A program made the position numbers and the translations under genes. 43,318 nt of DNA from Candidatus Woesebacteria bacterium (lineage in GTDB: Bacteria; Patescibacteriota; Microgenomatia; UBA8517; UBA10165): positions 1 through 43,318 of the forward strand of contig NZCP01000040.1 in assembly GCA_002686465.1 (NCBI GenBank), given 5' to 3'. Shown in pieces: positions 1 to 43,318 of this stretch. The notes beneath the pieces are model-generated. The model was not told the origin of the DNA. It made no database searches and saw only the letters and a list, made by a program, of their open reading frames with translations. How positions within the stretch are numbered: the first letter of the stretch is position 1; each line of letters begins with the position of its first letter.

Positions 1-614
1 AAAGAAATAATTATTCCCAATAGAAACACAATCGTGATACCGCCAAAAACTGCTTTGTCTAGCCGTTTACTTTTGTTAAAAAGTGCCAAAGAGACAAATA
101 GCCCTGCCATCATTAGAACCCCAAAAAGAATTGGATGGGATTCTGTTGAGGAAATACGGGTCAAAAGATCTCCAGTTTCTAAAACCCTCTTTCCATACAA
201 AAACAAACCATACAGGGCGCTTGCTGCCAATCCCAACACAATAAATGCTAAAAGTTCCCGTATCTGATCCTTCTTTTTAAAAATAGCCTTAATAAGGAAG
301 AAAAGTGTACCTGTAAAGAGGAAAAAAAGAAGGCTTTGGGAAGCTCGGGGATAGGTCCCAAAAACTGCCAAAGACGGATCTTTTGAGCTAAGAGTTGACA
401 AGCCGACTAATACTATAAATAATAGTATTAGAGCGTCTGGGAGCGCGAGTTGGATTTTGAAGGATGTTTTTAGGCGCAACCAGAAAAAGATAGGCAAGAT
501 CAAAAGGATAAATAAATAGGTTAATAGAAGTTTCGGGAACTCGAAAGGATCGAAAAATCCATTGAAGAAAAGAATTGGTAAGATTAAGAAGTAAAGGAAG
601 AACAAAAATCGCAT
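1..614 (-). CDS. O-antigen ligase / Wzy-like polytopic membrane protein, N-terminal part (runs off the window edge)
   Basis: Reverse-strand frame from ATG at 614 is open to the window edge: MRFLFFLYFLILPILFFNGFFDPFEFPKLLLTYLFILL...LSTLSSKDPSLAVFGTYPRASQSLLFFLF... Same layout as the O-antigen ligase at 25868-27913 (TVFSIDQHTSIWGYHSRSHGGLLS). Absent from the ORF track, probably because it is truncated. Confidence 0.75.
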   Translation of the reverse strand, partial: MRFLFFLYFLILPILFFNGFFDPFEFPKLLLTYLFILLILPIFFWLRLKTSFKIQLALPDALILLFIVLVGLSTLSSKDPSLAVFGTYPRASQSLLFFLFTGTLFFLIKAIFKKKDQIRELLAFIVLGLAASALYGLFLYGKRVLETGDLLTRISSTESHPILFGVLMMAGLFVSLALFNKSKRLDKAVFGGITIVFLLGIIIS

Positions 615-636
615 AACTTGTGTATACTGTACAGTA

Positions 637-1179
637 ATGGATCAATCTGCCCAAATTAATACTAACACTTCTCCTTCCTCAGGATCCCTTTTTAAAGCAC
701 ACATAGGATATTTTGTCGTTATAGCACTTCTTCTTGCTGGCGTTGTGGCGGCGAACGTTTGGATTTTCGGCTGGGCTGAGGGTGAAGGTAAAAAGGTAGG
801 TTGGAAAAAATTGGCGCAAGAAAACAAAGAACCCCAAGGAAAATATGTTACTGACTTGGCAATCGTTTACGAACTTGAAGGAGTTCTTGCTCAGATGAAA
901 GATGATTCCATTGTTTTAGAGAAAGACGGCCAGACTCGCGAGTTTTCTACAGAGTATGCACAATTTGCGGTTACCTCTCCTTTGTCATACTTTGCTGAGT
1001 GGTCCAGGAAAATTATTGTCGACAATGAGCCAGGTCAATTTCGTCCAGGAGACCAAGTCACTCTTCATATAAAGGGGAACGAGTTAAATGACAATTTATA
1101 CGTTACAAAAATAAGAAAAGTTGGAACAGGATTGACAGGTGAGCCATGGCCAACATCAAAACCAGCCCAGTTGTATTAG
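637..1179 (+). CDS. membrane-anchored extracytoplasmic hypothetical protein
   Basis: ORF with one N-terminal TM helix (YFVVIALLLAGVVAANVWIF); -10-like TATACT at 623-628 before the ATG. Confidence 0.7.
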   Translation: MDQSAQINTNTSPSSGSLFKAHIGYFVVIALLLAGVVAANVWIFGWAEGEGKKVGWKKLAQENKEPQGKYVTDLAIVYELEGVLAQMKDDSIVLEKDGQTREFSTEYAQFAVTSPLSYFAEWSRKIIVDNEPGQFRPGDQVTLHIKGNELNDNLYVTKIRKVGTGLTGEPWPTSKPAQLY

Positions 1180-1577
1180 CAGTAGCCCTTTTGGCTATTG
1201 TTGTAGTTACCGTAGCTACGGCAGCTGCAGGGTATTGGTATGGGATAAAACAAATAGAGCTAAAATATATAAATGGCGCAGAAACTTCATGGGAGCCTTT
1301 TTTGAAGGATAAACATTTTAAATTGGGTATCAGTGGTAAACTTGTGGAAAACGATGGGGATCTTTGGACGGTTGAGAATGAGGGAGAAAAAGTTCCCCTC
1401 CGACTCTTGCCGGACCAAATTGCAATAAAAGGAGATAGTTTTAGCGCTGCAGCTATGGAGAGCTGGGAAAATTTTGATGCCACACAAATTGCAGTAGGAG
1501 AAGAAGTTTTAGTTAATGCGTTTTATCATCCTAGTGACGGATATATTGTTACAAATATTTTTGTAAAAAATAAATAA
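1146..1577 (+). CDS. membrane-anchored extracytoplasmic hypothetical protein
   Basis: ORF with N-terminal TM (VVLAVALLAIVVVTVATAAAGYWYG); overlaps the upstream ORF end by 34 nt. Confidence 0.65.
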   Translation: MANIKTSPVVLAVALLAIVVVTVATAAAGYWYGIKQIELKYINGAETSWEPFLKDKHFKLGISGKLVENDGDLWTVENEGEKVPLRLLPDQIAIKGDSFSAAAMESWENFDATQIAVGEEVLVNAFYHPSDGYIVTNIFVKNK

Positions 1578-1586
1578 GTTAGAAAT

Positions 1587-3284
1587 ATGTTAATTGAGTC
1601 TTTGAGAAATAGAGCCATACTTTTGACACTTGTTCTTTTTGGCATTTTTGCTTTTGCTCTTTTTGTAGTTAACTCCAAAACTACCTGGATTGCGAACGCG
1701 ATATGCTATGAATGCCAGCAAGAGACGTGGGATGCCTTTGAGGGCGACCCGGGTTACACAGGAGGTCGCCAAACAAGTTGGGGAGAGAAATATTACCAAA
1801 CAACGCCTTGTGGAGGCAGTAGTTGTAAGACAGAGTGGTGTGATTGTGGGGAATTTGGATGCTGCGGCAGTTGTGGGGGAAGTTGTACAGACAAAAAGTG
1901 CCACGAGAACATTGTTGCTGATAGTTTTTGTCCGGCTGGGAATAATGCCCAGTGCATTAGTCATACTATTCCATCCGCAGTGGATGTCGGTCAAAGTTAC
2001 AATGTTTCAGTGACAATGAAGAATACAGGGATCAATACTTGGACGAGGGCAGACGATTATAAGTTAGGAAGGGCGGATGATATATGGGGTACAACCAGGG
2101 ATCTTCTTTCAGGTGGTGACAGTGTGGCGACGGATCAGCAACATACCTTTAGCTTCTCAATCACAGCGCCTTCTACTCAAGGTAGTTACAATGGACAATG
2201 GCAAATGGTTGAAGAGTTTGTTCAATGGTTTGGTGATAGTTGTGGGCCGTCCGTAATTACTATAAATAATAATGACCCAACAGCCTCGATCACAGGACCG
2301 ACAACTGCGGAAACCGGCGACACTCTCACCTACGATGGGGAGGATATTAATGATCCGGAGGGTAATATCGACTTGGCCCGAATTTGGGTGAAAGTTGCGG
2401 GAAGTACAGCCCCGTGGCCGTCGTCATATAGTTGCCCCAATACCCCAAGTAATCAATGGTGTTTGCTTGAAGAAGACACGACAGTGTCATCTGGTAAGAT
2501 GACAGCGAATTGGACACCTTCAGATCCTGATACTTACAACGTGCATATCATGGCTGCTGACGAAAATGGAGGGCAATGTAGCGGGAACCCCGAGTGTACT
2601 ATGAATGGCGGGGCTGATTCGTGTACTGGTTGGGGAGATTGCGGATCATCCGACAATTTTAATGTAACAGTTACTTCCTCAGAGCCGACTCTGAATTCAC
2701 TTGAGGTTACTGAAACTGTGAATAACCAATCTTCGGGTTTTGAAGGGAACCTTGGTTATTCTGGAAATATTGCCTCAGATCAAGGGTCAAATTGGATTAA
2801 CTCCATGGATATTAAAGTTAATGCCACAGAGGCAACGAGTGGCGAACTATTCGATGAGTTTTATGTCGCTTTCTATGCCGGGGACAAGGAAACATCTGGG
2901 TCCAGTTTCCTTAGTAGTGTTCAAGGAATATTAAACTCTGATCGAAAAGATGGGTTTTTGTTGAGACACTCTTCTGCTGGATATCAGGTGTGGGATAGTT
3001 GTGCTGCGGACTGGGGTTTGGTTGATCCTGATACGGGGTTTCAGATTCAAGAAAATTGTTCAGGTGGAGAAACGCTTTATAGCGTGTCACTGGTTGGGAA
3101 AACAGATACTTCTGTCACATGGGGTGTGACTTTTAACAAAAATTTTGGTAGCAAGAGTATGAATACGGCGGCATACGTTAAAGATGCAGGTAACCAAACG
3201 GCCTTTTCTCCGGATTGTACAGCGTGGGTAGATACTAGTTCGGAACAGGACAAGACAGATCAGCGCTGCACACAGTTAGAGTGA
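1587..3284 (+). CDS. secreted Cys-rich protein with NBR1-Ig-like/CARDB-like domain
   Basis: Signal/TM N-terminus; Cys-rich segment (CGGSSCKTEWCDCGEFGCCGSCGGSC); SHTIPSAVDVGQSYNVSVTMKNTGINTWTRADDYKLG resembles NBR1 Ig-like domains. Confidence 0.7.
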   Translation: MLIESLRNRAILLTLVLFGIFAFALFVVNSKTTWIANAICYECQQETWDAFEGDPGYTGGRQTSWGEKYYQTTPCGGSSCKTEWCDCGEFGCCGSCGGSCTDKKCHENIVADSFCPAGNNAQCISHTIPSAVDVGQSYNVSVTMKNTGINTWTRADDYKLGRADDIWGTTRDLLSGGDSVATDQQHTFSFSITAPSTQGSYNGQWQMVEEFVQWFGDSCGPSVITINNNDPTASITGPTTAETGDTLTYDGEDINDPEGNIDLARIWVKVAGSTAPWPSSYSCPNTPSNQWCLLEEDTTVSSGKMTANWTPSDPDTYNVHIMAADENGGQCSGNPECTMNGGADSCTGWGDCGSSDNFNVTVTSSEPTLNSLEVTETVNNQSSGFEGNLGYSGNIASDQGSNWINSMDIKVNATEATSGELFDEFYVAFYAGDKETSGSSFLSSVQGILNSDRKDGFLLRHSSAGYQVWDSCAADWGLVDPDTGFQIQENCSGGETLYSVSLVGKTDTSVTWGVTFNKNFGSKSMNTAAYVKDAGNQTAFSPDCTAWVDTSSEQDKTDQRCTQLE

Positions 3285-3287
3285 TTT

Positions 3288-4805
3288 TTACCAACCCGAT
3301 CCAGTGAGTCTTTTAAAAATAGCGGGGAGAAACTGCCGCTTTTTCTCAGGAGTTGGTGTCGGAGTAGCTGGTTGACTGATAGTTACTGCAGCTTTTTTCC
3401 ACTCATCTCCAGGATTGTTTAGCCCGTCAGTTATCCGCTTAATATGTATGCCATTAGCGTTTGGATCGGTGGATTTTAGAGAAACTACAAGGTATCGCTC
3501 TCCATTTTTTTCTAACACATTGATCGATCTAATGCTATTTCCAGATAGGCTTTCTGTTGGGAAACTACCATTTCTTTCAACAAGTTCGCGCTTGTCTAGA
3601 TTTTCTGGATCATCTAAGTCAGCGACCTCAATATAGAAAGAGTGCTTATTGTTTTCTGATGTCTGTATCCCCAGAAACATCTCCCTGCTTATAGTGTCAA
3701 GAGTAGCTCTAGTTAGAAAAATGGAACCAGAGACAGGTGAGTAAAGACTGACTTTTGGCTGAACTTCATTTTTTGTTGAACCATGTATATCAAATAGTGT
3801 CCCTGTAAAATGACCGGGATTGTCTGGGGAAGTTGTATTGTTACTAAGAAAGCCGGTTCTGCTGGTGCCCTGATCATCAAACTGAATGACTTCTCTGCCT
3901 CTTCCGTCACTAGCACTTTTTCTTTCTGCCTGTATACTACCGTCTTGAGCGTAAACGATTTCTACATATCCGCTATCCAGAAGGAGTATTGCTTCGTTCA
4001 CAAATGTTCCGTCACCTCGGTCTCGAATCTCAGTCATTTGAACAAATGCCTGATCGTCGTTTTCTGGAAGACCTTGGAAAGTTACAGGGGTTTCGACAAC
4101 TGCATTGTTATTGTCACGATCCAGGCGAAACATTACAATTGGACCTTCACTATTTTTAAGAAAAGACACAACGATGAATTGATTGTCTGGAGAAATTTGC
4201 ACTATGCCTTGATCACTCGACATAAAACCAATAGATTCAACTTCCTCTCTTATCGTTGTTGCCCAGCCATCTTCGGTGATTTCGATTATTCCCTTTGATC
4301 CATCGTATCCGACGGCAGCTCCGAAATTTGGGTCGGTTGTGGACATAGAAACAGATCGGATATCGAAGTCCACCTCTTTTGATGTATTTTGGTCTAAAGT
4401 CCCAGTGGTTGTGTTGAGTTCAGCTTTAACAATATATCTTTTACCGTCATTAAATTCTGCTCCGTAATACATTACACCGTCACCATTGACAGAAACATCT
4501 ATTACCTCGTAACTAAATTCTTGGGCAAGTTCGGAAGACTCTTTTCGAGCAGCTTTCGCTTTTGGACGTTCTGGCGGGGGGGTAGTTGTTGGTTCTGGTC
4601 CGGATGCCGCCTCGACTGAGGGGATAGGTAATTTTGATGCGACCCCTGCCACTACAGCCGCTCCTATGGCTCCTCCCAAAAGGCCAAGAAATCCTCTTCG
4701 GCCTATACGTGGGGAGGATGGAGTTTTAGGTTTTTCTGGAGAGGTAGGATTCCGTTCTATGTCTAGCATAGGCTTGGGCTCTTTTCGGGCAGACTTGTCT
4801 TCCAT
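3288..4805 (-). CDS. exported hypothetical protein with Tat-like signal; possibly beta-propeller
   Basis: 505-aa ORF; N-terminus RIGRRGFLGLLGGAIGAAVVAG (twin-Arg motif); repetitive beta-rich body. Confidence 0.7.
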   Translation of the reverse strand: MEDKSARKEPKPMLDIERNPTSPEKPKTPSSPRIGRRGFLGLLGGAIGAAVVAGVASKLPIPSVEAASGPEPTTTPPPERPKAKAARKESSELAQEFSYEVIDVSVNGDGVMYYGAEFNDGKRYIVKAELNTTTGTLDQNTSKEVDFDIRSVSMSTTDPNFGAAVGYDGSKGIIEITEDGWATTIREEVESIGFMSSDQGIVQISPDNQFIVVSFLKNSEGPIVMFRLDRDNNNAVVETPVTFQGLPENDDQAFVQMTEIRDRGDGTFVNEAILLLDSGYVEIVYAQDGSIQAERKSASDGRGREVIQFDDQGTSRTGFLSNNTTSPDNPGHFTGTLFDIHGSTKNEVQPKVSLYSPVSGSIFLTRATLDTISREMFLGIQTSENNKHSFYIEVADLDDPENLDKRELVERNGSFPTESLSGNSIRSINVLEKNGERYLVVSLKSTDPNANGIHIKRITDGLNNPGDEWKKAAVTISQPATPTPTPEKKRQFLPAIFKRLTGSGW

Positions 4806-4877
4806 GAGCTATTATGGGTAGATTGTACCAAATTTGGGCCTTGTTTAACAGAATCTTTGCTACTGAATAAACTCATT

Positions 4878-4912
4878 AATTAACTATTAAGTTAATTGCG
4901 TAATTAATTACG
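4878..4912. repeat. AT-rich palindromes between convergent/tandem genes
   Basis: AATTAACT-ATTA-AGTTAATT (4878-4897) and perfect palindrome CGTAATTAATTACG (4899-4912). Confidence 0.7.
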
Positions 4913-4933
4913 TAATTTAATACGTATTTCCTG

Positions 4934-5326
4934 TTAACAAGCTTTCCGACATGCCGGATTCCTTGTTAGTCTCTTAAGTGCAGCAACGAGTCCCAATGCT
5001 TTTATCCTTCGGTAGTCTATTCCCAGTCTACCTAATCTGTTTTCTTTATCTTCACCATCATCTATCAGAACAGTTTCTTGCGGCTTTATATTGTTTTTTC
5101 TGAAATAATCTTTAAAAAATAAACTCTCTCCGTTTTTCCCAAAAGCACTCTTCGTTACCTTGAGCTCATGAGAACTTAGTATTTCATCAAAGATGGGTTT
5201 TAGGTTAAGTGCAGGTGCTGTCCATCTGGTGAAAGAGTCCATGTTGTCGGTGGCTATAACAACCTTAACTTTTTTACCTCTTAATTTCTTTACCAAAGTA
5301 GGAATCTCTTCAGAGACCAGCTTCAT
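4934..5326 (-). CDS. HAD-superfamily hydrolase, C-terminal half
   Basis: VVIATDNMDSF (motif II-like), conserved Lys region and VLIDDGEDKENRLGRLG (motif IV-like). Confidence 0.6.
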   Translation of the reverse strand: MKLVSEEIPTLVKKLRGKKVKVVIATDNMDSFTRWTAPALNLKPIFDEILSSHELKVTKSAFGKNGESLFFKDYFRKNNIKPQETVLIDDGEDKENRLGRLGIDYRRIKALGLVAALKRLTRNPACRKAC

Positions 5327-5583
5327 GTTTTGCAGCTTTTTACAAAAGCTTTAAAAATGGAGTTCTTATCCAGTCCTGTATCTTTCGATATTTTCTTGGT
5401 GATGTTTTCAGATGCTAGTTGCCCCAACATCCATGGCTCTAACAAATGTCTGAATTTGCCGAACAGAGATTTTTCGATTCTTTGAAATAGTTCTCGGTCT
5501 TGCACAGAACCATCTTCGAGGTGCTCCAAAAATTTGGAGGTGGAGAGGGTATTGTGCCAATCAAGAAAAACAGCCTTATACAT
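5323..5583 (-). CDS. HAD-superfamily hydrolase, N-terminal half
   Basis: MYKAVFLDWHNTLSTSKF contains HAD motif I (DxxxT); start ATG at 5583 chosen inside the longer track ORF; ATGA overlap with the next ORF. Confidence 0.6.
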   Translation of the reverse strand: MYKAVFLDWHNTLSTSKFLEHLEDGSVQDRELFQRIEKSLFGKFRHLLEPWMLGQLASENITKKISKDTGLDKNSIFKAFVKSCKT

Positions 5584-5664
5584 AGTATGTATCGGTAGTC
5601 GATAAATAAGTATACACAACGAGTTTTGCTTGCAAAAACCGAACCTGTATGTATAGAATGGGGT

Positions 5665-7185
5665 ATGATTTCTGCCCGGCGGTATTTTCTCCTTGCCTTT
5701 GCCTCGGCACTTTTCCTTGGAGGCCTCCTTTTTCATAGACAATTGTTGGCAGGCTGGGTTTTTGATACAGAACCCCCGACCTTAACGATAACGTGCGGCG
5801 GAACAGAGCTTGCTTGTACTAAAGCCGGTACCACATATAGTTGTGGTCAATGCGCAGACACAAAAGCTTTAGTAACTTGCATAGATCCACTGAGTGGATG
5901 CCAAGAATATCAGTATGATAGTGATACTGGGGGTACTTCTGGCACAAAACCTTTTGGTAGTTCATGCACCCCAGGCGAGATATGTGACGATACAATTTTT
6001 AATATAGACAAGGATATTGGTACCATTTCTATCCACGATATTATAGATTGGTCAGGAAACATATCGGAGGATAATTATGAATTTACTTTTGCCGACTGCG
6101 ATATTGATATAACAGCAGTTACTGTTGAGGAAGGAGCTACTCAGACAGCAACTGCGGTGATAACCTCTGGTTCTGTTGACCAAGTTGATTTTTCTATTAC
6201 CGATGAAAGTCCAGCTGGAACAGCAAGTGTTAACCCTGTTTCTGATTTAACTTCGCCTTATGAAACTGGTGTTACCGGTGATAAGGTTGGTACCGCAAAC
6301 CTCAACGTTTCCGGGATTGTTGGAGGAACAGAGATGTGTTCTGATGTAGCAGGGGTTACTGTGACGGCAGCTGGGGCTTGGTGGCAAGTTAAAGATGCAG
6401 ACGTTGGAGTTGCTGGGGGTCTTGTTTCTTCGATCCCTGCCGGATGTTCCGATCCTTGTGATCCAAAATTCAATCTTGTCGGAGAGGGGGGATATCCAGG
6501 GGTGAGTATTCACAGTGGTGGAACTACAGGGTTTGGAGAAGGTAGTGGTGGTGTTGTTGCAGACCCTGCTTGGATTGCAGACTCCGCCTATAACGGTCCG
6601 ACGTATGATTACGACTTCTTTGCAAGAGCCGTACCGTCTGCAGTTTTTACAGATCCTTCCTCGGTTATTACAAGCGGCCAAATCAATGGTGGTGACCTCC
6701 AATCTGGTTATTCGTCCGGAGGATATACTTGGTGGTATCGCGACGGAGATCTAATTATTAACGGGGCAGCAGTTCTTGGGGACGCTGATGTTATCATTTT
6801 AGTAACTGGCAATCTAACTATTAATAACAAAATAACAATTACTGATGGGAAAGGGTTCTTTGCAGCAATTGTTAAAGGAAATATCAACATAGATGATGGT
6901 GTTACATACACGGGGTCGCCGGCTCCAGACAGCAGTGCTGGTCCTGAACTCGAAGGTCTATATATGGCAGATGGTACGATCAGTACTGGTACGGACGGAG
7001 ACGATAAACAGCTTTATGTTCGAGGATCACTTGTTGGTTGGGGAGGTATTAACTTAGAAAGAGATTTGGGTAACGACAATGATACTACTCCAGCAGAGTT
7101 TTTTGAATATGCACCGGACTTAGTCTTAACTTTACCGAGAGAGCTTCTAAGACAAGGAGTGGTTTGGAAGGAAGTAGTTCCTTAA
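5665..7185 (+). CDS. secreted surface protein with Ig-like region and C-terminal beta-helix-like domain
   Basis: Internal start MISARRYFLLAFASALFLGGLLF is a signal peptide/TM; C-terminal GNLTINNKITITDGKGFFAAIVKGNINIDDGV...LYVRGSLVGWGGINLERD. Confidence 0.65.
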   Translation: MISARRYFLLAFASALFLGGLLFHRQLLAGWVFDTEPPTLTITCGGTELACTKAGTTYSCGQCADTKALVTCIDPLSGCQEYQYDSDTGGTSGTKPFGSSCTPGEICDDTIFNIDKDIGTISIHDIIDWSGNISEDNYEFTFADCDIDITAVTVEEGATQTATAVITSGSVDQVDFSITDESPAGTASVNPVSDLTSPYETGVTGDKVGTANLNVSGIVGGTEMCSDVAGVTVTAAGAWWQVKDADVGVAGGLVSSIPAGCSDPCDPKFNLVGEGGYPGVSIHSGGTTGFGEGSGGVVADPAWIADSAYNGPTYDYDFFARAVPSAVFTDPSSVITSGQINGGDLQSGYSSGGYTWWYRDGDLIINGAAVLGDADVIILVTGNLTINNKITITDGKGFFAAIVKGNINIDDGVTYTGSPAPDSSAGPELEGLYMADGTISTGTDGDDKQLYVRGSLVGWGGINLERDLGNDNDTTPAEFFEYAPDLVLTLPRELLRQGVVWKEVVP

Positions 7186-7226
7186 GAATTCAGATTGGCA
7201 GACTTCAGATTTCGGATTGCAGATAG

Positions 7227-7640
7227 TCAGTTTACAGATTTCTTCTTTATGTAACTGTTTGCTGGTTCTGCGAACCTTCTCCATGTTTGGCGTAGGCTGT
7301 TCAGTTGTTTTGATAACTCCGTGTACTTTTCGACGATTGATTCGCATGCACCTTTAGGGATTTTGCGGAATCTGCGAGAGAGAATAATTGCTTTTGTTAA
7401 ATGGATAACAACTTCATCACTTTCTGCCATGGCCATTTCGTAAAATCTAGCCGCATCAGCTGGATTCCTTTGTCTTGAGAAGCCCTCTCCGATCAGTGGA
7501 GGAATGGCCTCGCTTGAGTTTATTAGCTGTGTTCTGAATTTTATATGTGGTATAGCGTATGCCACATCGTAAATTTTATCTAGGAGTCGTAGGGAGAGCT
7601 GATAGACCCGAAGATCGGACACCCCTTTTACTGATGGCAT
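7227..7640 (-). CDS. four helix bundle protein (23S rRNA intervening-sequence-protein family, S23/IVP)
   Basis: SDLRVYQLSLRLLDKIYDVAYAIP...SSEAIPPLIGEGFSRQRNPADAARFYEMAMAESDEVVIHLTKA matches the family pattern. Confidence 0.85.
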   Translation of the reverse strand: MPSVKGVSDLRVYQLSLRLLDKIYDVAYAIPHIKFRTQLINSSEAIPPLIGEGFSRQRNPADAARFYEMAMAESDEVVIHLTKAIILSRRFRKIPKGACESIVEKYTELSKQLNSLRQTWRRFAEPANSYIKKKSVN

Positions 7641-7720
7641 GCATCTATATTATCAGATCTGTAGTCTGAGGTCTGATAACAGACAACTGATATCTGTTAA
7701 TCTGGGATTGGCAATTGAAG

Positions 7721-7936
7721 TTATTCTGCTTTTCCCTGCATTCCAAGCACCCAAAGTACTGCTTCTTTTCGATAGCGGCGGTCGCCTCTGGAGTTTATAC
7801 GAATTGCGGGAAGTTTTCCACGCTTGCCCCAACGTTTAATTGTCAACGGGGAGACACGAAGGATTTCTGCGACTTCACGAACAGTCAAAAGGTCCGGAAG
7901 TTCATCGAGTTTTAATTGCCTTTTCCCTTGCGCCAT
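7721..7936 (-). CDS. helix-turn-helix (excisionase/MerR-like HTH_17) DNA-binding protein
   Basis: LDELPDLLTVREVAEILRVSPLTIKRWGKRGKLPAIRINSRGDRRYRKEAVLWVL; start placed at ATG 7936. Confidence 0.85.
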   Translation of the reverse strand: MAQGKRQLKLDELPDLLTVREVAEILRVSPLTIKRWGKRGKLPAIRINSRGDRRYRKEAVLWVLGMQGKAE

Positions 7937-7959
7937 AACCCAAAAAAGTGGGCAGTGCT

Positions 7960-8016
7960 TTCTGATACTCAATGTATCAGAAGGTGAAGAAACATGTCAA
8001 TACCCAGTTTGGGGTA
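7960..8016. promoter_or_regulatory. divergent promoter/operator region
   Basis: Inverted repeat TTCTGATAC-TCAAT-GTATCAGAA (7960-7982); minus-strand TTGACA (8000-7995)-N18-TACATT overlaps it; TACCC-N6-GGGTA at 8001-8016. Confidence 0.65.
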
Positions 8017-8081
8017 ATTTTCAATTTCGAGTCAAAAAGTGGAAAATACTGATACAGGATTGGTATAATTTCTCTACGACG

Positions 8082-8948
8082 ATGGCAAAGTTACTTCTGG
8101 CAAGTTTTGTGGCAGTGAGCCTTTTGTTTGCTGGATCCGTAACCCTGGCCCAAGAGCCGACTACAAACATGGGCAGTGTTGAGTCGGCAACGACTGATGC
8201 ATTGGAACAAAATTTAGTTACTCCTCTTCGCGGCCAGCCCGGGGAACTTACAAACCTTTTAAACTCCCAAGACCCCGGTAGCGTTTTTGCTAACCCTGTC
8301 AAACATGCAATTCGTTCTGCTGTTGACCATGGAGTGGCGGTAGACACAGTTGTTTTACTTTTACTCCTTCCTCTTGTTGCGGCAGTGATTGCAACAGCAC
8401 GTCATCTCGTTGGTATTCAAGGTTTTGGAATTCTTCTGCCGGCAGCGTTATCTGTAGTTTTTGTTTCAACAGGTCCGGTTGTTGGCATTGCGCTGTTTTT
8501 AGTTATTGTAATTGTGGCGACAATCGTGAGGATGTTGCTGCGAAAGTTTAAAATAAGCCTTCAATATCTTCCTAGAATGGCATTTATTTTATGGATGGTT
8601 GTTGTTGGGGTTCTTGCTGCCATGTTTTCCGCGCCTTTCATTTCCGGTCTTAATGTTGCCGACGTTTCGATTTTCCCAGTTCTTATTTTGATTCTTTTAG
8701 CCGAGGACTTTACTCGCGTGCAACTCGGGAAAAGTGTCAGAGTCGCCGTCGCATTAACAACCGAAACTTTGATTCTTGCACTCGCTTCCTTTGTGGTCTT
8801 ACAACTTAGGCCAGTTCAGCACTTTGCGCTTCTTAACCCTGAAATGTTACTTATCTTGGTTGCTATTTTTGACTTCTTTCTAGGAAAATATGCCGGATTG
8901 AGACTGTTAGAACTTTGGCGCTTCAGGAGGCTAATTGGGGCTAGATGA
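8082..8948 (+). CDS. 7TM membrane protein (7TM_transglut-like) with a short signal/ectodomain and no transglutaminase-sized domain
   Basis: Internal start MAKLLLASFVAVSLLFAGSVTLAQEP, about 75-aa ectodomain, then LLLLLPLVAAVIATARHLVGIQGFGILLPAALSVVFV; TATAAT at 8064-8069. Confidence 0.7.
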   Translation: MAKLLLASFVAVSLLFAGSVTLAQEPTTNMGSVESATTDALEQNLVTPLRGQPGELTNLLNSQDPGSVFANPVKHAIRSAVDHGVAVDTVVLLLLLPLVAAVIATARHLVGIQGFGILLPAALSVVFVSTGPVVGIALFLVIVIVATIVRMLLRKFKISLQYLPRMAFILWMVVVGVLAAMFSAPFISGLNVADVSIFPVLILILLAEDFTRVQLGKSVRVAVALTTETLILALASFVVLQLRPVQHFALLNPEMLLILVAIFDFFLGKYAGLRLLELWRFRRLIGAR

Positions 8949-10249
8949 AATTATCTTCAATCTTGGGGCTGAATGCCCGTTTCCAGCTTTATGCGTTTCC
9001 ACACAATACACCGCGTGGTAAAAGCACTGCTGCCTCGAAAGTTTTTACTAAGAAAAAGTTAAACAAAGCAGGGATTCGAACACCAGAAAGCTATGCAGCT
9101 TTCAGAAAACCTAAGAATATTATTGATTTTGACTGGGGTAAGCTGCCAGCGTCGTTTGCATTTAAGCCAAGTGGGGGTTTGGGTGGTGAGGGAATAATCG
9201 TTGTTAAAAAAAGAGCGCGTGATGGTGATGGTTGGATTACAACCCAAAGAAGGAGAGTCACCATCGACGATCTTAAACTTCATGCATTGGATATTTTAGA
9301 GGGTGCATACAACGACAGCAACATTCCGGACGTTGCCTTTTTTGAGGAGTATGTAGGGCGACATAAAGCATTTCGTAAATACGCATATCGAGGCACTCCA
9401 GATATCAGGGTTGTTGTGTTTAACAACGTTCCAGTTATGGCAATGCTTAGACTTCCCACATTAGAATCTAAGGGAAGAGCAAATATTCACCAGGGGGCAA
9501 TAGGGGTTGGTATTGATATTGCAACTGGTATTACAACGCACGCAGTTTGGCATGGAGAGACCATTAAATTTAAACCTGAAACTAAACGGAAGTTGCATGG
9601 CATTAGGATTCCTGATTGGACAGAAATCTTGAAGAGTTCAGTTCATTGCCAAAAAGTATTGAAACTTGGTTATGCTGGAGTTGATGTAATGCTCCATCCG
9701 GACAAGGGACCCATGGTGTCAGAGGTGAATTCTGCACCTGGTCTTGAGATACAACTTGCAAACATGGCGGGCTTAAGAAAACGCTTGGATAGAGTCGAAG
9801 GGCTCAAGGTTAGTAGCGTCGAACAAGGGGTGCAGCTTGCCAAAACTTTATTTGCCTCAGACTTTGCAGTACGAGTTCGGGCAGAAGATGAGGGAGTTAA
9901 AGTTGTCGATGTTTTTGAAGAGGTGAAAGTAAAATCCAAAGGTGGGAAAAAAGTTGCAGTACGAGCAAAGCTTGATACTGGGGCGTGGAGGAGTGCAATC
10001 GACAAAACGTTGGCGAAAGAACTTGGGCTATTGGAAAAAGACAATGTTTTATTAACAAGGCTTGTTCGTAGCGCATTCGGAAGGCAAAAAAGGCAGGTTA
10101 TTGATATAACCTTTTGGCTAAAGGGTCGAAGGATCAGGACCACAGCAGGAGTAGTCAATAGAAAAAGACTTAAAAACTCATTTATAATTGGGCGTCGTGA
10201 CCTTGTTGACTTCTTTGTTGTCCCACAACGAAGACAACGAGCAAATTAA
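8945..10249 (+). CDS. alpha-L-glutamate ligase-like ATP-grasp fused to C-terminal retropepsin-like (RimB/PF05618-type) protease domain
   Basis: ATP-grasp: FAFKPSGGLGGEGIIVV, FEEYVGRHKAFRKYAYRGTPDIRVVVFNNVPVMAMLRLPT, VSEVNSAPGLEIQLANMAGL; protease-like: VRAKLDTGAWRSAIDKTLAKELGL with DTGA; ATGA overlap with the 7TM gene. Confidence 0.85.
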   Translation: MKLSSILGLNARFQLYAFPHNTPRGKSTAASKVFTKKKLNKAGIRTPESYAAFRKPKNIIDFDWGKLPASFAFKPSGGLGGEGIIVVKKRARDGDGWITTQRRRVTIDDLKLHALDILEGAYNDSNIPDVAFFEEYVGRHKAFRKYAYRGTPDIRVVVFNNVPVMAMLRLPTLESKGRANIHQGAIGVGIDIATGITTHAVWHGETIKFKPETKRKLHGIRIPDWTEILKSSVHCQKVLKLGYAGVDVMLHPDKGPMVSEVNSAPGLEIQLANMAGLRKRLDRVEGLKVSSVEQGVQLAKTLFASDFAVRVRAEDEGVKVVDVFEEVKVKSKGGKKVAVRAKLDTGAWRSAIDKTLAKELGLLEKDNVLLTRLVRSAFGRQKRQVIDITFWLKGRRIRTTAGVVNRKRLKNSFIIGRRDLVDFFVVPQRRQRAN

Positions 10250-10260
10250 TTTAAGAAGCA

Positions 10261-11187
10261 ATGATTAAAAAGAGTGCTGGCAAGATTCTTATTATTACTA
10301 GTGGAAAGGTAGAGAAGCTCGAGCTGTTTTTGGAACCTGCCAAGAAAATGGGTTTGGATTTTACAACCGCTTCCTTTTCCGATCTGGAATATGTTTCCCA
10401 GGGAAAGGACACCGACTTTAAATTACAAGTGGACGGAAAAGATGTTGCAAGTTTTAACCTCATTTATGTTCGTCTTGTTGGGAAAAGCCTAGAGGAGGCT
10501 TCACTTCTTGTTAGTTATGCGAAAGAAAAGGGTGTCAAAGTTATTGATCCAATATATGAGAAATCCCACATTTTGCCTCCTAGTATAAGCAAGGTTATGG
10601 AACTAAAGTATTTGATTCAAGCTAGTGTTCCAATTCCGCCGACGATCTTCGGCAGTCTTGCAAAAATAAAAGAAAAGGGGAAAGCTCTACTTGGCACCCC
10701 ATTTGTTATAAAGAGTACGCAAGGTAGGAGAGGGCGTGAGGTTTGGTCGCCAAAAACACATGATGAGTTTATCCGGTTGATTGAGGACTTGAGTGCGCAA
10801 GAAGAGGATGGCAAGAGATTTTTTGCGCAGAAATTTGTTGCGGCATCACAAAGAATAAGAGTTTTGGTTGTTGGTGGTAAGGCTTTGGCGGCGTTAACTA
10901 TGCCGACAAAATGGAGAAGGAGATTTATTACGAAGGTAGACGGGGAGTATCCAGAAAGGAAACAGGAAAAACTTTCGCCAATCCCGAAAGAAGACGCAGA
11001 GTTAGCACTTGCTGCTGCCCGAGCTGTTTCATTGGACATAGCAGGTGTTGATATTTTGCACGAAGATAAAAGTGACAAGCGATATGTTATTGAAGTTAAC
11101 GCTGCCCCTCGGTGGGAAGCGGTTCGAAGAGATACAGAGATTGACGTTGAAAAAGAAATTTTAGAGTTTCTCGCTAAAGTTTCATGA
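10261..11187 (+). CDS. RimK-family ATP-grasp ligase
   Basis: LLGTPFVIKSTQGRRGREVW, FFAQKFVAASQRIRVLVVGGKALAALTMPTKWRRRFITKVDG, AGVDILHEDKSDKRYVIEVNAAPRWEAVRRDTEI. Confidence 0.85.
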   Translation: MIKKSAGKILIITSGKVEKLELFLEPAKKMGLDFTTASFSDLEYVSQGKDTDFKLQVDGKDVASFNLIYVRLVGKSLEEASLLVSYAKEKGVKVIDPIYEKSHILPPSISKVMELKYLIQASVPIPPTIFGSLAKIKEKGKALLGTPFVIKSTQGRRGREVWSPKTHDEFIRLIEDLSAQEEDGKRFFAQKFVAASQRIRVLVVGGKALAALTMPTKWRRRFITKVDGEYPERKQEKLSPIPKEDAELALAAARAVSLDIAGVDILHEDKSDKRYVIEVNAAPRWEAVRRDTEIDVEKEILEFLAKVS

Positions 11188-11792
11188 TGAACAACAACTA
11201 TCAAAAAAGATTTGCAAAATACGGCGTCGACCCTAAATCTCTAAGTTGGAAAAGCAAAGGGGCTGCACATCAACGGTATCGCCAGATTTGGTCCGAGATC
11301 GACTTCAACGGAAAGAGCGTTTTAGACGTTGGCTGCGGATTTGGAGAAATTGCCACATTTTTGGACAAGAGATATAAAGGCTTTTCCTATACTGGGGTCG
11401 ATGTTATACCGGAGTTTATTTCCGAGGCAAAAAAACTCCACCCAGAACACAAATTTTTTGTCCAGGACTTTTTCAAAGAGCCTCTAGACGATAAATTCGA
11501 TGTTGTTATGGCAAGTGGGGTCTTGAATAGTAATGTTAAAGACAACATTAATTATAGAAAACGCGCGATAAAGCAAATGTTTGATCGCACAAAGAACGTC
11601 TTAGTTTTCAATATGATGGGGGGACATCCAGCGCCGAAAAATAAATCCGGGAATAACATTTGGTATGCAGATTCTTTAGAGGTTCTAAATTACTGCATGA
11701 GTTTAACGCGACGTGTCATTCTACGCCAACATTATCACCCAAGAGACTTTACGATCTTAATGTTTCAGGTGCGTGAGACAGCAACACCGTAG
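11184..11792 (+). CDS. class I SAM-dependent methyltransferase
   Basis: SVLDVGCGFGEIATFLDKRY motif I; FDVVMASGVLN; ATGA overlap with the upstream ligase. Confidence 0.85.
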   Translation: MMNNNYQKRFAKYGVDPKSLSWKSKGAAHQRYRQIWSEIDFNGKSVLDVGCGFGEIATFLDKRYKGFSYTGVDVIPEFISEAKKLHPEHKFFVQDFFKEPLDDKFDVVMASGVLNSNVKDNINYRKRAIKQMFDRTKNVLVFNMMGGHPAPKNKSGNNIWYADSLEVLNYCMSLTRRVILRQHYHPRDFTILMFQVRETATP

Positions 11793-11824
11793 TATATACT
11801 TAGTATATATCAAGTATATACTAC
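11789..11824. terminator. bidirectional AT-rich hairpin between convergent genes
   Basis: GTAGTATATACTT-N10-AAGTATATACTAC, 13-bp perfect arms lying directly between two convergent stop codons. Confidence 0.6.
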
Positions 11825-12282
11825 TACTTTAGCTCTACCTTCGCGCCTGCTTCTTCGAGTTTCTTTTTAGCCTCAGCTGCTTCTTCGCTCTTTAAATCTT
11901 TTGCAACTTCTGCCGGAACCTTGTCAGTCATATCTTTTGCTTCTTTAAGTCCCAAATTGGGATCGATTTCTCGAAGCGCTTTAATGACCGAAATTTTATT
12001 TGCTCCTCCATCTGTTAGAACAACTGTTTGAACGGCGGCACTTGCACCTTGCTGTGCTTCGCCTCCATCTGCGGAATCAACTGGTGCTGCAGCTGCTGCT
12101 GCGGGCATAGCACTTACGCCAAGTCTTTCCTGGAGGGATGAAACCAATTCCGAAACTTCAAGAACTGAAAGCTCCTCGATCTCTTTTGCTATTTTTTCAA
12201 GCTTTGGAGAAAGACTTTTGTTTTTTTCTGCCTCGTTTTTATTATCTTTGTTTTCGTCTGTTTGATCAGTCATATTACTCAC
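11824..12282 (-). CDS. rplL: 50S ribosomal protein L7/L12 with N-terminal extension
   Basis: [24 protein letters not shown]...[28 protein letters not shown]...[11 protein letters not shown]. Confidence 0.97.
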
Positions 12283-12339
12283 CTCCTTAAGTATTAGCTA
12301 ATTTAGCAAATGTAAGCAAAAAGAAAGCAAATATATCGT

Positions 12340-12897
12340 TTATTCGCTTTTGTTCGCTGAAATTTGTTTGGATTTGCTAGTGTTTTGTGCGGCAGATTGC
12401 AGCACAAAAACTAAGTTTTGCATATTTGCCTGCAAGGTTGCTACAAGGGAGTAGGCTGGACCAGCTATAGATCCCACAAGTTGTCCAAATAAGATATTTT
12501 TGGCAGGCAAGCGGGATAGTGCTAAAAGTTTCTCACCATCAAGTATTTCTGCATCAAAAATACCAAACTTCAGCTTTGGTAAGTCATTTTCCTTTTGTGC
12601 CTGACCTAAGACTTGCAAAGGTCCAATTTCGTCTTCCATAGCAAAGACCACAGCGGTTGGTCCAGTCAGTCCTTTATCTATCTTTGATTCAACCTTAACC
12701 TTTGATTTTTTTAATGCGAGCTTAACTAAGGTATTTTTAGCAACTAAAAATATTCCACCAACATCTTTGATTTTTGCCCGTAGTTCACCTAAGTTTTTTG
12801 TTGCGAGACCTTGGTAGTCCACCACGGTTACACTTTTGGCATCTTTTATTCTTGCCGTCAAGTCGTCAACTACTAATGGTTTTTCTGATTTTTTCAT
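12340..12897 (-). CDS. rplJ: 50S ribosomal protein L10
   Basis: VVDYQGLATKNLGELRAKIKDVGGIFLVAKNTLVKLAL...GPTAVVFA; directly upstream of rplL. Confidence 0.96.
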   Translation of the reverse strand: MKKSEKPLVVDDLTARIKDAKSVTVVDYQGLATKNLGELRAKIKDVGGIFLVAKNTLVKLALKKSKVKVESKIDKGLTGPTAVVFAMEDEIGPLQVLGQAQKENDLPKLKFGIFDAEILDGEKLLALSRLPAKNILFGQLVGSIAGPAYSLVATLQANMQNLVFVLQSAAQNTSKSKQISANKSE

Positions 12898-12934
12898 TTC
12901 TCGTCACTCCGTTACTCGAAACAAGTTTCCTAAA

Positions 12935-12962
12935 AGCAAAAAACCTCGGGTTTACCGAGGCT
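12935..12962 (-). terminator. attenuator terminator in the rplJ leader
   Basis: Minus strand CCTCGG-TAAAC-CCGAGG followed by TTTTTT. Confidence 0.8.
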
Positions 12963-13085
12963 GTCTTTACCAAGCAACTTGTTACTTAAAACATGTTACC
13001 TGTTACTAGATTGTGCCTCGGTAGGAAATTAATCTCGGCCAATCGGCCAGAACCTACTGTCTTCGGGATCTTTGAGTGCAATTCT
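12935..13085 (-). ncRNA. ribosomal protein L10 leader (Rfam L10_leader type)
   Basis: Minus strand CCCGAAGACAGTAGGTTCTGGCC...CCTACCGAGGC upstream of rplJ; ACCGAGGC can pair with GCCTCGGT of the terminator as an antiterminator. Confidence 0.8.
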
Positions 13086-13116
13086 ACAGCATCTACACCA
13101 GAGAATGCAATATTTA

Positions 13117-13938
13117 CTACGCTACAGCTATTTTTATTCCTGGTCCCATTGACGCAGAAATAACAGCCTTTTTTACTTTTTTGGAACCTATAGCTTCAAT
13201 CACAGCTTTTATATTTTCCGATATTTCGCGTCCTGGCTGATTTGTTTTACCAATAGTGGTATGGATTAAAGGTGCGTCTTTTTGGGTTTTTAGACTTATA
13301 GAATTACCACCAAACTTCTTTTTTGCCTGCTCCGGATTTTCTGTAATTGTTCCCTGCTTGGGGTTAGGCATAAGACCACGGGGACCCAGGGTTTTGGCAA
13401 ACGGTACCAACTTCGGCATCATTGCAGGTGACGCAAGTAAGACATCAAAGTCAATTTTCCCCTTTTTTAGTTTTTCAACTGTTTTCTCATCCGCAATTTC
13501 GATTTTCTTCTTTGTGCCTGTGGAGTGAGGGAGTTCTGTTTGTGTATTAATACCTTCCTTGCCAACAACTAAGTGCAGTTCAACAGAACCAGGGAAGGCC
13601 GAAAACGAGGTTTTCTGAACTAACGTTGCAGCCTCGGAAGGCGTGTAGGTTTTGGCAGGGTCAACCTTTGCACGAGCGGCTAGATATTTCTTGCCAACAT
13701 GCTTTGGTTCTTTAGCCTTCTTTTCTTCCTTTTCGGGTTGTGACGCTTCTGTTTCTTCCTCAACTGGTGTTTCACCACCTACAACTACAACACGTTCTCC
13801 ACCCTTGAGCCCGGGAATATGAACCCCTTTTTCCTCCCGCTGGCTTCTTTTTTTCTGCCGGCTAGCGGATTCCTTTTTTGTCTCTTGCTCGGAAGAATCT
13901 GCACCTTCATTAATTACTGTAATTTTTGTTTTACCCAT
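13117..13938 (-). CDS. rplA: 50S ribosomal protein L1 with about 85-aa charged N-terminal extension
   Basis: KKYLAARAKVDPAKTYTPSEAATLVQKTSFSAFPGSVELHL...LGPRGLMPNPKQGTI... Confidence 0.96.
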   Translation of the reverse strand: MGKTKITVINEGADSSEQETKKESASRQKKRSQREEKGVHIPGLKGGERVVVVGGETPVEEETEASQPEKEEKKAKEPKHVGKKYLAARAKVDPAKTYTPSEAATLVQKTSFSAFPGSVELHLVVGKEGINTQTELPHSTGTKKKIEIADEKTVEKLKKGKIDFDVLLASPAMMPKLVPFAKTLGPRGLMPNPKQGTITENPEQAKKKFGGNSISLKTQKDAPLIHTTIGKTNQPGREISENIKAVIEAIGSKKVKKAVISASMGPGIKIAVA

Positions 13939-13966
13939 GTTTGTTTCTAATAAACAAGCTTTGTTT

Positions 13967-14395
13967 TTAAGCCCCTGTCTTCACTCCCATAGACCTTGCT
14001 GTTCCTTCTACAATTTTTTCTGCTGACTCGACTTTGTCTGTGTTTAAGTCGTCGAGTTTTTGCTCTGCAATTTTCTTTACTTGATCTTTGCTCAACTTCC
14101 CAACTTCTGTCTTTCCTGCCTCCCCAGATCCTTTTTCGAGATTAATCTCCTTTTTGATCATGTCCGCAACCGGTGCAAGTTTCGTTTCAAAGTCAAAAGT
14201 ACGGTCCTCATAAACTGTTATTACCACTGGGACAACGTTACCTTTTTGGTCAGCCGTCTTTTCGTTATATGCCTTAACAAAGTCCATGATAGGCAACCCA
14301 TGTTGTCCCAATGTTGGACCTAAGGGCGGAGCAGGGGTTGCCTCTCCGGCTGGGAGGTTGAGTTTAATAATAGTCTTAATTTTCTTGCTTGCCAT
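13967..14395 (-). CDS. rplK: 50S ribosomal protein L11
   Basis: [39 protein letters not shown]. Confidence 0.97.
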
Positions 14396-14410
14396 AAATA
14401 GTCAATCTCA

Positions 14411-14484
14411 AGGTTCTCGCCGAAGGCGAGGTTCTTTAGATCTAAAAGATCACAAGGTTCTGCGAATAGCAGGTTCTTATTATA
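14411..14484 (-). promoter_or_regulatory. rplK promoter and hairpin-repeat leader
   Basis: Minus-strand TATAAT at 14484-14479, then four AGAACCT boxes flanking hairpins CTGC-TATTC-GCAG and CTCGCC-TTC-GGCGAG. Confidence 0.55.
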
Positions 14485-14488
14485 GTCT

Positions 14489-14713
14489 TTACTTTTTTTG
14501 TAGCCATCTTTTAATTTTGGTCCAACTAAGTCTGTTTGCTTTTTCTGCCGACATGTAACACAGTCTACGCTCAAGCCATTTTTTACCTGCCCCTGGTCCA
14601 TCAGACACAATTTTGTGTCGTCTTACTTTCATACCTATTCCTCCAACAAGAGGAGCAGAAATTAAGGGCACGCGATCTGCAGCGCGTTGTACTAGGTGCT
14701 GTTCTCTTTCCAT
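14489..14713 (-). CDS. small basic hypothetical protein between nusG and rplK
   Basis: 74-aa ORF whose ATG starts 3 nt after the nusG stop; no recognised domain. Confidence 0.35.
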   Translation of the reverse strand: MEREQHLVQRAADRVPLISAPLVGGIGMKVRRHKIVSDGPGAGKKWLERRLCYMSAEKANRLSWTKIKRWLQKK

Positions 14714-14716
14714 GAC

Positions 14717-15337
14717 TTATACTTTTGCAATTTGTAAGAGATCCAGCTCTACTGGAGTCTCTCGACCAAAGATGGAGACAAGAACTTTGACCTTTCCTTT
14801 TTCTTCATCTATTTCCTCAATTGTTCCTAAAAATTGAGAGAAAGGCCCATCTGTGATTTTTACTGCTTCTCCGGTAGAGAACTTTACTTTATATCGGGCG
14901 GCAGGGGCTGAGACGAACTTTTCTATATTATCAACCTCACCTGCTGAAAGCGGAGCCGGTTTGGTACCTGCGCCGACGAACCCTGTTATTCCTGTTGTTG
15001 TTCGTACTGCAAACCAAGCCTCGTCAGTGAGTATCATCCTAACAAGAAGATACCCAGGGAATATTTTTTCCTTAATTGTAAGTTTTTTGCCAGATCGGAT
15101 TATGACTCTGTCTTGAGTAGGAATCAGAATTTCCAGAACGTTTCCCTCAAGGCTCATTGTCTCGATCCTTTGCCTTAAAGACTCGGCGACTCGCGCTTCG
15201 TGGCCGCTAGTTGTGTGTACTACAAACCAAGCAGCTTTTGGGTCCTCGGATTTCGAGATGACAATGTGTCCAGACAGCTTTTTACTGCCTGAGCCTTTTT
15301 CTTCAAGTACAGCTGGTGTTTCGTTTTGATCGGACAT
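14717..15337 (-). CDS. nusG: transcription termination/antitermination protein NusG
   Basis: WFVVHTTSGHEARVAESLRQRIE...IFPGYLLVRMILTDEAWFAVRTTTGITGFVG... Confidence 0.96.
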   Translation of the reverse strand: MSDQNETPAVLEEKGSGSKKLSGHIVISKSEDPKAAWFVVHTTSGHEARVAESLRQRIETMSLEGNVLEILIPTQDRVIIRSGKKLTIKEKIFPGYLLVRMILTDEAWFAVRTTTGITGFVGAGTKPAPLSAGEVDNIEKFVSAPAARYKVKFSTGEAVKITDGPFSQFLGTIEEIDEEKGKVKVLVSIFGRETPVELDLLQIAKV

Positions 15338-15340
15338 ACT

Positions 15341-15520
15341 TTACCTAATGAAATTACTCATTATGCTTGCGAATATATAATCTAATCCTCCGATGTAAAC
15401 CCCGATAAATATTGAGGCAACAATAACTAATACAGTTAACTGTATTGTTTTTTCTCTTGTGGGCCAGACAACTTTGTCAAGCTCAGCTTTAACTTCGCGC
15501 AAAAAAGAAACAGGGTTCAT
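15341..15520 (-). CDS. secE: preprotein translocase subunit SecE
   Basis: MNPVSFLREVKAELDKVVWPTREKTIQLTVLVIVASIFIGVYIGGLDYIFASIMSNFIR inside the longer track ORF. Confidence 0.9.
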   Translation of the reverse strand: MNPVSFLREVKAELDKVVWPTREKTIQLTVLVIVASIFIGVYIGGLDYIFASIMSNFIR

Positions 15521-15646
15521 ATACGGGAAATTTCTAAAGAATGCAAAATTGTAGCATATTTGAGCGTAGATTTCTACCGTTTGAGTTTGCAAGGCTGGAT
15601 TTTCATTGATTGAGGGAAATATGTTACTTTGGTATACTCTTTGAAA

Positions 15647-16531
15647 GTGGCTAAAGTTAGAAAAGCTGTTATTCCAATAGCTGGGCTTGGCACCAGGTTT
15701 TTGCCTCAGGCAAAAGCAATTCCCAAGGAAATGATCCCCTTGGTTGATAAACCCGTTGTGCAGAATGTTGTTGAGAGAGTGGTGGATGCCGGAATAGATC
15801 AGATAATTTTCGTCACTAGTCCGCACAAGAAGGCAATAAAAAATCACTTTGACAGGAATTTTGATTTAGAAGCAAAACTTCTTTCCAGCGGCAAAAAAGA
15901 GGAGCTTCAACAAATAAGAAAAATCTCAAAACTCGCAGAGTTTATCTATGTAGAACAGAAGGAAGCTCGTGGTAATGGTGATGCGATTCTGACTGCTGAG
16001 AAGGTTGTTGGAGATGAGCCCTTTTTTGTTACATATCCTGATGAGATTTTAGATGCGAGTCCGTCTTTGGGGAGTCAGCTCATAAAAGAATATAATCGGT
16101 CTGGCACAATCATATTGGCGGCAATCAGGAGTGATGATCCTGATGCAGCAGACAAATATGGATATGCAGCAGGGCGTGAGATACAAAAGGGGATATTAGA
16201 TGTTGAAAAGGTAGTCGAGAAGCCGGGCAAGGGAAATACTCCTTCTGATTACGTTTTGGTGGGTGGATATATTTTCACACCCGATATTTTTCCAGCTTTG
16301 CGCAAAGCTGGAAAAAAAGTTGAGGAAGGCAAAGAGCTTGTTTGGGCTGATGGAATGAATGTAGCGCTCTCAGAAGGCAAGCACGCGCGGGCCGTTATGA
16401 TTAAAGACTTCAAATATTACGACTGTGGGTCAAAGATTGGCTATTTGCAAGCAGTTGTGGAGATGGCCCTTAAAGATAAAAGGCTGGGCAGTGAATTTAG
16501 GACGTATCTCAAAAATCTTCGGTTGGAATGA
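15647..16531 (+). CDS. galU: UTP-glucose-1-phosphate uridylyltransferase
   Basis: KVRKAVIPIAGLGTRFLPQAKAIPKEMIPLVDKPVVQNVVERVVDAGI; GTG start at 15647 preferred since TATACT (15633-15638) covers the TTG at 15629. Confidence 0.93.
   Translation: MAKVRKAVIPIAGLGTRFLPQAKAIPKEMIPLVDKPVVQNVVERVVDAGIDQIIFVTSPHKKAIKNHFDRNFDLEAKLLSSGKKEELQQIRKISKLAEFIYVEQKEARGNGDAILTAEKVVGDEPFFVTYPDEILDASPSLGSQLIKEYNRSGTIILAAIRSDDPDAADKYGYAAGREIQKGILDVEKVVEKPGKGNTPSDYVLVGGYIFTPDIFPALRKAGKKVEEGKELVWADGMNVALSEGKHARAVMIKDFKYYDCGSKIGYLQAVVEMALKDKRLGSEFRTYLKNLRLE
16287..16316. repeat. perfect 30-nt palindrome inside galU
   Basis: TTTTTCCAGCTTTGC / GCAAAGCTGGAAAAA, 15-nt arms, no spacer. Confidence 0.9.
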
Positions 16532-16572
16532 AACTCCTCGAGTTTTCGACGAAAGCAGGAAACGTAGTATAT

Positions 16573-16767
16573 TTACTCGTCCCGCTTTTTTGCTAGCTCA
16601 CGCAAATGTCGAACTCTGTAGAGTTGTTCTTTGCGACGTTCAGACTTAGTCGTGTGTCGCTCCCGATCTTTAACTTCTAATAAAAGACCAGATTGTAGTA
16701 TTCTTTTTCGAAACCGAGCGATCAATCTGTCGGACGATTCGCCAGGCTTTGCTTTGACAACTACCAT
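16573..16767 (-). CDS. rpsU: 30S ribosomal protein S21
   Basis: MVVVKAKPGESSDRLIARFRKRILQSGLLLEVKDRERHTTKSERRKEQ. Confidence 0.9.
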   Translation of the reverse strand: MVVVKAKPGESSDRLIARFRKRILQSGLLLEVKDRERHTTKSERRKEQLYRVRHLRELAKKRDE

Positions 16768-16848
16768 TCATATCTCAACCCCCTTTCAAATTCGGCAGAA
16801 ATTGGAGTAACTATGGGAATTATACCACATTATCACTTTAGTGATTCA

Positions 16849-16908
16849 GCAGGGGTGGAGGGAATAAGTCTACCTTTGCTTTGCAAACGATCTTGATCCT
16901 TCCACTAT
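16849..16908. repeat. tRNA-Trp-adjacent structured 60-nt repeat, copy 1
   Basis: gcaggggtggagggaataagtctacctttgctTtgcaaacgatcttgatccTtccactat; near-identical to copy 2. Confidence 0.9.
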
Positions 16909-16948
16909 TTAGATGAACAAACTGCAAAAATGCAGCCTGTTTTAACTA

Positions 16949-17008
16949 GCAGGGGTGGAGGGAATAAGTCTACCTTTGCTTCGCAAACGATCTTGATCCC
17001 TCCACTAT
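16949..17008. repeat. tRNA-Trp-adjacent structured 60-nt repeat, copy 2
   Basis: gcaggggtggagggaataagtctacctttgctTcgcaaacgatcttgatccCtccactat; starts exactly 100 nt after copy 1. Confidence 0.9.
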
Positions 17009-17049
17009 ATACAAATATTTCAGACACAACGGTCTGAAATATCCGTATG

Positions 17050-17120
17050 CAGGGGTGGAGGGAATCGAACCCCCGTTACCGGTTTTGGAGACCGGTGTCC
17101 TACCACTGAACGACACCCCT
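17050..17120 (-). tRNA. tRNA-Trp(CCA)
   Basis: AGGGGTGTCGTTCAGTGGTAGGACACCGGTCTCCAAAACCGGTAACGGGGGTTCGATTCCCTCCACCCCT cloverleaf, anticodon CCA. Confidence 0.95.
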
Positions 17121-17150
17121 AGATAAAAGTTCAAAACTCAAAAGTCAAAA

Positions 17151-17324
17151 CTATTTCAACTTCTGTCTTTCTTTATGCTCTGTTTGTTTACGACACCTTC
17201 GGCAAAACTTACGCAAGGTAAGTTTACCTTCCATGTTTGTCTTGTTTTTTTCAGTTATATAATTCTGACTTTTACAATCAGAACAAACTAATCCATAAAG
17301 TTGTCTTCCACCTCTTTTAGCCAT
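17151..17324 (-). CDS. rpmG: 50S ribosomal protein L33
   Basis: 57-aa ORF below the track size cutoff: MAKRGGRQLYGLVCSDCKSQNYITEKNKTNMEGKLTLRKFCRRCRKQTEHKERQKLK. Confidence 0.92.
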   Translation of the reverse strand: MAKRGGRQLYGLVCSDCKSQNYITEKNKTNMEGKLTLRKFCRRCRKQTEHKERQKLK

Positions 17325-17350
17325 TATATCTCCTTTCTATTTTGTACCTG

Positions 17351-17422
17351 AGCCTGGGGCGGGAATCGAACCCGCGACCCCATTCTTACCAAGAATGTGC
17401 TCTACCACTGAGCCACCCAGGC
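17351..17422 (-). tRNA. tRNA-Thr(GGT)
   Basis: GCCTGGGTGGCTCAGTGGTAGAGCACATTCTTGGTAAGAATGGGGTCGCGGGTTCGATTCCCGCCCCAGGC. Confidence 0.93.
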
Positions 17423-17450
17423 AAATCTTGGGTGTCAGAGTAGCACCCGG

Positions 17451-17533
17451 TGCTGGGAGAGGGATTCGAACCCCCGTAGGCAAATGCCACCTGATTTACA
17501 GTCAGGCCCGGTTGACCACTTCGGTATCCCAGC
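17451..17533 (-). tRNA. tRNA-Tyr(GTA)
   Basis: GCTGGGATACCGAAGTGGTCAACCGGGCCTGACTGTAAATCAGGTGGCATTTGCC...CTCCCAGCA with long variable arm, anticodon GTA. Confidence 0.93.
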
Positions 17534-17620
17534 GAACCTTCTCAAACTTTCTTTGGTAAAGAAAGTGTACACGCTTTCTAAAAAGAAAGGTGACAAAGAA
17601 ACAGAAAAATCCGGATTGAG

Positions 17621-17692
17621 AGCCGAGGAGAGGATTCGAACCCCCGACCTTGGCTTTACAAAAGCCCTGCTCTGCCCCTGAGCTACCCCGGC
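17621..17692 (-). tRNA. tRNA-Thr(TGT)
   Basis: GCCGGGGTAGCTCAGGGGCAGAGCAGGGCTTTTGTAAAGCCAAGGTCGGGGGTTCGAATCCTCTCCTCGGC; loop TTTGTAA gives anticodon TGT. Confidence 0.85.
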
Positions 17693-17823
17693 CCGTCTAG
17701 GCTCGGACTATATCCGAGGCTGACGTAAGGTGTATTATACCAGAAATGTAGTTAAAATTGAACCTAACTTACTTGCCAAATCTTCTGTTTGACAATGATG
17801 TCTTCAGTCAATATACTCTCTCC

Positions 17824-18135
17824 ATGGCCAGAGAAGTCTTCGATCAAGACCCCTACACAGAATTAAGACAGGGAGCGCGCGATATTTTGTTTCGTGCTGG
17901 AATCCCCAGTAACCCAGGAAGCATAGATTTGGAAATTGTTAACGGTGCAAGAAGAATAGCTAACCTGGCACCAATTGAGCCATGGGACGAGTGGAGTAAA
18001 CAAGATGGTAAATTCGAAGGTTGTAGAGACAGATTAATTGAAACTATCCTGGAAGCAGGAGTGGATTTGCAGGAGCCAATTACTGAAACAACCAACATTC
18101 TCAAGGGGTTGGAAATCTTGACGTCGAGACGATAG
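17824..18135 (+). CDS. hypothetical protein
   Basis: 103-aa ORF from internal ATG (MAREVFDQDPYTELRQGARDILF...). Confidence 0.5.
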   Translation: MAREVFDQDPYTELRQGARDILFRAGIPSNPGSIDLEIVNGARRIANLAPIEPWDEWSKQDGKFEGCRDRLIETILEAGVDLQEPITETTNILKGLEILTSRR

Positions 18136-18192
18136 TCCTCAAGTAGTCCGTTTGCCTTGCAAAAGCGTTTATCATTTGTTACTATTCCAGGC

Positions 18193-18444
18193 ATGATAAC
18201 AGAAAGAGATCTCGCCACAATTGAGCGATCTCATGTCAAAAAATTGGTGCGCTTCTTGCAAACTGAAACTGAACCAGCATTTCCTGATCGGGTGCAGTTG
18301 GACGTGCTCAAGGATGCACGAGAACGATTTGTCGGTCAAATGACCCCTGGGGCAAGAGAGTGCCTTCGCCAAGAGACGCGTGCCTTGACCGAATCTTGTA
18401 CATCGTCTAATCCTGAAAAAACTCTCCAAGAAGTACAAAGATAA
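18193..18444 (+). CDS. hypothetical protein
   Basis: ORF (internal start MITERDLATIERSHVKKLVRFLQ...). Confidence 0.4.
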   Translation: MITERDLATIERSHVKKLVRFLQTETEPAFPDRVQLDVLKDARERFVGQMTPGARECLRQETRALTESCTSSNPEKTLQEVQR

Positions 18445-18523
18445 TTTCTGACAAAGTTTGCCAGGGTCTGTTGATATAGTTCAAGTTGTTGAAAAAATAC
18501 ACTTCACAGTATATATTTTAAGT

Positions 18524-18751
18524 ATGTTAACAAAATCGGATATTAGGCAGATAGACACTGTTGTCTCAAAAAGAATAACTAGAGAAATTAAGCCTGTAAA
18601 AAGGGATATTGGAACCATCAAAAGTGATGCTGCCCAAATAAGAAAGGATGTGAAAACGCTAGTAAATTATTTCGACAGAGAATATTTAGAATTAAGGGCG
18701 CGGATTGAAAGAATAGAAACCCATCTCCAAATAGAACCGAGCTCTTCTTAA
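18524..18751 (+). CDS. small coiled-coil hypothetical protein
   Basis: MLTKSDIRQIDTVVSKRITREIKPVKRDIGTIKSDAAQIRKDVKTLVNYFDREYLELRARIERIETHL. Confidence 0.55.
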   Translation: MLTKSDIRQIDTVVSKRITREIKPVKRDIGTIKSDAAQIRKDVKTLVNYFDREYLELRARIERIETHLQIEPSSS

Positions 18752-18783
18752 AGAATTCCCTGGGAATATGCTAAGATTTAGAT

Positions 18784-19800
18784 ATGAGTAAAGGCATTGT
18801 AATGCCGTTGGTTGCGGCTGTCGTGGTCTTAGGTCTTAGCGCTTTGCTAGCTTGGTATTTCTTCTCTTCATTTTCAAAATCTTCCTCTTCAAAACTTGGA
18901 CCATCAATCTCATATAAAGAAGCGGGGATTCCTGTTCCTGAAGAGTTCGATCCGGCGTCAGTTGGAAGCCCACATACAAGAGACAGTGAAAAACATCCGG
19001 ATTGTTGCAATCATCCTTATTGGCACAAGGTTTATAAAGCAACTTCTTTTAATGGCACGACTTGGAACAGGGAGAATGTTTTGATTGAAGAGCATGCGAG
19101 TGTTCCGGCAATTTTAGAAAAAGATGACGGGAGTTTTATTCTTTATTACGTTAATGGTGATGTTGACACGATGGATTGTTCGGTGTCGCAGGATGGAAAA
19201 GATTTTACAAAGGGTGGTTGTACTATTTATGGGTTTACAGAAAACAAAGTTTGGGATCCCTATATAGTTAAAATCGAAAATGGGTTTTACAGAATGTATT
19301 TTTATGCACCTTCAAAAGGGTTAGTTCGGGAAGAGCAAGAACATAAAATCATGAGTGCAATCTCAAAAGACGGAATAAACTGGCTTCAAGAAGAAGGTCC
19401 GCGGTTCGAGTATCAGGGAATTATAGACCCGGCGGTTATTAAGATGGGAGGTGTCTGGCGCATGTATACTTGGTATCCAAAAGATGCTGGCGGTCCTGGA
19501 AATTCAGTCATGGTCTCGGCAACAAGCAATGATGGCCTAAATTTTCAATTTGAAAAAGAGTTTAATGTTGGTGGTGGAATTCCGGAGATTGTTGAGTATA
19601 GCCGTAATAGATATAGGATGTATTTTTGTGAACAAGGGATAAGTGCTGTGACGAGCACTGATGGACTTGACTGGTCAAGAAAACAAACAGTCCTTCCAGC
19701 AGGTCCTGGGGAGATAGTTTGTGACCCAAGCGTTATAAAATCAGGCGGAGAATGGGTGATGTATTACAAGGTACAAGAAGTCAATTCTTCTCCTTTTTAG
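18784..19800 (+). CDS. membrane-anchored beta-propeller protein, glycoside hydrolase family 43/32-like fold
   Basis: N-terminal TM; repeated blades such as SKDGINWLQEEGPRFEYQGIIDPAVIKMGGVWRMYTWY and SNDGLNFQF, STDGLDWS, CDPSVIKSGGEWVMYY. Confidence 0.7.
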   Translation: MSKGIVMPLVAAVVVLGLSALLAWYFFSSFSKSSSSKLGPSISYKEAGIPVPEEFDPASVGSPHTRDSEKHPDCCNHPYWHKVYKATSFNGTTWNRENVLIEEHASVPAILEKDDGSFILYYVNGDVDTMDCSVSQDGKDFTKGGCTIYGFTENKVWDPYIVKIENGFYRMYFYAPSKGLVREEQEHKIMSAISKDGINWLQEEGPRFEYQGIIDPAVIKMGGVWRMYTWYPKDAGGPGNSVMVSATSNDGLNFQFEKEFNVGGGIPEIVEYSRNRYRMYFCEQGISAVTSTDGLDWSRKQTVLPAGPGEIVCDPSVIKSGGEWVMYYKVQEVNSSPF

Positions 19801-19827
19801 ACCCCAGAGTGATATAATGCAAAAATT

Positions 19828-20343
19828 ATGGAAAGGACTCCTAGAAGGTTTACTCGGGATGAGAAAAAAATAGAGAGACTTAGGGAATGTGCAACGAAGG
19901 AATTGGCTCGCTTCTCCAATGGCCTAGGGTTGCCATCGATCTTCTCGGGATGTTTACCGAATTCAATGGTTGAGAAGTTAGGGGATTCACCTCCAACCGA
20001 GCGTGCCGAGGGAAATATAAAATTTATCGCAGACGTTTGGACTTGTTCGCCGGCCTTGAGAACCCTTTTCATGCGAACAAGAAAGCCAGTAATTCTTGAT
20101 GACATTGGGTGCTTTAGGTTCGTTGTGCGTCGCGACATGTATGATATTTGCTATCGTGAACCTAGTCGAAACGGAGATTTGGCTACGCCATATCGTTCTG
20201 CACCCACTTTGTTTGGAGAGTTATGGGGAGCTGAAGATGATAAAATACTTGAGAATATTGCGGGTCTTTCTAAGAAAAGAATACTTCTTGGTTTTAACAG
20301 AATCCTTCGAGATAAAGCCGTCCTTTCAAGGCAACCCCTTTAG
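19828..20343 (+). CDS. hypothetical protein
   Basis: 171-aa ORF with TATAAT 9 nt upstream of ATG. Confidence 0.55.
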   Translation: MERTPRRFTRDEKKIERLRECATKELARFSNGLGLPSIFSGCLPNSMVEKLGDSPPTERAEGNIKFIADVWTCSPALRTLFMRTRKPVILDDIGCFRFVVRRDMYDICYREPSRNGDLATPYRSAPTLFGELWGAEDDKILENIAGLSKKRILLGFNRILRDKAVLSRQPL

Positions 20344-21447
20344 TATCTCCTCTGTTAAATAATCTGCCACCCTTTTTGTTCCCACTGGGGTTAGATGAAA
20401 ATCCCAAAGATAGTAGCAGTCGAGACACCCGTCTTTTCTAAATTCATCTAAAAGCGAGAAATAGGCAAAGCCGTTTTTTTCTGCAACTTCTCTAAGATCC
20501 GGATCTGGGTTGAAGTCAAGCAGTCTGTTGCTTACCTGAAAACCGAGACCTTTTCTATAAGAGTGAAATTCTTCCGAGACCAAATCATTTGAAGGCAAGA
20601 AAACAATGTAAACAGGAAGGTCTTTACTGCAAGAGCTTTTTAGTCTTTCCAGTTTTTTGTCTACCACGTTGACAGCTTTTCTAAACGTTGTCTCGTCAAG
20701 CATCGAAATTAAAAAGTTGGGATTTTGTGTGCTGTAGGAAATTATGTCTGGGTTCAGCTTTCCTTCTAAATACATTTTGCGTGCTTCGGGGGCAAGTGAG
20801 TTAATATAATCTTGATTAAATGCAGCAAAGCTTTGAGCTCTCGGCTTCCAATAACTTGAAGTTTCAATAACTGCCCCTGGTTTTGCACCAGACGGTTGGA
20901 TAAAGCGATTTTTAATCCGGGATAATGTTGGCCAGAAGGTACCGACTATGCGATGCTCATTTGACGTCCCTTGCTCTCTGATTAATACTTGGTTAAGATC
21001 ATCAGTTGAGTAGAACCCTAAGATTATTGCGTCGATCTCTAGTTGGTCAGCATACGCTTGACATACCAAAATTTCGCTTTCTAAATCTAGACCAGGTGCT
21101 CCTGCATTAATTACCTCTACAGTTTTCCCTTTTGAACGTAGATTTTTTTCTAATAACTTTGGCCAGGAATCGGAAAGATCAACACCCCAGCCAAAAACGA
21201 ATGAGTCTCCAAATGCCAAAATACGGTAGGTATCAGAGGGTTTTGGTATTACTACTTCTCCATTCCGCAAACCTTGTGAGGAGGTAAGTATCTTGATAGT
21301 GAATTCACCAGTTGCCATTGTCTCTGTGATATGGGGAACTATTGTCTTGAAATAACCGATTTGGTTTAAGTAAGAGCCGAGAAATCTATCGAGTACGATC
21401 GAAGATGTAAAGACAATTAAAGATGAGACGAGTACTAGAATTGCCAA
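20326..21447 (-). CDS. SGNH/GDSL hydrolase-like membrane-anchored protein
   Basis: RILAFGDSFVFGWGVDLSDSWPKLLEKNLRSKG...VINAGAPGLDLESEI...ILGFYSTDDLNQ; DxxH-like WDFHLTPVGTKRVADYL. Frame stays open upstream to CTG 21489 (LDNPRRWGIFTQLPLAILVL), so the start is uncertain. Confidence 0.75.
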   Translation of the reverse strand: MAILVLVSSLIVFTSSIVLDRFLGSYLNQIGYFKTIVPHITETMATGEFTIKILTSSQGLRNGEVVIPKPSDTYRILAFGDSFVFGWGVDLSDSWPKLLEKNLRSKGKTVEVINAGAPGLDLESEILVCQAYADQLEIDAIILGFYSTDDLNQVLIREQGTSNEHRIVGTFWPTLSRIKNRFIQPSGAKPGAVIETSSYWKPRAQSFAAFNQDYINSLAPEARKMYLEGKLNPDIISYSTQNPNFLISMLDETTFRKAVNVVDKKLERLKSSCSKDLPVYIVFLPSNDLVSEEFHSYRKGLGFQVSNRLLDFNPDPDLREVAEKNGFAYFSLLDEFRKDGCLDCYYLWDFHLTPVGTKRVADYLTEEILKGLP

Positions 21448-21459
21448 TGGAAGTTGTGT

Positions 21460-21613
21460 AAAAATGCCCCACCTTCTGGGATTGTCCAGAGATGTTTCCC
21501 CTGGTTTTCACCAGGTGGGTGGGCTGTCCCAAACCCCAAAGGGTTAGGGAACTCCGCCTTCCCGTAAGTAAAATGATAGGGGAAATATTCCCTGGTATCC
21601 TTTCCGGTAGGGC
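21460..21613 (-). ncRNA. candidate structured RNA or structured 5' leader
   Basis: Minus-strand TTGACC (21648-21643)-N17-TATATT (21625-21620); closing stem GCCCTACC (21613-21606) with GGTGGGGC (21473-21466), then ATTTTT; internal hairpins including CCTGGT-GAAA-ACCAGG. Confidence 0.5.
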
Positions 21614-21651
21614 AACTTCAATATAGCAAAAAAGTGGGTTTTGGTCAATCT

Positions 21652-22290
21652 CTAAAGGATGGGTGAGGTGGGGAGAAGCGTGCTTAATATGATGTTTAAT
21701 ACGGGTCTAATAATGCTAAAGATTATTGATGTTCCTCCAAAGATTGGGAAGATTAGAAATAGAAGGATGATAAATCCATATTGGCTCAAAATTTTATCCC
21801 AACTGTGTGCGATGTCTTCTGGGAGAAGAGCAATTAGAATTTTTCCTCCATCAAGAGGGTGTATTGGGATTAAGTTAAAGATTGCCAAGATGATATTGAT
21901 ATATATAAAGGGAACTAGGAGTACCGCAAGGGTTGGGAGGACCTGAAAAACATCCAAACCTCTTACTATGAGAGCAAGGGCGGTTGCGAGTATTAAATTA
22001 GACAAAGGTCCGGCAAAGGCAATTTTAGCTGCGTCTCGTCTTGGGTTTTCAAGATTATAGGGATCGAACCGAACGGGTTTTGCCCACCCAAAAAGAATTG
22101 GTGCGCCGCTTATGATTAAGAATGCGGGTACAAGGATTGTGCCGATGATGTCTATATGGGCTATTGGATTTAGGCTAAAGCGTCCCTGAACCCTTGGGGT
22201 AGGGTCACCGAGTCTGTCTGCTGCCCAGGCGTGAGAAAATTCATGAATTACGATTGCAACTAAGAAAGCAAGTGCTAGTATCAGTATCAT
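21652..22290 (-). CDS. site-2 protease family (M50) membrane metalloprotease
   Basis: AIVIHEFSHAWAADRLGDPTPRVQGRFSLNPIAHIDIIGTI...NLIPIHPLDGGKIL. Confidence 0.93.
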   Translation of the reverse strand: MILILALAFLVAIVIHEFSHAWAADRLGDPTPRVQGRFSLNPIAHIDIIGTILVPAFLIISGAPILFGWAKPVRFDPYNLENPRRDAAKIAFAGPLSNLILATALALIVRGLDVFQVLPTLAVLLVPFIYINIILAIFNLIPIHPLDGGKILIALLPEDIAHSWDKILSQYGFIILLFLIFPIFGGTSIIFSIIRPVLNIILSTLLPTSPIL

Positions 22291-22348
22291 TTCTGGAAAA
22301 TCGAACCTTTCTGTAGTATAGTATACAGGTTCGAAAGTAAGGAGTTCA

Positions 22349-22585
22349 ATGGCTATATGTAACAGTTGTGGGAAAGGGTCTATGCGAGGTAGTCGTATTT
22401 CTCACGCACACAATGTCAGTAAACGTGTTTTTAAACCAAACCTTCACAGTTTTTGGATGGTTGAAGGCGGTCACCGCACGCGAAAAAAGTTTTGTACGAA
22501 GTGTTTGAGGAAAGTTAAGAAAGAGGTATTACAAGTATCAAAAGTACCACAGGTATCAAAGGCTCAGAATATTGCTTCAGGATAA
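22349..22585 (+). CDS. rpmB: 50S ribosomal protein L28
   Basis: MAICNSCGKGSMRGSRISHAHNVSKRVFKPNLHSFWM...RKKFCTKCLRKVKK, plus repeat-encoded tail VLQVSKVPQVSKAQ. Confidence 0.9.
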   Translation: MAICNSCGKGSMRGSRISHAHNVSKRVFKPNLHSFWMVEGGHRTRKKFCTKCLRKVKKEVLQVSKVPQVSKAQNIASG

Positions 22586-23484
22586 CCTTGTCTAAATTGG
22601 TTCCAGGAAACAGGCGATTTGCCCTCTAACTGTACTTGATCCAAGATCAATTTCCCATCTTTAGCATGTGCCCTTAAAATCTTTAATTTTCTTGTTACTT
22701 GTCCCTTGTTACTTGTTACTTTTATCTCTGTCCATGCATTTGGCCAAGGAGAAACGGCTCGAATGAAACGCTCTATGGCTTTGGGATTAGGCACCAGAGA
22801 AAACCCCTGTATATATAGTACAGACCATTTACTCTTTGCGATCTTACCGTTAAGTGCGAGTTTTACATATTTCGGGGGGACAAATCCGTATTCTTTTTTA
22901 AATAGAGTGGTGTATGTGGCTTTGTCATGTTCCTGTGCGACCGGCTTAAGTTTTCCGTCTAAGTAATCCTGGAGAATTTTTGCGAGTTCCTTTGCAGATT
23001 TTGTAAATAATCTCTCAAGTAAACTTCGGCCTGTGTCGTCATTTCTTACCTTTTCCTTGAATTGCGCAATTATTAAACCGTGATCCATTTCTTCATCCAT
23101 TTGCATTAGAGATACTCCTGTATCTCTGTCACCTGACACAATCGTCGCTTGAGTTGGGGACGCCCCACGATATTTTGGTAAAAGAGATGGATGGATATTG
23201 ACTATCCCAGAGGGGAACATATCTATTACTTTTTTGGGGATAATTCTGCCATAGGCCGCCAAGACTCCAACATCCGCTTTGACACGAATGTTTTGTAAGT
23301 CAGTGACAATTTTGACTTTATGTTTCTTTGCCCATTCTGCGACTGGGGAGTCAACTACTTCTTGTTTTCTTCCAACCGGCTTTGCCGTCTGAGTAACGAC
23401 CGCCACGATCTCGTGTTGCTTGTTTAGGGCAATTAAGATTGATAACACATAATCCGGGGTGCCAAAAAATACAACCTTTGCCAT
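22564..23484 (-). CDS. fmt: methionyl-tRNA formyltransferase
   Basis: MAKVVFFGTPDYVLSILIAL...NIHPSLLPKYRGASPTQATIVSGDRDTGVSLMQMDEEMDHGLIIAQ. Confidence 0.95.
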   Translation of the reverse strand: MAKVVFFGTPDYVLSILIALNKQHEIVAVVTQTAKPVGRKQEVVDSPVAEWAKKHKVKIVTDLQNIRVKADVGVLAAYGRIIPKKVIDMFPSGIVNIHPSLLPKYRGASPTQATIVSGDRDTGVSLMQMDEEMDHGLIIAQFKEKVRNDDTGRSLLERLFTKSAKELAKILQDYLDGKLKPVAQEHDKATYTTLFKKEYGFVPPKYVKLALNGKIAKSKWSVLYIQGFSLVPNPKAIERFIRAVSPWPNAWTEIKVTSNKGQVTRKLKILRAHAKDGKLILDQVQLEGKSPVSWNQFRQGYPEAIF

Positions 23485-23495
23485 ATTATCTTATT

Positions 23496-24317
23496 CTACT
23501 CTTTTTTCTTGCGAAGTTTGTTCTCGATGTATTCTCTCCAGATTGGCCCTTTTCCATTTGTCTCGATCCACATTGCTGCCAACTCCTCGTTTTCAGATCT
23601 AGATTTGTAGTTGTCGCGCAGACCTGCTGTAACAATGTAAGCTTTTGCTTGGACTGCATACGCTTCTGCTTGCCGCGAGATATAGTCGTTAATATTTGCT
23701 GCACTCTTGTGTGGGGCGGCCAACCCGTTTTCTGGACCGTAGAATAGAGACATCTCGCGGGTAAGAGCGACTGCAACGTCGATCAAATCCATTTGATTTA
23801 GGAGTCGGGCTGCAGAAGCATTGACTACCAACCTTGATTTTCCTTTGTTTTCTTCCAAATACAGTACTAGATTTTTCGGATTACTTTTATCCGAGTCATT
23901 TAGAAACGCAAGATCTGCTCCCTTTGATTCAAGAGCAAATTTTATATTGGCTGCTGCATTTCTGAACCAGGTGTTCTCTGACTGACCCATTGCAAAATAA
24001 GTGCGCCTTATCTTGTCTATAGCTTTTCGAGTCAATGGCTTTGCCTCCTCATTTATAGGAAAACGGTCTTGGGGTGGGTTATTGACTGCGTTTTGCCACA
24101 GGAATATTTCTTTCTCGCTCCACGATATTTTGTGATGCTGTACTTTGCTCCAGATTATTGAGCGGAAACTTTCTGACCTTTCCCTGAATTTATCTTGGAC
24201 AGATTGTTCAGGGGGCAGACATGCCGTCGCGAATACTGAAGGCATTGCTAGCAAGCCAAGTGTCACTCTCCTTGAAACTCGTGCACCAAGAATGGGATGA
24301 GAGAATTCTCTAGTCAT
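23496..24317 (-). CDS. exported (Tat-like/lipobox) protein, degenerate paralog of the neighbouring HExxH protein
   Basis: SRRVTLGLLAMPSVFATAC signal; shared segments with 24310-25257 (SENTWFRNAAANIKFAL, NEELAAMWIE...WREYIENKLRKKKE); metal motif replaced by LTREMSLF. Confidence 0.65.
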   Translation of the reverse strand: MTREFSHPILGARVSRRVTLGLLAMPSVFATACLPPEQSVQDKFRERSESFRSIIWSKVQHHKISWSEKEIFLWQNAVNNPPQDRFPINEEAKPLTRKAIDKIRRTYFAMGQSENTWFRNAAANIKFALESKGADLAFLNDSDKSNPKNLVLYLEENKGKSRLVVNASAARLLNQMDLIDVAVALTREMSLFYGPENGLAAPHKSAANINDYISRQAEAYAVQAKAYIVTAGLRDNYKSRSENEELAAMWIETNGKGPIWREYIENKLRKKKE

Positions 24318-25257
24318 GAGTGGGGATTATATCACTTTTTTGTTCACTTTTCTTTTTTTCTCTTGCTTTGATGCCTTCCTGTAATCGATTCTCGACAAGA
24401 TATTTTCTCCAATCTGGACTGTCTGCACGACGACCCGATTGAATAAGAGTTACTGCCAACTCTTCGTCTTCTGATCCTGTGCTGTCACGTCCAAGAAGAC
24501 CTACATGATAAATATATGCCCCAGCTTGGGCTTTGTAACCACGAGACTCTTCTACTATATATTCATCTATGTCTTGGAAGCGTCTTCTGTGTATGTCGAG
24601 TCTGTCTTCTGGAGAAAGAGGCAACAGCATGCGATCATAATCTCTCACATTCTGCAAGTGTTCAATTTCGTGAACTAGATCAATTGCTAGTTCTGAAGAA
24701 TTTTTCCCGAATATAACATCTGTTGGTATCCCAATTATCCATACTAGTTTACCGTCTTCAACATTGGCTGCTGTGGTCATTACCCTTGTGGTGTCCTCAC
24801 TAGATGGAGATTTAAAAATATCGACGAAGGTTTGCCCGGATTGCAAAAGGGGCAATAAATAATCTGCAGCTTCTTTAAAGTGTATATTTTCCGAACGTTC
24901 CATAATCCAGAGTGTGCTATACAATCTTTGACCTACTTCCTGTAATACCTCGTCTGTCGGTAGGGGGATTGATAGACTACGAAAGGCATTTTGTTCCCAT
25001 AGATCTATCTCTTTTTGGCTTTGTTCTATACTTTGGCGTTGAATCTCTTTTTGTATTATTGATTTTGCAGTTTCAGGTGGTGCCCCTGTCTTTTCAGCAG
25101 TAATACGGTCCTTCTCAATTTGGGTAGTAATCCTTCTGATAGCCATACCTCCTGCTCGGGCACCTACTGTCGCAAGAGTGGCTGCGGCAAGAGATATTAT
25201 AAAGTCGTCTCGGCCAATTCGGATGTCAAGCCAGGATTTCTTTCTTTCGGTACTCAT
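24310..25257 (-). CDS. membrane/exported putative zinc metalloprotease (HExxH)
   Basis: SELAIDLVHEIEHLQNVRDYDRMLLP...EYIVEESRGYKAQAGAYIYHVGLL; signal-like N-terminus. Confidence 0.65.
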   Translation of the reverse strand: MSTERKKSWLDIRIGRDDFIISLAAATLATVGARAGGMAIRRITTQIEKDRITAEKTGAPPETAKSIIQKEIQRQSIEQSQKEIDLWEQNAFRSLSIPLPTDEVLQEVGQRLYSTLWIMERSENIHFKEAADYLLPLLQSGQTFVDIFKSPSSEDTTRVMTTAANVEDGKLVWIIGIPTDVIFGKNSSELAIDLVHEIEHLQNVRDYDRMLLPLSPEDRLDIHRRRFQDIDEYIVEESRGYKAQAGAYIYHVGLLGRDSTGSEDEELAVTLIQSGRRADSPDWRKYLVENRLQEGIKAREKKKSEQKSDIIPTHD

Positions 25258-25303
25258 CAGGCGGAATTATATCAGGTCTAGGCTTAAACTAAGAAGTTTT
25301 GGG

Positions 25304-25855
25304 CTATGGGAGTTCTACTTCGTGCCATTCACCTTTTTTAAGCTGGAATAATTGTCGCTTTTGCTCAAAGAGACGGTCAACAAAGATTCGTCCATTAAGA
25401 TGATCTATTTCGTGTTGGACGATTTGTGCCGGAAAGCCGGAAAGGGATTTTGTCACAGTTCCCATTTTTGTATTTTGGTATTTTAGTTTTACGTCGCGGG
25501 ATCTTTGTACGGGGCCATAATAATGGGGGAGCGAGAGGCATCCCTCCATCGCATATTCTTTTTGTTTTTTGATCTTTTTCTTTCGACCTTTTGCTGGGTC
25601 GTTTGTTTCCTTTGAAAGTTCAATGACTTCAGGATTTATGACTGGAGTGATTTTGCCTTCGTATCGCATTACAAAAACACGTAAAAAAACTCCGATTTGC
25701 GGGGCTGCAAGGCCAACACCTTCTGGATCATTTTGCGATTTCAAGGTATCTTTAAGATCATCTATTAATGACAAGATTTTTTTATCTATCTTGCCAACTG
25801 ACTTTGATTTTTGCCTCAAACGCGGATCTTGTGTCGAAAGAACTTTCCTAACCAT
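25304..25855 (-). CDS. def: peptide deformylase
   Basis: GVGLAAPQIG, EGCLSLP, QHEIDHLNG motifs. Confidence 0.95.
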   Translation of the reverse strand: MVRKVLSTQDPRLRQKSKSVGKIDKKILSLIDDLKDTLKSQNDPEGVGLAAPQIGVFLRVFVMRYEGKITPVINPEVIELSKETNDPAKGRKKKIKKQKEYAMEGCLSLPHYYGPVQRSRDVKLKYQNTKMGTVTKSLSGFPAQIVQHEIDHLNGRIFVDRLFEQKRQLFQLKKGEWHEVELP

Positions 25856-25867
25856 GCCTGTATTGTA

Positions 25868-27913
25868 TCATTTTGAGAGTTTCTCTAGCTTATTTTGTAC
25901 TTCCTCATCATCAGGGTCAATATTCTGCAAAACATATTCTAGCTGCTCTCGGGCAAGAGCTTGTTTTCCTAAGGAGTCATAAATTGTTGCAAGCCCAACT
26001 CGACCATCATAGTAGTTTGGTTTGAGGGTTACAGATTCTTCGAGCACTTCTTCTGCCCGCTCAATTTGCCCTAAGCGACCATATAAAACTCCTAAGTTGT
26101 AGCGAACCTTTGGATCGGTCGGAGCAAGCTCGACAGCTTTTTCGAGAACAGGTAGGGCTTCGTGCAGATATTGCTGATCAACTTGGACGAGTCTATATAG
26201 GATAGTAACTCGAGACTTCAAAAGATTTAAATTGTATGGGGAGATGGTAGTGGCATATCTAGAAGCTTCATTGGCTAGTTGCGCGGATGCACCGTCGCCT
26301 TTCTCTTCCAGTTCGAGTGCGATACTAGATGTAATTTTTGCAAGCTGGTCATAGTATCTTGGCTCATCTGTTCGGAGAGATAACGCACTTTCTATTCTTT
26401 CCAGGGACAGAGCATACGATCCCTCTGTAGCTAAATTTTTAGACTTTGTAAAAAGTACATCAGCGTACCAGACATGAAAGACTTTTAGTAACAGGTAACA
26501 TGTAACAAGTATCAGCAGTAGGATGCTAGCGATTTGAAGGATGGAGAATTTTTTGTTTCTACTTGTTACTTCTAACTTGTCACTTGTTACCGACCATGCC
26601 AAAGCAGGAAAGAGGAAAAATAGTATAGCGACATTGACGACCGAGAAACCAAAAAAGTTGGTAATTAAAATGGAAGCATGTCCTGCAAGCAGTGCAGGTA
26701 AAAGATTCTGGCCCGATCGAAGTCTTGAGGCTATCAACCACACAGTTGCCCCAATAAAAATGAGGTATGAGACCAAGCCAAATGTTCCTGTTGTTGCTGC
26801 AAAGTTTAGATATTCGTTGTGCGCTTTGTTATAGAGGAAGTCCCATTCGGAAGTAAGGTTATGCTCAACTGGTCGAAATTGATAATAGGAGTAGGCGAAT
26901 GTCTCAACGCCGGTTCCTGTAAGGGGATATGCTCGCCAAGTGTTAATTGCACCGTTCCATACAATCTTTCGGATTTCCCCGGATTCTGTTCCTCCGGTCT
27001 CCAACACGGTCCCCGTGTTGGGATGATTTACGGTTGGTGGTTTACGATTAATATTATTTTGTATGACTTCTGTTGCACTTGGGGTCCAGGGAGTTCCGAA
27101 AATAGTAACAAGTAACAAGTAGAAAGTGATAAGTAATAGGAAAGGGCGAGTTAGTATTTTAAGGCGATCTTTATACAACCAGGCCATAGTTAACCAAAAA
27201 ACAGCGAAGGATGCTCCAAAGCCGAGTAGTCCTGAGCGGCTTTTTGTAAATAAAATTGCTGTGAAGAAAATAATAGACATACCAATCCACCACCATTTCT
27301 TTTTAGAAATTGCAAATGCCCAAGTGATTGGAATAATAGCTGTAAGCCATGCTGCGAACCAATTCGGCTGACCCAAAGTTGCAAAGATTCGCTCTTGAAC
27401 TTTTTGTACCCAGCAGTCGACCCCAAATTCTTTTTTCATGATAATGCAACTAGGACTTGATCCGAGACGTTCTGCAATTCCCCAAATGGAAACAATTAGT
27501 GCCGAAGCGAGCAGATTACGTATTGCGCTCCTTGTCTCCTGTTTTCCCATATTTGAGACAAACGCCCAGTAAAGAAAAAGGTAGGAAATCGTTGATAGTA
27601 ATCCGCCATGCGATCGAGAGTGATATCCCCAGATAGATGTATGCTGATCAATTGAAAAAACAGTGGAGATGATTTGCGCGGTTAAAAAAAGCAAAAGAGG
27701 AATATCAAGAATAGTGCGCCGAAAGATCAGTTTTCCCCCAAGGATAGATTTTATTGCCCAGGAGGCCGTAATTACGACCGTAATTACGTACGTTAGAATC
27801 ATTTTGTTAAATTCAAAAAGCTCAGAAGTTAGAGGGGTAAAGATGAAGGGGACAAGAAAAAAAAGAAGATAAAAGGAAGATTTGATAATTCTGTCTGCTG
27901 CTTGGAATAACAT
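25868..27913 (-). CDS. O-antigen ligase family protein with C-terminal TPR repeats
   Basis: Polytopic N-terminal part, WRAYPLTGTGVETFAYSYYQFRP...DFLYNKAHNEYLNFAATTG, then TPRs (APTDPKVRYNLGVLYGRLGQIERAEEVLEESVTLKPNYYD). Confidence 0.9.
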   Translation of the reverse strand: MLFQAADRIIKSSFYLLFFLVPFIFTPLTSELFEFNKMILTYVITVVITASWAIKSILGGKLIFRRTILDIPLLLFLTAQIISTVFSIDQHTSIWGYHSRSHGGLLSTISYLFLYWAFVSNMGKQETRSAIRNLLASALIVSIWGIAERLGSSPSCIIMKKEFGVDCWVQKVQERIFATLGQPNWFAAWLTAIIPITWAFAISKKKWWWIGMSIIFFTAILFTKSRSGLLGFGASFAVFWLTMAWLYKDRLKILTRPFLLLITFYLLLVTIFGTPWTPSATEVIQNNINRKPPTVNHPNTGTVLETGGTESGEIRKIVWNGAINTWRAYPLTGTGVETFAYSYYQFRPVEHNLTSEWDFLYNKAHNEYLNFAATTGTFGLVSYLIFIGATVWLIASRLRSGQNLLPALLAGHASILITNFFGFSVVNVAILFFLFPALAWSVTSDKLEVTSRNKKFSILQIASILLLILVTCYLLLKVFHVWYADVLFTKSKNLATEGSYALSLERIESALSLRTDEPRYYDQLAKITSSIALELEEKGDGASAQLANEASRYATTISPYNLNLLKSRVTILYRLVQVDQQYLHEALPVLEKAVELAPTDPKVRYNLGVLYGRLGQIERAEEVLEESVTLKPNYYDGRVGLATIYDSLGKQALAREQLEYVLQNIDPDDEEVQNKLEKLSK

Positions 27914-27981
27914 TAGATAGCTACAATTGTACCGTGACGAATGATATACTACAATCGCGCCGTCTGCTCCACATAACTTAA

Positions 27982-29043
27982 ATGTTAGATCGTTTATTCA
28001 GTCTATTCTCTCATGACGTAGGAATTGACCTCGGTACTGCTAATACTCTTGTGCATGTTCGGGGGAAGGGGATAGTAATCCGGGAACCTTCGGCTGTCGC
28101 CAGACATAGAAAGAGTAAAGAAATTCTTGCCATTGGAACTCAAGCAAAAAGGATGGAGGGGCGGACTCCACAAACTATCGAGACAGTTCGACCTCTTAAA
28201 GACGGTGTGATTGCTGACTTTGATGCAACAGCAGCAATGCTTGCCTATTTTGTAAGGCAGGTACACGAAACTCCTCAAGGTGTACGAATGATAGGACTAC
28301 CTAAAGTTCCAAAACCGCGTGTTGTTGTTGGTATACCATCCGATGTAACAGAAGTTGAGCGCAGAGCAGTTCAAGAAGCGGCTCTTGCCGCGGGAGCCAG
28401 ACAAGCCTTTTTAATTGAGGAGCCAATGGCTGCAGCTATTGGGGCTGGTATGAATGTAGAGGAACCAGGAGGAGTTTTTGTGGTTGATATTGGTGGGGGA
28501 ACAACAGAGATAGCAGTAATTTCCCTGGGTGGAATTGTTTTGAATCGGGGTTTAAGGGTTGCAGGAGACGAGATGGATGAGGCGATTATTAATTATCTTC
28601 GAATGCGATACTCACTCCTTCTTGGGATGGCCTCGGCAGAAGAGTTAAAACACCAAATTGGAAGTGCTATCCCACAAAAGAAAGAACGACATTATGTCGT
28701 TCGTGGACGGGATTTAGAAACTGGTTTACCTAAATCAGTGAAGGTTGCATCAAGCGAGCTTGTGGAGGCTCTTACCCCAATAATTCATCAGATTGTAACT
28801 CGGGTTGCCGATACACTTGAGGAGTCACCGCCGGAGTTAGTTGCCGATGTTATGGAGAGAGGGATACTTCTTGCGGGGGGTGGGGCGCTTATTCCAGAGA
28901 TTGATAAGCTGATCTCAGAGGAGGTAAAAATTCCGGTCTGGATTGCAGAAGACCCCCTGACTGCTGTTGCTCGCGGAACAGCAAAAGTTTTAGAAAATCC
29001 TAGCCTTTTGGCAAAAGTAAGAGTTACAGGCGGGCTGAGATAG
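27982..29043 (+). CDS. mreB: rod shape-determining protein MreB
   Basis: DVGIDLGTANTLVHVRGKGIVIREPSAVA...GVFVVDIGGGTTEIAVISLGGIV...GILLAGGGALI. Confidence 0.97.
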   Translation: MLDRLFSLFSHDVGIDLGTANTLVHVRGKGIVIREPSAVARHRKSKEILAIGTQAKRMEGRTPQTIETVRPLKDGVIADFDATAAMLAYFVRQVHETPQGVRMIGLPKVPKPRVVVGIPSDVTEVERRAVQEAALAAGARQAFLIEEPMAAAIGAGMNVEEPGGVFVVDIGGGTTEIAVISLGGIVLNRGLRVAGDEMDEAIINYLRMRYSLLLGMASAEELKHQIGSAIPQKKERHYVVRGRDLETGLPKSVKVASSELVEALTPIIHQIVTRVADTLEESPPELVADVMERGILLAGGGALIPEIDKLISEEVKIPVWIAEDPLTAVARGTAKVLENPSLLAKVRVTGGLR

Positions 29044-29112
29044 CCTTTTCCACAAGACGTATATACGCCGCCAAAAAGTTGACAACCACCATATTAAGCC
29101 TATAATACTCCT

Positions 29113-30180
29113 ATGGTAGAAGGAGAGCAGAGACTACAGCAAAGACTATTCACAAAAAGATCTTTCTTAACCGGACTTGGTGCAACTGCCGCCCTCGCAG
29201 TTCTTTCCGCCTGCCAACCAAAAGAAAATACTTCTACTTATGTCTTTACTAGGAAAGAGCTTAACGCTTTACCGGACAGAGTTGAGGCGCCGTTAGATAT
29301 AAGAGAAAGGGAGCTAGTCGATCCTCTCGAGTCAATGCGCGTTGCGCAAAACCGTAAAATAGATCGAGAGAGGTCGTTAATTACAAGACGACAAATATCA
29401 GAATCCCTCTCGAACTCCTCGTCTCGTTTAGTTAAGAAGATCGCTCGGAACTTAAGGTTTTTGCAAACTTTAGAAGTTCGCCCTCCGGGGTTTTCGGAAT
29501 GGTTTACATCCTTACCAGTGGCGACAAGATATGGGGATTATGGCAAGTCTAGTGCCACTGTTGAAATAGAGAGGGATAAACTCGACCCAGTTATGTATCG
29601 TAAAGATGATCAGTGGACAATGATGCTAGATGTGAGTAGTCTTGAGTTTTATATTAATCTAAATGCGCCAAATGTCGAAGAAGATAAAGACGAATTAACG
29701 GAAGGGCTTGGTTGGTGCGCCCAACATGTATTTTGCACGCTCTTTTTGAAAATGGCTTCTGAGTATTATGATTTGGATCAAGCAATGCATCCTGCAAGGA
29801 TAACGGACTCGGAAGGAAATTTAATTGTTGATAGAGAGATCCAGTCGAGAATAGGAGCAGAGAATTTTGTTAGAAGGTGGTTTAATCCTAAAAGTTATAT
29901 CAGTTATCTACCTAGAAATTTATCAGATCTTTTTATAGGTGTAGAAGCTTCTCGATTAGTCGCGAGAGGAGAGTTACCAAAGGATCTTGATGGCTCTCTT
30001 GGTAAAGCAATGAGGTTGATTGAGAGAAACCCTATTGCACAAAAGCAGATTCTTGACTTTGCCGGTACGTGGGTTGAAAGTGATACCTTTTTGCCGCCTA
30101 ACGGTATAACCAAAACTGCCTTTATGGGTCCAATTTCGCATGCTGTTAGTCTTCTCGAAGAGGCAAGAAGCGAATCATAA
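29113..30180 (+). CDS. exported lipoprotein-like hypothetical protein
   Basis: KRSFLTGLGATAALAVLSAC signal/lipobox; TATAAT 6 nt before ATG. Confidence 0.65.
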   Translation: MVEGEQRLQQRLFTKRSFLTGLGATAALAVLSACQPKENTSTYVFTRKELNALPDRVEAPLDIRERELVDPLESMRVAQNRKIDRERSLITRRQISESLSNSSSRLVKKIARNLRFLQTLEVRPPGFSEWFTSLPVATRYGDYGKSSATVEIERDKLDPVMYRKDDQWTMMLDVSSLEFYINLNAPNVEEDKDELTEGLGWCAQHVFCTLFLKMASEYYDLDQAMHPARITDSEGNLIVDREIQSRIGAENFVRRWFNPKSYISYLPRNLSDLFIGVEASRLVARGELPKDLDGSLGKAMRLIERNPIAQKQILDFAGTWVESDTFLPPNGITKTAFMGPISHAVSLLEEARSES

Positions 30181-30186
30181 GAAGAG

Positions 30187-30456
30187 TTAGAAGAGATTAA
30201 ACTTTCTTTCTTCGTTCTTGGGTCTTTTCGATATTGCACGAGTTGTCTTTCTGTAGACAAACTCAAGACAGCCTGTCATTACAGCAAGGCCGAAAATACT
30301 ATCTGCGTATATTTTCTTGGCTGTTCCAGTCCCCCTGCCGGATATCAGATCCTGATCAGCACTTTCTCCAATCTCAGATGCATGACCTATCATTTCTTCT
30401 GCTAAGAAAGTTTTTCTTGAACCTGGTTTTCTGACTTCGATTTGTTCAACGCTCAT
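30187..30456 (-). CDS. hypothetical protein
   Basis: 89-aa ORF convergent with the preceding gene. Confidence 0.45.
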   Translation of the reverse strand: MSVEQIEVRKPGSRKTFLAEEMIGHASEIGESADQDLISGRGTGTAKKIYADSIFGLAVMTGCLEFVYRKTTRAISKRPKNEERKFNLF

Positions 30457-30524
30457 TTCTTCTGATTATAGTCTTCGCCCACATGGCTGTCAAAACATCT
30501 GGCGTTGCGTGGTAAAATGTTTGC

Positions 30525-31328
30525 ATGACAACTTCTAAGAAGAGTCCATACTCCTTGGCCATTGTTTATCTTCTTTTGGCAGTGCTTTTGTATTTTCTGG
30601 ATTCGCGGGGAACTTTGGGATCTGTACACAGTGCTACCCAGGCATTAACCACTCCTGTTCGAAGTTTTCTTTTTAACACAAAACAAAATATTCTTTCCCC
30701 ACTTTCTGTGTTTTCTGATTCTAGCAAGCAAGAACAAAGGGTAAAAGAGCTTGAAGAAAAGAATGCCTCGCTTTCTGCGCAACTGGCAAAGTTGACTGGA
30801 CTTCAAGAGGAAAACGAAAAGATGCGACGCCTTTTGGGCACTGATCTTCCACCTTCTTGGCAGTTTGCGACGGCTCGCGTGGTGACGGTTACAGCGGATA
30901 CACTCGTTCTCACAAGCGATCACGCTCCTCAAGATGATACTTCTGTGATTACCACCAAAGAATCTGGAATTTTTGTAGGTAGAGTTCAGGAGGTTAAGGG
31001 AAAAGAAGTTCAGATATTGTTGCCAAGTCATTCTTCATCAAAAATCCCGGTTATTGTGCGAGATTCTGAAAGTGGTTTGCGTCAAGCTTCTGGAATTGGT
31101 GTTGGTCGAGGAGGAAGGGCGGTCTTAGAGCAAGTATTGACTAGCGAGCAAATTAAAGAAGGAGATTTGATTTTAACTTCCGGAGAAGGAGGAGTGCCGG
31201 AAGAACTTCTTCTTGGCTACGTCGCGGAAGTTTCTAGGGTAGAGGGTGCCGCTTGGCAACAAGCAGAAATAAAAAGCGCAGTTGACTTAGATGACCTAGA
31301 TTTTGTATTTTTTGTTACTAAGTTTTAG
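30525..31328 (+). CDS. mreC: rod shape-determining protein MreC
   Basis: TM, coiled coil EQRVKELEEKNASLSAQLAKLTGLQEENEKMRRLLG, then GIFVGRVQEVKGKEVQILLPSHSSSKIPVIV...GDLILTSGEGGVPEELLLGYV. Confidence 0.92.
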   Translation: MTTSKKSPYSLAIVYLLLAVLLYFLDSRGTLGSVHSATQALTTPVRSFLFNTKQNILSPLSVFSDSSKQEQRVKELEEKNASLSAQLAKLTGLQEENEKMRRLLGTDLPPSWQFATARVVTVTADTLVLTSDHAPQDDTSVITTKESGIFVGRVQEVKGKEVQILLPSHSSSKIPVIVRDSESGLRQASGIGVGRGGRAVLEQVLTSEQIKEGDLILTSGEGGVPEELLLGYVAEVSRVEGAAWQQAEIKSAVDLDDLDFVFFVTKF

Positions 31329-31331
31329 CTA

Positions 31332-31757
31332 ATGTCGGCAAATTTATTTTTGTTACTATCTTTGATCTTCTCCCTTTTACAAGGCTCTTTTTTGCCTCCT
31401 GTTTTAGTAGAAGGAGCGATTGTTCTTCTGGTAGTTCTAGCCGCCCCTCCTCGTCAAGCGTTTCTTGCACTTTTTGCAGGCGGTATAATCTTTGATCTTG
31501 TTCAATCCCAAACCTTAGGTTTGACGTCTCTTGTTTTCTTATTGAGTGGAGTTGCTATTCTTGCTATGCGGGATCAACTGCCACTCCAAAAGCCTATTGT
31601 TGCAGGGGTCGTTGCGGCTCTTGTTACACTTGTGCGGGCAAAGGTTGTTTTTGCAAGCTTTCTTTTTGCACCCTCCGTTGTTGTAGGACTTTTGACCATC
31701 CTGATATTCCTGTTTGTTTGGCAGCCGCTATCCAGTAGTAGGATTAGACTTCAATAA
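31332..31757 (+). CDS. mreD: rod shape-determining protein MreD-like
   Basis: Small polytopic membrane protein between mreC and PBP2. Confidence 0.7.
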   Translation: MSANLFLLLSLIFSLLQGSFLPPVLVEGAIVLLVVLAAPPRQAFLALFAGGIIFDLVQSQTLGLTSLVFLLSGVAILAMRDQLPLQKPIVAGVVAALVTLVRAKVVFASFLFAPSVVVGLLTILIFLFVWQPLSSSRIRLQ

Positions 31758-33523
31758 TGAGAAAATATCAGAAACTTGGACCTGTTTTTGGGGAGAGGAT
31801 TACAAGGGGAGGAGTTTTTAGGAAACATCAAAGTTCTAAATATTCTCCGCGCTGGGTAATACTTGCAGGAGTTCTTGTAGTCTCGATCTTGATCGGGATT
31901 GCCCGACTGGTCGATTTGCAAATTATTCGAGGATCGTACTTCAAAGCTTTGGCTGAAGGAAATCGCGTTCGGCACATCCCAATTAAGGCCCCAAGGGGGG
32001 AAATATTGGATACGGCAGGCCATGCCCTTGCCCGTAATATCCCCGTTTATAAGCTAGCTACTTTTTCGGAAGGCGGAGTGGTTGTAGAAACCGAAGGTAT
32101 ATCTCGCGAAGAGGCTTTACTTATCCAAGCCTCAGATCCTGAAAGATCTGGGAGAATTTTGGTAGACATTGGGAGAGAATATCCACTTGGGGTAGCAGCT
32201 GCCCATGTTGTCGGTTATGTTAATGAAGCAGCTCCGGAAGAAGTTGGGGAGTCACCTAATTGTGACTTAAGGTCTAGAACGCCGTATGCACTTGGCGATC
32301 TTGTTGGGCGAATAGGTATTGAGGCTCAATATGAATGTATTTTGCGAGGAGTAAATGGCGAAGAATTAATTGAAGTTGACTCGCAAGGACGTTTGATCAG
32401 GCGATTAGGTCGACGCGAGCCGATCTCAGGAACCAGTATTACGCTCTCTATATATAGTAGTCTCCAAGAAGCCTCATATCAGGCACTAATTGATGCACCG
32501 AATGAAGAGGGGACCAGACCGGCGCGCGAGGATGGAATAACCGTGCGCGGGGCTGTTGTTGCACAAGACCCCCGAACTGGCGAGGTTCTATCACTTGTAT
32601 CTGTTCCGTCGTTTGACCCTGCGCGCTTGGGGGAAAAATACGAGGAATATAAAAGGGATGAAAATTTGCCATTTTTCAACCGTGCTATTGGGGGGGCGTA
32701 TGCCCCGGGGTCAACTTTTAAGATTGCTGTCGCAGCAGCCAGCCTTGAGGAGGAAAAAATTAATGAGGACTATGAGTATGAGGATAAAGGTATTATCACT
32801 GTCAACGATTTTTCGTACAGAAATTGGTATTTTACTCAATACGGCCGAACAGAGGGATTCATAAAAATTGTTCGAGCAATAACGCGTTCAACCGATACGT
32901 TTTTCTATAAAGTTGGGGAACTTGTCGGGGTTGACAGCTTGGGTGATTGGGCAGGAAAATTTGGGTTAGGGAAGCTGGCTGGAATTGATCTTCCCGGGGA
33001 AAAAGCAGGACTAGTGCCCACTCCTGAGTGGAAACAAGAAGTAAAAGGTGATCGGTGGTATCTGGGGAACACTTACCATTTGAGTATTGGACAGGGAGAT
33101 ATATTGACCACACCGCTGCAGGTAAACATGATGGCTGGCGTTATAGCCGCTGGTGGTAAATTATGTGTTCCTAATGTGTTGAAGGATGATGCGTCACAAG
33201 ATGATAAATGCGAAGAAGTAGGAGTAAAGGATGAAACGATTAAGCTGATTACAGAAGGGATGGTTGGGGCGTGTAGCTTGGGAGGGACGGCATATCCGTT
33301 ATTTACATTCGAACCTAAGGTAGCGTGTAAAACAGGGACTGCAGAGTTTGGAGGTAGTGACAAAACACATGCCTGGCTAACTGCGTTTGCACCCGCCTTC
33401 GCCGAGGCTTCGGCGGGCAAGCCAGAGATTGCAGTAACTGCTTTGGTTGAGGGAGGCGGGGAAGGATCCCGAGTTGCTGCACCAGTAGTGAAAAAAGTTC
33501 TAGAGGAGTGGTTTAGTAAGTAG
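31757..33523 (+). CDS. mrdA: penicillin-binding protein 2 (transpeptidase)
   Basis: APRGEILDTAGHALARN; GAYAPGSTFKIAVAAASLE (SxxK); ITRSTDTFFYKVGE (SxD-like); ACKTGTAEFGG (KTG). Confidence 0.95.
   Translation: MRKYQKLGPVFGERITRGGVFRKHQSSKYSPRWVILAGVLVVSILIGIARLVDLQIIRGSYFKALAEGNRVRHIPIKAPRGEILDTAGHALARNIPVYKLATFSEGGVVVETEGISREEALLIQASDPERSGRILVDIGREYPLGVAAAHVVGYVNEAAPEEVGESPNCDLRSRTPYALGDLVGRIGIEAQYECILRGVNGEELIEVDSQGRLIRRLGRREPISGTSITLSIYSSLQEASYQALIDAPNEEGTRPAREDGITVRGAVVAQDPRTGEVLSLVSVPSFDPARLGEKYEEYKRDENLPFFNRAIGGAYAPGSTFKIAVAAASLEEEKINEDYEYEDKGIITVNDFSYRNWYFTQYGRTEGFIKIVRAITRSTDTFFYKVGELVGVDSLGDWAGKFGLGKLAGIDLPGEKAGLVPTPEWKQEVKGDRWYLGNTYHLSIGQGDILTTPLQVNMMAGVIAAGGKLCVPNVLKDDASQDDKCEEVGVKDETIKLITEGMVGACSLGGTAYPLFTFEPKVACKTGTAEFGGSDKTHAWLTAFAPAFAEASAGKPEIAVTALVEGGGEGSRVAAPVVKKVLEEWFSK
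33392..33417. repeat. GC-rich palindromic element inside PBP2
   Basis: CCCGCC-TTCGCCGAGGCTTC-GGCGGG encoding AFAEASAGKP. Confidence 0.75.
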
Positions 33524-33532
33524 TATATACTA

Positions 33533-33892
33533 TTATAATTTGATGCATTCTCCGCTTGCATCGGGATAATTTCCGTCAAGTTGGCATTTATAGCCTTTTG
33601 GGCACTGGTATTCAGGAAGATTTGCAGCTATTCCTCCACAAAACTTCCTTTCTACACCATCTGTATCGTCTGGTGGGTCCATCTTTTTAATCTGGATTTT
33701 CTTATACAAAGTTTGCGCAATCGATGGGTTCCAGCCTAGGGTTAGTTCTCTTGGGCACGGCGGGCACTGATTAGGATATACCATCGGGCAAGCACAAGTT
33801 GTTTGTTCGTAACGAAAGGGAATTGGTGCAAAAAATGCGGCAAGTATTAGTGTGGTAACCAGAATAGGGATTAGAGTCAAACCCTTTTGCAT
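33533..33892 (-). CDS. Cys-rich membrane-anchored/secreted hypothetical protein
   Basis: N-terminal TM; TTCACPMVYPNQCPPCPRE...CGGIAANLPEYQCPKGYKCQLDGNYPDASGEC; TATAAT 8 nt upstream. Confidence 0.65.
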   Translation of the reverse strand: MQKGLTLIPILVTTLILAAFFAPIPFRYEQTTCACPMVYPNQCPPCPRELTLGWNPSIAQTLYKKIQIKKMDPPDDTDGVERKFCGGIAANLPEYQCPKGYKCQLDGNYPDASGECIKL

Positions 33893-33943
33893 AGATCTAC
33901 ATTATATCACTCTTAGAGGTGGTACCAGTTAAGAATTCACGGC

Positions 33944-34065
33944 GAGTGAAAACTAGTGTTTTAGGATTTTCAACCACATGGCATGATAGCCTTTTTGAGG
34001 CTGAAAATCAACCTATAGCATAGCATGAAACCTGTGTGCAATGTGGCTTTACACCGTGAATATGC
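33944..34065. ncRNA. candidate structured RNA/leader upstream of dprA
   Basis: Outer arms ATTCACGG and CCGTGAAT; nested GATTTTC/GAAAATC and AGCCT-N5-AGGCT; CCACAT/ATGTGG. Confidence 0.35.
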
Positions 34066-34077
34066 TATCGTATTTGT

Positions 34078-35205
34078 ATGACAGAACGCGAATCATGGAT
34101 TGCATTTAGTGCGTTTCCACAGATAGGACCTGCACGTTTCACGCTGATTAAGAAATATTTTGGTAATGCAAAAAAAGCATGGAAAGCACCGATAGGGGAA
34201 TATATAAAAATAGGGTTTAGCAAAAAGTTAGCAGACAGTTTTGAGAAGTTCAGAAAAGAAAAATTCGACATCGGGTCGTATTTAGTCCAGTTAGACAAAC
34301 TTGGTATACAGGTCTTAAGGTATGATGATACTGATTACCCAGAAAGGCTAAAAAAGATTGATGATTCGCCATATATCTTATACGTCAGGAAATCTCTAAA
34401 AAGTATCAGAAGTATTAAAAATACCATAGATATCAAAGGCCTGTCTGACGTATCCGTGGCAGTGGTTGGGACGAGAAAGATGACATCATATGGACGCGAA
34501 GTTACAGAAAGATTGGTAACAGAGTTAGTAAACGCAGGGGTTACGATCATTAGTGGGCTTGCATTGGGAATTGATAGTGTTGCACATAGAACTGCGATAG
34601 ATACGGGAGGGCGAACAATCGCAGTTTTAGGTGGTGGATTGGACGAAATTTACCCTCCGTCTAATCGACAGCTAGCAGCCGAGATACTTGGAAAAGATCG
34701 AGGACTTCTGTTATCCGAATATCCATTATTTTATCCATCTATGCCCCAAAACTTCCCTGTCAGAAACCGTATAGTTTCCGGTCTTTCGCAAGGTATTGTA
34801 GTTGTTGAGGGCATGAAGAAATCGGGTACTCTTTTGACTGCATCGAGTGCTGCCTCCCAAGGAAGAGAGGTATTTGCGGTTCCTGGACCTATTACATCCC
34901 CTACATCACAAGCGCCGAATTTTTTGATTAGACAGGGTGCTAAGCTTGTTGAGAGTGCAGAGGATATTCTTGAGGAATTGAAAATCGAATCTAGAGTTGT
35001 GAAGATGGAAGCTAGAAAGGTAATTCCTGAGACGAAAGAAGAGAAGAAACTCTTGAAGGTTTTGGAGACAGAAGGGTTAGATATTGATACTATTGTTAGA
35101 ATGAGTGGTTTGCAAGCAGGAGTTGTGCTGGGTACACTGACGCAAATGGAGCTTAAAGGCTTAGTGCGGAACATGGGAGGTATATATCGCACTAATAGCG
35201 AATAG
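34078..35205 (+). CDS. dprA: DNA-processing protein DprA
   Basis: VAVVGTRKMTSYGREVTERLVTELVNAGVTIISGLALGIDSVAHRTAIDTGGRTIAVLGGGLDEIYPPSNRQLA...FPVRNRIVSGLSQGIVVVEG. Confidence 0.95.
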   Translation: MTERESWIAFSAFPQIGPARFTLIKKYFGNAKKAWKAPIGEYIKIGFSKKLADSFEKFRKEKFDIGSYLVQLDKLGIQVLRYDDTDYPERLKKIDDSPYILYVRKSLKSIRSIKNTIDIKGLSDVSVAVVGTRKMTSYGREVTERLVTELVNAGVTIISGLALGIDSVAHRTAIDTGGRTIAVLGGGLDEIYPPSNRQLAAEILGKDRGLLLSEYPLFYPSMPQNFPVRNRIVSGLSQGIVVVEGMKKSGTLLTASSAASQGREVFAVPGPITSPTSQAPNFLIRQGAKLVESAEDILEELKIESRVVKMEARKVIPETKEEKKLLKVLETEGLDIDTIVRMSGLQAGVVLGTLTQMELKGLVRNMGGIYRTNSE

Positions 35206-35220
35206 AGCAAATTAAAGCTA

Positions 35221-35619
35221 ATGAGCACGAATAAAAGCATGGAACGAATAATATACCCTCGATTATCGTATAAAGTGGTTGGGGTTTTGTTCGATGTGCA
35301 CCGCAAGCTTGGGAACAGGTTGCAAGAGAAATATTACCAGCGAGCTATTGCTTTGGGATTCAAGAAGGCAAATATTCCATTTAAAGAACAGGCGTTAGTC
35401 CAACTGGAGTACGAGAGCGAGCCCATTGGGCGATATTTTGTTGACTTTGTAATTAGTAATAAGATAGCCTTGGATATTAAAGCTGTACCCAAGACTAGCA
35501 AGCATGATTACGATCAAATGCTTGCTTATTTGCATGTTTTAAAGTTAAAGTTAGGTGTCATTGCAAATTTTAGAGCGCAGAATCTGACTTTTAAAAGATT
35601 GGTCAATTCCAGAATTTGA
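35221..35619 (+). CDS. GxxExxY family protein
   Basis: VVGVLFDVHRKLGNRLQEKYYQRAIALGFKKANIPFKEQ...GRYFVDFVISNKIALDIKAV. Confidence 0.9.
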   Translation: MSTNKSMERIIYPRLSYKVVGVLFDVHRKLGNRLQEKYYQRAIALGFKKANIPFKEQALVQLEYESEPIGRYFVDFVISNKIALDIKAVPKTSKHDYDQMLAYLHVLKLKLGVIANFRAQNLTFKRLVNSRI

Positions 35620-35679
35620 ATTTGTACTATTTGCTTAAATTCGTTAAAATTTGCTGTTATTTGCTGGTAAATTCATTTT

Positions 35680-37683
35680 ATGAATCTTATTATTGTTGAA
35701 TCGCCGACTAAGGCCAAAACTCTGTCCCGATTTTTAGGTAAGGAATACACGGTTGACTCCACAATGGGTCATATCCAGGATTTGCCCAAAAGTAAGCTTG
35801 GAATTGATGTGGAGAAGAATTTTGCCCCTGATTACATTCTGACTCCAGGCAAGGAGGAGGTTGTTGAGCGTCTCAAGAAGGAAGCAAAGGACGCAAAGAG
35901 AGTATATCTTGCAACTGATCCTGACCGAGAGGGGGAAGCAATTGCGTATCATACATTTGACAGTCTCGCAGGCGGTAACGCAAGCCAACCTTCAAAAGGA
36001 ACTGCTTCCAAGTTCCAGAGGATTGTTTTTCATGAGATTACGGAAGAAGCGGTCAAGGAGGCATTAGGACATCCAAGGGTTATAGACAATAAGCTTGTTG
36101 ACGCTCAAGTCGCCCGCAGAGTTCTAGATAGGCTTGTTGGGTACAAACTCTCGCCTCTTATTTGGAAAAAGGTTAGGCGTGGGTTATCGGCTGGGCGTGT
36201 TCAGAGTGTTGCGGTTCGACTTGTTGTGGAAAGGGATCGGGATATCGCAAAGTTTAAGGCAGACGAGTATTGGGAGATCTTTGCAGATGTCAAAGCTAAG
36301 AAAACTAAGGGTTTTACTGTCGAATTGGTCAAAATAGCGGGTAAAAAGGCAGAAGTTAAGGATGGGAAGACAGCAAAAAAGGTAGTTTCAGACCTGAATA
36401 AGGCTAAATACATAGTTTTATCAGTCGATAAAAAAGAAGTAAAAAGAAATCCATACCCTCCTTTTACTACCTCAACCATGACTCAGTCTGCGAGTAGTCT
36501 TTATAGTTGGTCGGCAAAGAGAACGATGTCTGTTGCTCAAAAGCTTTATGAGAAAGGATTAATAACTTATCACAGAACAGATTCTGTGCATCTTGCTACA
36601 CAAGCGGTTGATATGGCACGACACTTTATTCAAACAAAGTATTCTGAAAAATTCCTCCCAGAAGCACCAAGAGTATATAAAGTAAAGAGCAAATCAGCAC
36701 AGGAAGCGCATGAGGCAATTCGACCAACTAAAGCGGACCGGATTCCTGGTGAATTTAAAACAGTTGGCAAATTTAAAGAGGATGCATCCAAACTCTATGC
36801 TCTTATTTGGAAACGTTTCGTAGCTTGCCAGATGGCTACGTCTATATATGACCAGACGACTATCAATGTCGAAGCCTCCAAATACCTGCTTCGTGCGTCG
36901 GGCAGAATTATGAAGTTTGAGGGATGGCAAGCTGTGAACAGGGAGATAAAAAGTGCGAAAACTCAAGCTGTAGACGGGGAGCAAAAGCTACCTGAAGTTA
37001 AAGAAAAAGATTCGCTTCAATTAATTAAAGTAGATCCGCAGCAGAAGTTTACTGAGCCGCCACCGAAGTATAACGAGGCATCATTGATTAAGACTCTAGA
37101 GCAGCTTGAGATTGGAAGACCTTCAACTTATGCTCCTATTATTTCAACAATCCAAGCCAGACAGTATGTTGAGAAAACAGAAGGAAAACTTAATTCGACT
37201 ACTATTGGAGTTGCCGTATCTGACTTTTTAGTAAAGCATTTTCCAGACGTTTTTGATTACCAGTTCACAGCCTTAATGGAGGGTGACTTGGACAAAATTG
37301 CCGCAGGTAGCAAAAAATGGGCGCCGATAATTGGTCAATTTTGGAAACCATTCTCGTCAAAGCTAAAAGGTGTAGAAGAAAAGGCTAAAAGGGTAAAAAT
37401 AGAAGTCGAAAAAACTGGTGATAAATGCCCAGATTGCAAAAAGGGTGACCAGGTTATACGTGTGGGACGATTTGGCAAATTTCTATCCTGCTCACGTTTT
37501 CCAGATTGTAGTTGGAAAGCCAACTATGTTGAGACTATAGAGATGAAGTGCCTGGGATGTAAAAAAGGAGAAGTGGTTGTGAAAAAGACAAAAACAGGCA
37601 GGCGTTTCTTTGGCTGTTCACGGTATCCTGATTGTGATTGGGCGTCCTGGAAAAACCCCAAACAAGAAGAGAAGAAAGAGTAG
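35680..37683 (+). CDS. topA: DNA topoisomerase I
   Basis: LIIVESPTKAKTLSRFLGKEYTVDSTMGHIQDLPKSKLG...ATDPDREGEAIAYH...ITYHRTDS; two C-terminal zinc ribbons. Confidence 0.97.
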   Translation: MNLIIVESPTKAKTLSRFLGKEYTVDSTMGHIQDLPKSKLGIDVEKNFAPDYILTPGKEEVVERLKKEAKDAKRVYLATDPDREGEAIAYHTFDSLAGGNASQPSKGTASKFQRIVFHEITEEAVKEALGHPRVIDNKLVDAQVARRVLDRLVGYKLSPLIWKKVRRGLSAGRVQSVAVRLVVERDRDIAKFKADEYWEIFADVKAKKTKGFTVELVKIAGKKAEVKDGKTAKKVVSDLNKAKYIVLSVDKKEVKRNPYPPFTTSTMTQSASSLYSWSAKRTMSVAQKLYEKGLITYHRTDSVHLATQAVDMARHFIQTKYSEKFLPEAPRVYKVKSKSAQEAHEAIRPTKADRIPGEFKTVGKFKEDASKLYALIWKRFVACQMATSIYDQTTINVEASKYLLRASGRIMKFEGWQAVNREIKSAKTQAVDGEQKLPEVKEKDSLQLIKVDPQQKFTEPPPKYNEASLIKTLEQLEIGRPSTYAPIISTIQARQYVEKTEGKLNSTTIGVAVSDFLVKHFPDVFDYQFTALMEGDLDKIAAGSKKWAPIIGQFWKPFSSKLKGVEEKAKRVKIEVEKTGDKCPDCKKGDQVIRVGRFGKFLSCSRFPDCSWKANYVETIEMKCLGCKKGEVVVKKTKTGRRFFGCSRYPDCDWASWKNPKQEEKKE

Positions 37684-37866
37684 ATTTTCCCCATTGACCC
37701 CATACAATCTTACTTCTCGCCTTTTCAATTCTGTTCGAATACGGCTCGAAGAGCGATTTGACGGGGTCGGTGACCCTAAAGCGGGGCTTGACACGTCTTC
37801 TGTAACTTTGTTACAAAGTAACTTACTTCTGCCCGAGGGTTTCTTGCCCCTTTGTTAAATTGAGTC

Positions 37867-38736
37867 ATGAACACAGCTGAGAGTAGACCATCTAGATCAC
37901 CAGATTCTGATCCGTATCCACCTTCTGAAGTTATGAAGGAGCTGTTGTACACCCATTATGCAAGAGATGGGATTCTTGCTTATCTGGCTAAATTTGACCA
38001 GGATGTTGATTGGATTCTCACTTTCCCAGACGAGAAGCGAGGAAGCTTGGTAGATATAGGAATCCTTCGTCATCTTGTTGCAGGCAATATAGATATAAAG
38101 CCTTTTCGCCCAGACCAGTTGACAAATAATGGGTATGATGTTCGCCTGGGCGAGCATCACCTCTTTCATGATGGAGATTATGGAGACAAGTCACTCAGGT
38201 TTATGAGGTCACCGATTTATAATCCAAATGAACCCAGGAGCGTTCGTACAGCATGGGGTGAACCAAAGAGAGCAGCTAGTCTGAAAAGTCATGCAGAGCG
38301 TATAGACGGCGCGTTCGGGATAGATAAATTGGACCTCAAGGGTATTGAGCAAGAGGATCTTATCATACTTCTTGAGCCAGGAATAACAATGTTAGGTCAT
38401 ACTGAAGAGTTTATTGGAGGAAGAAGGGTAGTAACAACTCGGATTTCTGGAAATTCTACCACAGGGCGCCACATGCTTGAGATTTGCAGCGATGCTAATT
38501 TAGGAGCTGTTGGATTTCGTAGCCGCTGGACTCTAGAGATTACAAATAAGTCGCTTTTGAGCATGACCCCTCTAGTGGTAGGTCAGGTAGTTGCAACCAT
38601 TACATTTGAAGAGGTTGAAATGCCGGCTCAGTCATATGATGGTAGATATCAAGAAGGAAGGACGATTGAGGAAATCGAAGAGGCTTGGGTGCCAGAGATG
38701 ATGATTCCCAAACCACCCAGGATTATACGGGGGTGA
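37867..38736 (+). CDS. dCTP deaminase / dUTPase-superfamily protein
   Basis: NNGYDVRLGEHHLF...ISGNSTTGRHMLEICSDANLGAVGFRSRWTLEITNKS. Confidence 0.8.
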   Translation: MNTAESRPSRSPDSDPYPPSEVMKELLYTHYARDGILAYLAKFDQDVDWILTFPDEKRGSLVDIGILRHLVAGNIDIKPFRPDQLTNNGYDVRLGEHHLFHDGDYGDKSLRFMRSPIYNPNEPRSVRTAWGEPKRAASLKSHAERIDGAFGIDKLDLKGIEQEDLIILLEPGITMLGHTEEFIGGRRVVTTRISGNSTTGRHMLEICSDANLGAVGFRSRWTLEITNKSLLSMTPLVVGQVVATITFEEVEMPAQSYDGRYQEGRTIEEIEEAWVPEMMIPKPPRIIRG

Positions 38737-38741
38737 GAAAT

Positions 38742-39182
38742 ATGAACAAAGAAGCACAACCCATACTTAAATTCCAATTGTCCGCAGGGGTTAGCCTTCC
38801 TGAATATGCTAACCAAGGTGACGCAGGGTTTGATCTTCGTTCTCAGGAGAGAGTGAGTCTTGCTCCAGGTGAACAGCACATCTTCAAGCTAGGTCTCAGG
38901 TCAGAGATACCTCCGGATTGGGCTGTCTTGCTCCGCGACCGTAGCAGTCTTGCTGCGAAACACGGACTCCACGTTCACGCTGGGGTAATAGATAGCGGTT
39001 TTCGAGGGGAATGGGGTGTTGTTTTATTCAATCATGGGAAGGAGTCGGTTACTATTGATGAGGGAGAAAGGATTGCTCAGGGAATCTTGCAGCCTGCACC
39101 TCAGGCCAAAATTGTAGAAGTTCAAGAGTTGTCAAACACTGAACGTGGCAGCGGAGGTTTTGGAAGCACAGGAAGAAAGTAA
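38742..39182 (+). CDS. dut: dUTP diphosphatase
   Basis: GDAGFDLRS; LRDRSSLAAKHGLHVHAGVIDSGFRGEWGVVLFNHG; RGSGGFGSTGR. Confidence 0.9.
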   Translation: MNKEAQPILKFQLSAGVSLPEYANQGDAGFDLRSQERVSLAPGEQHIFKLGLRSEIPPDWAVLLRDRSSLAAKHGLHVHAGVIDSGFRGEWGVVLFNHGKESVTIDEGERIAQGILQPAPQAKIVEVQELSNTERGSGGFGSTGRK

Positions 39183-39185
39183 TTT

Positions 39186-39797
39186 ATGACTGAGAGGGGT
39201 AAATTTATTGTTCTTTATGGGGCAAACAATCTTGGCAAATCAACCCAGGTTGAGCTGCTTGTTAAACCCTTAAGAGGTTTGCTGCCTTCTGTTGAAAGTC
39301 TCAAATATCCTGTATACCGTCTTGGGCCCACAGGTCCTATTTTAAATGCGGCACTTCGGGAGGGTTTGGTGATCTCAGATCTAGAGTTGCAGCGCCAGTT
39401 TGCGAAAAATAGACGTGATTATGAACCTAGATTAAAAGTGATGTTGGAGAATGGAACCTGGGTAATAGGAGAAGACTATACAGGGACTGGTATTGCTTGG
39501 GGGATGACACATGGGATTTCTCGAGACGTTATGGAGAAGATGAACAAGGAATTGTTAAGGGAGGATTTAGCCATTCTTCTTGACGGTGAGCGGTTTACCC
39601 GTGGTATTGAGCGAGGACACAGACACGAGGAGTCATATGTAGATTGGGCTTTAAGTAGAAAGATACATCTAGAGTTATCTGAAAGATATGGCTGGAAAGT
39701 GGTTGATGCGCTTGGTTCACCGGAGCAGGTACATAGAAGAGTGGTGGATATTATAAAACAAGAACTCAGTGTTGCCCAGCGGAAGGAGGAGAAATGA
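39186..39797 (+). CDS. thymidylate kinase-like P-loop kinase
   Basis: KFIVLYGANNLGKSTQVELLVKPL Walker A; WVIGEDYTGTGIAWG; position after dut. Confidence 0.8.
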   Translation: MTERGKFIVLYGANNLGKSTQVELLVKPLRGLLPSVESLKYPVYRLGPTGPILNAALREGLVISDLELQRQFAKNRRDYEPRLKVMLENGTWVIGEDYTGTGIAWGMTHGISRDVMEKMNKELLREDLAILLDGERFTRGIERGHRHEESYVDWALSRKIHLELSERYGWKVVDALGSPEQVHRRVVDIIKQELSVAQRKEEK

Positions 39798-40000
39798 GTA
39801 CAGAAAATAATTGGGTGGAGGACCAAAAACACTATGCAGACAAAGGTGGTCACCGAAGAAGAGGTTTTAATTTGACTGAAACCAGAAAAGCATTTCCTGG
39901 TTCTGGCTGGCAGCACGAAAAGCGTACTAAGTTGCCTGCCAAAGAGCAGTTGGTGCTATTAAAATTAAGAATGCTGAGGGATTCAAACGACGGAAGATAG
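39794..40000 (+). CDS. small hypothetical protein
   Basis: 68-aa ORF with ATGA-type overlap with the kinase. Confidence 0.5.
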   Translation: MSTENNWVEDQKHYADKGGHRRRGFNLTETRKAFPGSGWQHEKRTKLPAKEQLVLLKLRMLRDSNDGR

Positions 40001-40044
40001 TAAAATGGGGTATAATAGGATCGAAACCTGCAAGGCAGAAAATA

Positions 40045-41346
40045 ATGGACAAAAGAATTACTCAGTTATTAGCCCAAGAGGAAAAACGTCAAAGGGAGAC
40101 AATTAACCTCATTCCAAGTGAGAATTATGCTTCAAAACAGGTTCGAAACCTCGTCGGGAGCATTTTTGCAAACAAGTACTCCGAGGGCTATCCGGGCCGG
40201 CGATATTACCAAGGGAACACAATAGTTGATCAAGTGGAAAACTTGGCCGTAGAGCGGGCAAAGAAGCTTTTTGGGGTTCCTCATGCGAATGTACAACCAT
40301 ACTCTGGTTCCCCTGCTAATTCTGCAGTGCTCTTTGTCTTGTGTGATACAGAAAGTACCATTATGGGTATGGAGTTAGCTTCCGGGGGACACCTCACGCA
40401 TGGCCATCCAGGTATAACTTTCTCAGGAAAATACTTTAATTCGGTTCAATTTGGTACAGACAAGTCGGGTTTGATAGATTATGATGCAGTTGGTCGATTG
40501 GCGAAGAAGGTAAAACCCAAGGTAATGATTATCGGCACAACAGCATATCCGCTAATTTTGGACTGGCAGAAGTTTGCTCAAATTGCCAATTCTGTAGGTG
40601 CATACTTGGTTGCTGACATTGCACACGTTGCAGGGCTTGTGGTTAGCGGAGTTTATCCAAATCCGGTACCTTACGCACACATAATAACTACGACAACACA
40701 CAAAAGCTTGCGAGGGCCAAGAGGTGCGATTGTTATGGTAACAGACAAAGGGATCGCGAAAGATCCAGATTTACCTACCAAAATCGACAGAGCGGTGTTC
40801 CCAGGTTTACAAGGAGGACCGCACGATAACACCACAGCTGGTATTGCTCAGGCACTTTATGAGGCTAGCCAAGCAAGCTTTCGAAAGTACGCGAAAAAAA
40901 TAGTTGAGAATGCAAAGGTTCTGGCAAAAACGCTTCAGAATGGCTCTGTTGAGCTTGTTGGAGGTGGAACCGACTCACATCTTATCTTGGTAGACTTGAG
41001 CCCGCAGGGACTATCTGGGAATGTTGTTTCTGAGGCTATGGAGGCTGCTGGCATTGTTTCCAATCGCAATAGCGTACCCGGAGACACGTCGCCCTTTTAT
41101 CCATCCGGGATCCGTTTGGGCACGCCTGCTGTAACTACTCGAGGCATGGGGGTTGCCGAGATGAAACAGATAGGAGAGTGGATTTTGAGCGTGATTAGGC
41201 ACGTAGGGGGTGAAAAATTATCCAATGATCCCAAAGAGCGCACAAAGTTCTTAAAAGATTATAGAGAGCGTATTACCAAAGATAAATTTCTGAAGAAGAT
41301 TTCTCAAGACGTTAAAAATCTTTGTAAAAAATTCCCATTATTATGA
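40045..41346 (+). CDS. glyA: serine hydroxymethyltransferase
   Basis: ETINLIPSENYASKQVRNLVGSIFANKYSEGYPGRRYYQGN...TTTTHKSLRGPRGAIVM. Confidence 0.97.
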   Translation: MDKRITQLLAQEEKRQRETINLIPSENYASKQVRNLVGSIFANKYSEGYPGRRYYQGNTIVDQVENLAVERAKKLFGVPHANVQPYSGSPANSAVLFVLCDTESTIMGMELASGGHLTHGHPGITFSGKYFNSVQFGTDKSGLIDYDAVGRLAKKVKPKVMIIGTTAYPLILDWQKFAQIANSVGAYLVADIAHVAGLVVSGVYPNPVPYAHIITTTTHKSLRGPRGAIVMVTDKGIAKDPDLPTKIDRAVFPGLQGGPHDNTTAGIAQALYEASQASFRKYAKKIVENAKVLAKTLQNGSVELVGGGTDSHLILVDLSPQGLSGNVVSEAMEAAGIVSNRNSVPGDTSPFYPSGIRLGTPAVTTRGMGVAEMKQIGEWILSVIRHVGGEKLSNDPKERTKFLKDYRERITKDKFLKKISQDVKNLCKKFPLL

Positions 41347-42173
41347 CGGCATATGTTTTTGACGGAAAAAAGTTTGCAAAAGATAAAGAAAAACTTTTAT
41401 CGAATAAAGTAAGACAATTAAAGTCTTCGGGTATTACTCCAACAGTTGCAGCAATTCTAGTGGGGAATGACACATCTTCCAAGATTTATATTGGTCTTAA
41501 GAAAAAGGCAGCAGAAAGAGTCGGCGTTGAACTTCATTTAATTAAATTTACGCGTACTACTCAGGGGAAGCTGGTGCATTTAATTAAAGAGTTGAACCAA
41601 GATAGGCAAATCCATGGCATGATGGTGCAATTACCTTTGCCTGGACAGCTAAATAATCGAGCTACCAGGGAAAAGATATTGAATACAATTGCTTCTGAGA
41701 AGGATGTAGATGGGCTTAGGAGTAAAGCTAGCTTTTTACCAGCCACTGTCAAGGCTATACTTTATTCTATTAAAGAGGCACAAAAGGTCAAATCTCTACC
41801 TAAGGATATGGGGGGTGTTGCTGCTTGCGTTGTAGGTGCTTCTGGTATGGTTGGGAAACCTTTAGCGGGGGGTTTGAGGAAGATGGGAGTGGAGGTTGTG
41901 AAAACTGATGTGAAAACTAAGAATTTAAAGGAGGAAACCTTGAAGGCTGATCTTTTAATAAGCGCTACCGGTGTACCTAACCTTATTGAGAGTGATGTGG
42001 TAAGGTCAGGAGCTGTAGTAATTGATGTAGGCGCGCCCAAGGGTGATGTTGATTTCCCTGAAGTGAGCAAGGTGGCATCGTTTATTACACCTGTGCCTGG
42101 AGGGATAGGACCAGTAACCGTTATTTCTCTTATGGAAAACGTAATTGAGGCTGCGGAAAAGTTTGATACTTGA
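41343..42173 (+). CDS. folD: methylenetetrahydrofolate dehydrogenase/cyclohydrolase
   Basis: AAILVGNDTSSKIYIGLKKKAAERVGVELHLIKF...GMMVQLPLPGQLNNR...EKDVDGL...VTPVPGGIGPVTVISLMENVI-like end. Confidence 0.96.
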   Translation: MTAYVFDGKKFAKDKEKLLSNKVRQLKSSGITPTVAAILVGNDTSSKIYIGLKKKAAERVGVELHLIKFTRTTQGKLVHLIKELNQDRQIHGMMVQLPLPGQLNNRATREKILNTIASEKDVDGLRSKASFLPATVKAILYSIKEAQKVKSLPKDMGGVAACVVGASGMVGKPLAGGLRKMGVEVVKTDVKTKNLKEETLKADLLISATGVPNLIESDVVRSGAVVIDVGAPKGDVDFPEVSKVASFITPVPGGIGPVTVISLMENVIEAAEKFDT

Positions 42174-42215
42174 CACAGAGCATAGTAGTTATTAAAGTGT
42201 TCGAAATACTCCTCT

Positions 42216-42515
42216 ATGAGCGTAGTTGAAAAGAAATCAAAAGACAGGAGTGGCCCCGAACCTCTTCAGCCGTTTGAGCGATCCTCTGATCCAAAAATAA
42301 TAAGCCGGGACTATGTGCATAGCGAAGGGTTTTTGTGTACGGTAGAGCTTCCGCACAACAATGATGGTGTTGATCCTAGCTCAGGTTGTACAGGAAGTGT
42401 TACTTTAATATTGCATCAGGGATCCAGGGGTAGTGCAACAGGGCGGTGCGATAAATGCAATAAAGAAGTTGGTACGAACACGGGCAAGATACAGTCAGGG
42501 TTGGGGATTTTGTAG
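42216..42515 (+). CDS. hypothetical protein with Cys pair (zinc-ribbon-like)
   Basis: 99-aa ORF; ATGRCDKCNKEVG. Confidence 0.5.
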   Translation: MSVVEKKSKDRSGPEPLQPFERSSDPKIISRDYVHSEGFLCTVELPHNNDGVDPSSGCTGSVTLILHQGSRGSATGRCDKCNKEVGTNTGKIQSGLGIL

Positions 42516-42524
42516 AGAACCTTA

Positions 42525-43259
42525 ATGGTCAATTCTCCAGAGTTCAGGGAAAAAGAGCAATCCGAAAAAGTGCCTTTGGTGGTGATAATCGGAGGTGGAT
42601 CCAGGCTTCCTCCAATCATTGAACATGCCCAACAACCCGACTCACTCGTACAGATTTCCGCTGTTTTCTCTCATAAAAAAGAGTCTCCTGGGATTAGGCT
42701 TGCCAATAAGTGTCAAATTCCTGCATTTTTTGCAAATCTACCTAGATGGAAAAGGCTTCCAAGGAGAGGTCAGGAGGTATACGATCGAGAAACATACAAC
42801 AGCTGTCTTGGTGAGTTTATTTCTGAGAGATATTTTGAAAAAAATGGGGTAAAAGGTCTTGTGGTAATGGTTGGATGGGATTTAATCATGTCAGAGAAAT
42901 TTTTGAAGCACTTTCAGGCAGAAGATGGACATTTCAGGGCTATAAATCTACATCCTGCTCTGCTACCAGATGATCTAGAAAATAAAGAAGTAACTCTTTC
43001 AAACGGAGAAAAAATTCCTGTGCTTCGAGGTATGCATTCTAATCAAGCGTTTAAAGAGACACTTAAGAGAAGTTTGAAGTGGTCGGGGGCAACAGTGCAC
43101 TTTGTGACGCCCGAGGTGGATGCCGGACCGGTAGTTTTGCGCGGAGAAGTGCCGGTTCTTGCAGGAGATACAGTAGAAAGCCTAGCCGCCAGGGTGCATG
43201 AAAAAGAGGATGTGATTTTACCGAAAGCAATAGATATGATATTACGAGGACTAATATAA
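42525..43259 (+). CDS. phosphoribosylglycinamide formyltransferase-like (PurN-like) protein
   Basis: AINLHPALLP (N-x-H catalytic region), ATVHFVTPEVDAGPVV; N-terminal GGGSRLPPII. Confidence 0.8.
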   Translation: MVNSPEFREKEQSEKVPLVVIIGGGSRLPPIIEHAQQPDSLVQISAVFSHKKESPGIRLANKCQIPAFFANLPRWKRLPRRGQEVYDRETYNSCLGEFISERYFEKNGVKGLVVMVGWDLIMSEKFLKHFQAEDGHFRAINLHPALLPDDLENKEVTLSNGEKIPVLRGMHSNQAFKETLKRSLKWSGATVHFVTPEVDAGPVVLRGEVPVLAGDTVESLAARVHEKEDVILPKAIDMILRGLI

Positions 43260-43318
43260 GTGGATACTGTCTAACAATATATTGCAACTTTGGGTAGAAC
43301 TTGGTAAAATATTCACTA

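Follow-up and report, generated by a model that had tools for sequence, protein, structure and literature searches.

The closest known counterpart of the repeats described here is the set of tyrT (rtT) repeats of Escherichia coli (Rfam RF00391). RtT RNAs are described as being released from tRNA operon transcripts and have been linked to amino-acid limitation (PMC4986893), and rtT resembles the BIMEs of enterobacteria (PMC2965389). A different precedent comes from the archaeal Caldiarchaeum, in which a mobile element left a tRNA-Thr fragment behind. There (PMC3293823), a partial tRNA copy lies beside an intact tRNA, as in the locus studied here; however, the element is 1.8 kb long and carries a recombinase gene, and such hairpin units go unmentioned in the abstract. 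Nothing pertinent emerged from literature searches on partial copies of tRNAs in CPR bacteria.

The window, i.e., the whole stretch of 43,318 nt analyzed here from a Candidatus Woesebacteria bacterium, holds units that share their layout with the repeats of E. coli K-12 tyrT/tyrV. In both, a tRNA is directly followed by tandem units that have its orientation. Each unit closes with the tRNA 3' end, copied from A58 onward and preceded by T in place of G57 (TATTCCCTCCACCCCTGC in the window, TAATCCTTCCCCCACCACCA in E. coli tRNA-Tyr). The E. coli units have an upstream arm complementary to the copied end (GGGGAAGGAT...AATCCTTCCCC) and a structured apex, and the folds of the window units display the same parts. 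However, the pitch is 178 nt for the E. coli tyrT repeats vs. 100 nt in the window, the E. coli copies include CCA and those of the window do not, and the apex sequences differ. RF00391 (RtT) matched neither the window nor 16 loci of relatives, even at permissive thresholds. Thus, rtT and the window units have a common layout but do not form a detectable sequence family. In addition, the set found in Woesebacteria involves many tRNAs and also 5' ends, unlike E. coli rtT.

Organization of the tRNA-Trp locus

Four tRNA genes, Thr(TGT), Tyr, Thr(GGT), and Trp, were placed by ARAGORN on the minus strand of the window, with rpmG (L33) between the tRNA-Thr(GGT) and tRNA-Trp genes. The tRNA-Trp gene does not encode CCA, and its nt 58-74 (17065..17049) are the source of the copied 3' end. 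In the direction of the transcript (minus strand), the tRNA-Trp gene is followed by two 60-nt units with a pitch of exactly 100 nt, arranged as follows:

17049..17120, minus strand: tRNA-Trp (CCA anticodon), by ARAGORN; Rfam tRNA, 66 bits
17009..17048, minus strand: spacer 1, directly 3' of tRNA-Trp, unique sequence with the hairpin ATATTTCAGAC-N6-GTCTGAAATAT
16949..17008, minus strand: unit 1 (proximal), by sequence and fold (z -3.8)
16909..16948, minus strand: spacer 2, by sequence, with its own hairpin CTGCA-AAAA-TGCAG
16849..16908, minus strand: unit 2 (distal), two differences from unit 1 in 60 nt, one of which breaks an outer-stem pair
16810..16848, minus strand: segment 3' of unit 2, by sequence, with the hairpin ATCAC-TAAA-GTGAT and then TGTGGTATAAT
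16590..16773, minus strand: rpsU (ribosomal protein S21), the next gene 3' of the units (PF01165, E 1.8e-7)

The hairpin of spacer 1 is terminator-like and lacks a clear U-run. The motif TGTGGTATAAT, recognized by eye and absent from the output of a consensus scan, is likely the extended -10 promoter of rpsU. The tRNA-Trp gene usually neighbors secE. In the window (15341-17120), galU and rpsU intervene between tRNA-Trp and the secE-nusG-rplK cluster, and this order is a rearrangement of that neighborhood.

Each window unit comprises a complementary arm, an apical stem-loop, and a copy of tRNA-Trp nt 58-74, in this order. Its sequence is GTGGAGGGATCAAGATCGTTTGC-RAA-GCAAAGGTAGACTTATTCCCTCCACCCCTGC, and the distal copy has GTGGAAGGA. 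In unit 1, the three parts are the arm GTGGAGGGA, the apical hairpin GTTTGC-GAA-GCAAA, and the copied end (T)ATTCCCTCCACCCCTGC at 16949-16965; the leading arm base-pairs with TCCCTCCAC within the copied end. The final 17 nt of each unit correspond to tRNA-Trp from A58 to its end, and the nucleotide before this copy is T in the units and G57 in tRNA-Trp. In transcript orientation, unit 1 folds at -24.4 kcal/mol (z -3.8), with 0 of 200 shuffles equally stable, and the value for unit 2, which has a single mismatch in its stem, is -17.5 (z -2.3).

Most of this anatomy agrees with the initial annotation of the stretch. The 17-mer GCAGGGGTGGAGGGAAT was recovered at the same three positions (16849, 16949, and 17049), and the placement of the tRNA by ARAGORN confirmed that the last occurrence is the tRNA-Trp 3' end. 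The 60-nt element with one difference in the hairpin loop and one in the outer stem was also seen (16883/16983 and 16901/17001, respectively); with its tail, which holds one more difference, it is a 64-nt repeat with 95% identity between the copies and an exact spacing of 100 nt. All hairpins named in the annotation are present. The variable ~40-nt hairpin segments exist as well; however, they had been placed before each 17-mer, and in the transcript they come after it because tRNA-Trp is on the minus strand. The two ~40-nt spacers are mutually unrelated, and each contains a hairpin.

Distribution of the units in related genomes

The 64-mer was found in only two places when its own genome was searched, and it was absent from the 56 relatives searched. 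The 60-mer had been proposed for a search of the genome and its relatives; its sequence was found nowhere else in its own genome, the order, GTDB species genomes, viral contigs, or plasmids, but the same architecture was present at the tRNAs of relatives. An exact scan with the apex of the window units gave no match in GTDB species genomes or viral contigs, and the window region had no match in plasmids. Among the matches listed for phage records, only tRNA-Trp was matched. The Rfam search yielded no known family beyond tRNA, the other matches being unrelated or below threshold. Because the window apex was not found elsewhere, the window units are linked to the other apex families by anatomy and not by sequence.

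Analogous copies were observed at the tRNA-Trp loci of relatives, and the pattern then proved general across tRNAs: units were found at many of them, each matching its own adjacent tRNA. Among 292 tRNAs, a set for which some 5' loci had been fetched by the 5' apex pattern, 33 had a 5' copy and 25 had a 3' copy, vs. 1.4 and 0.6 expected from mismatched tRNA/flank pairs. Here, the first 18 nt were sought within 260 nt upstream and the last 18 nt within 320 nt downstream, with at most four mismatches in each case. Seven genomes had been sampled chiefly through tRNA searches or as whole contigs, and their 237 tRNAs had 17 5' copies and 14 3' copies (at most three mismatches). Beyond the order, 16 tRNAs from two genomes of its class had no copies. 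One boundary of the copies is the mature end of the tRNA, and the other is nt 21 in the D-loop or nt 56-58 in the T-loop. The complementary arms of many units fit their own tRNA better than other tRNAs. The units were located at a minority of tRNAs only, with no conserved tRNA identity.

The 3' units are organized as tRNA, spacer, complement, apex, and copy of about nt 56/58-73. The main 3' apex (type I, TCGATRGYGC...GCACGG|CGA) was detected at 12 sites in 8 genera, and a control with the reversed pattern gave 0. At least 11 of the 12 type I sites are preceded by a tRNA and copy the end of that tRNA with 0-1 mismatch. The distance from the tRNA end to the copy end is mostly 76-84 nt at these sites, one of which is an exact tandem with a period of 78. 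The 3' copies are almost always exact, and in type I units ~75% of the positions in the opposite arm are paired. An exact copy with a drifting arm hints at upkeep of the copy through selection or conversion rather than at recent origin alone; an arm that started out fully complementary would mean that the copy has been maintained. In relatives G048 and G050, a 3' unit lies beyond a terminator-like hairpin.

The 5' units are mirror images of the 3' units, in the order of copy of tRNA nt 1-21, AGC-RRA-GCTTGG, complement of the copy, spacer, and tRNA. They were found at Trp, Gly, Ile, Ala, Lys, His, Thr, Leu, Gln, Arg, and Ser tRNAs, and those at Arg and Ser have variant apices. The covariation of the 5' hairpin was 0.255 vs. 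0.096 in shuffles (0 of 500), and five pairs were changed on both sides. The 5' copies are often located 11-12 nt 3' of a TATAAT-like box, and thus, to judge from sequence, they would start the transcript. A class-wide scan for 5' units matched genomes of the order and, outside the order, gave a single weak match. The exact 5' apex was found across GTDB in 11 stretches, titled Ca. Woesebacteria or Microgenomates except for two "bacterium" contigs. Since the 5' apex (TA|AGC-RRA-GCTTGG) was also found away from tRNAs in G024 and, in G020, as an array with units of 30 nt, it is an interspersed repeat.

Several individual loci deserve mention. The array in G020 (L084:1384-1545) is intergenic and consists of 30-nt palindromic units TGGTA|AGCAAAGCTTGGCCAnnnnnnnnnn away from any tRNA. 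In the window's own genome (G000:C1, L034), a diverged 5'-type unit (GGATAAGCAGAGCTTGG...AAAGCAAAGCTTG) is located before tRNA-Ile(TAT). The same genome contains a tRNA-Arg(CCT) nested in another tRNA-like sequence (G000:C56, L050:1451-1626); this shell, with GTCCCCGTAGCTCAACGGACAGAGCACAGGG... before and ...ACCTGCGATGTAAGTTCGACTCTTACCGGGGACGC after the gene, has complete acceptor, D, T, and anticodon stems. In G050 (L144), tRNA-Ile(TAT) at 3972-4044 likewise sits inside a tRNA-like shell, whose anticodon stem (CGATCCTTATGAC/GTCATAAGATCG) is elongated.

Turnover of the units was seen between two congeneric species, G024 and G014. The 3' units at Ser-GCT and Tyr and the 5' unit at Thr-CGT are present in G024, and the corresponding sites in G014 are empty; Ser-GGA has a diverged 5' unit in both. 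Exact tandem units were observed in G056 and G029. The flanks of G056 and G019 were too diverged for an empty-site alignment.

Origin and possible roles of the units

We favor, with moderate confidence in the explanation as a whole, that the window units are rtT-like insertion units at tRNA-Trp, which spare the tRNA by duplicating its end, and that they are part of a set that extends across the lineage of the Woesebacteria order, with arms taken from the neighboring tRNA and an apex from one of a few families. Tiny tandem insertion units were among the origins proposed in the initial annotation, and a version in which such units duplicate the tRNA end agrees well with the observations: congeners differ in the presence of units, exact tandems exist (G029 and G056), and the units recur at many tRNAs, each with its own end. 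A small palindromic unit would insert 3' of tRNA-Trp, the copied end leaves the tRNA intact, and the units would be tolerated because the tRNA end is duplicated. The direct repeats would then allow tandem multiplication or scarless loss. The units may arise by copying and insertion at the DNA level, via template switching in replication or an RNA/cDNA step; they could be transcribed in the tRNA trailer and removed by 3' processing, and most of them would be short-lived and near neutral.

The boundaries of the copies are compatible with copy-back from processed tRNA or its fragments, or with template switching at hairpins. A bolder proposal, put forward only tentatively, is that the units are a self-propagating hairpin class that takes the end of whichever tRNA it joins, at the 5' (nt 1-21) and the 3' (nt 56/58-73) side, probably by copy-back of processed tRNA or fragments. 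Such a class would be active in Woesebacteria and would account for the old E. coli tyrT repeats as another case of it. Searches for Y1/RAYT genes, for an integrase among the larger window proteins, and for viral and plasmid sources gave no enzyme or donor copy for the units.

The main rival to the insertion-unit explanation is a functional trailer RNA, in which tRNA-end mimics (acceptor/T-arm-like minihelices) would act as processing sites, decoys, or sRNAs, as proposed for E. coli rtT. Putative decoy or processing roles, which the initial annotation had also named, are possible. The stable folds, the covariation, and the exactness of the copy while its pairing arm drifts all point in this direction, as do the 5' copies that would start the transcript 11-12 nt past a TATAAT-like box. 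So does the described release of RtT from tRNA operon transcripts with its link to amino-acid limitation (PMC4986893). We nevertheless consider a functional RNA rather doubtful, as units accompany only a minority of tRNAs and are missing from congeners, the 3' units of G048 and G050 are located past the terminator-like hairpin, and no tRNA identity is conserved.

It is unlikely that the units are remnants of att sites, with repeated att cores left by miniature or decayed elements that a tyrosine recombinase had inserted at the 3' end of the tRNA. The tRNA T-loop is a known integrase sublocation. Direct repeats of the tRNA 3' end whose start lies in the T-loop, together with their tandem occurrence, are reminiscent of integrative elements, and the archaeal tRNA-Thr fragment is a precedent (PMC3293823). 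However, no element, integrase, or virus was found here: the larger window proteins, to which the scan was confined, included no integrase, and no viral or plasmid copy was detected. The units are ~50-120 nt long and free of cargo, their arms are derived from each target tRNA, and mirror-image units (D-loop) exist at tRNA 5' ends. The att-core version of the earlier proposal was thus not supported. A viral att source was rejected; the exact window-apex scan of viral contigs was empty, and the other matches lacked a nearby tRNA, namely ten matches to the 3' pattern with no tRNA within 300 nt, which look like chance, and one looser match to the 5' pattern.

Still less probable is an origin of the units as palindromes of the REP/BIME kind, mobilized by a Y1 transposase (RAYT or IS200/IS605) that inserts them 3' of GGTA or a similar motif. 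Short hairpins, arrays, and genome-wide interspersion (5' apex type) are features of both, as illustrated by the apex sites away from tRNAs and the 30-nt array in G020, and rtT itself resembles enterobacterial BIMEs (PMC2965389). On the other hand, the arms of the units are copied from tRNAs, no cognate RAYT association was found, and the window 60-mer occurs only twice in its genome, whereas the 5' apex type of relatives is interspersed. No PF01797 (Y1) was found in the window's genome, and no Y1 gene in several unit-bearing genomes (e.g., G011, G018, G020, G031, G038, G039, and G017). The RAYT genes sampled in relatives are flanked by a hairpin different from the units. Y1/RAYT mobility as the direct driver was rejected because of this absence of PF01797 from several unit-bearing genomes and the different flanking hairpins. 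RAYT-like Y1 transposase genes with flanking REP-like hairpins, e.g., TGACAAGGACGGACCTTGTCA or ATTGCAAGGTCTGACCTTGCAAT, were observed in relatives at L189, L193, L197, and L210.

That the tRNA underwent an ordinary tandem segmental duplication and that the copies then decayed is very improbable and was rejected on unit anatomy: some loci (G006 Thr and G004 Ala) look like degraded tRNA copies, but the units keep only nt 58-74 and also have a complementary arm and an apex that the tRNA lacks, their spacers are unrelated though the units are 95% identical, and apex families exist.

The E. coli tyrT repeats, so far something of an isolated and little-understood curiosity, now look like part of a wider phenomenon, with an E. 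coli-like layout in a very distant lineage of reduced genomes, at many tRNAs, and with 5' mirror versions. Target-specific arms, covariation, presence or absence in congeners, and occurrence at many tRNAs make both the origin and the function of these units testable by comparison. If copy-back from tRNA is true, it would be a new way of writing tRNA sequence into the genome beside its own gene.
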